This document shows positions 1 to 64,000 of a stretch of 64,000 nucleotides of DNA, piece after piece. The stretch lies in contig NZ_CP093341.1 of assembly GCF_022637455.1 (NCBI RefSeq), positions 2,790,001 through 2,854,000 on the forward strand, given 5' to 3'. The position numbers were made by a program, and so were the translations under genes. How positions within the stretch are numbered: the stretch's first letter is position 1; every line of letters begins with the position of its first letter. The notes under the pieces are model-generated. The model ran no database searches, was not told the DNA's origin, and saw only the letters and a list, made by a program, of their open reading frames with translations. The DNA is from Lysobacter sp. S4-A87. GTDB lineage: Bacteria > Pseudomonadota > Gammaproteobacteria > Xanthomonadales > Xanthomonadaceae.

Positions 1-684
1 ATGAGGCGGCTGGGCTACACCAGATGGGTCGCGTCGGGGACCGACTGGGGCGCGATCGTCGTAGACCTGATGGCGGCGAAGATGCCGCCGGGCCTGGTCG
101 GCATCCATACCAACATGCCGGGTGTGGTTCCGCCGGAAATCGACGGCGCGATGTTCCGCGGTGACCCGCCGCCGCCCGGGTTGTCAGACCAAGAAGTGCA
201 CGCGTGCGAACAGATCGCGTTCGCCTACCGGCACATCGGCTACTCGCTGCTCAACGGAGACCGGCCGCAGACGCTGACTGGCTTCGCCGACTCGCCCGTG
301 GGATTGGCCGCCTACATGATCGACCTCTACCCCAAGAGCTATGACCTGATGGCGCGTTCCATCAACGGGCAGCCCGAGGGCATCAGCCCCGATGATGTCC
401 TCGATGCGGTCACGCTGTTCTGGCTGACGAATACCGCCATTTCCTCGGCCCGTCTCTACTGGGAGAACAAGACGCCGTACTTCGGCGAGAAGGGCGTGAC
501 CCTCCCGGTCGCGGTCAGCGTGTTTCCGGATGAGCTTTACGAAGCGCCCAGGAGCTGGTGCGAGAAGGCCTATCCGCGACTGGTGCACTACAACCGGCTG
601 CCCAAGGGTGGCCACTTCCCGTCGTGGGAACAGCCGGAGTCTTTCTGTGAGGAAGTCCGGGCCGGGTTCAGGACACTCCGGTAG
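1..684 (+). CDS. Epoxide hydrolase-like alpha/beta hydrolase, 5'-truncated by window edge
   Basis: This is the C-terminal part of an alpha/beta-hydrolase-fold enzyme of the epoxide hydrolase type; the 227 visible residues begin at the window edge. The motif SGTDWGA (Asp14) matches the nucleophile elbow of epoxide hydrolases, where Asp replaces the usual Ser. KGGHFPSWEQPE near the end supplies the catalytic His (about residue 205). The family is normally about 380-400 residues with an N-terminal EHN domain, so roughly 150 residues probably lie outside the window and the ATG at base 1 is likely an internal Met. The substrate cannot be inferred. It is followed 54 bp downstream by ohr on the same strand. 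Confidence 0.75.
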   Translation: MRRLGYTRWVASGTDWGAIVVDLMAAKMPPGLVGIHTNMPGVVPPEIDGAMFRGDPPPPGLSDQEVHACEQIAFAYRHIGYSLLNGDRPQTLTGFADSPVGLAAYMIDLYPKSYDLMARSINGQPEGISPDDVLDAVTLFWLTNTAISSARLYWENKTPYFGEKGVTLPVAVSVFPDELYEAPRSWCEKAYPRLVHYNRLPKGGHFPSWEQPESFCEEVRAGFRTLR

Positions 685-738
685 CACACCAAGGATCGCG
701 AACCATAACGACCAACCAGAGCACAGAGGGAGTCCCCC

Positions 739-1191
739 ATGTCCAGGATCGAGAAAGTCCTGTTTACCGGCAAGACGCACACCGCCGCCACACCGCGCGA
801 TGCCGCATCGCGCAGCGCCCACGGCCGCCTCGACATCAAGACCTCGGCGTCCGGATCCGGCACCAGCCAGGAGCAGGTCTTCGCCGCGGCACTCGCACAT
901 CCGACGGCCGAGCAGTTGTTCGCTGGCGCCTGGTCGGCCTGCTACATCTCCGCGATCGGCGTGGCGGCCCAGCAGAAGAAGATCGAGCTGCCGCCGGACC
1001 TTGCCGTCGACCTCGAAATCGACCTGGGCCAGACCGGGAGCGCCTACTTCATCGAGGCCCGCTTCAACGTCATCGTGCCGGGCATGGACCGTGCGGTCGC
1101 CGAAGGTCTCGTCCACGAAGCCCACGAAATCTGCCCGTACTCCAAGGCCATCAAGGGCAACATCGACGTGGGCGTGAACGTCACCGTCTAG
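739..1191 (+). CDS. ohr: Organic hydroperoxide resistance protein (Ohr/OsmC family)
   Basis: Ohr is a cytoplasmic thiol peroxidase that reduces organic and fatty-acid hydroperoxides, normally recycled by lipoamide. The 150-residue product has both family cysteines in their usual settings: Cys68 in GAWSACYIS and Cys132 in ICPYSKA. PTAEQLFAG precedes the first, as is typical of Ohr. The length is normal (about 140). A GGGAG-like ribosome binding site lies just upstream of the ATG. The usual partner gene, an ohrR-type MarR regulator, is not adjacent here but lies about 12.5 kb away (13659-14117), beyond an insertion sequence. The family call is firm; OsmC itself is less likely because of the Ohr-type CPYSKA motif. 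Confidence 0.93.
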   Translation: MSRIEKVLFTGKTHTAATPRDAASRSAHGRLDIKTSASGSGTSQEQVFAAALAHPTAEQLFAGAWSACYISAIGVAAQQKKIELPPDLAVDLEIDLGQTGSAYFIEARFNVIVPGMDRAVAEGLVHEAHEICPYSKAIKGNIDVGVNVTV

Positions 1192-1353
1192 ACATCGATC
1201 GTACGTTCGGACCGGCGGCATATGGATGTCGCCGGTGCCCTGCGTACCTTGAACTTCCCCCGGTCATCGCACGCTCGCGCCGGATTACGCGGTCCGGTAA
1301 CCTGCACACCAGGCCGGAGCCGATTCTGTGGCCGGCGTTCCAGGGGGAACTGA

Positions 1354-2163
1354 GTGAAGCTTTCGTCTCGTCGTTTCGCGATGCTCGCCATCGTGCTGTG
1401 CATGACCGTCCCGAGCATCGGCTGCACCGTCGCACAGCCCGACCCGGGTGACGTCGCCGTCTACCAGGACCGCCCTTACATCTTCGGCCATGAAGGCATC
1501 CGCGCTGAGGTCCTGAGCGAAGGCCGCGACGTGACGTGGTGGTCCACCAAGGTCATCTACGTCACCACCGCGCCGCAGACCCTGCACGTGCCGTTCCAGG
1601 ACCTGTCGTCGATGGACAACATCCTGCTCGACTTCGACACCAGTGTGCAGCTGCGCGTGATCGATGCGGCGGACACGCTCAAGCGCTTCGGTCCGCAGTG
1701 GTGGGCGAACAACGTGCTGTCGCCTTACAACTCGATCGTCCGCAAGGCGGTCAAGTCGGAAAAGATGGCGCAGATGATGTCCGACCCCGTGGCGGCCGAG
1801 AAGGTCGATCAGGAAGTGACCGAGCAGTTGCGCGCGCTGATCAAGGCATCGGGCATCCGCGTGGAAGTGATGGCGGTCAACCTCGGCAAGGCCAAGCCGA
1901 ACGACAACGTCCTGGCGCAGATGAACAACACCGCGGCCGAGCAGCAACGCAACCTCACGCTGGTCGCCGCCACGATCGCCGAACAGCAACGCAAGCTGGA
2001 GCAGGAAGCCAAGGCCGACGCCGACAACGCCTACCGCAACAAGATGGGTCTGTCGCCCGAGCAGTACCTCGCCCGCCAGCTGGCAGAAATCCAGGCCGAA
2101 GCGTGCAAGACGGCAGACGCGTGCTACCTCGTACCGCAGGGCACCAGCATCGTCTCCAAGTGA
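1354..2163 (+). CDS. SPFH/Band-7 domain lipoprotein
   Basis: The protein starts at GTG and has 269 residues. It begins with a signal peptide ending in a lipobox-like PSIGC (Cys24), so a lipidated, membrane-anchored protein is expected. The central part (about 60-215) resembles the SPFH/prohibitin domain: a beta-rich start, then a long charged helical region (EQVTEQLRALIKASGI onward, and AEQQRKLEQEAKADADNAY) likely to form a coiled coil and to oligomerise. Such proteins act as membrane scaffolds, often for proteases or stress responses. No partner gene such as NfeD is beside it. The lipoprotein form is less common than the N-terminal transmembrane form. Confidence 0.7.
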   Translation: MKLSSRRFAMLAIVLCMTVPSIGCTVAQPDPGDVAVYQDRPYIFGHEGIRAEVLSEGRDVTWWSTKVIYVTTAPQTLHVPFQDLSSMDNILLDFDTSVQLRVIDAADTLKRFGPQWWANNVLSPYNSIVRKAVKSEKMAQMMSDPVAAEKVDQEVTEQLRALIKASGIRVEVMAVNLGKAKPNDNVLAQMNNTAAEQQRNLTLVAATIAEQQRKLEQEAKADADNAYRNKMGLSPEQYLARQLAEIQAEACKTADACYLVPQGTSIVSK

Positions 2164-2281
2164 GTCTTTGGCGGCTTGCAACCCGTGATCCTCGGACGAG
2201 CACCCTTTCCATCGGCGGCCGGTCATTGAGCAGTTCCCGTATGCTTGGCCCGACGTCGCCCCACTTGATCGGGAGTGCCTT

Positions 2282-3406
2282 ATGACGGTTGGACAGACAG
2301 TCGAGTCAGACGTCGCACGCCGCGGCCTGCGACGCGCGCCTGCCGGCGTCGCGAAACGCATTGCGCTCATTCTCGCTGGGCTGACGGCCTTGGTGCCGGC
2401 CTTTCCGTCACCAGCAGCTTCCGCTGAAAGCCGCCTCGTCACGGCGCAGATCGAGTCGACCAGTTTCGCCAACAGCCGGATTGGCATCAACCCGCTCCGC
2501 AAGGCGACCATCTATCTGCCTCCGGGCTATGCCGATTCCAGGCGACGCTTTCCAGTGGTCTATTTCCTCTCGAACTTCTTCGAGGATCAGACGGCACCGT
2601 TTGCCGGTAACGACGCCAAACGCGTGTTCGATGCGGCCATCGCGGCGCGAGTCATCGGCGACGTGATCGTGGTCACGGCGGACTTCTCGACGCCGACGGG
2701 GACGTCGTGGTTCGTCAATTCGGCTGCGACGGGGAACTGGGAGGACTTCATGGTCCGCGAGCTGGTTCCCTACGTCGATCAGCACTACCGGACCTTGCCG
2801 AGGGCGGCGTCGCGCGGGATCGCGGGAGATCGCGCGGGCGGCCATGGCGCAATCCGCTTCGGCATGCGCTACCCCGATGTCTTTGGCGCCGTTTACGCCC
2901 TGCATCCGATCGGTGTCGGGCAGGGGGTCCAGACGATGTTCTCCCGACCGGACTGGGCATTACTCGAGCGAGCGGCATCGCCGGACGATCTGCGGGCAGA
3001 TGGATACTCGCTGGTCTTCACTTCAGTCTTCCAGGCCTACCTGCCCGATCCGGGTCGGCCGCCGCTCTTTTTTTCGCCACCGGCCCGCCGCGTGGGCGAT
3101 CGCCTGGAAGTCGATGCCGCGTTGACCCAACGGTTGCAGGACGCCTTCTTCCTCGATCGTCAGGTCGCCGACCATGCGTCCAACATGAAGAAGTTGCGTG
3201 GCATCAAGTTCGATTGGGCGCGCGGCGACACGGTCGCCGACCATATCGTCTCGCTCCAGGCGTTCACCCGGACGCTTGACGAGTATGCCGTCCCGTACGA
3301 AGCGGAAGAGTATCGGGGCGGCTGGGGCGAACGGAACTGGGGCCTGGATGGTCGCGTTTATACCGACATGCTGCCGTTCTTCCAGACAAAGCTGCTGTTC
3401 GACTAA
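2282..3406 (+). CDS. Esterase D/Fes-like alpha/beta-hydrolase, predicted inactive at nucleophile
   Basis: This 374-residue exported protein (hydrophobic segment about 26-48, ending in AASAES) has the fold of the putative-esterase family that includes esterase D and enterobactin esterases: KATIYLPPGY, then FPVVYFLSNFFED. The region that should hold the nucleophile elbow GxSxGG reads AGDRAGGHGAIRFGMRYP, so the serine position is Arg184 (codon CGC at 2831-2833). Surrounding residues are otherwise well kept, which argues against random decay. It may be a pseudoenzyme or carbohydrate-binding derivative; alternatively, a different residue acts as nucleophile. It stands alone between the SPFH gene and a convergent SnoaL-like gene. 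Confidence 0.65.
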   Translation: MTVGQTVESDVARRGLRRAPAGVAKRIALILAGLTALVPAFPSPAASAESRLVTAQIESTSFANSRIGINPLRKATIYLPPGYADSRRRFPVVYFLSNFFEDQTAPFAGNDAKRVFDAAIAARVIGDVIVVTADFSTPTGTSWFVNSAATGNWEDFMVRELVPYVDQHYRTLPRAASRGIAGDRAGGHGAIRFGMRYPDVFGAVYALHPIGVGQGVQTMFSRPDWALLERAASPDDLRADGYSLVFTSVFQAYLPDPGRPPLFFSPPARRVGDRLEVDAALTQRLQDAFFLDRQVADHASNMKKLRGIKFDWARGDTVADHIVSLQAFTRTLDEYAVPYEAEEYRGGWGERNWGLDGRVYTDMLPFFQTKLLFD

Positions 3407-3440
3407 TGGGCCGCCGCCGCCGTGACGGGGCCGGTGCAAA

Positions 3441-3465
3441 CGTCGGCTCCCGACCCGAAGCGGAC
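3441..3465. repeat. Degenerate copy of dispersed palindromic repeat
   Basis: An imperfect inverted repeat around the loop CGACCC, with arms GTCGGCTCC and GAAGCGGAC. It matches the better preserved copies at 7943-7968 and 8430-8457. It lies in the 295-bp gap (3407-3701) between two convergent genes, where I see nothing else. Confidence 0.5.
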
Positions 3466-3701
3466 TCTCGCGTTTGGCCAACCGAAGCCGCTAAGTCCAG
3501 TGGAATCGACCTCGGGCGGTACGCCTCGATACCTTTGGGCAAGGACTGACCGAAGATCGCAGTGAATGGATGTATGTCTTTCATTGCAAGCCATTACCGC
3601 CACCGTCCGCATCGTCGTCCGGAATCCGATCCTGCACGTAGGCGGGCCAGCCGGCTACGAGCGGCACGACCTGTTCGGTCCTTCTTGCATAGCGCCCACT
3701 C

Positions 3702-4283
3702 TCAGTTGCCGACGCCAAGCTGCTTCATGAAGGCGGCGTTGTCCCAGTACAGAAACTCCTCGGCCATCTGTCCCTCCTTGTTCCAATGGCCCAGCGTGGC
3801 CATGGGCAGGCGGTACTTCTTGCCTGTGGGCTGGATCACTGTGCCGTCGGGCAACACCATCGGCTTGGTGAAGGTGCCTTCGATGAAACCCGCCACTGCA
3901 GACCATTCCCCGTCCGAACTACCGAAGCGCACAGGGTGCTCGGTGATCCGGTTGTCCGGTGCGAAAGTCCACATGAAGTCCAACTCCTTGATGTGATCCG
4001 GGAGCCCGGTGGTGGTGTGGCCGTCGGGATAGTGGACGACGATGTCCTTGGCGTGGCTCAAGTGCAGGTCATCCCACTCCTGCTTTGTGTACACGCGGAA
4101 ATCCAGGTCGTCGAACGTGGCCAGGTTCTTCGCCAGGATCGGGGGCATCCCCTTTGCTCTCGGGGTCGCTTCGCCGACCTTGGTGGCGGGCCATGCACCG
4201 GTTTGCGGGTCAGCCGCGTGCGCCGTTGCGACTGCGGCGATGGCGATGGACACGGACAACGCGACCTTCTTGATGGTGTTCAT
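3702..4283 (-). CDS. Exported SnoaL-like/NTF2-fold ester cyclase family protein
   Basis: This 193-residue protein has a clear signal peptide (MNTIKKVALSVSIAIAAVATAHA, cleavage before ADPQ). The mature part fits the SnoaL-like polyketide cyclase family: alternating helices and strands with short motifs such as HLSHAKDIVVHYPDG, GLPDHIKEL and KKYRLPMATLGHWNKEGQMAEEF, the last typical of the family's closing strand pair. These NTF2-fold proteins bind or isomerise small molecules; the true substrate is unknown. The ATG is preceded by AGGAG on the minus strand. It is transcribed alone, convergent with the upstream esterase-like gene. Confidence 0.6.
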   Translation of the reverse strand: MNTIKKVALSVSIAIAAVATAHAADPQTGAWPATKVGEATPRAKGMPPILAKNLATFDDLDFRVYTKQEWDDLHLSHAKDIVVHYPDGHTTTGLPDHIKELDFMWTFAPDNRITEHPVRFGSSDGEWSAVAGFIEGTFTKPMVLPDGTVIQPTGKKYRLPMATLGHWNKEGQMAEEFLYWDNAAFMKQLGVGN

Positions 4284-4524
4284 GGATTGACTCCTGTGGG
4301 AGGGGTGTTGCGGTACCGGCGTTCGTGACGGTCCGCCGCGATCGCCGATGTGGATGATGGGGATGTCGAGGTGATGCGCCAGTTCACGTGGACAGATGCG
4401 CGGGAAGGCGGTAGATGTCCGACCCCGCTACATGGACACCTCGCCTGGGCTAAGCTCTCTTTGGGGTTATCGGGAGCCGCCGCGTGACGGGCAGACGGAT
4501 CGGATGAACATAGGGGGATCATGG

Positions 4525-4905
4525 ATGCTGCTGGAACTATTGCTCGCCAGCCAGTTGAGCGCGGCTCCCGGCCAGACCGAGTTCGAGCTTCTTCGCGACA
4601 AAGCAGCGGCGCAAGAAGTAGCGCTCAATGGGGATGAACGACATTCGCTCCTGCTATTGAGGGCGCGGCTATACGCACAGGCATTGTCGTCCTGCGGGCT
4701 CAGCAATTCCAAAGAGCGCATCGACTTTGATGCAATCGCAGAGATTCGGGAGCATGGCCGAATGAAGGTCGTCGCTCAGTCGGGCAAGCCTGATCGGGCG
4801 GCACGCTGCGTAACGAAGTACCTCAACCAATCAATGGTGCCGGAGCTCCCTTTCCTGCCGGAGCTGATTCGTTTCAGCATCTCCTATGTGCCCGGTGGGC
4901 CATGA
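4525..4905 (+). CDS. Small exported hypothetical protein
   Basis: I do not recognise this protein. I chose the ATG at 4525 because GGGGG at 4513-4517 is at ribosome-binding distance and because translation from here opens directly with a short hydrophobic export-like segment (MLLELLLASQLSAAPGQTE). An in-frame ATG at 4504 is the alternative. The product is about 126 residues with two cysteines (SSCGLSN and AARCVTK), which could form a periplasmic disulfide. The 241 bp upstream (4284-4524) hold no other gene I can support. It is followed by the YbjQ-type gene after 69 bp. Confidence 0.45.
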   Translation: MLLELLLASQLSAAPGQTEFELLRDKAAAQEVALNGDERHSLLLLRARLYAQALSSCGLSNSKERIDFDAIAEIREHGRMKVVAQSGKPDRAARCVTKYLNQSMVPELPFLPELIRFSISYVPGGP

Positions 4906-4974
4906 CATCAGATTTCCGCTCTGCATGCCGGCCTTATCTTGACAATTTCGCCCAGCAGCGACCAAGGACAACCA

Positions 4975-5358
4975 ATGACTGACCCATACAACTCCTCGGC
5001 AATCCGTGCGACACCGTCAGTCTTGAATGACTCGATGGTTACGACGGCGCTTGAGCTGCCTGGCTATCGAATCGTCCGCAATCTTGGCCTGGTGCGCGGC
5101 ATCACGGTCAGGTCCCGCTCGATCGTCGGCAACTTTCTTGGCGGAATCCAGACGCTGTTCGGCGGCAACATCACCATCTACACGGAGTTGTGCGAGCAGG
5201 CGCGTCACGAGACTTATCGGGACATGGTGCAGCACGCCAGGCAGCTGGGCGGCAATGCGATCATCGCAGTCCGTTACGACGCCACCGAGCTCATGGCCGG
5301 CCTTACCGAGGTGCTGTGCTATGGCACGGCAGTTGTTGTCGAGCCGAACGGTGCCTGA
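4975..5358 (+). CDS. YbjQ/UPF0145 (DUF74) family protein
   Basis: The product is about 127 residues and matches the UPF0145 family in its conserved core: ELPGYRIVRNLGLVRGITVRS, then IVGNFLGGIQTLFGGNITIYTELCEQAR, ARQLGGNAIIAVRYDATEL and VLCYGTAVVVE near the end. The family forms a pentameric fold and is often annotated as heavy-metal binding, but its function is not established. I chose the ATG at 4975, which has AAGGA at 4964-4968; an earlier in-frame ATG at 4939 lacks a good ribosome binding site. The N-terminal 20 residues before the core are a short unconserved extension. Confidence 0.85.
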   Translation: MTDPYNSSAIRATPSVLNDSMVTTALELPGYRIVRNLGLVRGITVRSRSIVGNFLGGIQTLFGGNITIYTELCEQARHETYRDMVQHARQLGGNAIIAVRYDATELMAGLTEVLCYGTAVVVEPNGA

Positions 5359-5443
5359 CATTCTGAACTTCGATGGGGCCATGCCTTCGAAAGGCGGCCG
5401 GCGGATTCGCCATGCGTCGTGCAAAACGGACACGGATTGACAT

Positions 5444-5695
5444 ATGACCGCTCAAAAACTCGCCGGCGGCACGGTTCATAAGCTGCCTGCCGATCTCCGG
5501 GAAGCCATCGAATCCGATGGCGCGGCCAAGAATCTTTGGGCCGACATCACGCCACTGGCGCGGAACGAGTGGATCTGTTGGGTCACGTCACCCAAACAGG
5601 AAGCGACCAGGAAGCGTCGCATCGAGGTCGGCATCGACAAGATGCGAGGAGGCATGCGCAGGCCATGCTGTTGGCCCGGGTGCCCGCACCGCTGA
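5444..5695 (+). CDS. YdeI/OmpD-associated-like small protein
   Basis: An 83-residue protein matching the C-terminal domain of the YdeI/OmpD-associated family: LPADLREAIESDGAAKNLWADITPLARNEWICWVTSPKQ, then TRKRRIEVGIDKMRGGMRRPCCWPGCPHR. The ending RRPCCWPGC.HR is characteristic of the short single-domain members. The biochemical role is not established; family members have been linked to antimicrobial peptide or bacteriocin tolerance. It stands alone and is convergent with the arginase-family gene downstream. Confidence 0.75.
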   Translation: MTAQKLAGGTVHKLPADLREAIESDGAAKNLWADITPLARNEWICWVTSPKQEATRKRRIEVGIDKMRGGMRRPCCWPGCPHR

Positions 5696-5738
5696 CCGAG
5701 TGGAGTTGATTCGAAGCGATGGGCATCGCCATCAGGGC

Positions 5739-6557
5739 TCACTTGGCCTGAGAGGACGGAGCGATTGCCGCCTCGCAGAGGCGTTCTATCACCCGGCTGC
5801 CGGCGCGGGCTTCATCTTCGTCGGCGGGAGCAAACTCGGTCACGGTAAAGCCGACCAGATCCGCTTCGCGTGCGATGCGCCCCACGAGTGCGATCGCATC
5901 ATCAATGCGAAGCTTGCCGTCGGGATAAGCGACGTAGGGAAACTCAAGCGGATCCAGCGCGTCCAGGTCAAAATGGATGTGCACCGGTCCGTCGAGGGCT
6001 GCCTGCGGGGCCAGCCGCTGCAGATCCAGCTCGCGTTGCAGTTCCCAATCGCCATCGTCGCCCACTTGGATGCCGACGTAGCGGAAGCGCGCCGGCTCGA
6101 GCGGCGTTCCAAGGTACGGTCGCATCGGTCCAGGCGCGCGCCCCAGAATCGCGCTGACCGGCATGCCGTGGAAGTTGCCACTGGGCGAGGTTTCCGGTGT
6201 GTTGGCGTCGAGGTGTGCATCGATCCAGATGACCTGAAGATCCGGATGCACGCCTTTCAGGTAGTCGATCACAGCGACATCCACGGCGCAGTCGCCGCCG
6301 GCGGTCAGGACGCGCGTGGCGCCCGAGCTGGCGAGGATGTCCTGCGCACTGCGGAGCTGCGCGAAGATCGCTCGCCAGCGGTGAATGCCGTGGAGCAATC
6401 CGTCATCGGCCTCGTCATCGCCATGCGCAGGCGGAACCCGGACCAGCGGGGCGAACCGTCCGCAGATTTCCGAGACCGCTTCGGCGCCGCGCGGCAGGTT
6501 CTCGTAGCGCCCCGATCCCTGCCATTGCGGGTAAGAAAGACTGAGGTCGAACGGCAT
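5739..6557 (-). CDS. Arginase/agmatinase-family (ureohydrolase) enzyme with GGDC variant
   Basis: A 272-residue ureohydrolase-fold protein. The manganese-binding signatures are visible: LTAGGDCAVD, VIWIDAHLDANTPETS with FHGMPV after it, and HIHFDLDALDP. In classical arginases and agmatinases the first motif is GGDHS; here the metal-ligand His is Cys. The DAHxD and DxDxxDP ligands are intact. It hydrolyses a guanidino or formimino compound by family logic, but the substrate cannot be assigned. The ATG at 6557 is preceded by CAGGAG on the minus strand. The IS30 element begins 110 bp upstream of its start, so the promoter is probably intact. Confidence 0.78.
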   Translation of the reverse strand: MPFDLSLSYPQWQGSGRYENLPRGAEAVSEICGRFAPLVRVPPAHGDDEADDGLLHGIHRWRAIFAQLRSAQDILASSGATRVLTAGGDCAVDVAVIDYLKGVHPDLQVIWIDAHLDANTPETSPSGNFHGMPVSAILGRAPGPMRPYLGTPLEPARFRYVGIQVGDDGDWELQRELDLQRLAPQAALDGPVHIHFDLDALDPLEFPYVAYPDGKLRIDDAIALVGRIAREADLVGFTVTEFAPADEDEARAGSRVIERLCEAAIAPSSQAK

Positions 6558-6651
6558 GGTTCTGCGCTCCTGTCAGGTCGCCACAATAAGCCCACCACCC
6601 TCATCCATTTCGACCCCGAGCGGAGCAAAGCTTGGCCCGGTCGTCAGTGGT

Positions 6652-6667
6652 AACGTCCGCTTCCGAC
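6652..6667. repeat. Left half of palindromic repeat interrupted by IS30 copy 1
   Basis: AACGTCCGCTTCCGAC directly abuts the left end of the insertion sequence and equals the left arm plus loop start of the repeat seen intact at 7943-7968. On the far side of the element, TAAGCGGACATT (7901-7912) looks like a right arm, but the bases touching the element (GCCG) are not those expected from an uninterrupted repeat. Confidence 0.65.
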
Positions 6668-7896
6668 TGCGGTTTCAACCGGTCGATGCAACAGCTTGTT
6701 GAAATCGTTCGGCCGGTGTTTCGTAGCCTAGCGTCTTCCGGGGCCGTCCGTTCAACTCTCTGGCCACGGCGTCAAGCTTGGCCTGCGTGATCGTGGACAG
6801 ATCGAGACCCTTGGGGAAGTACTGCCGAAGCAATCCGTTGGTGTTCTCGTTTGAACCGCGCTGCCATGGATGCTGCGGATCGCAGAAGTAGACCTGGATG
6901 TCGGTCGCCATGGTGAATCGGCGATGATCAGCCATCTCCTTACCGCGGTCCCAGGTCAACGATCGATACAGTTCCTTCGGCAGGCGCCGTGCGTTGTTGA
7001 TCAGCGCGTCGATGACCGTTTCGGTGTCCTTGCCGCCGACCTTCACCAGCATGACGTAGCGCGTATGCCGCTCCACCAGCGTGGCAATCTGACTGTTGCT
7101 GCTGCCAAACAACAGGTCGCCCTCCCAATGGCCCGGCACGGCCCGGTCTTCGACCGCTGCAGGGCGCTCGCGGATCGATACGGTGTCGCTGATGCGGCCG
7201 TGGTTGTCGGCCTTCTGTGTGTGGTGGCGTGAGCGGCGCATTGCTCGCGTGCGCCTCAGGTAGCCCAGAAGCTCCTGTTTTAAGGCGCCTCGGGCTTGGA
7301 TGAAGAGCGTGCGGTAGATCGTCTCGTGTGACACCTGACCGCTCGCGTCGTCTGGATGGATGCGCTTGAGCCATCCGGCGATCTGCTGCGGAGACCAGCG
7401 CTGTTGAAGCTTAGCTGCGACCTGCCGCGCCAAGGCTCGATGCCGGGCCAGCTTACAAGTCTTTGGACGACGCGCCCGGTCCCAGGCGGCCTGGTCGGCC
7501 CGGTTCGCCCGGTAGCCATCAGAACCCTCGTTGCGTCGCAGTTCGCGGCTCACTGTGGACGGCGCCCGCCCCAGCGCGGCCGCGATCGAACGGATCGATT
7601 GCCCGCTCACCACGCCCCGCGAAATCTCTTCCCGCTCGGCCAAGCTCAGCGTCCGCTCAGAACGGCGGCGCTGAGGTGGCCGGATCCCACCGGACGCGGC
7701 CAGGATCCCGCGAACCGAGCTGTGGCGACGATCAAACAGCCGGGCGATTTGGTGCAGCGAATCGCCCTGTTGCCAGCGGTCCCACATCAGGGCCTTCTGG
7801 CCTTCCGTGTAACAGATCCTTGCCCGGTACTTCATCTGCAACACTCCTGCTGCCGAGGCAGCCTTCAGTGTGTTGCATCGACCGGTTGAAACCGCA
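6668..7896 (-). mobile_element. IS30-family insertion sequence, copy 1 (1229 bp)
   Basis: The element is bounded by perfect 26-bp terminal inverted repeats starting TGCGGTTTCAACCGGTCG at the left and ending with its reverse complement at 7896. It carries one transposase gene on the minus strand. It appears identical to copy 2 at 33546-34774 (identical translated transposase and identical termini) but is in the opposite orientation. The flanking dinucleotides are AC (6666-6667) and GC (7897-7898), so no target duplication is visible, unlike copy 2. The left junction falls in the loop of a palindromic repeat. Confidence 0.92.
6675..7835 (-). CDS. IS30-family transposase, copy 1
   Basis: The 386-residue transposase has the IS30 layout: an N-terminal helix-turn-helix (about residues 9-45, QGDSLHQIARLFDRRHSSV), a second HTH (IRSIAAALGRAPSTVSREL, about 80-98), and a C-terminal DDE catalytic core. 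The acidic triad is visible as WEGDLLFG, LTWDRGKEM and GSNENTNGLLRQYFPKG. I chose the ATG of MKYRARI because AGGAG lies 8 bp ahead; a GTG three codons earlier is also open. The gene ends 6 bp inside the left terminal repeat region, so the stop codon is part of the IS end. It is intact and identical to copy 2, implying recent activity or gene conversion. Confidence 0.95.
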   Translation of the reverse strand: MKYRARICYTEGQKALMWDRWQQGDSLHQIARLFDRRHSSVRGILAASGGIRPPQRRRSERTLSLAEREEISRGVVSGQSIRSIAAALGRAPSTVSRELRRNEGSDGYRANRADQAAWDRARRPKTCKLARHRALARQVAAKLQQRWSPQQIAGWLKRIHPDDASGQVSHETIYRTLFIQARGALKQELLGYLRRTRAMRRSRHHTQKADNHGRISDTVSIRERPAAVEDRAVPGHWEGDLLFGSSNSQIATLVERHTRYVMLVKVGGKDTETVIDALINNARRLPKELYRSLTWDRGKEMADHRRFTMATDIQVYFCDPQHPWQRGSNENTNGLLRQYFPKGLDLSTITQAKLDAVARELNGRPRKTLGYETPAERFQQAVASTG

Positions 7897-7942
7897 GCCG
7901 TAAGCGGACATTGGGGTAGGGCGGCCGCCTTCAGCCAGTGCT

Positions 7943-7968
7943 AACGTCCGCTTCCGACCCAAAGCAGT
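7943..7968. repeat. Dispersed palindromic repeat (GTCCGCTTCCGACCCAAAGC)
   Basis: Inverted repeat with arms around the loop CGACCC: AACGTCCGCTTC then CCAAAGCAGT. It is the same family as 8430-8457 and as the sequences interrupted by both IS30 copies. It lies 46 bp beyond the right end of IS copy 1, so two copies of the repeat may have been close together there before insertion. Confidence 0.7.
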
Positions 7969-8052
7969 CCCGCGTGTCTGGCATCTGTCCGGGTTCGCCA
8001 GTATGGTTTCAATGACAGCTTTGAAACTTGCTCAAATCTCGGGGACTCGTTT

Positions 8053-8328
8053 GTGGCTGACCAAGCGATAGCGCGACCGTTCGCACTCCGATTTGCCATG
8101 GCTGTTGTGACCAGCCTCCTCCCCATCTTCATCTCGTCGGCCGCCGTTCGCGGATTCTCTTTTGAACCCGTTGACGTGCTCTGGGCCGCAGTCGGGTTAC
8201 TCGTGTTCTCCATTCCTGCCGGAGTCGTAGCAGCGTTGGTATTCAAACGTAGCGATGCGGGACTGATCGTTTCCGCGCAGTTGCTGACGGCGCTCAGCAT
8301 GGCCGCTTTTTCTTTTGCCACCGCCTAG
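8053..8328 (+). CDS. Small predicted membrane protein (hypothetical)
   Basis: A 91-residue open frame starting at GTG with three hydrophobic stretches (about 13-30, 40-62 and 70-90), consistent with a small inner-membrane protein. I recognise no family. It ends with SFATA just before TAG. It sits between two copies of the palindromic repeat and next to the IS30 element, and no clear ribosome binding site precedes the GTG, so expression is uncertain. Confidence 0.4.
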   Translation: MADQAIARPFALRFAMAVVTSLLPIFISSAAVRGFSFEPVDVLWAAVGLLVFSIPAGVVAALVFKRSDAGLIVSAQLLTALSMAAFSFATA

Positions 8329-8387
8329 CAACACATAAAGCCGCGAGGTGGCTCGGCGAGCTTGAAGCACTGTTGAGCGACCGCTTC

Positions 8388-8405
8388 TGGCCGGACATCC
8401 GGCCA
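8388..8405. repeat. Perfect 8-bp inverted repeat TGGCCGGA-CA-TCCGGCCA
   Basis: A short perfect hairpin preceded by GACCGCTTC. The combination resembles a second repeat family whose better copy is at 8933-8958 (TGACCGCT...AGCGGTCA with CTGGCCGG in the loop). It may act as a weak terminator for the small membrane protein gene, although no T-run follows. Confidence 0.5.
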
Positions 8406-8429
8406 GCAAGTCGGCGCGAGGCAGTCCCG

Positions 8430-8457
8430 AAGTCCGCTTCCGACCCAAAGCGGACGT
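8430..8457. repeat. Dispersed palindromic repeat, best conserved copy
   Basis: AGTCCGCTT / loop CCGACCC / AAAGCGGAC: the two arms pair over 8-9 bp, making this the most symmetric copy in the window. It lies 10 bp before the next gene start (8468), so it occupies the position where that gene's promoter or 5' leader would be. Confidence 0.75.
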
Positions 8458-8467
8458 CAGGACAGAC

Positions 8468-8935
8468 ATGAGATGGACCTCGATGCGACCGGTGTGCGCC
8501 CCGAAGGCGGTAGGCCTTCTGATGTGCTTTGCGACCCTGCCAGCTTTCGCAGGTTTTTCGCTCGTCGACATCCCCGCAGAAGTGACTGACGTGTGGTCCG
8601 CTGGTCAACACCGCCTGGTGAGAACTGAAACGTGTGCCGCCGGCCGCTGCGAGAAACAGTTGCATCTACAGGAAGTAGCCAAAGGTGAGGCCGATGACAG
8701 AGTTGTGTGCTCACGACTCGTTACTGGCGTAGCGAGGCACGACTTGGGTGTGATGGCGAGGTGGGACGCAATTGTGTCGGTGCAGAAGCCGCCTGAGCCG
8801 GTGCTGATGTGGTTCGAGTCGGTTTACGGAAGGCTGTATGCAGGACCGGACTGCACCTTCACCTACGAGGAGAAGGCTCCCGAAGAATGGGGCGCGTTCG
8901 ATCGCGACCGAGGCGGAAAGTTACCTGTCGAATGA
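8468..8935 (+). CDS. Exported hypothetical protein
   Basis: A 155-residue protein with a plausible signal peptide (hydrophobic core AVGLLMCFATLPAFA, about residues 14-28). Four cysteines in the mature part (CAAGRCEK, VVCSRL, PDCTFTY) suggest disulfides. I recognise no domain. The stop codon TGA is formed by the first bases of an inverted repeat (8933-8958), so the natural C-terminus may have been altered by insertion of that repeat; in another frame directly downstream there is a short coding-like stretch (8960-9136). Confidence 0.5.
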   Translation: MRWTSMRPVCAPKAVGLLMCFATLPAFAGFSLVDIPAEVTDVWSAGQHRLVRTETCAAGRCEKQLHLQEVAKGEADDRVVCSRLVTGVARHDLGVMARWDAIVSVQKPPEPVLMWFESVYGRLYAGPDCTFTYEEKAPEEWGAFDRDRGGKLPVE

Positions 8936-8958
8936 CCGCTACTGGCCGGAAGCGGTCA
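8933..8958. repeat. Inverted repeat of second family (TGACCGCT...AGCGGTCA)
   Basis: Perfect 8-bp arms TGACCGCT and AGCGGTCA flank ACTGGCCGGA. The first three bases are the stop codon of the upstream gene. Related but degenerate sequences occur at 8380-8405, 33475-33497 and 36412-36434. Confidence 0.65.
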
Positions 8959-8959
8959 C

Positions 8960-9136
8960 ATGTACCACTGCTCGCTTGCCGTTGCGTTCAAGGCAGACGA
9001 GAACCTCAACTACGCGGCGTCTTTCGATCTGGTCGCGGGCAATCGCGTCTGCAAGGCCGCGGTCGAATCCCAACATGGGGACGGCATGGCCGAGCAGGTC
9101 AGCCATCGCACGATTCCCTATCTGTGCCCCAGCTGA
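8960..9136 (+). pseudogene. Short coding-like remnant, C-terminal fragment of an unknown gene
   Basis: A 58-codon frame (MYHCSLAVAFKADENLNYAA, later ending IPYLCPS) has protein-like composition and reads like the C-terminal end of a secreted, cysteine-containing protein. It lacks a ribosome binding site and begins inside the flank of an inverted repeat. I read it as a fragment cut off by repeat insertion or frameshift, possibly once continuous with the preceding gene. A genuine tiny gene is the alternative. Confidence 0.3.
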
Positions 9137-9150
9137 TGTGACGGCGACGC

Positions 9151-10338
9151 CTACCGACCCGCTTCGAACGGTCGCACCATCGCGTTCAACAGGCTCTGCT
9201 GGTCATCGTCACCGGTGAGTTCCCACATGAAGACGCCACGCAGCCCGCGATCCTTCGCCAGCTCGGCGCGCAGACCGATCGACCTGGGGTCTTCGTAGCT
9301 CACGAAAATGCGGTCAGCTTGATGAAACAGCCACGGTGATTGCGCAGTCGGGTGCCAGTGCTGCTGCCACTTCGGATCGGTCAGCAGGCGGGCCTTGATG
9401 GTGCGCCAGTCGCCCGCCTGGAACGGGCCGTGGTAGGGCTGGTACAGGCCGTCACCGGCGTCGCTTGTCACGCGGAACCCGCGGCCGTAGAAGGGCACGC
9501 CCAGTACCAGCTTGTCCGCGGGCACGCCGTGCCGGAGGTAGTAGTCGACGCCACCCTCGACATTGTTCCAGCGCCGCAGTCCCGGTTCGAGCGGATCGGC
9601 CCGGTCCTCGCGAAGGGGTGCGTTGAACGTGGCCACGGGCGAGAAGGTGGTGCCCATGTCGTAGGTCATCAGGTTGATGAAATCCAGAGTCCCGGCGAGC
9701 TGCGCGAGCTCGAAGCTGCGCGCAGGATCGTACGGGCCGGCCGACTGCAGGCGGCCGACCGGCAACGCGGCGGTCAGCAGGAACTGTTGCTTGCGCGCCT
9801 TGGCGACGGCGTCGAGGCGAGTGCGGAACTCGCCCGCCAGCAAGGTCACGTTGCGCTGGTCCTGCGGGCGCGCGGTGATGTTCGCAGGCCCGCCGTAGAC
9901 CGGAAACTCCCAATCGATATCGACCCCGTCAAACGCGCCGCGGTACTGGTCGAAGAACAACGCGATGCACGACGCAACGAAGCGCTTGCGGCTGGCCGCA
10001 GTGAGCGCGGCATCCGAGAACCCGCCCGCTTCCCAGCCGCCGATCGAGATCAGCGTGCGCAGGTGGGGATGCTTGCGCTTGAGTTCGGTGAGTGCGGCGA
10101 AATGCGCGCCGGCATCGGGAGCGACCACGCATCGTCCGTCCTCGATCCGGGCGAAGGCATAGAACAGGTGCGTCAGCTTGTCGGCCGGGATCTGCGCGAC
10201 CGGATAACGGGATGCCGAGCCGCCCGGGTAGTAGGCGCCGATGACGCTGGGGGTGGGCGCATCACCTGCATTTGCGGCGAGCGCGATGCTGTTGGCGAGG
10301 ACGATGGCGGCGAGCGCCCGCAGGGAGCATCGGAACAT
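9151..10338 (-). CDS. Secreted GH18 chitinase
   Basis: A 395-residue glycoside hydrolase family 18 enzyme that would cleave beta-1,4-GlcNAc chains outside the cell. The catalytic signature DGVDIDWE is at residues 137-144, with Glu144 the acid. Other family landmarks are LISIGGWEAGGFS, FINLMTYDMGTT, LVLGVPFYGRGF and GVFMWELTGDD. A signal peptide (MFRCSLRALAAIVLANSIALAANA) opens the protein. I chose the ATG at 10338 because GAGG lies 9 bases upstream and the signal peptide then begins at once; longer frames start 22 codons earlier. No carbohydrate-binding module is attached. It is monocistronic. Confidence 0.92.
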   Translation of the reverse strand: MFRCSLRALAAIVLANSIALAANAGDAPTPSVIGAYYPGGSASRYPVAQIPADKLTHLFYAFARIEDGRCVVAPDAGAHFAALTELKRKHPHLRTLISIGGWEAGGFSDAALTAASRKRFVASCIALFFDQYRGAFDGVDIDWEFPVYGGPANITARPQDQRNVTLLAGEFRTRLDAVAKARKQQFLLTAALPVGRLQSAGPYDPARSFELAQLAGTLDFINLMTYDMGTTFSPVATFNAPLREDRADPLEPGLRRWNNVEGGVDYYLRHGVPADKLVLGVPFYGRGFRVTSDAGDGLYQPYHGPFQAGDWRTIKARLLTDPKWQQHWHPTAQSPWLFHQADRIFVSYEDPRSIGLRAELAKDRGLRGVFMWELTGDDDQQSLLNAMVRPFEAGR

Positions 10339-10421
10339 CGAGGGTTTCCTCACTGGAAGCATGCCGGCCGGAGATGCCCGCCCGGGCGGAGGGTAGCGCA
10401 GCAATCAGCTCCAGAAAAGGA

Positions 10422-10445
10422 AACGGCGGGGCAAGCCCCGCCGTT
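10422..10445 (-). terminator. Hairpin terminator downstream of the FAS1 gene
   Basis: A perfect 11-bp stem (AACGGCGGGGC / GCCCCGCCGTT) with an AA loop, 21 bp past the stop of the FAS1 gene on the minus strand. Upstream on the plus strand is AAAAGG, which gives CCTTTT after the hairpin on the minus strand, consistent with a rho-independent terminator. Confidence 0.75.
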
Positions 10446-10466
10446 CCAATGGTCAATCCGACGGCA

Positions 10467-10919
10467 TTACTGCTTGGTCGGAACATTGACCTTGTCGATG
10501 CCGTGGATGACGCCGTTGCTCGAGCCGATGTCGGCCGAGGTGACGTTCGCGCCGTCGATGCTGACCTGGTCGTCGGTCATCTTGATCGGAGCGGACTGGC
10601 CGTTGACGGTCTTGGCGGCGTCCCACTTGCCGATGTCGGCCACGAGCTTGCGACCGCTGACGACGTGATAGTTCAGCAGCGAAACCAGTTCTTCCTTGTT
10701 CTCGGGCTTGAACAGGTTCTCCAGGCGGCCGGCCGGAAGGTTCTCGAATGCCGCATCGGTCGGTGCGAAGACGGTGAACGGGCCCACGCCGCGCAGGATG
10801 TCGCTCATGCCAGCACGATCGATGGCCTGCCCAAAGGTCTTGAACGAGCCATTGGCGGCGGCGGTATCGACGAGGTTCTTGCTGTTCGGGGTGTTGTTGA
10901 CGGTATTCATGGAGTTCAT
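10467..10919 (-). CDS. Fasciclin (FAS1) domain protein
   Basis: A single FAS1 domain fills the 150-residue protein. The two conserved blocks are present: GPFTVFAPTDAAFENLPAG (about 45-63) and the closing NGVIHGIDKVNVP, with the central YHVVSGR between them. FAS1 proteins mediate adhesion or low-molecular-weight ligand binding, usually outside the cell, but here no signal peptide is evident, which is odd for the family. The start is uncertain: I use the ATG at 10919 (AAAGG just upstream); ATGs at 10946 and 10910 are also in frame. A strong hairpin terminator follows. Confidence 0.85.
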   Translation of the reverse strand: MNSMNTVNNTPNSKNLVDTAAANGSFKTFGQAIDRAGMSDILRGVGPFTVFAPTDAAFENLPAGRLENLFKPENKEELVSLLNYHVVSGRKLVADIGKWDAAKTVNGQSAPIKMTDDQVSIDGANVTSADIGSSNGVIHGIDKVNVPTKQ

Positions 10920-11221
10920 TGCCTTTGATGCGATCCGCAGTGGCACGGAATCGAGGACGGCCGAAGCCAGGCCCCTGCCGGTGGCGGGGGCGATAGGGCT
11001 CAGTGCGGATGGGGGATGGGTCGTACTGCGCGGCTGAGTGGCCGTTACGACATTGCGTCGTAGTGCCAGCGGAGCTTGCGCCGCGAACTGTTAGTTATTC
11101 GTAATCTGGCGAAGCAACCGGGATCATGTTCATCGTGCGGTATGCATCGTGGTCAGCTCGGCAAAGGTGCTACATTCAAGATTGCACCGCGTTGTCGAAC
11201 GCGGATGCTGTTAGGTCTGCC

Positions 11222-11443
11222 ATGGACAGACCTGTGATGGAAAACATGATTGAAGTCAGACGCCAGACCGCCGTGAACCAGGCGGAAGGCCACGAGAAGA
11301 TGGTTGCGCTGTGCTGGGCGTTTCGCGCGCAGCTGGAAGACATGCAGTCGCGACTGTCGCCTGCGGACTACATCTACGCCGAAGCGCTCAAGACCTTCCT
11401 GCTTCGGGCTCGCGGAGTCCAGGTTCGGCCACAGATGCCATGA
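11222..11443 (+). CDS. Hypothetical protein, first gene of an overlapping pair
   Basis: A short charged, helical protein of 73 residues (MDRPVMENMIEVRRQTAVNQ..., ending VQVRPQMP) with one clear hydrophobic stretch (KMVALCWAFRA). I recognise no family. The ATG at 11222 is a guess; the frame is open back to 11126, and an ATG at 11237 is also possible. Its stop codon overlaps the start of the next gene in an ATGA arrangement (11440-11443), which implies translational coupling and a joint function. Confidence 0.45.
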   Translation: MDRPVMENMIEVRRQTAVNQAEGHEKMVALCWAFRAQLEDMQSRLSPADYIYAEALKTFLLRARGVQVRPQMP

Positions 11444-11469
11444 GCACGGATGTAATGAGCACGGATGTA
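11440..11469 (+). repeat. Tandem 15-bp duplication at gene start
   Basis: ATGAGCACGGATGTA is present twice without a gap (11440-11454 and 11455-11469). Each unit carries an in-frame start codon and adds five residues, so a change in copy number would not shift the frame. Confidence 0.85.
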
Positions 11470-11829
11470 ATGAGGACGTACCCGCCTGAGTCCGAGTTGA
11501 TCGTCGATCTCGATCGCCATGACGAGCTGGTCCGCCTGTGTGCGTCCGGCCGCTTGCCGTTCTGGGACTTCTGCGCCACCTACGACAACTTCTATTGGCG
11601 ATACGCCCTGGACGGCAATGATGCTGACGCGACGGACATGGTCGTGCTGGGCAGGCTCGCCGACCGCATAGCGCCACATCAGCATCTGGCCGATACCGTC
11701 CTGGCGAGCGTCTGTTCCGACAGCCACCCTGAGAACGGCAGCTACGGTCGCTCAGGTAGATTTGGCCCCGAGGAAGCCATGGTCCGGCTGAGAGCAATCG
11801 CCGAAACCCTCCCGCGAGCGACTGCGTGA
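11440..11829 (+). CDS. Hypothetical protein, second gene of an overlapping pair
   Basis: A 129-residue acidic protein with aromatic-rich core WDFCATYDNFYWRYALDG and a Leu/Arg-rich C-terminus. I do not recognise the family; size and composition would suit an immunity or antitoxin-like protein, but that is speculation. The 5' end is unusual: a 15-bp unit (ATGAGCACGGATGTA) occurs twice in tandem followed by ATGAGGACG, so the protein can begin at three successive in-frame ATGs (MSTDV-MSTDV-MRTY). The first ATG overlaps the upstream stop codon. Confidence 0.5.
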   Translation: MSTDVMSTDVMRTYPPESELIVDLDRHDELVRLCASGRLPFWDFCATYDNFYWRYALDGNDADATDMVVLGRLADRIAPHQHLADTVLASVCSDSHPENGSYGRSGRFGPEEAMVRLRAIAETLPRATA

Positions 11830-11932
11830 CCCAGTAGCGGCGCCGCTCAACCCACACGGCTCATCGGCCATCTGCCACGCCTGCCCGGGCGTGAGGTATA
11901 ACCGCACCCACCGTCTTCTGGTAGGGGGCGTC

Positions 11933-12328
11933 ATGACCGATCGCATTGCCTCGTGCAGTTGTGGACGTCTCACCGTCCGCACGGTGGGAGAGCCGGTCCG
12001 CGTCTCCATCTGCCATTGCCTGGCTTGCCAGAGACGTACCGGCAGTGTGTTCAGTGCCCAGGCCCGGTTCCCGGCCGAAGCAACGAGCATCGATGGCCCG
12101 AGCAGGGAGTACGTGGGTACCGGCGACGAGGGCACGTCCGCCAGGTTTCACTTCTGCACGGAATGTGGCTGCACGGTCTTCTATCTGATGGACGCTTTCC
12201 CCGGGTTTGTCGCCATTCCCGTCGGCGCTTTCGCGGACCCCGATTTTCCGCAGCCGCGCGTTTCGGTCTACGGGGTGCGCAAGCACCATTGGGTGCGCCT
12301 GCCGGATGGCATCGAAAGCGGCGATTGA
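11933..12328 (+). CDS. GFA/CENP-V family zinc-binding protein
   Basis: A 131-residue protein of the GFA family (glutathione-dependent formaldehyde-activating enzyme fold). The zinc-ligand cysteines are in the usual places: SCSCG (residues 8-10), ICHCLACQRRTGS and FCTECGCTVFY. The family name comes from a disputed activity in Paracoccus, so assigning formaldehyde detoxification would be unsafe; many members have unknown thiol-linked substrates. I chose the ATG at 11933 because of GGGGG just upstream. It is followed by the glycosyltransferase gene after 76 bp. Confidence 0.88.
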   Translation: MTDRIASCSCGRLTVRTVGEPVRVSICHCLACQRRTGSVFSAQARFPAEATSIDGPSREYVGTGDEGTSARFHFCTECGCTVFYLMDAFPGFVAIPVGAFADPDFPQPRVSVYGVRKHHWVRLPDGIESGD

Positions 12329-12404
12329 ACGTATAGAAAGGGCTCGCCCGCGGAACTGACTTCACTTGAGCGGTACCGGCAGGGACAGCCCGAGGAGAAG
12401 CTGC

Positions 12405-13646
12405 ATGAAAATCGTCGCCGCTACCTATGGCACCGAGGGCGATACCCGCCCGCTGGCCGCGTTGTGCCATGTCCTGCGCAGCGCCGGCCACGACGCGCGC
12501 CTGCTGGCCGATGCCGGCACGCTGGGTAGCGCGCATGCGCTGGGTGTGCCGAGCACCGCGCTCGCCGGAGACATCCGTGGCGCGCTGGGGCCGGGGCAGG
12601 GGATCGGCACGGTGGTCGGTGGCAGCAGCGATCTCAGTGCCACGGCCAAGGCCCTGGCTGCAATCGCCAACACCCATGCGTCGGCCTGGCTGCGCACCAT
12701 CCTCGATGAAGCCCGCGACGCCGATCTGTTGCTGGTGTCCGGCCTTGCCGCGTTCGTGGGACTGGCCGCGGGCGATGTCCTGCGAATCCCGGTGATCGGC
12801 ACCGGCATGATCCCGCTGTCGCCAACGCGGGCGTTTCCGTCTCCGTTCCTGCCGCCGTCTCTGGTGCCGCGGGTGCTCAATCGCGCCAGTCACCAGTTCG
12901 TCAACGCGATGATGTGGCGCGCGTTCCGCGCATCGACCAATACCACGCTCACCCAGGTCGGCGGCCTGCCCGCGCGCAAACGCATGTGGGAAGGCCATCC
13001 GATGCTCTATGGCGTGTCGCCCACATTGCTGGCCCGGCCGGACGACTGGCCGGCCAATACGCTCGCATGTGGGCAGTGGCTGTTGCCGTCGCCAGACTGG
13101 GTGCCGCCGCCGGAGCTGGAGACGTTCCTGGCGGCGGGCGAACCGCCCATCTACATCGGCTTCGGCAGCATGACCGGCTTCGATACGCAGCGGCTGAAGC
13201 AGGCGATGGTCGCGGCGTTGCGCGGTCGGCGCGCGCTGTTCTTTGCCGGTTGGAGCGGTGTCGACACGGGCGATCTCCCGGCCAACGTACTGGCCATCGG
13301 CGAAACCTCGCACGAGTGGCTGCTGCCGCGCACCGCGCTGGCGATCCACCACGGCGGGTCGGGCACCTCGCATTCGGCGTGTCGCGCCGGCGTCCCGTCG
13401 GTGGTGGTGCCGTTCGCCGGCGACCAGTTCTTTTGGGCGGCGCAGTTGCAGCGGCGCGGCGTGGCGGCGCCGGCAGTGAAGGGCCGCGACATCACCGGCG
13501 ATGCACTCGCCGGCCGCATCGACCAGGCGCTCTCGGCGCCGCTTCGCGAGCGTGCCCGCGAGTTGGGGGCGCGCATGCGCGAGGAGAACGGTCTCGTCAC
13601 CGCGGTAGCGGCGATCGAGGATCTGACGGCAGGTGCGCGCCGCTGA
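12405..13646 (+). CDS. GT1-type (MGT family) glycosyltransferase
   Basis: A 413-residue GT-B fold transferase. The N-terminus MKIVAATYGTEGDTRPLAAL is the classical acceptor-domain start with a glycine-rich loop. The C-terminal donor-binding part has LAIHHGGSGTSHSACRAGVPSVVVPFAGDQ (about residue 312 on), the signature of macrolide, sterol and glycopeptide glucosyltransferases that use nucleotide sugars. The acceptor is unknown; a natural product or lipid is likely. A GAGGAG ribosome binding site lies 8 bases before the ATG. It is convergent with ohrR, 12 bp apart. Confidence 0.88.
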   Translation: MKIVAATYGTEGDTRPLAALCHVLRSAGHDARLLADAGTLGSAHALGVPSTALAGDIRGALGPGQGIGTVVGGSSDLSATAKALAAIANTHASAWLRTILDEARDADLLLVSGLAAFVGLAAGDVLRIPVIGTGMIPLSPTRAFPSPFLPPSLVPRVLNRASHQFVNAMMWRAFRASTNTTLTQVGGLPARKRMWEGHPMLYGVSPTLLARPDDWPANTLACGQWLLPSPDWVPPPELETFLAAGEPPIYIGFGSMTGFDTQRLKQAMVAALRGRRALFFAGWSGVDTGDLPANVLAIGETSHEWLLPRTALAIHHGGSGTSHSACRAGVPSVVVPFAGDQFFWAAQLQRRGVAAPAVKGRDITGDALAGRIDQALSAPLRERARELGARMREENGLVTAVAAIEDLTAGARR

Positions 13647-13658
13647 CGGGTTGCGCCG

Positions 13659-14117
13659 TCAGTCGGCTCGATCGGTGGCCTGGATCAGGCTGTTGCGCAG
13701 CGCGACGATCTCCTTCTGCAGCCGCGTGAACTCCTTGGCGGTCAGGCCGCATGCGTCGCCGAGGTCGACCACGGCCCGGTCGCGCAGGCGGTGTCCGGTC
13801 TTCGTCACCCGGATCCGGACATGGCGCTCGTCGGCCGGGTCTCGCGCACGCTCGACATAGCCCATCGCCTCGAGCTTCTTGAGGATCGGGGTCAGGGTGT
13901 TGGACTCCAGGAAGAGCTTCTCGCCCAGCCCGCTGACGGTCTGGTCGTCCTCCTCCCATAGCGCCACGAGCGTGACGTACTGGGTGTAGGTGAGGCCAAG
14001 CGCGTCCAGGATCGGCCGGTAGGCCTTTCCGAACGCCAGGTTGGCGGAGTAGACGGCAAAGCACAGGAACTCGGACAGCTTCAGGTCCGATCCGCGTTCA
14101 GTCTGTCGGGTCTTCAT
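13659..14117 (-). CDS. ohrR: OhrR-type MarR-family peroxide-sensing repressor
   Basis: A 152-residue winged-helix MarR-family protein of the OhrR type: SEFLCFAVYSANLAFGKAYRPILDALGLTYTQY at the N-terminus and LESNTLTPILKKLEAMGYVERARDPADERHV covering the DNA-binding wing. Cys19 (LCFAVY) is the sensing cysteine. A second cysteine at 123 (GDACGLT) places it in the two-Cys class known from Xanthomonas, where oxidation forms an intersubunit disulfide. Uniquely here, it is divergent from msrA (not ohr), with a palindrome between them; ohr is at 739-1191. It probably represses itself and msrA, and perhaps ohr in trans. Confidence 0.88.
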   Translation of the reverse strand: MKTRQTERGSDLKLSEFLCFAVYSANLAFGKAYRPILDALGLTYTQYVTLVALWEEDDQTVSGLGEKLFLESNTLTPILKKLEAMGYVERARDPADERHVRIRVTKTGHRLRDRAVVDLGDACGLTAKEFTRLQKEIVALRNSLIQATDRAD

Positions 14118-14166
14118 TGCATGCCTCTGGTTCGGCGTGGTGCGATGCTGGAATAGTAGCGCGTAT

Positions 14167-14179
14167 GCGATATAATCGC
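14167..14179. promoter_or_regulatory. Candidate OhrR operator between ohrR and msrA
   Basis: GCGAT-ATA-ATCGC is a perfect palindrome in an A/T-rich island, 50 bp from the ohrR start. It includes TATAAT (14171-14176), so repressor binding could cover a -10 element. A partly similar sequence (ATACGATTAAT) lies at about 14225-14236 on the msrA side. MarR-family operators are typically A/T-rich inverted repeats of this size. Confidence 0.45.
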
Positions 14180-14382
14180 TATCGTTTCATGCGGCCGGTC
14201 TGTACAGCGCACACGATACACGCGGATACGATTAATGCAGGTTGAACGAGCCTGGCCGCGGCCTTGCAACGCGCCCGCACCGCTCCCAACTTGAACAGGT
14301 CGCATCCGGCGCTTGCGGCACCCATGCCGACACGGTGCGGCAATCCTGCCGCCCATCCCGAACTTGTGTGGAGAGAACCGAA

Positions 14383-14889
14383 ATGACCACTGGAACCGAG
14401 ACTGCCATCCTTGCCGGCGGCTGCTTCTGGGGAATGCAGGACCTGCTGCGTCGCTACCCCGGTATCGTCTCGACGCGCGTCGGGTACACGGGAGGCGATG
14501 TCGCCAATGCCACCTATCGCAACCACGGCACGCACGCTGAAGCGATCGAGCTGGTGTACGACCCGTCCGTGATCAGCTATCGCAGGATCCTGGAGCTGTT
14601 CTTCCAGGTCCACGATCCGACCACGAAGAACCGCCAGGGCAACGATGTCGGCTTGAGCTATCGCTCGGCCATCTTCTACCTGGACGATTCGCAGAAGCGC
14701 GTGGCCGAGAACACCATTGCCGACGTCGATGCATCGGGCCTGTGGCCCGGCAAGGTCGCCACCGAAGTCGCGCCCGCCGGTCCCTTCTGGGAGGCCGAGC
14801 CGGAGCACCAGGACTACCTCGAGCGCTACCCCGAAGGCTACACGTGCCACTTCATCCGGCCTGACTGGACGCTTCCGGAACGCGGGTGA
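14383..14889 (+). CDS. msrA: Peptide-methionine (S)-S-oxide reductase MsrA
   Basis: MsrA repairs oxidised methionine. The 168-residue protein has the catalytic GGCFWGMQ (Cys14) close to the N-terminus, then [20 protein letters not shown] and [14 protein letters not shown], all family landmarks, and ends with [17 protein letters not shown]. The ATG at 14383 follows GAGAGA and begins the family domain at once; an open extension upstream to 14242 is not coding. It is divergent from ohrR, which suggests induction by organic hydroperoxide. Confidence 0.95.
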
Positions 14890-15073
14890 TCCTGGCGAGG
14901 TGATGCCAGGCCAGTGACAGGCCTGCGCGCGGGTGGCGTCCACGGGACGGTTGCCCGCGCGCGGTCCTGCACTTAGGCTTGGCACCGTCCTGCGCATGTG
15001 GAACAACGGCGGGACCGGGCGGTGGGGACCGCCTGGCACGCACGAACCACATCAAACAGGGGACGAAGGAATC

Positions 15074-15955
15074 ATGCGGAAGCATTTGTTTTCCGTGCTG
15101 GGGGCGATCGCGCTCACGCTGGCACACGGGCTCATGCCTGCAATGGCGCAGGACTCGGGCGGGGACTCGGGCGGTGACTCGGATATTTCCAGCCTGCCGT
15201 GGCAGGTCGGCCCGGCCAAGGGCGTGATCGCCGACAAGGCCGTGATCGACGTGCCCAAGGGCTATGCCTTCCTCGGTGCGGAAGGCACGCGCAAGCTCAA
15301 TGAAATGATGCACAACCCGTCCGGCGAAGGCGACGAGTACACGCTGGCGCCCAAGGACCTGAGCTGGTTCTCGTTCTTCAGCTTCGACGACGTCGGCTAC
15401 GTGAAGGACGACGAGAAGCTCGAGCCCGACGACATCCTCGCTTCGATCAAGGAAGGCACCGAGGAGTCCAACGTCGAGCGTCGCCAGCGCGGCTGGGAAA
15501 CGATGCACATCGAGGGCTGGAGCTTCAAGCCGCAGTACGACAAGAACCTGCAGCTGCTGGAATGGGCGATCCTTGCCGAAGTGCAGCCGTCGCGGAACAA
15601 GGTGGTCAACTACAACACGCGCCTGCTCGGTCGCCACGGCGTGATGGAAGTGGTCCTGGTCGCCAATCCGGAAGGGCTCGACGCCGCCATTGCCGACTTC
15701 AAGGGCCTCGTGCCCGGTTACTCGTTCAATGCCGGCGAGAAGTACGCCGAGTTCCGGGCGGGCGACCACGTGGCCGAGTACGGCCTGGCCGCGCTGATCA
15801 CCGGCGGTGCAGCGGCGGTGGCGTCGAAGAAGGGCTTCTTCGCCGCGATCGCGCTGTTCCTGGCCAAGGCCTGGAAGCTGGTGCTGCTGGCGGTGGCCGG
15901 TGGCTGGGCGGCATTTCGCAAGTTCCTCGGCAAGAAAGACGGCGCTTCCGAATGA
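15074..15955 (+). CDS. DUF2167 family membrane protein
   Basis: A 293-residue protein with a signal peptide (MRKHLFSVLGAIALTLAHGLMPAMA) followed by a low-complexity GDSGGDSD stretch. The core WSFFSFDDVGYVKDDEKLEPDDIL and RRQRGWETMHIEGWSFKPQYD...LEWA matches DUF2167, a family of unknown function found near membrane-stress genes. The C-terminus holds hydrophobic helices (LAALITGGAAAVA and AAIALFLAKAWKLVLLAVAGGWAAF) and ends in a Lys-rich tail. It is the first of three genes overlapping by ATGA, so the products are probably made in step and work together. Confidence 0.8.
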   Translation: MRKHLFSVLGAIALTLAHGLMPAMAQDSGGDSGGDSDISSLPWQVGPAKGVIADKAVIDVPKGYAFLGAEGTRKLNEMMHNPSGEGDEYTLAPKDLSWFSFFSFDDVGYVKDDEKLEPDDILASIKEGTEESNVERRQRGWETMHIEGWSFKPQYDKNLQLLEWAILAEVQPSRNKVVNYNTRLLGRHGVMEVVLVANPEGLDAAIADFKGLVPGYSFNAGEKYAEFRAGDHVAEYGLAALITGGAAAVASKKGFFAAIALFLAKAWKLVLLAVAGGWAAFRKFLGKKDGASE

Positions 15956-16659
15956 ACCTGCCGATGGAGTTGCTGCTGGTGGTCGGCGTCTTCGCGCTCT
16001 ACCTGCAGGACTCCATGCTGCTGCTGCACTACGACGAAGTGGTGCTGGAACGGTCGGGCTGGCGCTGGCGGGCTTCGACCGGTTCCGGCTTCGAGCTGGC
16101 CGGTCGGCGCCTGTACCTGCCCGACCCTTGGCGGCCGGGAAGCGCAATGTTCCGCCTGACCTGGCTCGGTGACGGTGCCCCGGCGCCGCAAGGGCACTGG
16201 GCCGCGCTGAATCACTTCGTCGCCGCGCTGGACGCACTGAAAGGCGGTTGCCGGCTGCTGTGGGTTCTCATGCTGGTGGCGCTGCCACTGCTGCTGTGGC
16301 GCTTCCCGCATCCGGTGGTGCTGCTGGCGCTGGCGGCGGCGGTGTACGCCACCGGTGGCTGGCTGGTCGTGCAGCTGTGGCGGTACCGGCGCGTGTTCGG
16401 ATTGAGCACGCGCGAGGTTGGTTCCATTGGCTTCGAAGCACTGTGCTGTCCGCCGCACGCCATCAACCTGGTGCGACGCCTGACATTGCGACGGGGCCTG
16501 CGCGGCAATGCCATCGACGTGGCCAGCCAGGTCCTGGATCGCGATGGCGCCACGCGCATCGGCCAGGCCATCGGCGCACGCATGGCGGTTGCACTGGATT
16601 TCGCCGAAGGCGACGAGCGGCTGCTGCAGGCCAGGCAGCGACTGGAGGTATTGCGATGA
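15952..16659 (+). CDS. Membrane protein of the DUF2167 operon (hypothetical)
   Basis: The 235-residue protein starts at the ATG overlapping the stop codon of the DUF2167 gene. It has an N-terminal hydrophobic anchor (MELLLVVGVFALYLQDSMLLL) and two central transmembrane segments (LLWVLMLVALPLLLW and VVLLALAAAVYATGGWLVV). Between them is a soluble part (SGWRWRASTGSGFELAGRRLYLPDPWRPG) and after them a cytosolic helical tail. I recognise no family. It is translationally coupled on both sides, which ties it to DUF2167 and the J-like protein. Confidence 0.75.
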   Translation: MNLPMELLLVVGVFALYLQDSMLLLHYDEVVLERSGWRWRASTGSGFELAGRRLYLPDPWRPGSAMFRLTWLGDGAPAPQGHWAALNHFVAALDALKGGCRLLWVLMLVALPLLLWRFPHPVVLLALAAAVYATGGWLVVQLWRYRRVFGLSTREVGSIGFEALCCPPHAINLVRRLTLRRGLRGNAIDVASQVLDRDGATRIGQAIGARMAVALDFAEGDERLLQARQRLEVLR

Positions 16660-17012
16660 CGACGACCGAACTGATGGTGATCCTTGGCGGTGGCGCGCTG
16701 GGCTACTGGCTGGTGGCCGTGATGTGGCCGAACCTGCGCCAGGGCCGGCGACCGGCGCCGCCGCCCGTGCCGCAGGCGCAGTCGCAGGGCCAGATGTGGC
16801 ACGAGGTACTGGGCATCACCGCCGATGCCACGCGCGAGCAGATCGAAGCGGCGTACCGGGCAAGGAAGAGCGAGAACGATCCGGCACGGGTGGCGCACCT
16901 GGCGCCGGAGGTCGGCGAACTGACCAGGCACCGGAACGAGCAGCTGGACCTTGCCTACGATGCGGCGCTGCGCGACCTGGAGTGGCTGCGCCCGCGCGGT
17001 CGCGAGGTCTGA
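16656..17012 (+). CDS. Membrane-anchored J-domain-like protein without HPD
   Basis: An 118-residue protein that starts in an ATGA overlap with the previous gene. One transmembrane helix (LMVILGGGALGYWLVAVMW) is followed by a proline-rich linker and a DnaJ-like domain: MWHEVLGITADATREQIEAAYRARK at the start and ELTRHRNEQLDLAYDAALRDL at the end. In true J-domains the loop after helix II carries HPD; here the same place reads NDPARV. A canonical Hsp70 interaction is therefore doubtful, and it may be a degenerate J-like adaptor. Confidence 0.75.
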   Translation: MTTTELMVILGGGALGYWLVAVMWPNLRQGRRPAPPPVPQAQSQGQMWHEVLGITADATREQIEAAYRARKSENDPARVAHLAPEVGELTRHRNEQLDLAYDAALRDLEWLRPRGREV

Positions 17013-17021
17013 AAGACCCGG

Positions 17022-18047
17022 CTACTTGTAGGCGATGGCGGCGCTGGCCGGGCCGCCCAGCGGCAGCACTTCGGTACGCGTGAATCCCGCCTCCCTGCAC
17101 CAGCCGTCGAAATCGCGCGCGGTGAAGTCGAACGCGTCGCCGAACTCGATCAGCATGTTCAGCGACATCATCAGGCCGAAGGCGTTCTCGCGGCGGTCGT
17201 CGTCGATGAGGTTCTCGATGACGACGAACGCGCCGCCCTTGCGCAGCGACTCATAGGCGGCGCGGACCAGGTGGCGCTTACCTTCCAGGTTCCAGTCGTG
17301 GAGGATCATGCCCATGGTGATGATGTCCGCGCTGGGCAGCGGCTGGGTGAGGAAGTCCACCGACTGCGCGCGGACCTGCTCCGACATCCCGGCCCTGGCG
17401 ATCTCGCGTTCGGCGATGGGCGTCACCACCGGCAGGTCGGCGCTGATGCAGCGCATGTGCGGGTGGCGCCTGGCCACCGCCATCGACAGCTGCCCGGTGG
17501 CGCCACCGACATCGCACAGCGTCGTGTAGCGGGAGAAGTCGAACGCGTCGGCGAAGGCCTTGAAGTTGCCAGCCGAGATGCCGGCCATCGCGCCCATGAA
17601 CTGCTCCAGCCGCGCCGGGTCGCGATACAGCTCCTCGAACATCGAGGCGCCGGTCCGCTTGATCTCGTTCTGCGGCTGGCCGCTGCGCAATGCTTCGCTC
17701 AGGTCGCCCCAGAACGGATACAGGCGATCGTTGGCCATCGACAGGAAGCCGCCGATGTAGCCCTCGCTGCCGCGGTCCAGGAACAGAGCCGTCTCCGCCG
17801 TGTTGCGATAGAGCGCCTGCGGGCCGTCACCGTCGCGCTCCAGGAAGCCCAGCGCCAGCAATGTGTCGAAGAAGTCGGGATTGGCGCGCGGACTCAGCCC
17901 GAGCGAGGCCTGCAGCTCGGCGCCGGTCATCGCACCGGCGGCCCCGAGCCGTGAGAACAGGTCCAGGTCCACGGCCGACAACAGGGTCTTGGCGGGCCAG
18001 AAGCCCATGCCGATCTCGATGATCCGGGCAGGGGACAAGTCGTTCAT
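17022..18047 (-). CDS. SAM-dependent O-methyltransferase (family 2 type)
   Basis: A 341-residue class I methyltransferase with the layout of plant-type/O-demethylpuromycin O-methyltransferases. The N-terminal helical dimerisation domain is followed by the SAM-binding loop TLCDVGGATGQLSMAVARRHP and the motif MGMILHDWNLEGKRHLVRAAY, where the His of HDW is the usual catalytic base. It probably methylates a hydroxyl on a small molecule; the substrate is unknown. It lies 69 bp downstream of the XRE-cupin regulator on the same strand and may be co-transcribed with it. Confidence 0.87.
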   Translation of the reverse strand: MNDLSPARIIEIGMGFWPAKTLLSAVDLDLFSRLGAAGAMTGAELQASLGLSPRANPDFFDTLLALGFLERDGDGPQALYRNTAETALFLDRGSEGYIGGFLSMANDRLYPFWGDLSEALRSGQPQNEIKRTGASMFEELYRDPARLEQFMGAMAGISAGNFKAFADAFDFSRYTTLCDVGGATGQLSMAVARRHPHMRCISADLPVVTPIAEREIARAGMSEQVRAQSVDFLTQPLPSADIITMGMILHDWNLEGKRHLVRAAYESLRKGGAFVVIENLIDDDRRENAFGLMMSLNMLIEFGDAFDFTARDFDGWCREAGFTRTEVLPLGGPASAAIAYK

Positions 18048-18116
18048 GGCGCCACCTCGGCAAACCGGAGTCTGCTGAACAACGCGGCCGGGCGGTGGTC
18101 TCGGCCACCGCCCACA

Positions 18117-18752
18117 TCACCGCGCTGCGGTTTCGTCGCCGTGCAAGGTCATCAGCGACTGCATCAGCTGCTCGTCGCTGCTGGAGCACACGCCGAGCAG
18201 GACCACTTCCTCGCAACCTTCCGCGGCGACATAGGCATGGCCCATGTTGGAGTCGATGTACACCGATTCACCGGCCTCCAGCACGATCGGGTCGTAGAAC
18301 TCGGTGTGCACTTCGGCGCGCCCTTCGAGCACGTAGATGTACTCCTCGCCCGAATGCCGGACCAGGTCGCCGAACTCGCTGATGCTCTTGGCGCGCACGC
18401 GCGTGACCACCGGAATCATGCGTTTGCGGCGCAGTTCCGGGCAAAGGTAGTAGTAGTCGTAGTTGGGCGTGTTGACGCGGATGGAGTCGTCGAGGCGACC
18501 AATACTGCGGCGCGCGGTCACCGCCGGCTCGGAGGCCTCGTCGGTCTCGGCGAACAGCTCGGACATGCGGATGTTCAGGCGCTGGCTCAGCTGCAGCAGC
18601 TTGTCGTAGGTCAGCGTCAGCCGGTCGTGCTCGATCTTCGACAGCGTCGACAGCGGGATGCCGCACTTCAGGCTCATTTCCTTGAGCGTCCAGCCGTTAC
18701 GGGCGCGCAGCGAGCGCAGCAGGCTGCCAATGGTGGGGTGTTGCGAAGTCAT
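18117..18752 (-). CDS. XRE-cupin transcriptional regulator
   Basis: The 211-residue regulator has an N-terminal XRE helix-turn-helix (about 7-62, IGSLLRSLRARNGWTLKEMS then GIPLSTLSKIEHDRLTLTYDKL) and a C-terminal cupin sensor domain (HSGEEYIYVLEGRAEVHTEF...VLEAGESVYIDSNMGHAYV). This PuuR/SutR-type architecture commonly controls amino-acid or polyamine catabolism by sensing a small ligand. It is divergent from the serine hydrolase that starts the peptide/D-amino-acid operon, separated by 226 bp, and is its most likely regulator. I chose the ATG at 18752; a longer open frame upstream covers the promoter region. Confidence 0.88.
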   Translation of the reverse strand: MTSQHPTIGSLLRSLRARNGWTLKEMSLKCGIPLSTLSKIEHDRLTLTYDKLLQLSQRLNIRMSELFAETDEASEPAVTARRSIGRLDDSIRVNTPNYDYYYLCPELRRKRMIPVVTRVRAKSISEFGDLVRHSGEEYIYVLEGRAEVHTEFYDPIVLEAGESVYIDSNMGHAYVAAEGCEEVVLLGVCSSSDEQLMQSLMTLHGDETAAR

Positions 18753-18843
18753 TGCGTGGAGGCTCCTGCCGGCGGGTCCGGGGGGCCGCCTGGCGGGCGG
18801 ACCGGGGGACTGTGGCCATGATCCTGCGTTTTGCCGAAATTGG

Positions 18844-18897
18844 CCAGAACGGGTTGACAATTCTCTGATTAGGATCATTCTTGCCCAAACGGGTCGA
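18844..18897 (+). promoter_or_regulatory. Promoter/operator region of the peptide utilisation operon
   Basis: TTGACA at 18854-18859 is a consensus -35 box; 17 bp on, ATTCTT (18877-18882) is a poor -10. The box overlaps one of two related 14-bp direct repeats, CCAGAACGGGTTGA (18844-18857) and CCCAAACGGGTCGA (18884-18897), placed 40 bp (about four helical turns) apart. They are candidate sites for the divergent XRE-cupin regulator. Confidence 0.4.
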
Positions 18898-18978
18898 TAG
18901 TCGGCCTGAGTGCGCCCGGTTCTCCGGCTGCGCCAAGTGGATCCGCCCTACGGGCATGAACTTGGGGAGTACGTGTCG

Positions 18979-21021
18979 ATGCGTCTGACTGCAGTCTCGT
19001 GCCTGATCGGAATGATCCTGGCCCTGCCGGCAACTCTGGGCTTGGTGCAGCCGGCTTGGGCCCAGGAAGGACAGGACATCAAGCCGGCGGTGCCGGTACC
19101 GGGTGCGCCGGCGGCGGCCCTGCCGCAAGCGCCGGCCGTGGCGACCGACGTGCCGGTTCCCGGCGTGGCCGCGCTCAACCGCGCCGACGTCGAAGCCTGG
19201 CTCGACGGCTTCATGCCCTACGCGCTCAAGCGCGGCGACATCGCCGGCTCGGTGGTGGTGGTGGTGAAGGACGGCCAGGTGCTGCTGCAGAAGGGCTACG
19301 GCTATGCCGATGTCGCCTCGCGCAAGCCGGTCGATCCGGACAAGACCCTGTTCCGCCCCGGCTCTGTGTCCAAGCTGCTGACCTGGACCGCGGTGATGCG
19401 GCTGGTGGAGAGCGGCAAGCTCGACCTCGACCAGGACATCAACAAGTACCTGGACTTCCAGGTCCCCGCCCGCGACGGCAAGCCGGTCACGCTGCGCCAG
19501 GCCATGACCCACACCACGGGCATGGAAGAAACCGCGCGCGCGCTGATCGCCAACGACGAGAAGGGCCTGATTCCGCTCGAGGCCTACCTCAAGCACTGGG
19601 TGCCCACGCGCATCTATGACCCGGGCACCACCCCGTCTTACTCCAACTACGCCACCGCGCTGGCTGGCTACGTGGTCCAGCGCGTGTCGGGCATGCCGTT
19701 CGACGACTACATCGACCAGCACATCTTCAAGCCGCTGGACATGCAGCATTCGAGCTTCCGCCAGCCGCTGCCGAAGAACCTGCAGCCGCTGATGGCCAGT
19801 GGCTACTCGCGCGCGTCGGAGGGCAAGGCCAAGTCGTACGAGATCGTCAACCCGGCGCCGGCCGGCAGCCTGGCTGCCACCGGTGCGGACATGGCGAAGT
19901 TCATGATCGCCCACCTCAACAACGGTGCCTACGGCGACACCCGCATCCTGTCGGAAGCGACCGCGCGGCAGATGCACGACACCACGCTGACGATCCTGCC
20001 GCCGCTCAACCGCATGGCGCTGGGTTTCTACGAGGCCAACATCAACGGCCACCGTTCGGTCGCGCACGCCGGCGACACGCAGTGGTTCCACAGCGACCTG
20101 CACCTGTTCCCGGATGACGGCGTCGGCCTGTACATCTCGGTCAACTCCGGCGGCAAGGAAGGCGCGGCGCACGTGGTCCGCACCGAACTGTTCCAGGAGT
20201 TCGCCGAGCGTTACCTGCCCGGCCCGAATGCCGAAGGCAAGGTCGACGAAGCCACTGCCAAGCAGCACGCCGCGCAGATCGCCGGTCGTTACGACAACAG
20301 CCGCCGCTCCGAGGATGGCTTCGTCGCGATGGCCTACCTGCTCGGTCAGACGACCGTCGTGGCCAACGAGGACGGCACCATCACCGTGCCCGACCTGCTC
20401 GGCGCCAACGGCGCACCGCGCAAGTGGCGCGAAGTCGCACCGTATGTCTGGCGCGACGTCGACGGTCCGGACCGTATCGCCGCCAAGCTGGTCGACGGCA
20501 AGGTCGTGCGCTTCAGCACCGATCCGATCTCACCTTTCATGGTCTTCGACCGCACGCCCTGGCACCGCTCGGGCGGCGTGTTCCTGCCGATCCTGGCCAT
20601 TGGCCTGGGCGCGCTGCTGCTGACCGTGCTGGCCTGGCCGATCTCGGCCCTGGTGCGCCGCCATTACAAGGTGCCGTACCAGCTCAACGGTGCCGACGCC
20701 ACCTGGCACAAGCGCATCCGCATCACCTCGCTGGCCGTGCTGGTCGCGCTGGGCGCCGCAGTGGGCCTGGCGATCGGAATGCTGAGCAGCCTGGACATGC
20801 TCTCGCCGAGCAACGACAAGTGGGTGCACACGCTGCGCCTGCTGAACCTGGTGGTGCTGCCGCTGGGCGCGCTGGTCGGACTGGCCAATGCGTGGCACGT
20901 GCTACGCAGCGACCGCCGCTGGCCAGCCAAGCTGTGGAGCGTCGTGCTGGCACTGTCGATGCTGGGACTGCTGTGGTTCGGCATCTCCCAGAACATCCTC
21001 GGCTACAGCGCCAACTACTGA
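18979..21021 (+). CDS. Exported serine hydrolase (class C beta-lactamase fold) with membrane-spanning tail
   Basis: A 680-residue protein with a signal peptide (ends PAWAQ) and a low-complexity Pro/Ala/Val linker. The penicillin-binding/beta-lactamase-like domain (about 70-430) has nucleophile motif S129-V-S-K132 in RPGSVSKLL and Y221-S-N223. HAGDTQWFH provides the third motif area. After a beta-rich domain, the C-terminus has four predicted transmembrane helices (from about 535). This family includes D-aminopeptidases and esterases that act on D-residues. Leading an operon with a DgcA-like racemase and peptide transporter, it is probably a peptidase anchored in the inner membrane, facing the periplasm. 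The ATG at 18979 has GGGGAG upstream. Confidence 0.85.
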   Translation: MRLTAVSCLIGMILALPATLGLVQPAWAQEGQDIKPAVPVPGAPAAALPQAPAVATDVPVPGVAALNRADVEAWLDGFMPYALKRGDIAGSVVVVVKDGQVLLQKGYGYADVASRKPVDPDKTLFRPGSVSKLLTWTAVMRLVESGKLDLDQDINKYLDFQVPARDGKPVTLRQAMTHTTGMEETARALIANDEKGLIPLEAYLKHWVPTRIYDPGTTPSYSNYATALAGYVVQRVSGMPFDDYIDQHIFKPLDMQHSSFRQPLPKNLQPLMASGYSRASEGKAKSYEIVNPAPAGSLAATGADMAKFMIAHLNNGAYGDTRILSEATARQMHDTTLTILPPLNRMALGFYEANINGHRSVAHAGDTQWFHSDLHLFPDDGVGLYISVNSGGKEGAAHVVRTELFQEFAERYLPGPNAEGKVDEATAKQHAAQIAGRYDNSRRSEDGFVAMAYLLGQTTVVANEDGTITVPDLLGANGAPRKWREVAPYVWRDVDGPDRIAAKLVDGKVVRFSTDPISPFMVFDRTPWHRSGGVFLPILAIGLGALLLTVLAWPISALVRRHYKVPYQLNGADATWHKRIRITSLAVLVALGAAVGLAIGMLSSLDMLSPSNDKWVHTLRLLNLVVLPLGALVGLANAWHVLRSDRRWPAKLWSVVLALSMLGLLWFGISQNILGYSANY

Positions 21022-21040
21022 CGACGGCAGGAATCATCCA

Positions 21041-22039
21041 GTGACTACTGCCGTCAGTGTCGACGTCCGCAATGAACTGCTGCGCCTGGCCAAGCCGTTC
21101 CGCATCTCCGGCCACGTGTTCCGCGATTCGCCGGTGACGGTGGTGACCCTGCGCCATGGCCCTCACCAGGGCCGTGGCGAAGGGGCGGGGGTCTATTACC
21201 TGCGCGATGAGCCCGCCGACATGCTGGCGACGCTGGAATCGCACCGCGAGGTGATCGAGGCCGGGCTCGGCCGCGACGAGCTGCGCGCGCTGCTGCCGCC
21301 CGGCGGCGCCCGCAACGCGCTCGATTGCGCGCTGTGGGAGCTGGAATCCAGCCGCGCCAGCGTGCCGGTGTGGAAGCTGGCCGGGCTGGAATCCGCGCGA
21401 CCGTTGCTCACCACCTACACGCTGGGTGCGGACGAGCCGCAGGTGATGGGCGCCGGTGCGGTCGCCTACTCGCATGCCCGCGCCATCAAGATGAAGTTGA
21501 CCGGCGAAGTCGACATCGACATCGAACGCGTCCGTGCCGTGCGTGCCGCACGTCCGGACGTCTGGCTCGGCGTCGATGCCAACCAGGGCTATGTCGCCGA
21601 CACGCTGCAACGTCTGGTGCCGGTGCTCGTCGACGAAGGCGTCTCGCTGCTCGAGCAGCCGTGCGCGCGCGGCAACGAGGCCTGCCTCGATGGCCTGGAT
21701 TGCTCCGTGGCCATCGCCGCCGATGAAAGCGTGCAGGGCCTGGACGAGATCGAACCGCTGCTGGGCCGCTTCGACGTGGTCAACATCAAGCTCGACAAAT
21801 GCGGTGGCCTGACCGAAGGCCTGCTGATGGCCGAACGTGCACGCGCGCTGGGCCTGCAGGTGATGGTCGGCAACATGATCGGCACCAGCTGGGCGATGGG
21901 CGCCGGTTTCGTGCTCGGCCAGCACTGCGACATCGTCGACCTCGACGGTGCGCTGTTCCTGGCGCAGGACCGCAGCCCGGGGGTGATCTACGCCAACGGC
22001 CAGGTCGACTGCCCCGGCGACGTCTGGGGCGGTTGCTGA
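21041..22039 (+). CDS. Dipeptide epimerase-type enolase-superfamily enzyme, DgcA-like
   Basis: A 332-residue muconate-lactonising-subgroup enzyme. The catalytic lysine pair KMK is at 150-152, metal ligands are Asp179 (VDANQGY), Glu205 (LEQP) and Asp228 (ADES), and the second-side lysine is in NIKLDKCGG (250-253). The family is annotated as L-Ala-D/L-Glu epimerase, but members next to DUF1611 genes have been described as DgcA, an N-acetyl-D-glutamate racemase. Here a DUF1611 gene follows in the same operon, favouring the latter. The start is GTG, with AGGA 8 bp upstream, 19 bp after the hydrolase stop; the POT gene follows after 2 bp. Confidence 0.85.
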   Translation: MTTAVSVDVRNELLRLAKPFRISGHVFRDSPVTVVTLRHGPHQGRGEGAGVYYLRDEPADMLATLESHREVIEAGLGRDELRALLPPGGARNALDCALWELESSRASVPVWKLAGLESARPLLTTYTLGADEPQVMGAGAVAYSHARAIKMKLTGEVDIDIERVRAVRAARPDVWLGVDANQGYVADTLQRLVPVLVDEGVSLLEQPCARGNEACLDGLDCSVAIAADESVQGLDEIEPLLGRFDVVNIKLDKCGGLTEGLLMAERARALGLQVMVGNMIGTSWAMGAGFVLGQHCDIVDLDGALFLAQDRSPGVIYANGQVDCPGDVWGGC

Positions 22040-22041
22040 CG

Positions 22042-23367
22042 ATGGAGGCCAGCGTGCGCAGCAGCCGGGACCTGTTCGGCCAGCCGCGAGGCCTCACGGT
22101 GCTGTTCCTCACGCAGATGTGGGAGATCTTCTCCTACTACGGCATGCGCTCGCTGCTGGTCTATTACATGACCAAGCAGCTGCTGCTGGGCCAGCAGCAG
22201 GCGTCGCTGGTATATGGCATCTATACCGCGACCGTCTACTTCACGCCGATCATCGGCGGTGTCGTCTCCGATCGCTGGCTCGGCCGTCGCCGGGCCGTGA
22301 TCATCGGCGCCTCGATCATGGCGTTCGGCCATTTCCTGATGGCCTCCGAGAGCCTGTTCTACTTCGCGCTGGCCGCGATCGCACTCGGCAACGGTTTGTT
22401 CCTGCCGAGCCTGCCCAGCCAGATCGACGGTCTGTACGCCAAGGACGACCCGCGCCGTGGCTCGGCCTACAACGTGTACTACGTCGGGATCAATGTCGGT
22501 GGCCTGCTGGCGCCGCTGGTGTGCGGCACGCTGGGCGAACTCTACGGCTGGCACTACGGTTTCGGCGCGGCCGGCATCGGCATGGTCGCCGGCCTGCTGA
22601 TCTATGTGCTCGGCGCGCGCCACCTGCCCGAAGAAGGGCTGCACCCGCGTCGCATCGACACGCCAGCGCAGCCGACCGTTGCGCTGCAGCGCCATGAACT
22701 GTGGCAGCGCGTGCGCGTGCTGGTCGCGATCGCGCTGACGGTGATGCTGTTCCGCGGTGCCTACGAGCAGGTCGGCAACACGATCGCGCTGTGGGCCGAC
22801 ACCGGCATCAACCGCGTCCTCGGTGGCTTCACGATCCCGATGACGTGGTTCCAGTCGCTCAATCCGCTGCTCGTGATCGTGCTCACGCCGTTGTTCGTGG
22901 CGCACTGGACGCGGCAGGCGCGACACGGTCGCGAGCCCGCACCGGCGCGCAAGATGGCGATGGGCGCGGTGGGCGTGGCCTGCGCCTACCTGCTGCTCGC
23001 CGCCGTCAGCGCGAGCACGTCGGCGGGGCAGGCCAGCTGGATCTGGCTGGCGCTGTTCTTCCTGGTGCTGACCTCGGGCGAGCTGTTCATCCTGCCGATC
23101 GGCCTGGGCCTGTTCGCGCGACTGGCGCCGGCCGGGCATGGCGCCACCACCATCGCCGCGTGGTTCTCCGCGACCTTCGGCGGCAGCCTGCTTGCAGGCT
23201 TGCTGGGCACCTACTGGAGCGTGCTCGGGCCTACCTCCTTCTTCGTACTCATGGGCGCGGTCGGCATTGCCGCCGGCGTCCTGCTGTGGCTGCTCGACCG
23301 TCCCACCCGCCGGGTGGAAGCGGTCGCGCAGCTGCCCGCCGCGGCCGTGGGCCCGGCAACTCCTTAG
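22042..23367 (+). CDS. Proton-dependent oligopeptide transporter (POT/PTR2 family)
   Basis: The 441-residue inner-membrane protein has 12 predicted helices of the major facilitator superfamily. FFSYYGMRSLLVYYMT-like sequence in helix 1 (EIFSYYGMRSLLVYYMTKQ) and the signature GGVVSDRWLGRRRAVIIGA, followed by YYVGINVGGLLAPLVCG, identify the POT family of proton-coupled di- and tripeptide importers. It starts 2 bp after the epimerase stop codon, so the two are tightly coupled. With the TonB receptor downstream it forms a two-membrane peptide uptake route. Confidence 0.92.
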   Translation: MEASVRSSRDLFGQPRGLTVLFLTQMWEIFSYYGMRSLLVYYMTKQLLLGQQQASLVYGIYTATVYFTPIIGGVVSDRWLGRRRAVIIGASIMAFGHFLMASESLFYFALAAIALGNGLFLPSLPSQIDGLYAKDDPRRGSAYNVYYVGINVGGLLAPLVCGTLGELYGWHYGFGAAGIGMVAGLLIYVLGARHLPEEGLHPRRIDTPAQPTVALQRHELWQRVRVLVAIALTVMLFRGAYEQVGNTIALWADTGINRVLGGFTIPMTWFQSLNPLLVIVLTPLFVAHWTRQARHGREPAPARKMAMGAVGVACAYLLLAAVSASTSAGQASWIWLALFFLVLTSGELFILPIGLGLFARLAPAGHGATTIAAWFSATFGGSLLAGLLGTYWSVLGPTSFFVLMGAVGIAAGVLLWLLDRPTRRVEAVAQLPAAAVGPATP

Positions 23368-23415
23368 TCCGCACAACCAGTCCACCAGCTTCCAGTTCAC
23401 CAGGGGAACGAAGAC

Positions 23416-25785
23416 ATGCACGACGTTGACGCAAGCAGCAAACAGGCAAACTCGAAGCGCACGTCGATGCGAACGCTGCGCCGCAGCCCGCTGGCGATGG
23501 TCATCACCGGCACGCTGGCCATGGCCGTGACCGGATCGGCCTTCGCCCAGGACGCCGCCGCCGCCGGCGGCCGCAGCGCGACCGAGCTCGACAAGGTCGT
23601 GGTCACGGCCAACAAGCGCTCGGAGAACATCCGCGAAGTGCCGTCCTCGATCAGCGTGATCACCGAGGAGAGCATCGAGAACTCGCACGCCACCCAGCTC
23701 AGCGACTTCCAGTCCACCGTGCCGGGCCTGTACATCAGCACCAACGGCTCGCCGGGCAAGACCCAGGTCTCGCTGCGCGGCGTGTCGCCGCTCTCCTCCA
23801 GCGCAACCGTCGGCACCTATCTGGACGAAACCCCGCTGGGTTCCAGTGGCATCTACCAGGCCGCCAACTTCTTTGCGCTCGACCTGCTGCCGTACGACAT
23901 CGGCCGGATCGAGGTGCTGCGCGGACCGCAGGGCACGCTGTACGGCGCAAGCGCCATGGGTGGCCTGGTCAAGTACGTGTCGGTGGCGCCGGACCTGGCC
24001 AACACGGAATTCCGTGTCGGTGGCGGACTGTCGAGCGTCGAGGACTCCGGTGACCTGGGCTGGAACGCCCGGTTCGGTGCGAACCTGCCACTGGTCGACG
24101 ATCGCCTCGGACTGCGCGTGAGCTACGCGCAGAACGAACTTCCCGGCTACATCGACAACGTCGTCAATGGCGAGGAAGACATCAACTCCGGCAAGCAGAC
24201 CAGCGCGCGGGTCGCGCTGCGCTGGCAGGGCGAGGCCGCCACGCTCGACCTGACGGCGATGCGCCAGACCGTCGACAGCGACAACAACGGCGTGGTCGCG
24301 CTGGACCCGGAGAGCCAGCAGCCGCTGTTCGGCGATCTCACCAACAACGTCATTGTCGATGAACCGTTCTTCAAGGACGTCGATTACTACTCGGCCACGG
24401 TGAACTGGAACCTGGGCTGGGCCGACTTCGTTTCGGCCACCGGCTATTCCGAGTCGCGCAGCAACCAGCGCCAGGACACCACCGTGCTGTATGGCGGCGT
24501 CGCCGACATGCTGCTTGGCCTGCCGGAACCGGGCAGCTCGTACTTCGACATCGGCCTGGACCTGGACAAGTTCACCCAGGAGTTCCGACTGGTCTCGAAG
24601 GAGAGCGGTCCGTTCGAGTGGATGGCCGGCGTGTTCTACACCAAGGAAGACGCTTTCCAGAAGCAGACGGCGAAGCTTAACCAGCTTGACGGATCGCCGC
24701 TGCCGGCGCCGTTCGACGCCATCGCAGGCACGCTGGCGGTCCTGCAGATCCCCAGCACGTATGAAGAAACCGCGTTCTTCGCCAACGGCGCCTACAACTT
24801 CACCGATGCATTCAAGATCGGCGCCGGCGTGCGCTGGTCGCGCAACGAGCAGGATTTCTCGCAGGACGTCACTGAAGGCATCCTCGTGCCGCTGGGCAGC
24901 ACGCCCAACAGTTCGTCCGAAGACGTCTTCACCTGGAGCCTGAGCCCGCAGCTGCAGCTCAGCGATGAGGCGATGCTCTACGCGCGCGTCGCCACCGGCT
25001 ACCAGCCGGGTGGTCCGAACGTGCTGGTCGAGGGCCTGCCGTCGCAGGTCGATGCCTCCACGCTGACCAACTACGAGCTCGGCCTGAAGTCGCTGTGGCT
25101 CGACAATCGCCTGCAGTTCGACCTGACCGGCTTCCATATCGCGTGGGAAGACATCCAGGTCGCATCGGTGGTGAACGGCATCTCCGGCCTGGTCAACGCC
25201 GGCAAGGCCAGCAGCACCGGTATCGAACTGGCGGCGGTGTTCCATGCCAGCAGCAACTTCGACCTCGGCCTCAACGGCTCCTACACCGACTCCAAACTCG
25301 ACGAGAGCTTCCCGGTGATCTCGGTGGAGTCGCCGCCGTACCTGGTGGAGATCACGAGCGGTGCCAAGGGCGACGCACTGCCGTACGTGCCCGAGTGGTC
25401 CTGGAACGCCACGGCCGACTACTACCTGCCGCTTTCCAATGGCTGGACCGCGCACTTCGGCGGCGCCCTGCGCTACGTCGGCGCGCGTCGCAACGGCACC
25501 ACCAACCGCCAGGACATCCTCGATCCCAGCACCACGCCGCCGACGCTGCTGATGAGCGACGTCACCCTGCCGCTGGAGCTGGACAGCTACACGGCAGTCG
25601 ACCTCAATGCCTACGTCAGCAACGAGAACTGGACGTTCCGCGCGTATGTGAAGAATGTCAGCGACGAACGCGCTTACCAGTCCATCAACGACGTCACCAG
25701 CGAGCTGACCGACGTCACCGAGAAGCTCGTCGCCGCGCCCATCCAGCCGCGGACCTTCGGCATCGAGGTCGACTACAGGTTCTGA
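23416..25785 (+). CDS. TonB-dependent receptor of the peptide utilisation locus
   Basis: A 789-residue outer-membrane receptor. It has a signal peptide (ends GSAFAQ at about 43), a TonB-box-like ELDKVVVTANKRSENI, the plug domain (REVPSSISVITEESIEN to RIEVLRGPQGTLYGASAMGGLV), and a 22-strand-type barrel finishing with GIEVDYRF, whose terminal Phe is the barrel-assembly signal. It resembles the oligopeptide/siderophore-type receptors abundant in this bacterial group. Its place between a POT importer and the DUF1611 gene suggests transport of peptides or peptidoglycan fragments. Confidence 0.92.
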   Translation: MHDVDASSKQANSKRTSMRTLRRSPLAMVITGTLAMAVTGSAFAQDAAAAGGRSATELDKVVVTANKRSENIREVPSSISVITEESIENSHATQLSDFQSTVPGLYISTNGSPGKTQVSLRGVSPLSSSATVGTYLDETPLGSSGIYQAANFFALDLLPYDIGRIEVLRGPQGTLYGASAMGGLVKYVSVAPDLANTEFRVGGGLSSVEDSGDLGWNARFGANLPLVDDRLGLRVSYAQNELPGYIDNVVNGEEDINSGKQTSARVALRWQGEAATLDLTAMRQTVDSDNNGVVALDPESQQPLFGDLTNNVIVDEPFFKDVDYYSATVNWNLGWADFVSATGYSESRSNQRQDTTVLYGGVADMLLGLPEPGSSYFDIGLDLDKFTQEFRLVSKESGPFEWMAGVFYTKEDAFQKQTAKLNQLDGSPLPAPFDAIAGTLAVLQIPSTYEETAFFANGAYNFTDAFKIGAGVRWSRNEQDFSQDVTEGILVPLGSTPNSSSEDVFTWSLSPQLQLSDEAMLYARVATGYQPGGPNVLVEGLPSQVDASTLTNYELGLKSLWLDNRLQFDLTGFHIAWEDIQVASVVNGISGLVNAGKASSTGIELAAVFHASSNFDLGLNGSYTDSKLDESFPVISVESPPYLVEITSGAKGDALPYVPEWSWNATADYYLPLSNGWTAHFGGALRYVGARRNGTTNRQDILDPSTTPPTLLMSDVTLPLELDSYTAVDLNAYVSNENWTFRAYVKNVSDERAYQSINDVTSELTDVTEKLVAAPIQPRTFGIEVDYRF

Positions 25786-25791
25786 CCGAAG

Positions 25792-26835
25792 ATGCACGCA
25801 GCCCGCTCGTTGCACGAACCCGTCTCGCCCGCATTGCCCGCGCCGTACCTGCTGTTCCTGGGGGACACGGTCGAGCCCGGTTACGCCAAGACCGCCTTCG
25901 GTCTGCGTGACTGGGCGCCGGAGCGGTGCGTGGGCGAGTACCTGCTACCCGGCGCCCGTGTCAGCACGGGCCTGCCGGCGATGTCGCCGGCGCAGGCGCA
26001 CGCGGCCGGTGCGCGCGCGCTGGTGATAGGAGTGGCCAACGCCGGTGGCGTCATTCCCGAACACTGGGTGGCGGCGCTGGTCACCGCTGTCGAATCCGGG
26101 CTCGACATCATCAGCGGCATGCACATGCGCCTGGCGGAGCTGCCTGCACTGCAGCGCGCCGCCACGCGTCATGGCCGCCGGTTGATCGACGTGCGCCGTC
26201 CACCGGACAAGCTGCCCATTGCCACCGGGCACAAGCGCAGCGGCAACCGGTTGCTGACGGTCGGTACCGATTGTGCGCTGGGCAAGAAGTACACGGCACT
26301 GGCACTGGCACGCGCCTTCACCTCGCGCGGGCTCGATGCCGACTTCCGCGCCACCGGCCAGACCGGGATCCTGATCGCCGGCGGTGGCATTCCCATGGAT
26401 GCGGTGATCGCCGATTTTGCCGCCGGCGCGGCCGAGATGCTCTCGCCCGATGCAGCCGCTTCGCACTGGGACGTGATCGAAGGCCAGGGCTCGCTGTTCC
26501 ATCCGGCCTACGCCGGCGTGTCGCTGGCGTTGCTGCATGGCAGCCAGCCCGACGTGGTCGTGGTCTGCCACCAGCCCGGCCGCGATCGCGTGCTTGGCCA
26601 CGCGCACTACGCATTGCCGAGCATCGAAGACACCATCGCGCTGAACCTGCAGCTGGGCCGTCGTACCAATCCGCACATCCGTTGCGGCGGCGTCAGCCTC
26701 AACACCGCGCACCTCGACGTAGACGCCGCGCGTCGCCTGCTGGCGGCCGAAAGCGATCGCCTCGGTTGCGCCGTCGCCGACCCGATCCGTGGCGGCGCCG
26801 AATTTGAAGCAATGGTCAACCAATGTCTGGGATGA
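25792..26835 (+). CDS. DUF1611 protein, probable D-glutamate N-acetyltransferase (DgcN-like)
   Basis: A 347-residue DUF1611 family protein. The N-terminal Rossmann-like half has LVIGVANAGGVIPEHWV and ISGMHMRLAELPAL; the C-terminal half has a P-loop-like VGTDCALGKKYTALALARA, then ATGQTGILIAGGGIPMDAVIADF, VIEGQGSLFHPAYAGVSLALLHG and a closing NP-type segment. Family members called DgcN transfer an acetyl group to D-glutamate, working with DgcA, which racemises N-acetyl-D-Glu. The DgcA-like gene is in this operon. The start is 6 bp after the TonB-receptor stop. The biochemical assignment is by family and context, not proven. Confidence 0.82.
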   Translation: MHAARSLHEPVSPALPAPYLLFLGDTVEPGYAKTAFGLRDWAPERCVGEYLLPGARVSTGLPAMSPAQAHAAGARALVIGVANAGGVIPEHWVAALVTAVESGLDIISGMHMRLAELPALQRAATRHGRRLIDVRRPPDKLPIATGHKRSGNRLLTVGTDCALGKKYTALALARAFTSRGLDADFRATGQTGILIAGGGIPMDAVIADFAAGAAEMLSPDAAASHWDVIEGQGSLFHPAYAGVSLALLHGSQPDVVVVCHQPGRDRVLGHAHYALPSIEDTIALNLQLGRRTNPHIRCGGVSLNTAHLDVDAARRLLAAESDRLGCAVADPIRGGAEFEAMVNQCLG

Positions 26836-28463
26836 ACATGAAAACGTCTGGGAAGCGACGGATGCACAAACCCACCATGCTGCAGCTGATGCCGGCCATT
26901 GCCGGCGTTGCCTTCAGCTTTGCCGCATGGGCGGCGCCACCGGCCGACCTGGACGAGCATGTCAACGCGGTGATCCGCGAACAGGGCGTGCCGGGCATGG
27001 CCGTCACCATCGTCGAGCAGGGCAAGGTGGTGCACGCCAGGGGCTACGGCGTGCGCAAGCTTGGCTCGCCCGAGCCGGTCGACGCGGACACGATCTTCCC
27101 GACCGGATCCACCGGCAAGGCGATTACTACCGCGGCGCTGGCCGTGCTGGTCGACGAGGGCAAGATCGGCTGGGATGACAAGGTCATCGACCACATCCCC
27201 GGCTTCCAGATGTACGACGCCTGGGTCACGCGCGAGATGACCATCCGCGACCTGCTCGTGCACCGCAGCGGCCTGGGCCTGGGCGCGGGCGACCTGATGT
27301 TCGTGCCGCGCTCCTCGCTCAGCCGCGCCGAAACCGTGCGTCGCCTGCGCTACATCAAGCCGGCGACCAGCTTCCGCAGCGGCTATGCCTACGACAACCT
27401 GCTGTACGCCGTCGCCGGCCAGCTGATCGAGGAAGTCAGCGGCCAGGACTGGGAGACGTTCGTGCGCGAGCGCGTGCTCAAGCCGGCCGGCATGCGCACC
27501 TCGACCACGCGCGATGTCGACCGCTGGGCCACCGCCAACCGCGTCCAGCCGCATGCGCGCATGGACGGCGGCTTCCGCGGCGTCGGCAAGCAGGAAGTGC
27601 TGGACGAGCGCCAGAGCCTGGGCGCCAATGCCTCGCCGGCCGGCGGCGTGTCGTCGAGCGCGAACGACTTCGGCCGGTGGCTGTCGATCCAGCTCGCCCA
27701 CGGCGCGTTGCCGGACGGCAAGGGCCGCCTCTTCAGTGAGGACGCCTCGCGCGAGATGTGGACGCCGCAGGTGCTGATGCCGATCAACGCCTATCCGGCG
27801 CCCATTGCCGAGGCCACGCCGCAGTTCTCGGCCTACGCGCTGGGCTGGGACGTGCGCGATTACCGCGGCGCCAAGATCATCGAACACGGTGGCGCCGTAT
27901 TTGGCGTGCAGACGATGGTGGTGCTGATCCCCGAAAAGCAGGTCGCCTTCTCGCTGCAGATCAACTCCGAGGACGGCGTGGTCCTGCGCGGCCTGACCTT
28001 TGAGTTGCTCGACCACTACCTGGGCGCACCGAAGCGAGACTGGGTCGGCGACTTCGCGGCCTACAAGAAGGCCCGCGTCGATGGCGCGCTGGAGTTCCTG
28101 GCCAAGAGCAAGGCGGAGAAGAAGCCTTCGCGCCCGTCACTGCCGCTGGACGGCTACGCCGGCAAGTTCGCCGACCCGTGGTACGGGCCGATCGAGATCA
28201 CCGTTGGCAAGAGCGGCGCGGAGAACGGTCGCCTGCGCCTGAACTTCAGGCAGACGCCGAACATGGTCGGCACCCTGGAGCACTGGCAGTACGACACCTT
28301 CCAGGTTCGCTGGGATGACCGCACTGCGGAGCCGGCCTATGTGAGCTTCGGCATCGATGCCGACGGCAAGGTCGACCGGATCAAGATGAAGGCGGTGTCG
28401 CCGCTGGCGGACTTCAGCTGGGACTACCACGACCTGCTGTTCACGCCGCAAGCAGGCGGGTGA
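26832..28463 (+). CDS. Exported serine hydrolase (beta-lactamase fold) with DUF3471 tail
   Basis: A 543-residue exported protein whose ATG overlaps the stop of the DUF1611 gene (ATGA at 26832-26835). It has a hydrophobic signal (AIAGVAFSFAAWA), the nucleophile motif S93-T-G-K96 (FPTGSTGKAI), a tyrosine motif SGYAYDNLLY and an EHGGAVFG third motif. The C-terminal 120 residues form the lipocalin-like DUF3471 domain common in D-amino-acid-directed serine hydrolases. It is the last gene of the operon and a second candidate periplasmic peptidase; an in-frame ATG at 26823 is an alternative start. Confidence 0.85.
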   Translation: MNMKTSGKRRMHKPTMLQLMPAIAGVAFSFAAWAAPPADLDEHVNAVIREQGVPGMAVTIVEQGKVVHARGYGVRKLGSPEPVDADTIFPTGSTGKAITTAALAVLVDEGKIGWDDKVIDHIPGFQMYDAWVTREMTIRDLLVHRSGLGLGAGDLMFVPRSSLSRAETVRRLRYIKPATSFRSGYAYDNLLYAVAGQLIEEVSGQDWETFVRERVLKPAGMRTSTTRDVDRWATANRVQPHARMDGGFRGVGKQEVLDERQSLGANASPAGGVSSSANDFGRWLSIQLAHGALPDGKGRLFSEDASREMWTPQVLMPINAYPAPIAEATPQFSAYALGWDVRDYRGAKIIEHGGAVFGVQTMVVLIPEKQVAFSLQINSEDGVVLRGLTFELLDHYLGAPKRDWVGDFAAYKKARVDGALEFLAKSKAEKKPSRPSLPLDGYAGKFADPWYGPIEITVGKSGAENGRLRLNFRQTPNMVGTLEHWQYDTFQVRWDDRTAEPAYVSFGIDADGKVDRIKMKAVSPLADFSWDYHDLLFTPQAGG

Positions 28464-28469
28464 GAAAAG

Positions 28470-28501
28470 TGCGGCGCCGGTTCTCTCCCCGGCGCCGCAC
28501 T
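28470..28501. terminator. Strong hairpin, bidirectional terminator
   Basis: A perfect 12-bp stem GTGCGGCGCCGG / CCGGCGCCGCAC with an 8-base loop, right after the last gene of the peptide operon and before the convergent DUF4136 gene. No T-run follows on the plus strand (CTGCTG); a TTTTCTCAC-type tract is present on the minus-strand side. Confidence 0.7.
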
Positions 28502-28529
28502 GCTGTGCCCTGATCGTGCCTGCTGCCGC

Positions 28530-29102
28530 TTACTGCGCCTGGGCGACCGGCGTGCCTGGCGGGAACGTCGCGAACATCTTGTCGACGCTGGCGAGCATGT
28601 TGGTGGTCTGGCGCTGCGGATTGGACGGCACCGTGCCCTGGGCAATGCCGCGCCAGATCGCGCGCTTGCTCTGCGCATCGAACATATCCAGCACCAGCGT
28701 GCCGTAGGTGTAGGCGCGGGTCGTGGTGGAGCCATAGCTGGCGCCCCAGCCCCAACCGCCGCAGCAACCCCAACCGCCACCCCAGCCCCAGCCGCCCCAC
28801 ATCGGGCCGCTGTAGAAACTGTCGAGGCTGTAGCGCGTCTCGGTGGCGACGTTGGCGACGATGTCGATCTGCGCCTCGGTCGATTGCGTCCAGCCGCGCT
28901 CGCGCAGCTTGGCGTCGACCGCCGCGACCAGACGCTGCTGCTCGAGCGGCGAATAGCCTTCCGGCTTCTGCGCCCAGCGGTAGGTCCGGTACTGACCGAA
29001 GCTCACGCCCGGGTCGTAGTCGGTAAACACGGCAGGCGTGGTGGCGCAGCCGGACAGCATCGCGATGCCCATCGCGACGACGAAAATGAGTGAACGTTTC
29101 AT
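28530..29102 (-). CDS. DUF4136 lipoprotein with Gly/Trp-rich segment
   Basis: The 190-residue protein has a lipoprotein signal with lipobox MLSGC and the DUF4136 hallmarks: VFTDYDPGVSFGQYRTYRWAQ near the start, a central region ending LVLDMFDAQSKRAIWRGIAQG, then NMLASVDKMFATFPP. A Gly/Trp/Cys-rich insertion (GWGGGWGCCGGWGWG) is unusual. The function is unknown; it is probably anchored to the outer membrane. I chose the ATG at 29102 because GGGAG lies just upstream. The next 247 bp (29103-29349) show nothing else. Confidence 0.85.
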   Translation of the reverse strand: MKRSLIFVVAMGIAMLSGCATTPAVFTDYDPGVSFGQYRTYRWAQKPEGYSPLEQQRLVAAVDAKLRERGWTQSTEAQIDIVANVATETRYSLDSFYSGPMWGGWGWGGGWGCCGGWGWGASYGSTTTRAYTYGTLVLDMFDAQSKRAIWRGIAQGTVPSNPQRQTTNMLASVDKMFATFPPGTPVAQAQ

Positions 29103-29349
29103 GGCCGGCTCCCAAGTGGCGGCGACATCAGCATACGCCTGCCGCGGTAAGGCAAGCGAGGGTTGGCAGGCCGCTTTCTGAAGCATTCAGTCTGCGCCGG
29201 GGGCGATCACATCGCCATGACGAAAGCTGGCATTTCTCCCAGTCTGGATTCGACGCCCGGGTGACCAGCCCCGGCGGGATCGGTTCCCGATGGCGTGCGG
29301 GCGGCGGAATCCCGTCGTCACCACGGCTGCCTGCCGCCCGGGCGTCCCG

Positions 29350-30054
29350 CTACGTGGCCAGGGCGAGCTCGCCCCGCAGCGCCGCGACGTGGGCCCGACC
29401 GACGGGCAGCTCCGCACCGTCGTTCAGCACCAGCCAGTAGCGGCTGCCCGAACCCGCATGCAGGGTGCGGACGTGGCGCAGATTGACCAGGTACGAACGG
29501 TGGCAGCGGACGAAATCGGGCGGCAACACCGCGGTCAGGCTGGCCAGGGGTTTGTCGTGCAGTTCGCTGCGGCCGTTGAGCAAGCGCAACTGGCTGTAGT
29601 CGCCGTCGGCGCGGATCCACAGCACGTCCGCCAACTCGACCAGGGCCGTGCCCTGTGCGCGCCATATGCCGAGGTAGCGGGCGCCGCCGGAGCGATAACG
29701 GCCGACATCCAGCAGTCGCTCGAGTGCAAGGCCGAGGCGCTCGCGCGGGAAGGGCTTGGGGACGAAATCCAGTACGCCATGCTCGAAGGCCTGCAGCGCA
29801 CGCTCGCGATGGGCCGAGACCACGACGCAGTGGTAGCGTCCGGCCACCGCGCTGCGCAGCAGTTCGAATCCGTCCTCGCCCCCGAGGTTCAGGTCCAGCA
29901 GCAGTCCGTCGTAGACGTTGCGCTGGAGCCGGTCGCCGGCCGATTCCAGGTCGGCGACGGCGTCGAAGCGTGCACGCGCGCCCGCCAACTCGGTGCACAG
30001 GCGTAACAGGCGCTGGCGAACCAGCAGCTCGTCCTCGACGATCAGGATGCGCAT
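29350..30054 (-). CDS. LytTR-family response regulator
   Basis: A 234-residue response regulator: CheY-like receiver at 1-120 with Asp54 in DGLLLDLNLGG and conserved Lys in FVPKPF, then a LytTR DNA-binding domain (about 135-232: WIRADGDYSQLRLLNGRSELHDK, then FVRCHRSYLVNLRHV and LNDGAELPVGRAHVAALR). LytTR proteins bind pairs of direct repeats. The gene overlaps the 3' end of the sensor kinase by 13 bp, so the two form an obligate operon. Target genes are not evident, although the S33 peptidase is divergent from the kinase promoter. Confidence 0.93.
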   Translation of the reverse strand: MRILIVEDELLVRQRLLRLCTELAGARARFDAVADLESAGDRLQRNVYDGLLLDLNLGGEDGFELLRSAVAGRYHCVVVSAHRERALQAFEHGVLDFVPKPFPRERLGLALERLLDVGRYRSGGARYLGIWRAQGTALVELADVLWIRADGDYSQLRLLNGRSELHDKPLASLTAVLPPDFVRCHRSYLVNLRHVRTLHAGSGSRYWLVLNDGAELPVGRAHVAALRGELALAT

Positions 30055-31781
30055 GTCAGCTCCATCGTGCCGCACCAGTCCGCGCCGTCGGCGCCCTGGA
30101 CGAAGCGCCAGCCGCCGGGACAGGCGGCGGCCAGGCTGGCCTCGATGTAGCGCGTGCCGGTGCCGTGGCCGCGATGCGGAGCGGACCCGCGTGCGCCGCG
30201 CAGTTCCAGGATCCAGCGGTCGTGCTGGCGACGCACGCGCAGGCGGAACGGATGTTGTGCGCAGGCGACGGCGCCGGCATGGGTCAGCGCGTTCTCGACC
30301 TGGGCGTGGAGGACGCCGGGTGGCAGCCACAGTCCGGTCTGCTCGGCGTCGACCTCGAAACCGATCTGGCGATCCAGGGCCTGGCCGACGATGTCCAGGT
30401 GGTTGCGGCACAGGGCCAGTTCGTCCTCCAGCGGAACGCTCTGGCGGGAGCTGCTCTCGCGCAGGCGATCGAACTGATCGGCCAGCGACTCGACCAGGCG
30501 GCTGGCGCGCATCGGCGCCTGCTCGATCAGCTCCTGCAGGCAGGTCAGTGTGTTCATGAGCCAATGCGGCTGGATGCCCCGCTGCAGCAACTGCAGCGAA
30601 AGACGGGCGCGCTCGTCGCGCAGTTGCCCGTTATGGCGGTCCAGGGCGCGCAGCTGCGCCGCGTGGCACAGCAGCAGGAAGCCCATCAGCACCGCCAGGA
30701 ACAGGAAGTACGGACCATCGAGAAAGGCGCCGCCGGACAGTGGCACCGCCAGTGCGCCGGCCAGCACCAGGGTCAGGATCGGCCAGCGCTCCTCCGCCTC
30801 ACCACGGGCGCGCAGCAGCAGCCATGCCGAGGTCAGCAGACTGAGCAGCAACAGCGCAGCGCCGCGATCATCGAAACCCGGCAGGAACACGATCACCGCC
30901 ACCAGCGTTGCCAGCCATGCGATGCGCGTGCCCGTGGACACCGCGACACCGAAGCGACGCGCGATGTAGGCCGGCAGCAGCACCGCCGCTGCCATGTGCA
31001 GCAGTTGCAATGCGAGCAGGCGTGGTCCGTGCCAGGGATACGCATAGCCCAGCAGCGGGCGCCAGGCCTCGACGGCCGGCAACGCAAGGCCGACCGCACC
31101 CAGCGCGAGCAGCAGGCGGGCACCTGGCACGCGTGGCCGGCCGCGTCGCACTACCAGGAAGTACAGGCATGCCGCACCGAGTGCGCCGGTCGCGAGCGCC
31201 GCGATCAGCCAGGGTCCGATCCGATGGCCGTAGATCGACTCGACCGGCCCCATCGCAATGAAGGCATCCGCGCTGCCCGGGCGAATCCACTGGTGATGAC
31301 TGGACGCGAGCACGACCAGCTCATCGTTGCCGGTGGCAGACGAAGGCGGCAGCACGCGGACGATGTCGATCAGGCCCGGTTGCTCTTCTTCCGCGCTGCG
31401 GCCCACCGTGCCATTGACTGCCAATGGCTGGCTGTTCCAGTAGGGCTGGCTGGCGGCGCGCAGCGAAAGCCGAATCGCGCGGTCGGTGGAGTGCTGCGCC
31501 GACGATGCAGGCAAGCGCCAGCGCAGCCAATAAGGATCGCGCCAACCAGCGAGCTCGCGCTGATCCAGCGGGCGCCAGTCCAGATCGCGTGGTGGGTGCG
31601 TTGGCAGAGCCCCGGACACCGTCATCGAGGCAGGCGCCATCTCCGCGGCTTCCACGTACGACGTCCCCGGCGGCGGCGCCGCAAGGGCCAACCATGCGGC
31701 AACTGCAGCGAGCAATACGGTGAGTGCGATCAACGGGCGCGGAATCTGCATGCAGCCATCGTATCGGTCGCGCGGAGACAT
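30042..31781 (-). CDS. LytS/YehU-type sensor histidine kinase with 7TM-like sensor
   Basis: A 579-residue kinase. The N-terminal ~200 residues after a signal-like helix form an extracytoplasmic beta-rich domain (LPTHPPRDLDWRPL, YWLRWRLPA...), followed by about seven hydrophobic helices (about 195-380), resembling 7TMR-DISM sensors. The His-kinase phosphoacceptor is in RGIQPHWLMNTL (His about 406), typical of the short HK family that partners LytTR regulators. The ATP lid includes VENALTHA and GHGTGTRYIEASL. I chose the ATG at 31781 (AGGTGGGG upstream). An in-frame ATG at 31751 is possible. The overlap with the regulator gene is 13 bp. Confidence 0.9.
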   Translation of the reverse strand: MSPRDRYDGCMQIPRPLIALTVLLAAVAAWLALAAPPPGTSYVEAAEMAPASMTVSGALPTHPPRDLDWRPLDQRELAGWRDPYWLRWRLPASSAQHSTDRAIRLSLRAASQPYWNSQPLAVNGTVGRSAEEEQPGLIDIVRVLPPSSATGNDELVVLASSHHQWIRPGSADAFIAMGPVESIYGHRIGPWLIAALATGALGAACLYFLVVRRGRPRVPGARLLLALGAVGLALPAVEAWRPLLGYAYPWHGPRLLALQLLHMAAAVLLPAYIARRFGVAVSTGTRIAWLATLVAVIVFLPGFDDRGAALLLLSLLTSAWLLLRARGEAEERWPILTLVLAGALAVPLSGGAFLDGPYFLFLAVLMGFLLLCHAAQLRALDRHNGQLRDERARLSLQLLQRGIQPHWLMNTLTCLQELIEQAPMRASRLVESLADQFDRLRESSSRQSVPLEDELALCRNHLDIVGQALDRQIGFEVDAEQTGLWLPPGVLHAQVENALTHAGAVACAQHPFRLRVRRQHDRWILELRGARGSAPHRGHGTGTRYIEASLAAACPGGWRFVQGADGADWCGTMELTCAS

Positions 31782-31880
31782 TGGGCCCCCACCTGGAGAT
31801 GTTCGGCGGACGGGTGCGCCCGGACCACCACGACGGAGCAGATGCTGGCGACGTGCACTTCCTCCCACCTGGAGTCCGTC

Positions 31881-33404
31881 ATGTCCTGCGTATCGATGTT
31901 CCTTTCCCGTGTTCGCCGTCCCGGCCTGCATGCAGCGGCCCCGACGATGCGGTTGGCGGCGATGTGCGTGGCGCTCGCCAGCGCGGCGCCCGTGATGGCG
32001 GCCGATGCGCCCGCACCGCTCGTGTTCTCGCCGTACGCGTTCGAAACCCAGGCGCACGGCACGATCGCGGCCGAGGCCGCGTACCTCGAAGTGCCGCGCC
32101 GGCATGGTGATCCGGACGGAAAGCGCATGCGCCTGCGGGTCGTGCGCCTGCCGGCGACGGGTGGCAATGGCCACACTGCGCCGGTGGTCTACCTGGCCGG
32201 CGGCCCCGGTGGCTCCGGCATCGGCACGGCGCGCGGGCCGCGCTGGCCGGTGTTCGACCGGGTCCGACGTGAGACCGACGTGCTGCTGCTCGACCAGCGT
32301 GGTGCGGGGCTGTCGGAACCGCCGCCGCCATGCCCGCACGAGCACCGTTTCGAAGACGCCCAGCCCATGCAGCGCGACACCGCGCTGGCCGCGTTGCAGG
32401 CCACGGCCGCGCGCTGCGTCGCCTACTGGCGGGAGGCGGGCGTCGATCTGTCCGCCTACACCACTGCCGAGAGTGCCGCCGACCTCGACGATCTCAGGCG
32501 CGCGCTGGGTGTGCCGAAGCTCAGCCTGTGGGGCATGAGTTACGGCACGCACCTGGCCCTGGCCACCGTTCGCTTGCATGGTGCGGGCCTGGATCGCGTG
32601 GTGCTGATGGGCACCGAGGGTCCCGATGACACGTTGAAGCTGCCGTTGGCCGCCGATGCCCTGCTGGGGCAACTCGCCGCCGTCGCCGCCGATGCCGGTT
32701 TCGATGACCTGACTGGGTCGGCCCGTCGCGTACTGGAGGCACTGCGCCAGCAGCCTCGCCAGGGTCGAAGCGGCATGCACGACGGCAGGCAGGTGACGAT
32801 CGGCGAGTTCGACGCGCAGCTTGCAATAGCAGTTTCGCTCGGCCAGCGCCCGACCCAGCAGTGGCTGCCGCTGGTACTGCGCGAAGCCGATCGCGGCAAC
32901 TACGACCCGCTGGCCGACATCGTGCTGCTGTTGCGTGCGGAGTTCGGCCAGTTCACGGCCATGTCGCTGGCGATGGACGTGGCATCGGGACAGAGCCCGC
33001 AACGCCGGTCCCTGGCCGAGGCGCAGGCGCGCCAGAGCATGTTCGGCGATGCATTGAACTTCCCGTTCCCCATGATCGGCGACGGACTCGGCCTCGTCGA
33101 CCTGGGCGAATCATTCCGCGGGCCGTTGCGCAGCGACGTGCCGGTGCTGTTCGTCAGTGGCACGCTGGATGGCCGCACGCCGCCGGCGAACGCCGAGGCA
33201 TTGCGACCCGGTTTCAGCGACAACAGGTCGCTGCTGGTGCGCGGTGCCAGCCACGGCAACGAGCTGTGGCTTGGCCAGGCGGCCATCGCCGACAGCATCG
33301 CCGGCTTCCTCGCCGGTCAACCGGTGAACGATGCCGTGCTGGATGTGTCGCCGCCCGTGTTTGCCAGGAGCGTGAGCGAACTGCTTGATTCGCGTCCGAA
33401 GTGA
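31881..33404 (+). CDS. Exported S33-family aminopeptidase-like alpha/beta hydrolase
   Basis: A 507-residue secreted protein with a signal region (MRLAAMCVALASAAPVMAA). The alpha/beta-hydrolase core starts at PVVYLAGGPGGSGI (oxyanion hole region), has DVLLLDQRGAGLS, and the nucleophile in LWGMSYGTHLA. The Asp is in VSGTLDGRTPPANAE and the His in VRGASHGNE, the last features of the proline iminopeptidase/tripeptidyl aminopeptidase S33 type with C-terminal TAP-like domain. GGAG 6 bp before the ATG supports the start. It is divergent from the LytTR kinase (100 bp apart), so the two-component system may control it. Confidence 0.87.
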   Translation: MSCVSMFLSRVRRPGLHAAAPTMRLAAMCVALASAAPVMAADAPAPLVFSPYAFETQAHGTIAAEAAYLEVPRRHGDPDGKRMRLRVVRLPATGGNGHTAPVVYLAGGPGGSGIGTARGPRWPVFDRVRRETDVLLLDQRGAGLSEPPPPCPHEHRFEDAQPMQRDTALAALQATAARCVAYWREAGVDLSAYTTAESAADLDDLRRALGVPKLSLWGMSYGTHLALATVRLHGAGLDRVVLMGTEGPDDTLKLPLAADALLGQLAAVAADAGFDDLTGSARRVLEALRQQPRQGRSGMHDGRQVTIGEFDAQLAIAVSLGQRPTQQWLPLVLREADRGNYDPLADIVLLLRAEFGQFTAMSLAMDVASGQSPQRRSLAEAQARQSMFGDALNFPFPMIGDGLGLVDLGESFRGPLRSDVPVLFVSGTLDGRTPPANAEALRPGFSDNRSLLVRGASHGNELWLGQAAIADSIAGFLAGQPVNDAVLDVSPPVFARSVSELLDSRPK

Positions 33405-33474
33405 CGCAGGAGGGAGTTCGCTGCTGAAAGTGCATGGGTTTCAAAATATGCCGCGCAAGCGCTTACGCCGGGAT

Positions 33475-33497
33475 GTTCGCTTCTGGCGTTAGCGGAC
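33475..33497. repeat. Degenerate inverted repeat (GTTCGCT...AGCGGAC)
   Basis: Arms GTTCGCT and AGCGGAC flank TCTGGCGTT. It is a mixed relative of the two repeat families near 8 kb and lies 35 bp before the palindromic half-site cut by IS copy 2. Confidence 0.5.
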
Positions 33498-33531
33498 GTC
33501 TGGGCGGGACGGCGCCGCCGCCCGCTGGTCA

Positions 33532-33545
33532 TGTCCGCTTTCGAC
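33532..33545. repeat. Left half of palindromic repeat interrupted by IS30 copy 2
   Basis: TGTCCGCTTTCGAC abuts the left end of the element; the right half ACCCAAAGCAGCCATT begins at 34775. Joining them with one copy of AC rebuilds the repeat (GCTTTCGACCCAAAGC), so the element inserted in the loop of the palindrome. Confidence 0.8.
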
Positions 33546-34774
33546 TGCGGTTTCAACCGGTCGATGCAACACACTGAAGGCTGCCTCGGCAGCAGGAGTG
33601 TTGCAGATGAAGTACCGGGCAAGGATCTGTTACACGGAAGGCCAGAAGGCCCTGATGTGGGACCGCTGGCAACAGGGCGATTCGCTGCACCAAATCGCCC
33701 GGCTGTTTGATCGTCGCCACAGCTCGGTTCGCGGGATCCTGGCCGCGTCCGGTGGGATCCGGCCACCTCAGCGCCGCCGTTCTGAGCGGACGCTGAGCTT
33801 GGCCGAGCGGGAAGAGATTTCGCGGGGCGTGGTGAGCGGGCAATCGATCCGTTCGATCGCGGCCGCGCTGGGGCGGGCGCCGTCCACAGTGAGCCGCGAA
33901 CTGCGACGCAACGAGGGTTCTGATGGCTACCGGGCGAACCGGGCCGACCAGGCCGCCTGGGACCGGGCGCGTCGTCCAAAGACTTGTAAGCTGGCCCGGC
34001 ATCGAGCCTTGGCGCGGCAGGTCGCAGCTAAGCTTCAACAGCGCTGGTCTCCGCAGCAGATCGCCGGATGGCTCAAGCGCATCCATCCAGACGACGCGAG
34101 CGGTCAGGTGTCACACGAGACGATCTACCGCACGCTCTTCATCCAAGCCCGAGGCGCCTTAAAACAGGAGCTTCTGGGCTACCTGAGGCGCACGCGAGCA
34201 ATGCGCCGCTCACGCCACCACACACAGAAGGCCGACAACCACGGCCGCATCAGCGACACCGTATCGATCCGCGAGCGCCCTGCAGCGGTCGAAGACCGGG
34301 CCGTGCCGGGCCATTGGGAGGGCGACCTGTTGTTTGGCAGCAGCAACAGTCAGATTGCCACGCTGGTGGAGCGGCATACGCGCTACGTCATGCTGGTGAA
34401 GGTCGGCGGCAAGGACACCGAAACGGTCATCGACGCGCTGATCAACAACGCACGGCGCCTGCCGAAGGAACTGTATCGATCGTTGACCTGGGACCGCGGT
34501 AAGGAGATGGCTGATCATCGCCGATTCACCATGGCGACCGACATCCAGGTCTACTTCTGCGATCCGCAGCATCCATGGCAGCGCGGTTCAAACGAGAACA
34601 CCAACGGATTGCTTCGGCAGTACTTCCCCAAGGGTCTCGATCTGTCCACGATCACGCAGGCCAAGCTTGACGCCGTGGCCAGAGAGTTGAACGGACGGCC
34701 CCGGAAGACGCTAGGCTACGAAACACCGGCCGAACGATTTCAACAAGCTGTTGCATCGACCGGTTGAAACCGCA
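33546..34774 (+). mobile_element. IS30-family insertion sequence, copy 2 (1229 bp)
   Basis: Perfect 26-bp terminal inverted repeats (left TGCGGTTTCAACCGGTCG..., right its reverse complement) bound the element, and the dinucleotide AC at 33544-33545 is repeated at 34775-34776, a plausible 2-bp target duplication. It carries an intact transposase gene on the plus strand and seems identical to copy 1, but inverted. Its right end is 31 bp from the 3' end of the DUF1254 lipoprotein gene, which it does not disrupt. Confidence 0.94.
33607..34767 (+). CDS. IS30-family transposase, copy 2
   Basis: The 386-residue DDE transposase is identical in translation to copy 1 (6675-7835). It has two N-terminal helix-turn-helix segments and the acidic catalytic residues in WEGDLLFG, LTWDRGKEM and GSNENTNG. 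The ATG at 33607 has AGGAG 8 bp upstream, inside the element; a GTG at 33598 would overlap that site. The stop codon lies within the right terminal repeat. Confidence 0.95.
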   Translation: MKYRARICYTEGQKALMWDRWQQGDSLHQIARLFDRRHSSVRGILAASGGIRPPQRRRSERTLSLAEREEISRGVVSGQSIRSIAAALGRAPSTVSRELRRNEGSDGYRANRADQAAWDRARRPKTCKLARHRALARQVAAKLQQRWSPQQIAGWLKRIHPDDASGQVSHETIYRTLFIQARGALKQELLGYLRRTRAMRRSRHHTQKADNHGRISDTVSIRERPAAVEDRAVPGHWEGDLLFGSSNSQIATLVERHTRYVMLVKVGGKDTETVIDALINNARRLPKELYRSLTWDRGKEMADHRRFTMATDIQVYFCDPQHPWQRGSNENTNGLLRQYFPKGLDLSTITQAKLDAVARELNGRPRKTLGYETPAERFQQAVASTG

Positions 34775-34805
34775 ACCCAAAGCAGCCATTCGTATGCCCG
34801 GGCCG

Positions 34806-36341
34806 CTACATGACCTTCTCGAAATCGGGCATTACGAAGGTCTTCTTATTGAGCGCGTCCGTTGGGCCGTAGAAGCGGAACGTAGGCATGGGGCGTTTGC
34901 CGGCGGTTGGAATCCAGTTCGCATCCAAGCCATCCGGCGCCTTCGGGCCGACGTACAGGGTCACGCTGCCATCGGCGTTCTTCTTAATCTTGTCCAAGTC
35001 GTATGACGACAGCGTGGTCCGCTCCGGATCGGCATAGATGAAAGAGAACGTGGCACGGTCGTAAACGGTCAGCGCCCAGAACTGCTTGACCGGCATGTCC
35101 GCCGGAACATTGACCTTGTAGAGACTGCCAGCCTGCAAAGGTTGCCCGTCCTTGTCGGCCATCGCGGTCATGTATTGCGTCGCGGGCGACTCGCTCAACT
35201 CTTTGGGCACGTACGTGCACCAGAAGTACTGCGCCGCGCGTTGATCAAGCGCGATCCGGTCGTCGTACTCGAACGTGAAGGTACGGTTCTTGTCGGCGTT
35301 CAGAAGGGTGCCGTAGTGGCGATCAGGCCAGTACAGCAGCTCCTTGGGGAACGCATCGAATTTGCCCTGCAGGTAATGCCAGGCATCGATGGCGCCTTGG
35401 CGCATCGCCCGCTTGGCGGTATCGTCCGGCGCGAATGGCTTGCCGCGCTCGATGCCCAACGACGAGAGCATGCCCATCATCAACTTGTCCTGCTCGCGCA
35501 CGGGCTCGACGCTGAAGATGTCGTACACGTCCTTGAAGTAACGCTCGTCGTAGAACGGCAGTGTGGCGTAACGCTTGTCGGACGGGTCCACGAAACGCTG
35601 TTTGGGCGGATTGGCCGCTTCGGAGAGGTAATACATCCGCAGCTTCTGCGCATAGTTGAACGCGTCGGTCTGCGTCATGCCCGGACCCACGATCGACCGG
35701 AAGGCAAAGGCGATTCGGTAGTTCGGCGACGGTACGTGCAGGTAGCCCGCAGGAATCTTGTCCTTGTAGCCGGGCGGCGTGAAGAGGTATTTGGTCGCCT
35801 TGCCCTTGTCCATGCCGGAAGGCCCGACGTCGGCAATGGTGAACTGCCATGCGTCTACCACCTGGCCGTACAGCGTTCCCGGCGTGCCTGCCTCAGGAAC
35901 CTCCAGCACCACCGGCCCCTTCTGCAGGTCTGTGAAGGCTGAGATATAGGGCGTGCTGCTGTTGGCGGTCAGTGCTTCGAGCTTGGGCGAAGCGGTGTGG
36001 GAGTAGGTGATGATGTCGTTGTCCTTCATTCCCAAGTCGCTAAAGGCGGCCCCGCGGAAGCGGTAGATCGCCACGGCCGGCATGCCCCATAGCACTGCTT
36101 CGAAGGCGCGCTGGTACTTGACCTGATACTCGAGGTCGGACGTAGATGCTTTTGTGTCCGCGGGTGGTTGGCCACCCAGAGGTTCGTCCGTCGGGCGGAC
36201 AGCATTGGAAGTCGTGGGTGTAGCCGATGCGGCGGCCTTCTGTTTGTCGGTGCTCTCCGCTGGCGAACTGGACTGACGGTTGCAAGCGCTCGCGCTGACC
36301 AAGGTCAGAACCGCAAGCATCACCAACTTGGGCGTATTCAT
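34806..36341 (-). CDS. DUF1254/DUF1214 lipoprotein
   Basis: The 511-residue protein has a lipoprotein signal ending SASAC (Cys20), then a Ser/Thr/Ala-rich linker to about 65. The DUF1254 domain follows (FEAVLWGMPAVAIYRFR, LTANSSTPYISAFTDLQKGPVVLEVPE), and the DUF1214 domain occupies the C-terminus (YFWCTYVPKELSESPATQYMTA, then VKQFWALTVYDRATFSFI and FRFYGPTDALNKK). The pair is widespread and its function is unknown. IS30 copy 2 ends 31 bp from its stop codon. The gene's own promoter faces the phosphotriesterase-like gene across a 272-bp gap. Confidence 0.88.
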   Translation of the reverse strand: MNTPKLVMLAVLTLVSASACNRQSSSPAESTDKQKAAASATPTTSNAVRPTDEPLGGQPPADTKASTSDLEYQVKYQRAFEAVLWGMPAVAIYRFRGAAFSDLGMKDNDIITYSHTASPKLEALTANSSTPYISAFTDLQKGPVVLEVPEAGTPGTLYGQVVDAWQFTIADVGPSGMDKGKATKYLFTPPGYKDKIPAGYLHVPSPNYRIAFAFRSIVGPGMTQTDAFNYAQKLRMYYLSEAANPPKQRFVDPSDKRYATLPFYDERYFKDVYDIFSVEPVREQDKLMMGMLSSLGIERGKPFAPDDTAKRAMRQGAIDAWHYLQGKFDAFPKELLYWPDRHYGTLLNADKNRTFTFEYDDRIALDQRAAQYFWCTYVPKELSESPATQYMTAMADKDGQPLQAGSLYKVNVPADMPVKQFWALTVYDRATFSFIYADPERTTLSSYDLDKIKKNADGSVTLYVGPKAPDGLDANWIPTAGKRPMPTFRFYGPTDALNKKTFVMPDFEKVM

Positions 36342-36411
36342 TGAGAGCAGGTTCCCGCTACAGGTGCGGTGACGGTAATGACCTGCCCCGTGAATGTGGC
36401 GTCAACACCGC

Positions 36412-36434
36412 TGACCGCTTTTGGCCGAAGGCGA
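36412..36434. repeat. Degenerate second-family inverted repeat
   Basis: TGACCGCTTTTGGCCGAAGG-type sequence, comparable to the left arm and loop at 8933-8958, followed by a decayed right arm (GCGATCG). It lies in the 272-bp divergent gap 36342-36613. Confidence 0.4.
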
Positions 36435-36442
36435 TCGTTGAG

Positions 36443-36484
36443 CCGATGCCGATGCCGATGCCGATGCCGATGCCGATGCCGATG
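36443..36484. repeat. Hexanucleotide tandem repeat (CCGATG)x7
   Basis: Seven uninterrupted copies of CCGATG lie 129 bp upstream of the phosphotriesterase-like gene and 100 bp upstream of the divergent DUF1254 gene. No gene I can support covers it. Uninterrupted hexamers are prone to slippage; here changes would alter promoter spacing and not a reading frame. Confidence 0.9.
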
Positions 36485-36613
36485 TCCGCTTGCGTGAACT
36501 CAACTTGGCACGATTGGGACTCGGCTGAGCGCAAAGTCTACTCGCGGACCGAGACGGGCCCCGGCGGGCGACGATAGGATCGCCGCTCCTCAACCCGAAG
36601 GGGGGGCTCGGCG

Positions 36614-37690
36614 ATGCACCGAAGGGAACTCATCGGCGCGCTGGCAGCATTGCCGTTGGCCATCGGCTTGCCTGGCTGCGCGCAGGTCGGTGGAATCAGA
36701 GCCAAGGACCGGCAGGTGATGACGGTCGCGGGCCCCATCGACGCCTCCGCGCTCGGCATGACGCTCAGCCATGAGCATCTTTTCGCCGACCTGCGACCCT
36801 ATGCCGAGCAGATCTCAACACCCATCCCGCTGGGCGGTGATGTGGTCGAGGTGATACTGCCCCATCTCCAGGAGATCCGGCGTCTGGGTTGCCGCTCGGT
36901 GATCGACTGCACTGCAACGACGCTCGGGCGCAACCCCGCCCTGATCAAGCGCCTGTCAGAGGCGAGCGGGTTGCAGATGCTTACGGTGACAGGGGCATAT
37001 GTCGCCGCGGGTGGCCGCTTCGTCCCACCTTACGTATTGGACGAAACCGACGAGGAGCTCGCCGCGCGCTGGATCGGCGAATGGCGGCACGGAATTGGCG
37101 ACACGCGAATCCGCCCAGGCCTGATCAAGCTCGGGATCGAGGGCGATCCGCTCAGTGCTACCGAGCGCAAGGTGCTGCTTGCCGGCGCACGTACGCATCT
37201 TGAGACGGGCCTCGTTATCGCATCCCACACCGGTCCCTGGGCGCAAGTCGAGCCCGGTCGCAATGCCCGGTGTGCGTTCGCGCAACTGGACCTGCTGGAA
37301 GGCGCCGGCGTCGATCCGTCTGCATGGATCTGGGTTCACGCCCAGAACGAAGTGCGGGGTGACCTTCACGTCCAGGCGGCCGGGCGTGGTGCCTGGGTGT
37401 CGTTCGACGGGTTCCGGCCCGGTCAGGAGAACGGGTACGTCGCCATGATCGGACGCATGCGCGACGAAGGTCTCCTGGAGCGCGTGCTCGTGTCGCAGGA
37501 CGCTGGCTGGTACAACGCCGGGCAGCCACGAGGCGGCGAGTTCAAGCCCTTCCATCCGATCTTCACCGCGTTGATCCCGGCCTTGCGGAAGGGGGGATTC
37601 GACGAAAGCCAGATGCAGATGCTCTTCGTCCACAACCCGGCGCGCGCATTCGCCCTGCGGACGTCGGAATGGATCAGCGGTGACACGTGA
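36614..37690 (+). CDS. Phosphotriesterase-family lipoprotein (amidohydrolase superfamily)
   Basis: A 358-residue metal-dependent hydrolase of the PTE family. A short lipoprotein signal (GLPGC, Cys22) precedes the TIM barrel. The metal-binding landmarks are in order: LSHEHLFADLR (HxH), PGLIKLG with the bridging Lys, IASHTGP, WVHAQNE, and the catalytic Asp in VSQDAGWY. PTE-family proteins act as lactonases or phosphotriesterases; the natural substrate here is unknown. GAAGGG lies ahead of the ATG. The serine hydrolase gene follows after 96 bp. Confidence 0.9.
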   Translation: MHRRELIGALAALPLAIGLPGCAQVGGIRAKDRQVMTVAGPIDASALGMTLSHEHLFADLRPYAEQISTPIPLGGDVVEVILPHLQEIRRLGCRSVIDCTATTLGRNPALIKRLSEASGLQMLTVTGAYVAAGGRFVPPYVLDETDEELAARWIGEWRHGIGDTRIRPGLIKLGIEGDPLSATERKVLLAGARTHLETGLVIASHTGPWAQVEPGRNARCAFAQLDLLEGAGVDPSAWIWVHAQNEVRGDLHVQAAGRGAWVSFDGFRPGQENGYVAMIGRMRDEGLLERVLVSQDAGWYNAGQPRGGEFKPFHPIFTALIPALRKGGFDESQMQMLFVHNPARAFALRTSEWISGDT

Positions 37691-37786
37691 TTGCGTGCCG
37701 AAATTCTCGCCTAAATCAGTTCGTGTGGGGGCGGCGCCAGGTTGCGCGGTCCCACGCTGTCGTGTGCAAACAACCAGGGGTCACTC

Positions 37787-39493
37787 GTGCGTGTAAGTCC
37801 ATCCGCTTTCTTGATTACGATCATCACCGCCGCTTTGGCCGCGCAGCCATCTGCCGTGCGAGCCCAGTCAGCAAGCGCTTCACCCGCTGATCGCCACAAG
37901 CAAGTGGACGCGATCTTCGCGCCATGGAGCGGCACCACCACGCCAGGCTGCGCGGTGGGCATATCCCGCGACGGCGTGCTGGATTACACGCACGGTTACG
38001 GCATGTCGAATCTCGAGTACGACGTGGCCATCACCCCGGAATCGATCTTCCACGTCGGCTCCATCTCCAAGCAGTTCACCGCCTTCTCGGTCGCGTTGCT
38101 GGCGCAAGACGGAAAGTTGTCGCTGGACGATGACATCCGCAAGTACGTGCCGGAGATGCCGGACTTTGGCAAGACGATCACCATTTCGCACCTGATCCAT
38201 CACAGCAGTGGCCTGCGCGAGCAGGGGCAGCTGCTGTACCTGGCCGGCTGGCGCAGCGACGACATGATGACCGAGGCCGACATGCTGGCGATCGCGGCGA
38301 AGCAGCGCGGGCTGAACTTCGCGCCGGGGACCGAGACGCTTTACAACAACCTGGGCTATACGTTGCTGGCAGTGATTGTGAAGCGTGTATCCGGCAAGCC
38401 GCTGTGGGCCTTCGCCGATGAGCGGATCTTCCAGCCATTGGGCATGACCGACACGCACTTTCAGGACGACCACACCGAGATCGTGCGGCGTCGCACCGCG
38501 GCGTATCAGGCGCACAAGGACGGCGGATGGCGCATCAGCATCCCGGCGTCCGACTACTACGGCCCGACCGGTCTGTTCACCACGGTGGGCGACCTGCTGA
38601 AGTGGCAGGACAACTTCGTCCACGCACGTGTTGGCGGACGATCGCTGGTGGAATCGATGCAGACATCGGCCACATCGGACAACGGAGCGGTGAGCGGCTA
38701 CGGTGGTGGAGTGTTCGTCCGCAGCTATCGCGGCCTGCGCACGGTAGGCCACGACGGCGTGCACGCTGGCTATCGCGCGGACGCTCTTGCCTTCCCCGAT
38801 CAGCGGCTGGCAATCGTGACGCTGTGCAATGGCGCCACGATTGCCCCCCAGGAGCTCACACAGAAGGTCGCTGCCGTGTATCTGGGTAATCGCATGACGC
38901 CCATGGCACCCTCGGTGAAGGAGCCGGATGCAGCGTTGTCGACGCTGGCTGGGGTCTACTGGAGTTCGTTGACGGACGAAGTGGTGCGGGTGGAGGTGAA
39001 GGACGGTGTGCTGCGCCCCCTTGGCGCGTCGTCTCCGCTTGAATCACTCGGGAGTGGGCTGTTTCGCTTGGGCGAGGCGGCACAATGGCGATTCGACACC
39101 GCCGCCGAGGATGCGCCGGGAGAACGCGAACTGCGGATCTGGGACGCCTGGCCCACGCCGCGGGTATTTGCCCGCGTCAACGAGCCGATGCCATCTGCGT
39201 CGGCGCTGGCCTCCTTCGCGGGGCAGTACCGCATCGACGAGGTCGACATGACCTATACGGTACTCATGGCGGACGGCAAGCTGACCCTGCGCTGGCCTCG
39301 CCAGGCTGATCTCATGCTTGAAGCCGTCGGCGGTGATCGCTTCGTCAGCGGCGCATGGACGGTGACCTTCACACGGACGGCGTCGGGCGAGGTGGATGGA
39401 TTGACGATGACTGCACGTCGACTGCGGCGCATGCGCGCGGAACGGCTCGGTACCGCTACAGGGCCTTCGCTTGCTTTCGATACGCCACGATGA
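37787..39493 (+). CDS. Exported serine hydrolase (beta-lactamase fold) with two C-terminal beta domains
   Basis: A 568-residue protein starting at GTG (AGGGG 7 bp upstream) with a signal peptide ending AVRAQ. The nucleophile motif is S92-I-S-K95 (HVGSISKQF), the tyrosine motif YNNLGYTLL, and the third motif VGHDGVHAG. After about residue 385 there are two DUF3471-like beta domains (LSTLAGVYWSS and LASFAGQYRIDE). It is probably a periplasmic D-aminopeptidase or esterase. It is the third member of this fold in the window, but is not in the peptide locus. Its 3' end overlaps the convergent cupin gene by 38 bp. Confidence 0.86.
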   Translation: MRVSPSAFLITIITAALAAQPSAVRAQSASASPADRHKQVDAIFAPWSGTTTPGCAVGISRDGVLDYTHGYGMSNLEYDVAITPESIFHVGSISKQFTAFSVALLAQDGKLSLDDDIRKYVPEMPDFGKTITISHLIHHSSGLREQGQLLYLAGWRSDDMMTEADMLAIAAKQRGLNFAPGTETLYNNLGYTLLAVIVKRVSGKPLWAFADERIFQPLGMTDTHFQDDHTEIVRRRTAAYQAHKDGGWRISIPASDYYGPTGLFTTVGDLLKWQDNFVHARVGGRSLVESMQTSATSDNGAVSGYGGGVFVRSYRGLRTVGHDGVHAGYRADALAFPDQRLAIVTLCNGATIAPQELTQKVAAVYLGNRMTPMAPSVKEPDAALSTLAGVYWSSLTDEVVRVEVKDGVLRPLGASSPLESLGSGLFRLGEAAQWRFDTAAEDAPGERELRIWDAWPTPRVFARVNEPMPSASALASFAGQYRIDEVDMTYTVLMADGKLTLRWPRQADLMLEAVGGDRFVSGAWTVTFTRTASGEVDGLTMTARRLRRMRAERLGTATGPSLAFDTPR

Positions 39494-39890
39494 TCACCAG
39501 GTCTTCCTTGCCGCGCTGGAACAGCGCATGCGTGCTGCCATCGCGGGTAAGGATGGCGTCGCCCGGGCCGACCCCGCGACGCTTGCCGTCGAGCAGCAGT
39601 TCGCCGCGGCCGGAAAGCACGTAGTAGATCTCGTCCTTGTCGTTTCGGTGCTCGCCGATGGTCGCGCCCGGGTGCAGGGCACGCTGGCGGAACACCAGGT
39701 CGAAGTCGGCGGCGTCGGCGAAGAACGGATAGGCCGTCGTGGTGCCCTGGCCTTCGTGCGGGCCTGGCTGCTGCACCGCGATGTCGCGCGCCTGCTCCAC
39801 GTAGGAGTCGCGCCGCGGCTCGCCGGCTGCAGCAGCGCCCCAGGCGAGGGTGGCGACGAGGGTGATCACGTTGAAAGTGCCTGCTCGCAT
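39456..39890 (-). CDS. Exported single-domain cupin, last gene of the kduI-kduD operon
   Basis: A 144-residue cupin with a signal peptide (MRAGTFNVITLVATLAWGAAAAG). The cupin metal-binding motifs are clear: PGATIGEHRNDKDEIYYVLSGRGELLLDG (His, His-equivalent, Glu) and VGPGDAILTRDGSTHALFQRG. It lies 23 bp downstream of kduD. Cupins named KdgF convert linear unsaturated galacturonate to DKI in pectin pathways, so this is a candidate for that reaction in the periplasm, but it has a signal peptide, which KdgF normally lacks. The substrate is therefore unproven. Confidence 0.75.
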   Translation of the reverse strand: MRAGTFNVITLVATLAWGAAAAGEPRRDSYVEQARDIAVQQPGPHEGQGTTTAYPFFADAADFDLVFRQRALHPGATIGEHRNDKDEIYYVLSGRGELLLDGKRRGVGPGDAILTRDGSTHALFQRGKEDLVIIVAYRKQAKAL

Positions 39891-39913
39891 CGTCGCCCAC
39901 CGTTTCCGCTTGC

Positions 39914-40672
39914 TCAGCGCGCCAGCCAGCCGCCGTCGACCGGGATGATCGCGCCGTTGACGTAGTCCGAAGCGCGCGAGGCCAGGAACACCGCCGCGCC
40001 ACCCAGGTCCGACGGTTCACCCCAGCGCCCGGCCGGAATGCGGCCGAGGATCTGCGCATTGCGGTCCTCGTCGGCACGCAGCTGCGCGGTGTTGTTGGTG
40101 ACCATGTAGCCCGGCGCGATCGCGTTGACGTTCAGGCCCTTGCTGGCCCATTCGTTGGCGAGCAGGCGGGTGATGCCGGCGATGCCGCTCTTGCTGGCCG
40201 CATACGACGGCACGCGGATGCCGCCCTGGAACGACAGCATCGAGGCGATGTTGATGATCTTGCCGCTGCCCTGGCCGATCATGTGGCGGCCGGCGGCCTG
40301 GGCGAGGAAGAACGCCGACTTGAGGTTGACGTTCATCACGTCGTCCCAGTCCTGCTCGCTGAAATCGACCGCGTCGGCGCGGCGGATCATGCCGGCGTTG
40401 TTGACCAGGATGTCGAGGCCGCCGAGTCCGTCGACGGTCTCGCGCACGATGCGGTCGACCGGCTCCAGGCTCGACAGGTTGGCCTCGATCGCGATGAAGC
40501 GGCGGCCCAGTGCACGCACCTTCTCGCCGGTCTCGGTCGGCGCCGAAGTGCCGGCCGCGGCGATGTCGGCGCCTGCCTGCGCCAATGCCAGGGCGATGCC
40601 CTGGCCCAGGCCTGTGTTGGCACCGGTGACGACGGCGACCTTGCCCTGCAGGTTGAAGATTTCCGTGCCCAT
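39914..40672 (-). CDS. kduD: 2-dehydro-3-deoxy-D-gluconate 5-dehydrogenase (KduD)
   Basis: A 252-residue short-chain dehydrogenase. It has TGANTGLGQG (16-25) for NAD(H), NNAG at about 91-94, catalytic Ser144, Tyr157 and Lys161 (SYAASKSG), and closes with INVDGGW-like IPVDGGWLAR. The sequence MGTEIFNLQGKVAVVTGANTGLG is typical of KduD, which reduces 2,5-diketo-3-deoxygluconate (product of KduI) to KDG. The kduI gene is 8 bp upstream on the same strand, so the assignment is firm in context. Confidence 0.93.
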   Translation of the reverse strand: MGTEIFNLQGKVAVVTGANTGLGQGIALALAQAGADIAAAGTSAPTETGEKVRALGRRFIAIEANLSSLEPVDRIVRETVDGLGGLDILVNNAGMIRRADAVDFSEQDWDDVMNVNLKSAFFLAQAAGRHMIGQGSGKIINIASMLSFQGGIRVPSYAASKSGIAGITRLLANEWASKGLNVNAIAPGYMVTNNTAQLRADEDRNAQILGRIPAGRWGEPSDLGGAAVFLASRASDYVNGAIIPVDGGWLAR

Positions 40673-40680
40673 GCGTCCCC

Positions 40681-41526
40681 TTACTTGAGCTGGCAGATGT
40701 CGAGCTGGTTCATGTCGGTGTAGTCGAGGTTCTCGCCACCCATCGCCCAGATGAAGCAGTAGTTCTTCGTGCCCGAGCCCATGTGGATCGACCACGGCGG
40801 CGACACGACGGCTTCGTCGTTGGCGATGACGATGTGGCGCATGTCGGCCGGCTCGCCCATGAAGTGCATGACGCGCTCGCTGCCCAGGTCGAAGTAGAAA
40901 TAGACCTCCGAGCGGCGGTCGTGCAGGTGCGGCGGCATGGTGTTCCAGACGCTGCCGGTCTTGAGGATGGTCAGGCCGAGCAGCAGCTGGCACGACTTGA
41001 CCGTCGCCGGAACGATGTACTGGTAGATCGTGCGTTCGTTGGAGGTTTCCAGCGAACCGCGCTCGAGCGGCACTGCCTGCGAAATCGAGATGTGCTTGGC
41101 CTCGTAGCGCGTGTGCGCCGGCGTCGAGGCGAGGTAGAACCTGGCCGGGTTGGCGGCATCGCTGGAGGCGAACTCGACCTTCTCGCTGCCCATCGGCACG
41201 TACAGGCCGTCCTTGGGTTCGAGCGTGTAGGCGGTGCCGTCGACGGTGACCGTGCCGGTGCCGCCGCCGACGTTGACCACGCCCAGCTCTCGCCGCTGCA
41301 GGAACGGCTGGCCGGCGGCCGAGGCCGGTTCGGTCTGCGCCGGCAGTGCGACCGGCGCGGCGGTCGGGGCGGCGCCGCCGATCACGAAGCGCTCGTTGTG
41401 CGAGTAGTTGAGGACGACCTGGCCGGCGACGAACAGGTCCTGGATCAGGTAGCGCTCGCGCAGCTGGTCGTTGCTGGCCCCGTCCATCATGTCCGGGTGG
41501 GTGGCGTGGTAGGTCTTGCGGAACAT
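40681..41526 (-). CDS. kduI: 4-deoxy-L-threo-5-hexosulose-uronate ketol-isomerase (KduI)
   Basis: KduI isomerises DKI to 2,5-diketo-3-deoxygluconate in pectin breakdown. The 281-residue bicupin has the family zinc ligands His200, His202, Glu207 and His248 ([14 protein letters not shown] and SIHMGSG) and the conserved start [13 protein letters not shown]. An insertion of about 10 Ala/Pro-rich residues (about 51-65) is unusual. The ATG is preceded by TTCGGAGG on the minus strand. A candidate LacI operator lies 74-94 bp upstream. Confidence 0.95.
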
Positions 41527-41599
41527 TGGGCCTCCGAAACGATACGTTTGCCGGGTGCCAGCAGGCGCGCGGCGGGATGATGGGGCGATGATAACGGGG

Positions 41600-41620
41600 T
41601 TTTGGTAACCGGTGTCAAAA
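41600..41620. promoter_or_regulatory. Candidate LacI operator upstream of kduI
   Basis: TTTTGGTAACCGGTGTCAAA, read on the minus strand as TTTGACACCGGTTACCAAAA, has A/T-rich flanks and a nearly symmetric core. The same core GACACCGGTT recurs at 46591-46611 and 54341-54361, with a relative at 54468-54488. Confidence 0.7.
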
Positions 41621-41680
41621 GCGCGTCTGCAGGCTGCACATCGGCGCTTCTGCGGCAAATCGGGGCGTGCTTGAGGGCCC

Positions 41681-42778
41681 TCAGACCTTCGGGCGCTGGC
41701 TCGAATCGCGAACGACCAGCTGCGGTGTCACCGTCCTGGGCACCGCCGGTGCGGCGGCTTCGTTGGCCAGCAGCATCTGCGCGGCCTGGCGGCCGAGGTC
41801 GCGGATCGGCGAATGGATCGTGGTCAGCGCCGGCCACAGCTGCGAGGCCAGCGGGCTGTCGTCGTAGCCGACCACCGACAGGTCGCCGGGGATCGACAGG
41901 CCGCGGCGCATCGCCGCCTTGTACACGCCGGCGGCCATTTCGTCGTTGCAGGCGAAGATCGCCGTCGGCCGCGGCGACTTCGCCAGCAGGTACTCGGCGC
42001 CGGCGACGCCGGATTCGAAGGTGTAACCGCCTTCGAACATGTAGTCCGGCGGCAGCTCGATGCCGCGCTCGGCCAGGCCGGCGAGGAAGCCACCACCACG
42101 CTCGATGGTCGACCGGTAACGGCGCGGGCCGGTGATCAGGCCCAGCGTGCGGTGCCCCAGCGATTCCAGGTAATTGGCGGCCTCGGTGCCGGCGCGGCGG
42201 TCGTGGGTGACCACCATGTTGCTGGCCTGGTCGAGCGGGATCGAGGCGATGCGCACGTAGCGCACGCCGATCTCGCGCAGCGCGGTCGCCAGCTGCTCAT
42301 CCTCGGACACGCGCGGGATCAGGATCACGCCATGCAGCTTCTGCTGCTGGGCGAAGCGCCGCACGCCGTCGATGTAGTCGTCTTTCGAGCTGTCGCACGG
42401 GTGCACGACCAGCTCGTAGCCGGAGTCGCGCAACGCATCCAGCGCGCCGTACTGCATGTTGACGATGAACTGCGCGGTCGGGTTGTCGTAGACCAGGCCG
42501 ATCAGGAACGAGCGCCGGAACGCCAGTCCGCGCGCCTGCGGGTCGGGCGAGTAGCCCAGCTGCTTCATCAGCGCCAGGACCTTCTCGCGGGTCTCCGGAT
42601 GCACCAGCGGCGAATCGTTGATCACCCGCGACACGGTCTTCTTCGACACGCCCGTCAGGCGGGCAATGTCGTTGATCGTCGCCTTGCCCACCAGCGCCAC
42701 CGGTTCGGACGGCGTTGCCGCGGCAGTGGCCGTGGTGGTGCGGACGCGGCGGCGGGGTCGGGAGGTCGAGTCGGTCAT
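41681..42778 (-). CDS. LacI-family transcriptional regulator of pectin utilisation
   Basis: A 365-residue LacI-type repressor. The helix-turn-helix is at about 33-55 ([27 protein letters not shown]), after a 30-residue basic/Thr/Ala tail; hinge and periplasmic-binding-protein-like sensor domain follow ([58 protein letters not shown]). It lies between kduI and the TRAP genes on the same strand, so it is part of the locus it should control. The effector is most likely KDG or a related pectin intermediate. It is the probable reader of the ACACCG operator described here. Confidence 0.88.
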
Positions 42779-42864
42779 GGGTGGCCCGTGGGTTGGCCCA
42801 TTCTAGCCGCCGCGGACCAGAACGCGGTCGCGGCGGCAGGTTTGGGCCCGGCCGTGGTCCCGGC

Positions 42865-44148
42865 TCACTTCATCATCGCCGGCAGCCAGAGCGAAAGCTG
42901 CGGCACGAATGTCACCACCAGCAGCACCGCGAAGGCCGCCAGCCAGAACGGCCAGATCGTCTTGAGGGTCTCGCCGATGCTGATCTTGCCGATGGCGGTG
43001 CCGACGAACAGCACCGAGCCCAGTGGCGGGGAAATCAGGCTGATGCCGCCCTTGAGGATCAGGATCACGCCGAAATGCACCGGATCGACGCCAATGGCCT
43101 TGGCCAGCGGCAGGAAGATCGGCGTGCAGATGATGATCATCGGCGCAAGGTCCATGAAGGTGCCCAGCACCAGCAGGATCAGGATCATCAGCAACAGCAG
43201 CAGGTTCTTGTCCGTGGTGATGCTGGTCAGCCCTTCGACTGCGGCCGACGGCACCTGCAGGTAGGCCAGCAGCCAGCCGAACGACGCCGCCGAGGCGATC
43301 ACGAACAGGATCATGCCGGTGGTGCGCGCTGCACCGGTGACGGTCTCGAGAAAATCGCGCCAGCGCAGGTTGCGGTAGACCAGCGCGGTCACCAGCAGGG
43401 CATAGACGACGGCGATCGCCGCGCTCTCCACCGCGGTGAAGATGCCAGCGCGGATGCCGACGAAGATCAGCGCGACCAGCAACAGGCCCGGTGCTGCCGC
43501 GACCAGCCGGCGCAGCACCACGCCGAAGCCCGGGAACGCCTCGATGGCGTAACCGCGGCGGCGGGCGATGATCCAGCAGGTCACCATCAGCGTCGCAGTC
43601 ATCAGCAGCGCGGGCAGGATGCCGGCCGCGAAGAGGTCGGCGATCGAGATGCTGCCGCCGGCCGATGCCGAGTACAGGATGAGGTTGTGCGAGGGCGGCA
43701 CCAGCAGCGCGACCATTGCCGCGGTCATGGTGACGTTGACGGCGAAGTCGCGGTCGAAGCCGCGCCGCACCATCTGCGGGATCATCGCGCTGCCGATCGC
43801 TGACACATCGGCGATCGCCGAGCCGGAGACGCCGCCGAAGAACAGCGAGGACAGCACGCTGACCTGGCCAAGACCACCGCGCAGATGGCCGACCAGCGAC
43901 GACGCAAGGCCGATCAGGCGCTCGGAGATGCCGCCGCGCAACATGATCTCGCCGGCGAAGATGAAGAGCGGAATGGCGATCAGCGAAGCCGAGCCGGCGC
44001 CGGCGGCGGTCTGCTGCACCATCACGATTGGCGGCAGACCGATGTATAGCAGCGTCGCCAGCGCGGCGGACGCCAGTGAGAAGGCAACCGGCACGCCGAT
44101 GACGAGGAGCACGCCGAACACGACGAAAAGGACCGTGACTTCCATCAT
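42865..44148 (-). CDS. TRAP transporter large permease (DctM)
   Basis: A 427-residue inner-membrane protein with about 12 hydrophobic helices. FIFAGEIMLRGGISERLIGLASSLVGHLRGGLGQVSVLSSLFFGGVSGSAIAD is the family signature, and PSHNLILYSASAGGSISIADLFAAG follows in the usual place. It moves the substrate with Na+ together with DctQ. The ATG overlaps the end of the DctQ gene by 4 bp. In this locus the substrate is probably a saturated or unsaturated galacturonide or KDG-like uronate. Confidence 0.95.
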   Translation of the reverse strand: MMEVTVLFVVFGVLLVIGVPVAFSLASAALATLLYIGLPPIVMVQQTAAGAGSASLIAIPLFIFAGEIMLRGGISERLIGLASSLVGHLRGGLGQVSVLSSLFFGGVSGSAIADVSAIGSAMIPQMVRRGFDRDFAVNVTMTAAMVALLVPPSHNLILYSASAGGSISIADLFAAGILPALLMTATLMVTCWIIARRRGYAIEAFPGFGVVLRRLVAAAPGLLLVALIFVGIRAGIFTAVESAAIAVVYALLVTALVYRNLRWRDFLETVTGAARTTGMILFVIASAASFGWLLAYLQVPSAAVEGLTSITTDKNLLLLLMILILLVLGTFMDLAPMIIICTPIFLPLAKAIGVDPVHFGVILILKGGISLISPPLGSVLFVGTAIGKISIGETLKTIWPFWLAAFAVLLVVTFVPQLSLWLPAMMK

Positions 44149-44702
44149 TCACTCCGTGCGGAAGCGACAGGCGCGGTGATGACCGCGACCAGGCGCTGGA
44201 GGGCGAACGGCACCATCAACGCGCCAGCGACCGACATCGGCGCGAACACCGCGCTCTGCGGCAGCGGCGCACCGGCCATCGGGATGTCGATGCCGTCGAG
44301 CAGCAGTTCGCCGCCCCACATCGCGAGCACGAAGCCAATCCCGGCGATCACCAGGTTGGTTGCCGACAGCAGGACCTTGCGCAGTGCCGGCGGCGCCGAG
44401 TGCACGAGGATGAAGAAGCCGAAGTGCGAGCCACGATGCACGCCGGCGGCCGCGCCGAAGCTCATCGCCGTGTTGAGCAGCAGCAGTGCGACCGGCTCGG
44501 TCCAGCCCGGCGAGTCGTTGAGCACGTAGCGCGCGAATACCTGCAGCGCCTGCACCGCGACCATGCCGACCAGGGCGACGCCGGCGATGCCGATGGCGAC
44601 GCTGGCGATGCGGTCGAGCCAGGTGCGCGGACCCAGCCCGGCTTCGCTGCCGGCGAGCTCGGCATCGACGTCAGGCGGAATTGCAATGGGAGCTTCTGCC
44701 AT
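44145..44702 (-). CDS. TRAP transporter small permease (DctQ)
   Basis: A 185-residue four-helix membrane protein matching DctQ: IASVAIGIAGVALVGMVAVQALQVFARYVLNDSPGWTEPVALLLL with the FARYVLN.SPGWTEE-type motif, then FGAAAGVHRGSHFGFF. A 27-residue acidic extension precedes the first helix. It forms the TRAP membrane complex with DctM, whose gene it overlaps by 4 bp. The DctP gene precedes it by 9 bp. Confidence 0.93.
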   Translation of the reverse strand: MAEAPIAIPPDVDAELAGSEAGLGPRTWLDRIASVAIGIAGVALVGMVAVQALQVFARYVLNDSPGWTEPVALLLLNTAMSFGAAAGVHRGSHFGFFILVHSAPPALRKVLLSATNLVIAGIGFVLAMWGGELLLDGIDIPMAGAPLPQSAVFAPMSVAGALMVPFALQRLVAVITAPVASARSE

Positions 44703-44711
44703 GGAGATGCC

Positions 44712-45701
44712 TCAGGCCAGTGAACGAATTTCGCGGTACAGCGCTTCAATCGCCGGGTCGCGGTGGTAGTCGGCCAGCAGCGGCGCCACGGCCTGGCGGA
44801 ACGCGCCGAGGTCGCAGTCGTTCATGCGGACGTTGGCGGCGATCAGTTCCTTGCGTGCGGTGGCTTCCGACTCGTCCCACAACTTGCGCATCACCGCCAC
44901 CGATGCGCGCGAGATGTCGAGCAGCAGTGCCCGATCGCGCGGTTGCAGCGAATCCAGGCTGCGGCGCGAGATCAGCAGCACGTCCGGCGAATAGGAATGC
45001 TCGGTCTGCGACCAGTAGTGCGCGGCCTCGAACTGGCGGCTGGAGTGGAAGCTGCGCAGGTTGTTCTCGGCACCGTCGATCAGGTGCGTCTGCAGCGCCG
45101 AGAACACTTCGCCGTAAGCCAGTGGTGTCGGGTTGCCGCCGAGCAGGCGGATCATGCGCATGAAGATGTCTGAAGCCGGCACGCGGAACTTGAGGCCGTG
45201 CATGTCGGCCGGCTCGTGGATCGGGCGGCGCACGTTGTAGAAGCAGCGCGCACCGCAGTCGTAGATTGCAAGGCCGACCAGGTCGCGCTGCTCGAAGCCC
45301 TTGAGCACGGCCGCACCGACCTTGCCGTCGAGTGCCGCGCGCAGGTGCGGGACCGAATCGAAGACGTAGGGCAGCGACAGCGCCTGGGTCAGCGGGAAGG
45401 CGTTGTTGAGCGCGCCGGAGTAGACACGGGTGATGTCGATCGCGCCGAACCGGGCCATGTCGATGGCCTCCGACTCGCGACCGAGCTGGCCGGAGTGATA
45501 CACGCGCAGGCGCAGTCGTCCGCCGGTTTCGTCCTCGAGCTGCTTTCCGATCCATTGCACGGCGGCAACGGTCGGATAGTCCTTCACGTGGACGTCGGTG
45601 GCGGTAAGGATGCGGACATCCGGGCTGGCGCCCAGCGCCGGCAGTACCGACGCACCGCAGGCGGCGGCGATGCCGGCAAGGAAGCGGCGTCTTTCGATCA
45701 T
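44712..45701 (-). CDS. TRAP transporter solute-binding protein (DctP)
   Basis: A 329-residue periplasmic binding protein. A Tat-like signal (MIERRRFLAGIAAACGASVLPALGA) leads into the DctP domain with GRLRLRVYHSGQLGRESEAIDMARFGAIDITRV and DMHGLKFRVPASDIFMRMIRLLGGNPTPLAYGEVFSALQTHLIDGAENN, the latter carrying the conserved Arg that binds the substrate carboxylate. Its start overlaps the FAH-family gene by 4 bp. The carboxylate substrate is consistent with a uronate. Confidence 0.94.
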   Translation of the reverse strand: MIERRRFLAGIAAACGASVLPALGASPDVRILTATDVHVKDYPTVAAVQWIGKQLEDETGGRLRLRVYHSGQLGRESEAIDMARFGAIDITRVYSGALNNAFPLTQALSLPYVFDSVPHLRAALDGKVGAAVLKGFEQRDLVGLAIYDCGARCFYNVRRPIHEPADMHGLKFRVPASDIFMRMIRLLGGNPTPLAYGEVFSALQTHLIDGAENNLRSFHSSRQFEAAHYWSQTEHSYSPDVLLISRRSLDSLQPRDRALLLDISRASVAVMRKLWDESEATARKELIAANVRMNDCDLGAFRQAVAPLLADYHRDPAIEALYREIRSLA

Positions 45702-46549
45702 GCGCGGCCCTCCGTCATGCTGCCCTCGTCGCTGGCGGTGGCAGCGGTGGTGCGGCAATGCAGTTCGCCCCAGCGGCCGAAGCTGATGCGCGATTGCTGT
45801 CCGGCAAGGATGTCGTGGATGCCCGTCGCCGCACCAGTGGTGACCAGCATGCCGGCCTTGAGCGGATGACCGCGGCTGGCGCAGCGAGACAGCGCGAACG
45901 CAAGTGCGGCGAGCAGGCCGCCCGGAATCGAGTCGGCGCCGCCGCTGCCGACCGACTGGCCGTCGATGAAGGTTTCGCAACGCAGCTGCGCACTGTCCAC
46001 GGACTGCCAGTCCGGTACTTCGGCGCCGAGGATGAGGCCGGTGTTGTTGCCGAAGTCCGAGACCACGATCGGCGGGCCCAGCACGTTGATCAGCGGCAGC
46101 GGGCTGCCGGCCAGCTCGACGCCGACGAGCAGAGCGTCGACCAGCGCTGCGGCTTCCTGCTCGCTGTAGCGGGTCTTGTCGGCAGGCGCATCGGCGCGCA
46201 GGCGGAACACGTACTCGGCTTCCACCGCGGCAAAGCCGCCGGTGATGACGGCGAACTCGCCGACGCCATCGGCAGGTGCCTGCACCGCACCTTCGAAGAT
46301 CGGACCCACCAGGCGCTCCTCGCCCAGGCGCGCTTCCCAGTCGGCCGGAATGCGGCCGACCTTCCAGCCCACCACCGGCCGTCCCCACAGCGCGATGGCA
46401 TGGTCCTGGACCGCATAGCCCTGGTTGAGCGTCTCCGGCAGGGCGCCCGGATAGTCCGGCAGCGCCACCGCCTGGTGACGCGCCGTGACCAGCCGTTGCG
46501 CGATTGCGGCGCTGTCGGCGCTGTCCCCTTCCGGCGCGAGTCTGTCCAT
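45698..46549 (-). CDS. FAH-superfamily 2-keto-4-pentenoate hydratase-like enzyme
   Basis: A 283-residue protein of the fumarylacetoacetate hydrolase superfamily, closest in pattern to 2-keto-4-pentenoate hydratase/oxalocrotonate decarboxylase: RPVVGWKVGRIPADWEARLG, then AVEAEYVFRL (metal-ligand E-x-E), ALLVGVELAGSPL and PIVVSDFGNNTGLILG. It is the first gene of the TRAP operon and overlaps dctP by 4 bp (ATGA). Such a hydratase is not part of the textbook pectin route, so it may process an imported enol or unsaturated 2-keto acid. The ATG at 46549 begins after a candidate operator at 46591-46611. Confidence 0.82.
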   Translation of the reverse strand: MDRLAPEGDSADSAAIAQRLVTARHQAVALPDYPGALPETLNQGYAVQDHAIALWGRPVVGWKVGRIPADWEARLGEERLVGPIFEGAVQAPADGVGEFAVITGGFAAVEAEYVFRLRADAPADKTRYSEQEAAALVDALLVGVELAGSPLPLINVLGPPIVVSDFGNNTGLILGAEVPDWQSVDSAQLRCETFIDGQSVGSGGADSIPGGLLAALAFALSRCASRGHPLKAGMLVTTGAATGIHDILAGQQSRISFGRWGELHCRTTAATASDEGSMTEGRA

Positions 46550-46590
46550 GCGGTGCGATTTCCCCTGGTGATGTCTCTTCGATGGAGTTG

Positions 46591-46611
46591 TATAGGAAAC
46601 CGGTGTCATTG
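46591..46611. promoter_or_regulatory. Candidate LacI operator between TRAP operon and pectate lyase gene
   Basis: TATAGGAAACCGGTGTCATT; minus-strand reading AATGACACCGGTTTCCTATA. It sits in the 107-bp divergent gap between the FAH/TRAP operon (start 46549) and the pectate lyase (start 46657), where one bound repressor could act on both directions. Confidence 0.7.
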
Positions 46612-46656
46612 ACAATCGGGGCCTACACTCGGATCACGACTCGGGGAGAGGCACGG

Positions 46657-48045
46657 ATGGGGACGAAGGGGAAGGGGCGCGTTTTTCAGGGGCTTGGGCG
46701 TGGAATCGCAGTCACCGCACTGGCCCTGGCGATGGCCGGCCCCGGTCTGGCGGCCGATCCGGCCCCCGGCCCGGGCGTGTCCCAAAGGACAGACGCCGCA
46801 ACGGCCGCGCTGGCCTTCCCCGGCGCGCAGGGCTGGGCCGCGCACACGCCCGGCGGCCGAGGCGGCCGGATCATTCGCGTGACCACCCTCGAGGCCTCCG
46901 GCCCCGGCTCGTTCGCCGAAGCGCTGGCGGCGAGCGGACCGCGCATCGTCGTGTTCGAAGTCGGGGGCGTGATCGACCTGGGCATGAAGGAACTGCGCAT
47001 CACCGAACCCTTCCTGACCATTGCCGGCCAGACCGCACCGCAGCCGGGCATCACCTTCATCAAGGGCGGCCTGACCATCGCCACCCACGACGTGGTCGTG
47101 CGCCACATCCGCATGCGCCCGGGCGACGGCAACAAGCCCAAGTGGTCCGGCGACATCGACGCGATCACCACCGTGCGCGGCGCGCGCGACGTGATCGTCG
47201 ACCACTGCTCGCTGACCTGGGCCACCGACGAGAACCTGTCGGCGTCGAGCACGCGCTTCTTCGGCGAGAGCGAGAAGGACTGGATGGATGCCGCTTCGCG
47301 CCGCATCACCTACAGCAACAACATCATCGCCGAGGGCCTGGCCAATGCCACCCACGCCAAGGGCGAGCATTCCAAGGGCTCGCTGATCCACGACCACGTC
47401 AACGACGTGCTGATCATCGGCAACCTCTACGCGCACAACTACGAGCGCAACCCGCTGTTCAAGGGCGGCGCGCGCGGGCAGGTGATCAACAACCTGATCT
47501 ACGACCCGGGCCAGCGCGGCGTGCACTACAACCTGATCGCCGAGGAATGGCTGGGGCATCCGTACTCGCGCGGGCAGGTGATCGCGCGCGGCAACGTCAT
47601 GCGCGCGGGCATCTCGACCGAGGAAGTGGCGTTCTTCAGCGTGGGCGGTTCAGGCGATCTGGATGTGTATCTCGACGACAACCTCGCCGTCGACCGCCTC
47701 GGTGCGCCGCTTCCGCAGCAGGGCCGCTACACCACGACGCCGATCAAGGTCGATGCCCTCAAGCGCCCGCCGGCGTTGCCGTTCGGCGTGACCGTGCTGC
47801 CGTCGGCGCAGGTGCAGGATGCAGTGATCGCCAATGCCGGCGCGCGACCGTGGGACCGCGACGATGTCGATCGCCGGATCCTCGCCGACACAATCGAGGG
47901 CCGCGGCCGGATCATCGACAGCCAGGAGCAGGTGGGCGGGTATCCGAAGCAGCAGGCGACGACGCTGGCCTTCGTGCCGGCGGACTGGGACCTGGAGACG
48001 ATGGAGCCGCTGAAGCCGCTGCCGCGGCGTGCGCCGTTGAAGTAG
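46657..48045 (+). CDS. Secreted pectate lyase (PL1-like, beta-helix)
   Basis: The 462-residue exported protein has a signal region (GIAVTALALAMAGPGLAA) and then a right-handed parallel beta-helix lyase domain. It opens with AFPGAQGWAAHTPGGRGGRIIRVTTLEASGPGSFAEAL, and includes DVIVDHCSLTWATDENLS (catalytic/Ca region), NPLFKGGARGQVINNLIYDPG and a terminal tail. The pattern fits the PL1-type pectate trisaccharide-lyase group found in many aerobic pectin degraders. It would cut pectate by beta-elimination outside the cell. GGGGAGAG lies before the ATG. It is divergent from the TRAP operon and shares the operator at 46591-46611. Confidence 0.85.
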   Translation: MGTKGKGRVFQGLGRGIAVTALALAMAGPGLAADPAPGPGVSQRTDAATAALAFPGAQGWAAHTPGGRGGRIIRVTTLEASGPGSFAEALAASGPRIVVFEVGGVIDLGMKELRITEPFLTIAGQTAPQPGITFIKGGLTIATHDVVVRHIRMRPGDGNKPKWSGDIDAITTVRGARDVIVDHCSLTWATDENLSASSTRFFGESEKDWMDAASRRITYSNNIIAEGLANATHAKGEHSKGSLIHDHVNDVLIIGNLYAHNYERNPLFKGGARGQVINNLIYDPGQRGVHYNLIAEEWLGHPYSRGQVIARGNVMRAGISTEEVAFFSVGGSGDLDVYLDDNLAVDRLGAPLPQQGRYTTTPIKVDALKRPPALPFGVTVLPSAQVQDAVIANAGARPWDRDDVDRRILADTIEGRGRIIDSQEQVGGYPKQQATTLAFVPADWDLETMEPLKPLPRRAPLK

Positions 48046-48069
48046 CAGCCGCGCAACGCGTCGACTGAA

Positions 48070-48097
48070 CGTCATCCCGGCGAACGCCGGGATGACG
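48070..48097. terminator. Perfect inverted repeat, terminator or REP-like element
   Basis: A 13-bp perfect stem CGTCATCCCGGCG / CGCCGGGATGACG with an AA loop, 25 bp past the pectate lyase stop and between convergent genes. It resembles dispersed GTCATCCCGGCG elements common in Proteobacteria and could terminate transcription from both sides. Confidence 0.75.
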
Positions 48098-48108
48098 GTG
48101 CCAGTTGC

Positions 48109-48852
48109 TCACTTCAACGACTGCGCCACCGCCAGCCCCGACTGCCGCAACGCGAACGCAAACTCCTCCGCCATCCGCTCCGCGCCGGCCGGCGAGAAGT
48201 GCGTGTTGTCCTCCACGCCCTTCGGGTAGTTCGGGTTCCCGCCGGCCGCGACCCACAGGAACAGCCGCTTCGACGGCTCCACGCCGGTCTCCTGCAGCAC
48301 TGCCGCGCTGCGCCGCTCCATGTCGATCAGCGCCACCTGCTCGCGCGCGGCCAGCGCCCGCACCAGGTCCGGGTACTCGCCGTGGCTGGCGAGCACGCGG
48401 CCGGCGTCGTCGAAGCGCCGGCGCGCCACCGGCGTCAGCAGCACCGGCGTGGCCTGCCGCGCGCGAACGTCGGCGACGAAGCGCGCAAGGTTGCGCTCGT
48501 AGTCGGCCGGAGGCGTGTAACGGTCCTTCTTCTCCACCGACTGGTCGTTGTGGCCGAACTGGATCAGCACCACGTCACCCGCCCGGGTTGCATCGAGCAG
48601 CGCCTGCCAGCGACCTTCCTCGATGAACGTGCGCGTGCTGCGGCCGTTCTTCGCGCGGTTGTCGACGAGCACCGTGCCGGGCTTGAACCGGGCCGCCAGG
48701 AACTCGCCCCAGCCGGTCTCCGGACGCTTCTCCGGCAGCTTTTCGGCCATCGTCGAATCGCCGGCAAGATGGATCGTGACGGGACCGGACGCGCCCGCAG
48801 GGGCGGCCACGGCCAGCATCGACAGGCACAGCGCCAGGCCGAGTTTCAGCAT
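48109..48852 (-). CDS. Rhamnogalacturonan acetylesterase-like SGNH hydrolase (CE12 type)
   Basis: A 247-residue secreted SGNH esterase with signal peptide (MLKLGLALCLSMLAVAAPAGA). The four catalytic blocks are LAGDSTMAEK (Ser), DNRAKNGRST (Gly), IQFGHNDQ (Asn) and DNTHFSPAG (Asp...His), in the arrangement of CE12 rhamnogalacturonan acetylesterases. In this pectin locus it is expected to remove acetyl groups from rhamnogalacturonan. The pectin methylesterase gene precedes it by 16 bp on the same strand. Exact acetyl substrate is inferred from family and context only. Confidence 0.85.
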   Translation of the reverse strand: MLKLGLALCLSMLAVAAPAGASGPVTIHLAGDSTMAEKLPEKRPETGWGEFLAARFKPGTVLVDNRAKNGRSTRTFIEEGRWQALLDATRAGDVVLIQFGHNDQSVEKKDRYTPPADYERNLARFVADVRARQATPVLLTPVARRRFDDAGRVLASHGEYPDLVRALAAREQVALIDMERRSAAVLQETGVEPSKRLFLWVAAGGNPNYPKGVEDNTHFSPAGAERMAEEFAFALRQSGLAVAQSLK

Positions 48853-48868
48853 TGCAGTCTCACTCTCG

Positions 48869-50035
48869 TTACAGGTCGGGATGCCAGTCGCCGAGCACGC
48901 GCTCGCGCGAGTACAGCGCAAGTTGCTTCTGATCGAGCTGGCGGCGCGTGGCTGAGTCGTGTGCGCCGGGGCCGCGGCTGTCGTGCTCGAAGAGCCGGGC
49001 AAGTTCCGGTTCGAGCATCACGCGCCGGCCGTCGCGGCCGGTGTAGCCCATCGCGTCCCAGCCCTTTGCGTCGATATGCGCATCCATCCAGCACGACAGG
49101 TACACCGCGGCGCCCAGCGCATCCGGGTCGCCGTACTTGCCATCGGCGAACGTGCGGCCCGGCCGCCATGCGCGCCCGAGTGCCACGCTGCCGTCGGGGA
49201 TCTGCGGGTCCCGGCTGAGGCGGCAGTGCAGGAACGTCAGTCCGTAGACCTGCGACGCCCGAGTGGACGGCACGGCCACGTAGCCCTGGCGGTCCTTGCC
49301 GGGACGGAAGCGCGAATGCAGGCCACAGTCCTCGAACAGCGCGTTGCCGCCGCCGAAGATGAAGTCGACGCTGCCGCTGATCCGGCAGTTGCGGAACAGG
49401 CTGCGCCCGGCATCGGTGAACAGCGTGTCCTGGTGGCCGATCAGATCGACGTCCTCGAACACGCAGCGGTCCGCGCCGGCATCGAGCATCAGCGCCACTG
49501 CCTGCGCGCCATTGGGTCCGATCGGTTCGAACTTCGGTGCGGCCAGGTTGCCGACATAGTCGAATGCGTTCTCGATCGCCAGGCGCTGCACGCGGAAGTC
49601 GGGTGCGCGCACAGTCACGCTGGCGCAGCCCCAGGTGCCCCAGGGTTCGCCGTCCGGGCGTTTCATGCCGGCGGCCGCATCGAAGGTGAGCATGCTGGCG
49701 CTGCGGTCCTCGCCGACGAGGTGGATGTTGGGGCGGTCGACCACCAGCTTTTCGTGCCAGCGCCCGCGCGTGACCAGGATGCGGAACGGCGAGCGTCCGT
49801 TGGCGGGAGCCGCCGCAATCGCCTCGCCGACACTGGCGAACGTGCGCACGCCCGGATGGGGCGTGCGCGCGACGACGGCATCGAACGGAGGCGCTGTGGC
49901 GGCAGCGCGAAGCGGTGAGATGGTCGCCACCGAGGCAGCCAGCGACGCCTGCAGCAGGCGTCGCCGTTGCATCAGCAGGTCATGTCTCTTGAATTCATGT
50001 CCCTTGAAGTCACGGTCCCAGAAGTCATCGCGCAT
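48869..50035 (-). CDS. Secreted pectin methylesterase (CE8)
   Basis: A 388-residue CE8 esterase that removes methyl groups from pectin to make pectate for the lyases. Catalytic residues are all visible: Gln178 (NGAQAVAL), Gln202-Asp203 (GHQDTLFT), Asp224 (SGSVDFIFG) and Arg288 (LGRAW). I chose the ATG at 50035, with GGAG 4 bp upstream; this adds a 21-residue polar N-terminus (MRDDFWDRDFKGHEFKRHD) before the export signal MQRRRLLQASLAASVATISPL, and the ATG at 49972 is the alternative. The gene lies 27 bp downstream of the pectate lyase and 16 bp upstream of the CE12 gene, forming an operon. Confidence 0.92.
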   Translation of the reverse strand: MRDDFWDRDFKGHEFKRHDLLMQRRRLLQASLAASVATISPLRAAATAPPFDAVVARTPHPGVRTFASVGEAIAAAPANGRSPFRILVTRGRWHEKLVVDRPNIHLVGEDRSASMLTFDAAAGMKRPDGEPWGTWGCASVTVRAPDFRVQRLAIENAFDYVGNLAAPKFEPIGPNGAQAVALMLDAGADRCVFEDVDLIGHQDTLFTDAGRSLFRNCRISGSVDFIFGGGNALFEDCGLHSRFRPGKDRQGYVAVPSTRASQVYGLTFLHCRLSRDPQIPDGSVALGRAWRPGRTFADGKYGDPDALGAAVYLSCWMDAHIDAKGWDAMGYTGRDGRRVMLEPELARLFEHDSRGPGAHDSATRRQLDQKQLALYSRERVLGDWHPDL

Positions 50036-50062
50036 GCAGCTCCGCTCCCCGACGGTTCGTGC

Positions 50063-51415
50063 TCACTTGAATGGTCCAGCCCCCAGGATCACCGTCAACG
50101 GCACCGACCAGGTCGGATCGATACGACGGTACAGCGTCGGCGTCCATGTCACGTTCGGCTGCAGCGGCGTGGCGCTGGTCGCGTTGAAGGCGGCGACCAC
50201 GTCGACCTCGCTGTAGCGGGTGAATCCGTTCAGCAGCGTTCCCTGTGCCTGCAACGCGGTGCCGTTGAAGCGTTCCACGAACAGGTCCGGCGTAACCGCG
50301 ACGGGCATCAGGAAATGGTTGTTCTGGGCATGGATCTGCCCCTCGATGCCGGCGCCCCAGCTGTATCCGTACGTCTGGGCGCCGTCCGGGGTCAGGCTGT
50401 ACTGGTTGTTGTAGACGTGGACCTGGCCGTAACGCACCCGCGGCACGCGCTGGCCAAGGTCGTGGAACAGGTTGTGGTGCAGCGTCACGCGCAGTTTGCC
50501 GCGGTCGGCCACGGCACTGTCGGACGAGCCGAACAGCATCGCCTTGTCGTGGTTGGCCAGCAGGTTCCACGACACCGTCACCAGGTCGGACTCGTTGGTG
50601 ACGTCGACCAGGCCGTCATGCACCTGGTACAGACGCCCGAAGTAGGTCGGCTGGGTGCTGTCGGCGGTGTCGATGTCGAGGAAGGCGTTGTGGTCGATCC
50701 AGACATGGGTCGAGTTGCGCACCGAGATCGCGTCGTACAGCGAGTTCCAGTTGCCTTCGGCGCCGTCGGTCGGTGCCCACTGCGGGAAGCAGTCGTAGGT
50801 GTCGACGAAACTGAGGTTGCGCACGATCACGTTCATCGGCTGATTGCCGCTGGTGCTGCTGGGACGGATGTCGACCCAGCCGCCGCGCAGGCCGGCACCG
50901 CGTCCGACGCCGACGATGGTGGTGTTGGCCGGAACGCGGATGCGCACGCGCGCCTGCTGCGCCGCGGCCGAGGCCACGCGCGCGCGCTCCAGCGGACCAC
51001 TGGGATTGATGCGTCCCCACACCGCCGGGTCATAGGTGGCAAGGAAAGCGTCGAGCGAGTAGGGCGTGCCGGTCTGCGGATCGGGTCGCGCGTAGTCGGC
51101 GCAGGCCAGGGCATTGCCGGCGTCGTCGACATTGGCGTCGATCATGCCGGTGATGCGGATGATCTTGGGCGTCGGATCGGGGAAGGCGAGTGCCGCGACC
51201 AGCGCGTTGCGGTCGCTGACGTCATGGACGCGGGCGACATCGGCGGCCGAACCACCGGTGGTGCCCAGCGGCAGTGCCGCGGTGGGCAGCGATGCCCAAC
51301 CGTCATTGGCGGGAAGTGCCTGGCGTTCAAGGGCCGGCGGCGGCGCCGCGATTACGCCCGGTGCGGACAAGGCCAGCAACAGTGCAGACAGCAGGACGGA
51401 CTTGCGAGTGCTCAT
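50063..51415 (-). CDS. Secreted pectate lyase (PL1)
   Basis: A 450-residue extracellular PL1 lyase with signal peptide (ALLLALSAPGVIAA). The beta-helix has the PL1 landmarks: VWIDHNAF (about 238-245), the Ca-binding region DGLVDVTNESDLVTVSWN (267-284) and the catalytic Arg in GQRVPRVRYG (Arg323/Arg326). AAGGAG lies just upstream of the ATG. It heads the PL1-CE8-CE12 operon; the TonB receptor lies upstream on the same strand, behind a terminator. A candidate operator is not visible in the 142-bp gap before it. Confidence 0.94.
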   Translation of the reverse strand: MSTRKSVLLSALLLALSAPGVIAAPPPALERQALPANDGWASLPTAALPLGTTGGSAADVARVHDVSDRNALVAALAFPDPTPKIIRITGMIDANVDDAGNALACADYARPDPQTGTPYSLDAFLATYDPAVWGRINPSGPLERARVASAAAQQARVRIRVPANTTIVGVGRGAGLRGGWVDIRPSSTSGNQPMNVIVRNLSFVDTYDCFPQWAPTDGAEGNWNSLYDAISVRNSTHVWIDHNAFLDIDTADSTQPTYFGRLYQVHDGLVDVTNESDLVTVSWNLLANHDKAMLFGSSDSAVADRGKLRVTLHHNLFHDLGQRVPRVRYGQVHVYNNQYSLTPDGAQTYGYSWGAGIEGQIHAQNNHFLMPVAVTPDLFVERFNGTALQAQGTLLNGFTRYSEVDVVAAFNATSATPLQPNVTWTPTLYRRIDPTWSVPLTVILGAGPFK

Positions 51416-51514
51416 CGGTACCGCTCCTTCGTGGTGTGGACGGAGCGGACGTCGGCAGCGGAGGCGGCACGGCGTCCGCTGGTGGGACACGACATGCGAC
51501 TGCGAAAGCAAAAA

Positions 51515-51540
51515 CCCCTCTCCCGCTTGCGGGAGAGGGG
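51515..51540 (-). terminator. Rho-independent terminator of the TonB receptor gene
   Basis: A 12-bp perfect stem CCCCTCTCCCGC / GCGGGAGAGGGG with a TT loop, preceded on the plus strand by AAAAA, which makes a T-run after the hairpin on the minus strand. It lies 17 bp past the receptor stop codon. Confidence 0.9.
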
Positions 51541-51557
51541 CTCAGAGCAAGCAACGA

Positions 51558-54383
51558 TCAGAACTTGTAGCGGGCGCCCACGAAGTACTGGCGGCCGGTG
51601 TGGTGGTAGACGGAGGCGCGATCGCCCACCGAGTCCACCCACTGGTCCTGGTACTCGTCGGTCAGGTTCAGGCCTTCCAGCGTCAGCTCGAACTGGTCGT
51701 TGATCTTGTACGAGGCCGACATGTCGAAGGTCAGCGTTTCAGCCGTGCCCTCGACGTCGTTGCCGTTGCGGCCCGGCACCGTGGTCAGGTAGTCGTCGCG
51801 GTAAGCCGCCGAGACGCGTGCGCTGAACTTGTCGCCTTCGTAGTAGAGCGTGGCGTTGTAGGCGTTCTTCGACAGGCCGGTCAGGTCGGTGCGCAGCGAC
51901 GGCGCGCCGGTCGAGGTCACGTACTGGATCTTGGAGTCGACATAGGTGTAGTTGAGCTGCACACCGAAGTCGCTCCAGAAGCCCGGCAGGAACACGAACG
52001 GCTGCTGGTAGGTGAACTCCAGGCCCTTGAGCGGACCGCCCTTGCTGTTGATCGGGACGTTGAACTGGAAGTCGTCGTTGACCGTGGCGCCGGTACCGAT
52101 CAGCAGGCTCTCCGGCAGGCCGGAGGTCGAGTACGGGCGGGTTTCGCGCGAGGTCAGCACGAAGCTGTCGATGTCCTTGTAGAACAGGCCCAGCGCCAAC
52201 AGCGATTCCTCGGCGAAGTACCACTCGAAGCTCATGTCGACGGTGTCGGCGCGGAACGGATCCAGCATCGGATTGCCGCCGGTGACGACGCGGTTGCCGC
52301 CGCTGACATTGACCGTGACACCCGGCGTGAGGTTGCCCAGGCCCGGTCGTGCCATCACCTTCGATGCCGCCAGGCGGATCAGGAAGTCCGGCGTGATGTC
52401 GGCGACCAGGTTGAACGACGGCAACGTGTCGCTGTAGCTGCGCGAGACGGTGATCTGCTGCGCCGGGCCGCTGGCGGGGGTGGAGAAACCGGTCGAGGTC
52501 TGCTTGGTGTCGACCTGGCGCACGCCGAAGTTGCCGCTCAGCGGCAGGCTGCCGATCTGGGTGCTGAAGTCGGCCTGGACGAAGAAGCCCTGGTCACGCT
52601 CGACCACGCTGCGGTTGTTGCCCAGCACGGCCGGAACGCGGTCGCTGACGGCAAAGATGCCCTGGTCGCTGTAGATGTTGAAGACGCGGTTGAAGGCGTC
52701 GATGTCCGGGATCAGCCAGGTGTTGTCGCCGACGCCGCTGATGCCCTCCAGTCCGATCTGCTTGGTCAGGTCGGCCAGGGTGGTGCCGGCTGGCAGCGCC
52801 GGCACGACCAGTTCGGACGTGCGACGCTCCTCGCGGGTTTCGAACGTGTACTCCTTGAACTGGCCACCGGCCTTGAGGCTGAAGCCGTCGTTCAACTGCC
52901 AGGTGAAGCCGAGCTGGGCGTTGTCGATGGTGTTGTCGGCGAACTGCGGGCGCAGGCGGATTTCCGAACCCGGCACCGCGGTGGTGCCGTTGACGAAGGA
53001 CCACTGCGACGGATCGTTGACGTCGAAGCCGTTGGTGATCACCGGCAGGCGGTTGTCGCCGCGGTAGTCGTAGACGTACCCCTGGGCGTTGAGCTTGTCG
53101 ATCGTGATTGTGGTCTGGATCGGGTTCTCGAACTCGGACTTCGCCGTGCCAGCCTCGAAGTTGATGCTGAAGTCGTCGGTGATCTCGTGGTCGGCGTAGA
53201 AGTTGAACTGGGTGAACTTGGTTTCCAGCTCGTCGTAGCGCGCTTCCGAACGCACGTCGACGTTGTTGAACTGGCCGTACACCAGGTTGCCGCGACCGTC
53301 GATGGCGCTGTCGACCACCACCGTCTGCGGCTTGCCGGCCGCGCCGGCACGGCTGAAGGACAGGCCGTTGAGGAAGTTCTCGGTACGCGTGGCATCGAGG
53401 TCGGCGTACATCACGTCAAGACCCATCGAGGTCTTGTCGGTCGGGTCGAACTGCAGCGACGCGGTGACGCCAAGGCGCTCCTGCTCGTGCTCGAGCACGC
53501 CGTAACGCGGGATGCGCGGATGGAACACGGTGGCGCTTTCGGCCGCCGGCGTGCCCGAGAAACCGCCGTTGGCGTTGCCCGGATCCCAGCGCACGGTGCT
53601 GTGGCCTTCCTCGACCAGGCGGCGCTTGGTGTAGGCGACCGACACCAGGGCGCCGAACTTGTTGTCGAACCAGGTGTTGCTCATCAGCATGGTGGCGCGC
53701 GGATCGAGATCCCCGGCCAGGTCGTTGTAGCCCAGCTGCGCACCGGTGACGAAGGTGAAGCCGTCGTAGTCGAACGGACGCGCGGTCTGCAGGTCGACGG
53801 TGGCGCCGAGTGCGCCTTCCTCGATTTCCGCCGATGCGGTCTTGCGCACGGTGATGCTGTTGAACAGCTCGGACGCGAACACGTTGAAGTCGAAGCCACG
53901 GCCGCGGTTGGCGCCGCCGGAACTGTCGGTGCCGCCGGTGGTGGTCAGCGCCTCCATGCCGTTGATGCGCACGCGGGTGAACTGGCTGTCGAGGCCGCGC
54001 ACCGAGATCTGGCGGCCTTCGCCGGCATCGCGGGCGATCGACACGCCCGGAATGCGCTGCAGCGATTCGGCCAGGTTGAGGTCCGGGAAGTCGGCGATGT
54101 CTTCGGCGACGATCGCATCGACCACGCCGACTTCGCTGCGCTTCTTGTCCAGCGCTTTTTCCAGCGCGCCGCGGAAACCTGTGACGACGACCGCATCGAG
54201 GTCGGTCGCGTCCTGGCTCTGCGGTGCGGCAGTATTGGCGACCGATTCGGTCGGTGCGGTGGTCTCATTGGACGTTGACGCATCCTGGGCAAGCGCGCTG
54301 AGCGCCGCCATCTGGAGCGCCAGGCCTATCGAGGCCGCCAATAAGGTAACCGGTGTCTTTTTGGTGGCACGCTGAAATTGCAT
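51558..54383 (-). CDS. TonB-dependent receptor of the pectin locus
   Basis: A 941-residue outer-membrane receptor. The signal peptide (TLLAASIGLALQMAALSALAQ) is followed by an acidic linker with TESVANTAAPQ, a TonB box-like DLDAVVVTGFRGALEKAL, the plug (DFPDLNLAESLQRIPGVSIARD...RVRINGMEALTTTGG) and the barrel, ending VGARYKF with terminal Phe. This is the long-plug type common for carbohydrate uptake in this group; oligogalacturonides are the likely ligand. The ATG at 54383 has GGGAGGGGAACCT directly ahead. An operator-like motif lies within its first 15 codons and another 85-105 bp upstream. Confidence 0.93.
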   Translation of the reverse strand: MQFQRATKKTPVTLLAASIGLALQMAALSALAQDASTSNETTAPTESVANTAAPQSQDATDLDAVVVTGFRGALEKALDKKRSEVGVVDAIVAEDIADFPDLNLAESLQRIPGVSIARDAGEGRQISVRGLDSQFTRVRINGMEALTTTGGTDSSGGANRGRGFDFNVFASELFNSITVRKTASAEIEEGALGATVDLQTARPFDYDGFTFVTGAQLGYNDLAGDLDPRATMLMSNTWFDNKFGALVSVAYTKRRLVEEGHSTVRWDPGNANGGFSGTPAAESATVFHPRIPRYGVLEHEQERLGVTASLQFDPTDKTSMGLDVMYADLDATRTENFLNGLSFSRAGAAGKPQTVVVDSAIDGRGNLVYGQFNNVDVRSEARYDELETKFTQFNFYADHEITDDFSINFEAGTAKSEFENPIQTTITIDKLNAQGYVYDYRGDNRLPVITNGFDVNDPSQWSFVNGTTAVPGSEIRLRPQFADNTIDNAQLGFTWQLNDGFSLKAGGQFKEYTFETREERRTSELVVPALPAGTTLADLTKQIGLEGISGVGDNTWLIPDIDAFNRVFNIYSDQGIFAVSDRVPAVLGNNRSVVERDQGFFVQADFSTQIGSLPLSGNFGVRQVDTKQTSTGFSTPASGPAQQITVSRSYSDTLPSFNLVADITPDFLIRLAASKVMARPGLGNLTPGVTVNVSGGNRVVTGGNPMLDPFRADTVDMSFEWYFAEESLLALGLFYKDIDSFVLTSRETRPYSTSGLPESLLIGTGATVNDDFQFNVPINSKGGPLKGLEFTYQQPFVFLPGFWSDFGVQLNYTYVDSKIQYVTSTGAPSLRTDLTGLSKNAYNATLYYEGDKFSARVSAAYRDDYLTTVPGRNGNDVEGTAETLTFDMSASYKINDQFELTLEGLNLTDEYQDQWVDSVGDRASVYHHTGRQYFVGARYKF
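54341..54361. promoter_or_regulatory. Operator-like motif inside the 5' end of the TonB receptor gene
   Basis: ATAAGGTAACCGGTGTCTTT contains the same 13-bp core (minus strand GACACCGGTTACC) as the kduI site. It lies 23-43 bp inside the coding region (codons for KKTPVTLLA). It could be a roadblock-type operator or a chance match set by codon use. Confidence 0.45.
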
Positions 54384-54467
54384 AGGTTCCCCTCCCATAT
54401 GACTAAGACAGCTTGTAAGGTGCTTGTTGACTGGCTTGCGACGCTTGCTATCGTGTTCCCGCGGTGC

Positions 54468-54488
54468 AAATGACACCGATGGTCAAAA
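54468..54488. promoter_or_regulatory. Candidate LacI operator between TonB receptor and kdgK
   Basis: AAATGACACCGATGGTCAAA: near palindrome TGAC-ACCGATG-GTCA with A-rich flanks. It lies 85 bp before the TonB receptor start and 107 bp before the kdgK start, in the shared divergent region. Confidence 0.65.
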
Positions 54489-54594
54489 CCCTAACAAAAG
54501 GGACAGCGGTTGGCATGCTGCGGTGCGCCATAACCGGCCAGTTGTCGAGACAGTCGCTATCAATAGGGACAATTCCATCCTCCGGGAGCAGGGC

Positions 54595-55605
54595 GTGAGT
54601 CAACGGATCGTGTGTTTTGGGGAACTGCTGCTGCGCCTGTCGGCGCCGGGGCGGGAGCGTCTGCTGCAGTCACCGGGCCTGGAGGTCCACATCGGCGGGG
54701 CCGAAGCCAACGTCGCCGTGTCGCTGGCGCGCTTCGGCCATGACGCGGCCGTGGTCAGCACGGTGGCCGACAACGCGCTGGGTGAGGCCGCCGTCGGCGA
54801 GCTGCGCCGGCACGGTGTCGATGCCCGCAATGTGCGCACAGCGCCCGGACGCATGGGCCTGTACTTCCTGTCGCACGGCGCCATGCAGCGGCCGAGCGAG
54901 GTGCTGTACGACCGCGCCGATTCGGCGTTCACCCGCGCGACCGATTACGACTGGGATGCGCTGCTCGACGGCGCGGACTGGCTGCACCTGTCCGGCGTGA
55001 GCCCGGCGCTGGGCGCGGCCACCGCCGAAGCCACCATTGCTGCAGCGCAGGCCGCTCGCCGGCGCGGGGTCAAGGTGTCGTTCGACGGCAACTTCCGCGG
55101 CAAGCTCTGGCAGGCCTGGAACGGCGACGCCGCCGCGATCCTGCGCCGCATCTTTGCCGAGGCCGACCTGGTGTTCGCCGACCACCGCGACATCGAAGTG
55201 GTGCTGGGCAAGCGCAGTGCCGGCGAAGGCGAAGACGCCGTGGCCCAGGCCGCCGCGCACGCCTTTGGCGCATTCGAACACCTGCAATGGCTGGCCTGCA
55301 CGCTGCGCAGCCAGCACAGCGTCGACCACCACACGCTGTCGGCGCTGATGGTGGACCGCGACGGCGTGCGCCATCGCGCACCTGCCTATGAGCTGGAGGC
55401 GATCGTCGACCGCATCGGCACCGGCGATGCCTTTGCCGCGGGTGTCCTGCACGGGCTGATGACCGGCATGGCACCGGCCGAACGGCTGCATTTCGGCCTC
55501 GGCGCGGCCTGCCTGAAGCATTCGCTGCCGGGCGACTTCAACCTGGTCGCGCGTGAGGACGTCGAGGCCTTCACCGCTCAGGCCGGCTTCCATGTCCGTC
55601 GTTGA
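54595..55605 (+). CDS. kdgK: 2-dehydro-3-deoxygluconate kinase (KdgK)
   Basis: KdgK phosphorylates KDG to KDPG. The 336-residue PfkB-family sugar kinase starts at GTG (GGAG 6 bp upstream) and has the N-terminal VCFGELLLRLSAPG and HIGGAEANVAVSLARFG, KdgK-type SFDGNFRGKLW, and the ATP/anion-hole motif DRIGTGDAFAAGVLHG with catalytic Asp. The gene overlaps kdgA by 14 bp, so both steps of KDG breakdown are co-expressed. Confidence 0.94.
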   Translation: MSQRIVCFGELLLRLSAPGRERLLQSPGLEVHIGGAEANVAVSLARFGHDAAVVSTVADNALGEAAVGELRRHGVDARNVRTAPGRMGLYFLSHGAMQRPSEVLYDRADSAFTRATDYDWDALLDGADWLHLSGVSPALGAATAEATIAAAQAARRRGVKVSFDGNFRGKLWQAWNGDAAAILRRIFAEADLVFADHRDIEVVLGKRSAGEGEDAVAQAAAHAFGAFEHLQWLACTLRSQHSVDHHTLSALMVDRDGVRHRAPAYELEAIVDRIGTGDAFAAGVLHGLMTGMAPAERLHFGLGAACLKHSLPGDFNLVAREDVEAFTAQAGFHVRR

Positions 55606-56227
55606 CGCCCTGGCGCTGCTGCGCGGCAGCCGGATCATTCCGGTCTACACGCCCGGCAGCGTCGCCGAAGCCGTGGCGGTGGCACAGGCGCTGCTGCGCG
55701 GTGGCATCGACGCGATCGAGGTGACGCTGCGCACGCCGGTGGCACTCGATGCGATCGCCGCGGTCGCCGCGCAGGTGCCGGGGATGAAGGTCGGGGCCGG
55801 TACCGTGCTCGATGCCGCGCAGATGCGCCAGGTGCAGCGCGCGGGTGCATCGTTCGCCGTCTCGCCGGGGGCGTCGGCGGAACTGCTGGCCGCGGCGCGC
55901 GACCAATCGATGGCCTACCTGCCCGGTGTTGCCACCGGCAGCGAGGTGATGGCGGCGATGGCTGCCGGCTTCGGCCTGCACAAGCTGTTCCCCGCGCATG
56001 CGATCAACGCGCTGGAACTGCTGGCCGCCTGGCGTGGACCTTTTGCCCAGGTGCGTTTCTGTCCCACCGGCGGTATCGACGCCGCGCGCGCGCCCCTCTA
56101 CCTGCGCCAGCCCAACGTCGCATGCCTGGGCGGATCGTGGCTGACTCCTGCCGATGCACTGGCAAAAGGCGACTGGGATCGCATCGAAAATCTGGCGCGC
56201 GAGGCCTCCGCACTGTCGTCCGGCTGA
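55592..56227 (+). CDS. kdgA: KDPG aldolase (Entner-Doudoroff aldolase)
   Basis: A 211-residue class I aldolase that splits KDPG into pyruvate and glyceraldehyde-3-phosphate. The Schiff-base lysine is Lys131 in LHKLFPAH; Glu43 (AIEVTLRTP) and the phosphate-binding FCPTGGI are in place. The ATG lies within the 3' end of kdgK. It closes the pectin catabolic route encoded upstream. Dual use with 4-hydroxy-2-oxoglutarate is common for the family. Confidence 0.94.
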   Translation: MSVVDALALLRGSRIIPVYTPGSVAEAVAVAQALLRGGIDAIEVTLRTPVALDAIAAVAAQVPGMKVGAGTVLDAAQMRQVQRAGASFAVSPGASAELLAAARDQSMAYLPGVATGSEVMAAMAAGFGLHKLFPAHAINALELLAAWRGPFAQVRFCPTGGIDAARAPLYLRQPNVACLGGSWLTPADALAKGDWDRIENLAREASALSSG

Positions 56228-56399
56228 CCGACGGACGGCCAAAACAGGTCGCCGTGGCGGCCAATGGCGAAGAAAGTAGCGATTTCCAGTGTTTTTTTGC
56301 CTCTTACCACTTGGCGCCGCCTTTTCCTTGCCCTACATTCCGCTTGCCTAGCGGGGAAATCCGGGCACCCATCAACTAATCGAGTATTACGAGACACAT

Positions 56400-56786
56400 A
56401 TGGCGAAGACGAAGAAAGTGGCAAAGAAGGCCGCGCCGAAGAAGGCCGCCGCCGCCAAGCCGGCTGCACCGAAGCCGATCAAGGAAGCGCTGACCAAGTC
56501 GGGCCTGGTGGCGCACATCGCCGAGGCTGCTGGCGTTGCTGCCAAGGACGTGCGCGCTGTCCTGGCTGCGCTGGAAGGTGCCGTGCACGGCTCGGTCAGC
56601 AAGAAGGGCGCCGGTGCATTCACCCTGCCGGGCCTGCTGAAGATCACCGCCGTCAGCGTTGCGGCCAAGCCGAAGCGCAAGGGCATCAACCCGTTCACCA
56701 AGGAAGAAGTCTGGTTTGCCGCCAAGCCGGCTTCGGTCAAGGTCAAGGTTCGTCCGCTCAAGAAGCTCAAGGACGCAGCGGCCTAA
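56400..56786 (+). CDS. HU/IHF-like DNA-binding protein with Lys/Ala-rich N-terminal tail
   Basis: A 128-residue nucleoid protein. A basic tail (MAKTKKVAKKAAPKKAAAAK..., to about residue 25) precedes an HU-like fold: SGLVAHIAEAAGVAAKDVRAVLAALEG (helices 1-2), then GAGAFTLPGLLKITAVSVAAKPKRKGINPFTKEE, where the beta-arm with RKGINPFTK is the DNA-clamping arm. The histone-H1-like tail is typical of this bacterial group but absent from E. coli HU. No convincing Shine-Dalgarno precedes the ATG. A hairpin follows 17 bp after the stop. Confidence 0.9.
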   Translation: MAKTKKVAKKAAPKKAAAAKPAAPKPIKEALTKSGLVAHIAEAAGVAAKDVRAVLAALEGAVHGSVSKKGAGAFTLPGLLKITAVSVAAKPKRKGINPFTKEEVWFAAKPASVKVKVRPLKKLKDAAA

Positions 56787-56803
56787 GCCGTTGTGATCTG
56801 CCG

Positions 56804-56832
56804 GGATGCGGTGTGCGCAAGCCACCGCATCC
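56804..56832 (+). terminator. Hairpin terminator after the HU-like gene
   Basis: Perfect 10-bp stem GGATGCGGTG / CACCGCATCC with a 9-base loop, 17 bp past the stop. No T-run follows (TCTCCC), so it may be rho-assisted. Confidence 0.6.
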
Positions 56833-56905
56833 TCTCCCGGCCGTCGCCTGCGGCGGCCGTGGATGAACTGTCCCGGGGCGCGATGCGCTCCCGCCGATCC
56901 GCACT

Positions 56906-57508
56906 CTAGCGATCGAGCAATCCCAAGCCCAACGCCGCCGTGACGTCGTCTTCGCGATCGATGTCCAGCTGCAGTTCCGGCGCGTCCATCCGCCACACCG
57001 CATCCGCCATCGCCGTCAGCTGCGCGCCCAGTCCGCGGTCGCCCTGGAGCTGCGCGGAGGCGTCCATCAGCGCCATCGAGACCACGGCCGGAATGCCGGC
57101 TGCGTCGCCGTGCGCGGTTGCCGCGCAGCCCGATGCCGCCGTGCCGGCACCGCGCAGCAGCGCCTGCAGGTGAGCCCCTTCGAGCGCCGGCTGGTCGCAG
57201 CCCAGCACCAGCACCGCACCGCCGAATCCCGACAACGCCGCTGCCGCGCGCTGCAGGCTGCCGGACAGCCCCAGTGACCAGTCGGGGTTGAAGACGATCC
57301 CGGCACCGAGCCCGGCCGCCGCATCCGCGACCTGTGCCGAGTCCGCACCCGTCACCAGCAACAGCCGTTGCGGCCGGGTCGCGGCAGCCAGCCGCAGCAT
57401 GCGATGCACCAGTGTCTCGCCATCGCGGCGCAGCAGCTGCTTGGCACGCCCGAGGCGACGGCTGCCGCCCGCCGCGAGCACCACCGCGGCATGCGTCGCC
57501 TCGCTCAC
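56906..57508 (-). CDS. MocA-like molybdenum cofactor nucleotidyltransferase
   Basis: A 200-residue NTP transferase with the MobA/MocA signature at the N-terminus: AAVVLAAGGSRRLGRAKQLL, then VLVLGCDQPALEGAHL and DAAGIPAVVS. Members next to xanthine-dehydrogenase-type hydroxylases are MocA, making the cytidylyl form of molybdopterin. It overlaps the XdhC gene by 4 bp and faces the hydroxylase subunit genes, so it is expected to mature their cofactor. Confidence 0.88.
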   Translation of the reverse strand: MSEATHAAVVLAAGGSRRLGRAKQLLRRDGETLVHRMLRLAAATRPQRLLLVTGADSAQVADAAAGLGAGIVFNPDWSLGLSGSLQRAAAALSGFGGAVLVLGCDQPALEGAHLQALLRGAGTAASGCAATAHGDAAGIPAVVSMALMDASAQLQGDRGLGAQLTAMADAVWRMDAPELQLDIDREDDVTAALGLGLLDR

Positions 57509-58485
57509 GCGCGACCGCCATGCAGGTGGTTGTGAAGCTGCGCGGCGATGCTCAGGGCGATGGCCTCCGGTCCGCTACCGCCCAGCGCCAGCCCGACCGG
57601 CGAATGCAGGCGCGGCATCAGTGCATCGCGGACCGAAGACGGCAATACGCGGAACAGGTCTTCGCGACGCCGCACCGGACCGAGCAGGCCGACGAAGCCG
57701 ATCGCGCTGTCCGCCAGCGCCGCCAAGGCTTCGCGATCGAGTTCGAAATGGTGGTGCATCACCAGCGCTGCATCGAACTGGCCATCGGCTGCAGGCAACA
57801 CCTGAGCCGGCGACTGGGCCACGGTGACGTCGGCAGAGGCGGCGGCGGATTGCCAGCGAGGGCGACGTTCCACCACCGTGGTGGTGGCGCCGATCAGGCG
57901 CAGCATCGGCAACAGCAGCGCCGTCTCCGGGCCGGCGCCGAGCAGCAGCACCGACGGCGGCCGCGCGATGCTGAGCGTCCACGCAGGCGGCACATCCGGC
58001 CACGGCACGCCGGCGGCCTTGAAGCGGTGCCGGCCCTGCTGCGTACCGACGCTGGCAGCAAGCGCACCGGAAGGATCCAGGGTGACCTCGAACGCTCCCT
58101 GCCGCGAGCGCCAGGCAGTGATCAGCGCCGGCCACGGCGCCAGCGTCGCCAGCGGCAGCAGTGCGATCCGCAGCCGACCACGGCAGCCGACGGCGGATCC
58201 GGAAAGCAGGTCTTCGTCGTTGCGCGTGTCGATCTCCAGCCACTGGATCATCTGCGTTCGCACCGCCTCGTCGGCGCGCAGCGCGATCTCGGGCTCCAGG
58301 CAACCGCCGCTGAGCCAGCCGACCTGGCGGCCTTCGCTGCCGAACAGTGCCAGCGCCCCGGCATGGACGTAGGTGGAGCCCGACGTCTCCAGCACCACGG
58401 CAAGGGCCGCCGGCTCGCCGTGGGCGATCGCGTTGGCAGCGGCTTCGAGCACGCCACGGGTGGCGCCAGGCAGGAAGGTGTCCAT
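57505..58485 (-). CDS. XdhC/CoxI-family maturation factor
   Basis: A 326-residue protein with an N-terminal XdhC/CoxI domain (LAVVLETSGSTYVHAGALALFGSEGRQVGWLSGGCLEPEI) and a C-terminal Rossmann-like domain (SVLLLGAGPETALLLPMLRLIGATTTVVERRP). XdhC-type proteins insert sulfurated Mo cofactor into xanthine dehydrogenase-like enzymes. It overlaps mocA-like by 4 bp and is divergent from the 2Fe-2S subunit gene by 115 bp, consistent with a maturation pair for that enzyme. Confidence 0.9.
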   Translation of the reverse strand: MDTFLPGATRGVLEAAANAIAHGEPAALAVVLETSGSTYVHAGALALFGSEGRQVGWLSGGCLEPEIALRADEAVRTQMIQWLEIDTRNDEDLLSGSAVGCRGRLRIALLPLATLAPWPALITAWRSRQGAFEVTLDPSGALAASVGTQQGRHRFKAAGVPWPDVPPAWTLSIARPPSVLLLGAGPETALLLPMLRLIGATTTVVERRPRWQSAAASADVTVAQSPAQVLPAADGQFDAALVMHHHFELDREALAALADSAIGFVGLLGPVRRREDLFRVLPSSVRDALMPRLHSPVGLALGGSGPEAIALSIAAQLHNHLHGGRA

Positions 58486-58600
58486 GGCGCGAGTCTAGAG
58501 CCAGTCCGGTCGCGCTTGCCGTGATCGCCGCTCCTGCACGCCGTCCAAGCAGGGGCGGTGCTAGGCTGCCCCGGTCCCCAGCCGCCGCAAGGGAATGGCC

Positions 58601-59056
58601 ATGAAGTTGCTAGTCAACGGCAGCGAACACGAAGTCACCGCACCGGCCGCCATGCCGCTGCTGTGGGTGCTGCGCGATCTACTCCACCTCACCGGCACCA
58701 AGTTCGGCTGCGGCATCGCCCAGTGCGGCGCCTGCACGGTGCACGTCGACGGCGCACCGCGACGCGCCTGCGTCACGCCCGTGGCGAGCGTCGAAGGCAA
58801 GCAGATCACCACGATCGAAGGCCTGTCGAAGGACGGCTCGCACCCGGTGCAGCGTGCCTGGGCCGAACTCGATGTCGTCCAGTGCGGCTACTGCCAGTCC
58901 GGCCAGATCATGTCGGCGGCGGCGCTGCTGGCGAAGGTACCTGCGCCTACCGACACCGACATCGACCAGGCGCTGTCGGGAAACATCTGCCGCTGCGGCA
59001 CCTACCAGCGCATCCGCGCGGCGGTGCATCGCGCCGCCGACCTCGACAAGGCGTGA
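58601..59056 (+). CDS. 2Fe-2S subunit of a molybdenum hydroxylase
   Basis: The 151-residue small subunit has two 2Fe-2S domains: plant-ferredoxin-type Cys37, Cys42, Cys45 and Cys57 ([14 protein letters not shown]), then the C-terminal four-helix domain with Cys95, Cys98, Cys130 and Cys132 (CGYCQSG and ICRCGTY). It matches the IorA/CoxS-type subunit that passes electrons from the Mo subunit. I used the ATG at 58601, with AAGGGA 6 bp upstream; a codon at 58595 is also possible. The Mo subunit gene follows after 76 bp. It has no signal peptide. Confidence 0.92.
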
Positions 59057-59132
59057 CCCTGGCCCTGCCTCCCATCGGGAGCAGATCCAGGTGTTGGACA
59101 GCACAACCGCAAGCCAAGCTTCCGGAGATCCC

Positions 59133-61319
59133 ATGAACGCCGCGATGCAAGCATCCCGTCGTCGTTTCCTGAAGGCCAGCGCCGCCGCAGGTGCGGGCCT
59201 GGTCGTCGCCTTCGTCATCCCGGCGGCCAGTCGTTTCGCGATGGCCGGCCCCGAGGCGGCCGCCGTACCCGTGTTCGCGCCAAATGCATTCCTGCGCGTG
59301 GGCACCGACGACGCGGTGACCGTGCTGGTCTCGCACTCGGAAATGGGCCAGGGCATCTGGACCGGCCTGGCGATGCTGATCGCCGAGGAACTCGATGCCG
59401 ACTGGTCGAAGGTCAGGGTCGAGCACGCACCGGCCGCACCGGCCTATGCACACACTGCGTTCGGCATGCAGATGACGGGCGGCTCGACTTCGACCTGGTC
59501 CGAGTTCGACCGCTACCGGCAGGCCGGCGCCACCGCTCGCGCGCTGCTGGTGGCCGCTGCCGCGCAGCGCTTCGGCGTGCCGGTCGACCAGGTCCGCACC
59601 GAGAATGGCGTGGCCATCGCCGGTGACCAGCGTGCGCGCTACGGCGAGCTCGCGCAGGCCGCCGCGCAACTGCAGGTGCCGCCGGCGGTGGCATTGAAGG
59701 ACGCCAAGGACTGGAAGTTGATCGGCCACCCGACCAAGCGCCTGGACACACCGGAGAAGATCACCGGCCGCGCGCAGTTCGGCATGGACGTGCAGTTCGA
59801 CGGCCTGCTGACGGCGCTGGTCGCACGTGCGCCGGTGTTCGGCGGCACGGTGAAGTCGTTCGACGCCACCGCGGCGAAGGCCGTGCCTGGCGTGCGCAAC
59901 GTGGTGCAGGTGCCCAGCGGCGTAGCCGTCATTGCCGACCACTTCTGGGCGGCCAAGCTCGGCCGCGATGCCCTGCGCATCGATTGGGACCTGGGGCCGT
60001 ATGCAGCGCTCGACACTGCCACCCTGCGCGAACAGTTCCGCGCGCTCGCCGCCGGCGCAGGCGCCGTCGCCAGCACGGCCGGCGATGCCAGGGCCGGCGT
60101 GGCGAAGGCGGCGCGCACGCTGGAGGCCGAGTACCACGTGCCGTACCTGGCGCACGCGCCGATGGAGCCGCTCAACTGCACGGTGAAGATCGATGCCGAG
60201 GGCTGCGAAATCTGGACCGGCACGCAGTTCCAGACCATCGACCAGCAGGTTGCGGCGAAGATCACCGGACTCAAGCCCGAGCAGGTGCAGATCCACACCA
60301 CCTTCCTCGGCGGCGGCTTCGGCCGGCGCGCGACGCCGACGTCCGATTTCGTCAGCGAGGCGGTGGAAGTGGCCAAGGCCGCCGGCGCGGCGGTCAAGAC
60401 CGTCTGGACGCGCGAAGACGACGTGCGCGGCGGCTACTACCGGCCGATGTACGTGCAGCAGGCGCGCATCGGCCTCGACGCGCAGGGCATGCCGGTGGCC
60501 TGGCACCACGTCCTGGTCGGCCAGTCGATCCTCGCCGGCACCCCGTTCGAGGCGATGATGGTCAAGAACGGCATCGACGCGACCTCGGTGGAGGGCGTCG
60601 CCGATTCGCCCTACCTGAAGGCCATCGCCGATCATCGCGTCGAACTGCATTCGCCGCGCACCGGCATACCGGTGCTGTGGTGGCGGTCGGTCGGGCACAG
60701 CTACAACGCCTTCGTCATGGAGAGCCTGATCGACGAACTGGCGCACGCAGCCGGCAAGGATCCGGTCGAGTACCGCCGCACCCTGCTCAAGGACCATCCG
60801 CGCCACCTCGCCGCGCTGAACCTGGTCGCGGAGAAATCCGGCTGGGGCACGCCGCTGCCGAAGGGACGCGGGCGCGGCGTCGCCGTGCACGAATCGTTCG
60901 GCAGCTACCTGGCACAGGTTGCCGAAGTCTCGGTCGAGAACGGCGCGATCCGCGTCCATCGGGTCGTGTGCGCGATCGACTGCGGACTGGCGGTCAACCC
61001 CGAAGGCGTGCGCGCGCAGATGGAGTCGGGCATCGCTTTCGGACTGGGCGCCGCGCTGCACAGCGCGGTGACCTTCAAGGACGGCCACGTGCAGGAGTCG
61101 AACTACCAGGACTACCAGGTGTTGCGCTTGAACGAGATGCCGAACATCGAAGCGCACATCGTCGCCAGCAGCGAGAAGATGGGCGGTGCCGGCGAACCGG
61201 GCACCGCACCGGTCGCACCGGCCGTTGCCAACGCCGTGTTCGCCCTGACCGGCCAGCGCCTGCGCGAACTGCCGTTGCGCCTGGCCGATGCCTCCGCTCC
61301 AGCCGCGCCGACTACCTGA
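59133..61319 (+). CDS. Tat-exported molybdopterin subunit of aldehyde/IorB-type hydroxylase
   Basis: The 728-residue catalytic subunit begins with a Tat-type signal (ASRRRFLKASAAAGAGLVVAFVIPAASRFA). The two-part Mo-binding domain shows SEMGQGIWTGLAMLIAEEL, FLGGGFGRRATPTSDF, WWRSVGHSYNAFVMESL and MGGAGEPGTAPVAPAVANA, the last with the catalytic Glu of GEPG. This is the IorB (isoquinoline 1-oxidoreductase)-like branch, which hydroxylates N-heterocycles or aldehydes. The real substrate is unknown. No FAD subunit is present, which fits an enzyme that passes electrons to a cytochrome, encoded next. Confidence 0.9.
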   Translation: MNAAMQASRRRFLKASAAAGAGLVVAFVIPAASRFAMAGPEAAAVPVFAPNAFLRVGTDDAVTVLVSHSEMGQGIWTGLAMLIAEELDADWSKVRVEHAPAAPAYAHTAFGMQMTGGSTSTWSEFDRYRQAGATARALLVAAAAQRFGVPVDQVRTENGVAIAGDQRARYGELAQAAAQLQVPPAVALKDAKDWKLIGHPTKRLDTPEKITGRAQFGMDVQFDGLLTALVARAPVFGGTVKSFDATAAKAVPGVRNVVQVPSGVAVIADHFWAAKLGRDALRIDWDLGPYAALDTATLREQFRALAAGAGAVASTAGDARAGVAKAARTLEAEYHVPYLAHAPMEPLNCTVKIDAEGCEIWTGTQFQTIDQQVAAKITGLKPEQVQIHTTFLGGGFGRRATPTSDFVSEAVEVAKAAGAAVKTVWTREDDVRGGYYRPMYVQQARIGLDAQGMPVAWHHVLVGQSILAGTPFEAMMVKNGIDATSVEGVADSPYLKAIADHRVELHSPRTGIPVLWWRSVGHSYNAFVMESLIDELAHAAGKDPVEYRRTLLKDHPRHLAALNLVAEKSGWGTPLPKGRGRGVAVHESFGSYLAQVAEVSVENGAIRVHRVVCAIDCGLAVNPEGVRAQMESGIAFGLGAALHSAVTFKDGHVQESNYQDYQVLRLNEMPNIEAHIVASSEKMGGAGEPGTAPVAPAVANAVFALTGQRLRELPLRLADASAPAAPTT

Positions 61320-61329
61320 GGAGCCGACC

Positions 61330-61917
61330 ATGCGTCCCGCTATCGCATCGTTGCTCGTGTCGATGCTCGTCGTATCGGCCACCGCCTGTGCGCCGAAGGT
61401 GAGTCCGGAGCAGACAGCCCAGGGCGTTGCCGCCTTCGCCACCATCGAGAAGGTGTTCCAGCACCCGCGCTGCAGCAACTGCCACATCCCCGGCGACCAG
61501 CCGCTGCAATTCGACGCGCAGACGCCGCACACGATGAACGTCGTGCGCGGACCCGAAGGCAAGGGCGCAGCGGGCCTGCCGTGCGCGAGCTGCCACGGCG
61601 AGGCCAACCTGCCGGCGAGCTATGGACCGAACGCACCACCGGGCGCGCCGCACTGGTCGTTGCCACCGCCGGATCACCGGATGGCGTGGATTGGCCTGCC
61701 TGCCGCGCAGCTGTGCGAGATGATCAAGGATCGCAAGAGCAACGGCGACCGCGACTTCAATGCACTGTTCAAGCACGTCGCCGAGGACAAGCTGGTGCTG
61801 TGGGGCTGGGCGCCCGGCGGCAACCGCGCGCCGGTGCCGGTGCCGCACGACCAGTTCGTGCTGGCGTTCAAGACCTGGATCGATGCCGGCGGGCCGTGCC
61901 CCGAAGCAAAGGGCTAG
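61330..61917 (+). CDS. Diheme c-type cytochrome lipoprotein
   Basis: A 195-residue protein with lipobox SATAC (Cys20) and two heme-binding motifs, CSNCH (about residue 50) and CASCH (about 86). Met and His residues suited as axial ligands lie further on (MAWIGLP, HVAEDK). It starts 10 bp after the Mo subunit gene with GAGGAG between them. It is the likely electron acceptor of the molybdenum hydroxylase in the periplasm, coupling it to the respiratory chain. Confidence 0.87.
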   Translation: MRPAIASLLVSMLVVSATACAPKVSPEQTAQGVAAFATIEKVFQHPRCSNCHIPGDQPLQFDAQTPHTMNVVRGPEGKGAAGLPCASCHGEANLPASYGPNAPPGAPHWSLPPPDHRMAWIGLPAAQLCEMIKDRKSNGDRDFNALFKHVAEDKLVLWGWAPGGNRAPVPVPHDQFVLAFKTWIDAGGPCPEAKG

Positions 61918-61927
61918 CGCATCGCGT

Positions 61928-61959
61928 GTTGCAGGAGCCAGCGGGCCGGCTCCTGCAAC
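61928..61959. terminator. Hairpin between convergent genes
   Basis: A 12-bp perfect stem GTTGCAGGAGCC / GGCTCCTGCAAC with an 8-base loop, between the cytochrome gene and the convergent RND pump gene (stop at 61967). It can serve both strands; no T-run is present on either. Confidence 0.7.
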
Positions 61960-61966
61960 TGGATGG

Positions 61967-64000
<2,034 letters not shown>

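What the first reader, a model, noticed from the sequence alone, without database searches (positions are those of the whole stretch)
18117..28463. Self-contained locus for uptake and racemisation of D-amino-acid peptides
Seen: one strand holds an exported serine hydrolase with a membrane tail, a DgcA-like epimerase/racemase, a POT transporter, a TonB receptor, a DUF1611 protein and a second exported serine hydrolase, with spacings of 2-50 bp and ATGA overlaps. A divergent XRE-cupin gene faces them. Known: DUF1611 (DgcN) plus enolase-superfamily DgcA has been described as a D-glutamate route via N-acetyl-D-Glu. Inference: adding a receptor, peptide importer and two D-directed hydrolases makes a complete outside-to-inside system for D-Glu-containing peptides such as peptidoglycan fragments. 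I know of no description of this six-gene combination.
Basis: partly seen in the sequence, partly recalled or inferred. Interest (0 to 1): 0.75.

Follow-up and report, generated by a model that had tools for sequence, protein, structure and literature searches.

The report
D-peptide uptake locus with own switch

Summary
The genes are real: a divergent XRE-cupin regulator facing S12 hydrolase, epimerase, POT transporter, TonB receptor, DUF1611 and a second S12 hydrolase. They form a conserved unit: of 247 family genomes, 42 carry this epimerase type, all 42 have DUF1611, and 41 of 43 epimerase genes lie within 10 kb of one. A promoter/operator-like element (TTGACAATTYTCYRATYAGGATCATT) lies in 46 of 46 regulator-hydrolase intergenic regions, recurs before receptor, M19 dipeptidase or DUF1611, goes with the regulator's ortholog and is single in this genome. 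Best reading: a dedicated regulon for D-amino-acid-containing peptides. The D-glutamate part is weakened: the epimerase is below the DgcA cut-off and lacks the RGx[RK] loop (0 of 77; canonical pairs 10 of 10; nearest solved enzymes 2 of 2), and six genomes keep a canonical dgcN-dgcA pair besides. DUF1611 itself still scores like DgcN. The POT has lost the ExxER motif. The nearest relatives of the microcystin transporter MlrD among 299 Pseudomonadota genomes are POTs of this locus type; MlrB, MlrE and MlrF show no such tie. Substrate, activities and DNA binding are untested.

The parts
18117..18752 (-). XRE-cupin regulator, divergent from the operon
   Evidence: Pfam HTH_19, HTH_3 and Cupin_2; relative at 60% identity or more in 43 of 63 loci
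18854..18879 (+). promoter/operator-like element TTGACAATTCTCTGATTAGGATCATT pointing at the operon
   Evidence: in 46 of 46 XRE|S12a intergenic regions, this one being the seed; single site in the genome at up to 3 mismatches; position
18979..21021 (+). S12a: S12 serine hydrolase, signal-like start, hydrophobic C-terminal stretches (alternative GTG start 18973)
   Evidence: PF00144; SxxK, YSN and HxG residues invariant in 48 of 48 aligned; solved relatives include an alkaline D-peptidase
21041..22039 (+). EPI: enolase-superfamily epimerase, dipeptide-epimerase/DgcA-like
   Evidence: MR_MLE domains; NF042940 335 bits, cut-off 400; loop change
22042..23367 (+). POT-family peptide transporter without the ExxER motif
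   Evidence: PTR2, TIGR00924 over its cut-off, motif, tree
23416..25785 (+). TonB-dependent receptor
   Evidence: Plug and beta-barrel
25792..26835 (+). DUF1611 protein, DgcN-like
   Evidence: PF07755 and PF17396; NF041892 452 bits, cut-off 480; only DUF1611 match in the genome
26823..28463 (+). S12b: S12 serine hydrolase with DUF3471, signal-like start (alternative ATG 26832)
   Evidence: PF00144 and PF11954; STGK, YDN, HGG in the sequence

Best explanation
One regulon for scavenging peptides that contain D-amino acids. Inferred flow: the TonB receptor brings oligopeptides into the periplasm; S12a (probably membrane-attached) and S12b cut them at or near D-residues; the atypical POT carries the small products into the cytoplasm; the epimerase inverts a residue in a dipeptide (or N-acyl amino acid) so that ordinary L-peptidases can finish; DUF1611 acetylates the D-amino acid that is left, as DgcN is named to do for D-Glu. 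The XRE-cupin regulator acts at the conserved element in front of each transcription unit. Shown by sequence: the gene set, its conservation, the shared element and its association with the regulator, and the lost motifs in epimerase and POT. Inferred: every enzymatic step, the direction of transport, regulator binding. The residue inverted is more likely neutral or hydrophobic than Glu, because the Arg loop is replaced by Gly/Phe.
For: Linkage: of 247 genomes, 42 carry this epimerase type (53% identity or more), all 42 have DUF1611; 41 of 43 epimerase genes lie within 10 kb of it, 40 on the same strand upstream. Of 63 loci chosen by DUF1611, 19 have all seven parts and 55 have S12a + epimerase. 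Element: 46 of 46 divergent regions, 20-31 of 31, best of 230 single-base shuffles 19; 28 further sites before TonB receptor (16), M19 (10) or DUF1611 (2), reversed matrix 0; present in 37 of 43 loci with the regulator at 60% or more, in 2 of the other 20. Theme: relatives add M19 dipeptidases and amidohydrolases of MlrF's family; solved S12 relatives include an alkaline D-peptidase and ClbP, a D-amino peptidase with a transmembrane domain (PMC9889268, passages). Epimerase: RGx[RK] 0 of 77 with catalytic residues and DxD kept; the solved dipeptide epimerase 3jva also lacks the Arg.
Against: No activity, substrate or DNA binding was tested. S12 relatives also include class C beta-lactamases and carboxylesterases. 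The receptor's best profile is of siderophore receptors, below cut-off. The POT lost a motif usually linked to proton coupling (role recalled), so import is not assured. DUF1611 keeps D-Glu possible. Six of 48 DUF1611-bearing genomes lack this epimerase type. The element matrix was trained on intergenic sites of the same loci, so one search is partly by construction; 6 of 43 loci with the regulator stay at or under 25 bits, though two of these reach 19.9 and 23.9; one of two plasmid copies lacks the element; the promoter scan listed no sigma-70-like site in the region.
Confidence: 0.55

Rival explanations
1. D-Glu/peptidoglycan-fragment system: the epimerase handles L-Ala-D-Glu or N-acetyl-D-Glu and DUF1611 acetylates D-Glu.
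For: DgcN and DgcA are the best NCBIfam models of the two proteins; DUF1611 scores between two members of canonical pairs and one canonical subgroup is sister to the locus branch; DxD is kept.
Against: RGx[RK] absent in 77 of 77; epimerase below both curated cut-offs; six genomes carry a separate canonical pair.
Confidence: 0.2
2. Primarily defence: the two hydrolases disarm D-containing nonribosomal peptides such as cyclic lipopeptides, and the import genes make use of the pieces.
For: A Stenotrophomonas maltophilia genome has all seven parts (L091), and a strain of that species degrades Bacillus lipopeptides to amino acids with inducible enzymes that the paper leaves open (PMC12516957, passages).
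Against: The passages seen do not name these genes, and the locus was not looked for in that strain. The one peptide-antibiotic-degrading enzyme of the species seen here, against colistin, is a subtilisin-type S08 protease, not S12 (PMC9389796, passages). Receptor and importer fit feeding better than defence.
Confidence: 0.13
3. Recycling of the cell's own wall peptides rather than use of foreign peptides.
For: Peptidoglycan is a common source of D-residues (recalled).
Against: A TonB receptor is not needed for the cell's own periplasmic fragments (inference); patchy distribution, 42 of 247, and plasmid copies suit an accessory trait.
Confidence: 0.06
4. An ordinary peptide or siderophore uptake locus in which the enzymes are incidental.
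For: Receptor and POT belong to common families.
Against: Tight conserved linkage and a shared element.
Confidence: 0.06

Closest known systems
DgcN-DgcA D-glutamate route
   Same: DUF1611 N-acetyltransferase family and DgcA-like racemase family
   Different: the genes are not side by side, DUF1611 forms its own branch, the RGx[RK] loop is lost, and receptor, transporter, hydrolases and XRE-cupin are added
[quoted passage not shown]
   Same: enolase superfamily; KxK, metal ligands, second Lys and DxD in place (roles recalled)
   Different: Arg-containing loop of 1jpd and 4gfi replaced by Gly/Phe, two-residue insertion after KxK; 3jva lacks the Arg too
mlr microcystin cluster (mlrCADBEF)
   Same: S12 hydrolase, POT, dipeptidase and D-aminoacylase families; MlrD branches with this locus's POTs (PMC4520899 whole text)
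   Different: no MlrA or MlrC match at E 1e-20 in the loci held outside the Sphingosinicella genome; MlrB and MlrE have nearer relatives outside the locus
ClbP, and D-stereospecific resistance peptidases (the latter recalled and cited in PMC12516957)
   Same: S12 domain, and in S12a hydrophobic C-terminal stretches
   Different: sits in an uptake locus, not a biosynthetic cluster; substrate specificity not tested

Membership tests
DgcN-DgcA pathway | DgcA at or above the curated equivalog cut-off | tested here: not met
   335.3 of 400 bits; two canonical-pair members 400.9 and 436.7; two other locus members 344.7 and 377.4
DgcN-DgcA pathway | DgcN at or above the curated cut-off | tested here: inconclusive
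   452.4 of 480, but a canonical-pair member scores 441.5
DgcN-DgcA pathway | dgcN directly followed by dgcA | tested here: not met
   0 of 63 loci; canonical 10 of 10
DgcN-DgcA pathway | activity on D-Glu and N-acetyl-D-Glu | not testable with these tools
   needs purified enzymes
L-Ala-D/L-Glu epimerase | catalytic Lys pair, metal ligands, DxD | tested here: met
   alignment, (roles recalled)
L-Ala-D/L-Glu epimerase | Arg of the RGx[RK] loop | tested here: not met
   0 of 77 locus rows (one short row left out), 10 of 10 canonical, 1jpd and 4gfi have it; annotated Ruegeria DgcA has it
POT/PTR2 transporter | family profile | tested here: met
   PF00854 173.8 bits, cut-off 27
POT/PTR2 transporter | ExxER motif | tested here: not met
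   Arg absent in 37 of 37 readable locus POTs, present in 30 of 31 readable others; first Glu absent in 35 of 37, present in 27 of 28
S12 serine hydrolase | SxxK, YxN, HxG | tested here: met
   S12a 48 of 48; S12b in the window's sequence
S12 serine hydrolase, D-specific | cleavage at D-residues | not testable with these tools
   needs an assay
mlr microcystin cluster | MlrA and MlrC present | tested here: not met
   no match at E 1e-20 outside the Sphingosinicella genome among the loci held then

The most novel reading that the evidence does not exclude
A previously undescribed XRE-cupin regulon of Xanthomonadales, Sphingomonadales and Steroidobacter for eating nonribosomal-type peptides with neutral D-residues, from whose transporter lineage the microcystin pathway drew MlrD.
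Probability: 0.3. Interest if true: 0.82.

Novelty: new variant of a known kind. Interest (0 to 1): 0.62.

Why it matters
If right, it names candidate genes and a candidate switch for how soil and freshwater bacteria consume D-amino-acid peptides, perhaps including microbial toxins and lipopeptides. It offers a source for one microcystin-pathway gene whose origin a 2019 paper calls unknown (PMC6563193, passages). It also warns that the dipeptide-epimerase genes of this locus type should not be annotated as D-glutamate enzymes by default.

Tried and rejected
Rejected: that the whole mlr cluster derives from this locus. Only MlrD has its nearest kin here. MlrB's best matches in 299 genomes are elsewhere (top 214 bits; another S12 of the window 206 bits; locus S12a 73.5 bits). 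The two best MlrE matches (52% and 49%) lie where no other locus gene was found, one of them on a stretch cut by the contig end; the next matches were not examined. MlrF is 31-35% identical to the amidohydrolases of the loci.

Rejected: that DUF1611 is dispensable because the variant locus L209 lacks it; that genome has a DUF1611 elsewhere.

Led nowhere: the D-Glu pathway paper and two dipeptide-epimerase papers are not held, and searches gave no residue data; inverted repeats in the intergenic region; structure prediction. Label errors to know: tBLASTn labels S12a and S12b are superfamily-level at low identity, so their counts include paralogues; in the POT tree five of 43 rows labelled 'locus' fall outside (four are other POTs of the Sphingosinicella genome, one is a 27% match in L076) and were left out; one DUF1611 row labelled 'locus' by default (L019, a 2.2-kb fragment) falls with a canonical subgroup.
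Full report
The window encodes, on the + strand, S12 hydrolase, epimerase, POT transporter, TonB receptor, DUF1611 and S12-DUF3471, with spacings of 19, 2, 48 and 6 bp and one overlap, facing an XRE-cupin gene on the - strand. Pfam confirms the families. Read by eye, both hydrolases and the receptor begin with signal-like stretches, while epimerase and DUF1611 do not. The genome holds one DUF1611 match. The nearest named DUF1611 relatives are of Lysobacter and Lysobacteraceae (89-93%); the window's organism itself is not named to me.

The set is one unit. Among the 63 (tBLASTn E 1e-8, 35% coverage) S12a is found in 62, the regulator in 56, the epimerase in 56, an extra membrane protein in 51, S12b in 46, the receptor in 40, an amidohydrolase in 33 and the POT in 25; 19 have all seven window parts. 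Order: S12a is followed directly by the epimerase in 41 of 63, epimerase by POT in 23, receptor by DUF1611 in 37, DUF1611 by the membrane protein in 45 and by S12b, as in the window, in 5; the regulator is divergent from S12a in 35 of the 56 that have both. A second count does not start from DUF1611: of 247 genomes of the family, 42 carry this epimerase type (43 genes at 53% identity or more), all 42 have DUF1611, 41 of 43 genes lie within 10 kb of one, and 40 are on the same strand upstream of it; in the other direction 6 of 48 DUF1611-bearing genomes lack the type. Genomes are related, so the hypergeometric value is only indicative. Of 115 plasmid records with an epimerase match I opened three: Novosphingobium and Sphingobium plasmids have the same order under the records' own names, the first with no second S12 hydrolase listed, the second without the POT but with a dipeptidase at the end; the third is the canonical Ruegeria dgcN-dgcA.

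The set has a shared element. Of 46 regulator-hydrolase intergenic regions of the loci held, all 46 contain a GGTTGACAATTYTCYRATYAGGATCATTATT-like stretch pointing at the hydrolase, scoring 20-31 of 31 against the window's own copy (which scores 31 by construction); the best of 230 single-base shuffles is 19. A matrix from these sites finds 64 sites over 25 bits in the 63 loci: 36 before S12a, and 28 that were not used for training, 16 before the TonB receptor, 10 before an M19 dipeptidase and 2 before DUF1611, that is, at the start of the second half of a split locus. The reversed matrix finds none. The element is over 25 bits in 37 of 43 loci whose regulator is at least 60% identical to the window's, in 1 of 13 with a more distant regulator (that one at 59.4%) and in 1 of 7 with none found; 20 control loci, canonical and mlr loci among them, stay below zero. 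The comparison is partly by construction, since the matrix was trained on such loci. In this genome the element occurs once within 3 mismatches, before this operon, and the window has no second site. One of two plasmid copies has it. The simple promoter scan did not list it. That the regulator binds it is inference.

The substrate is the open point. The epimerase's best model is DgcA, at 335 bits against a cut-off of 400; the L-Ala-D/L-Glu epimerase model gives 210 against 343. None of 77 locus epimerases has the RGx[RK] loop, which 10 of 10 canonical-pair members and the nearest solved enzymes 1jpd and 4gfi have; positions 24 and 27 are Gly in 100% and Phe in 97%. An annotated Ruegeria DgcA also has the loop. 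That this Arg binds the glutamate side chain in the Bacillus enzyme is recalled, not read here. The solved dipeptide epimerase 3jva also lacks it; its taste for neutral residues is recalled. Catalytic residues and DxD remain. DUF1611 of this locus forms one starred branch of 96 rows; canonical DgcN rows fall into two subgroups, of which one is the sister of that branch, and DUF1611 scores with the DgcN model between two canonical members, so this half of the D-Glu reading stands. The route itself, D-Glu to L-Glu by DgcN and DgcA, I saw in passages of PMC10845958. Six genomes have both this locus and a canonical pair, which argues for different jobs. The POT has lost the ExxER motif: the Arg is absent in 37 of 37 readable locus sequences and present in 30 of 31 background ones.

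Relation to microcystin degradation. The mlr cluster is described with an oligopeptide-transporter-like MlrD, a dipeptidase MlrE and a D-aminoacylase MlrF (PMC4520899 whole text; PMC6256522 and PMC6563193 passages); that MlrB is of the S12 type is from my comparison. I read the cluster in the Sphingosinicella microcystinivorans genome. MlrD, searched against 299 Pseudomonadota genomes (91 with a match), has as best match the POT of this very window (329 bits), then G471 (315 bits), then 202 bits. The G471 gene lies in a variant locus with S12a, receptor, regulator and epimerase but no DUF1611. In the tree MlrD is the sister of 38 locus POTs with 98/89 support, with the G471 gene next outside (99/96), on a long branch that leaves the exact place unsure; it too lacks the Arg of the motif. 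MlrB, MlrE and MlrF do not show this tie.

Literature. Searches showed no description of this combination. One search was swamped by unrelated words (576 papers, 20 listed) and says nothing; the one hit lists a Xanthomonas dipeptide epimerase in a table without context (PMC6090828, passage). The library lacks most subscription papers, so this is not proof of novelty. Stenotrophomonas maltophilia degrades Bacillus lipopeptides to amino acids with inducible enzymes left open (PMC12516957, passages), and one genome of that species carries the locus (L091). Whether the same strain does, and whether these genes are induced, is untested.

Verdict: a real, conserved locus with a shared control element, most likely for D-amino-acid-containing peptides; a new variant of known D-amino-acid and dipeptide-epimerase systems, with the D-glutamate assignment weakened and the substrate unknown.

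Noticed in passing
window 37742-39493: A third S12 + DUF3471 hydrolase, third-best match of MlrB in 299 genomes (206 bits, 35%); it follows a phosphotriesterase-family gene at 36614-37690.
   Followed up: partly
window 33598-34767: Transposase-like gene with HTH_38 and rve domains (IS30-like by recall) about 5 kb downstream of the locus.
   Followed up: no
L035 11017-12135, and the same family in 50 other of 63 loci: Conserved membrane protein usually between DUF1611 and S12b; the one member scanned has no Pfam or NCBIfam match at 0.001 and a profile of 35 has no PDB sequence match at E 1. Resembles YkvI-type proteins by recall.
   Followed up: partly
L131, L132, L136, L137: Canonical dgcN-dgcA pairs followed by an amidohydrolase, a second kind of D-amino-acid locus; L136 and L137 also hold an S12 hydrolase that matches MlrB best among the queries.
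   Followed up: partly
L063, L067: Two DUF1611 genes of the locus branch in one stretch of Sphingobium.
   Followed up: no
L041, L044: Locus parts in two Chthoniobacterales MAG contigs with 73-74% identity to the window's DUF1611; transfer or mis-binning not resolved.
   Followed up: no
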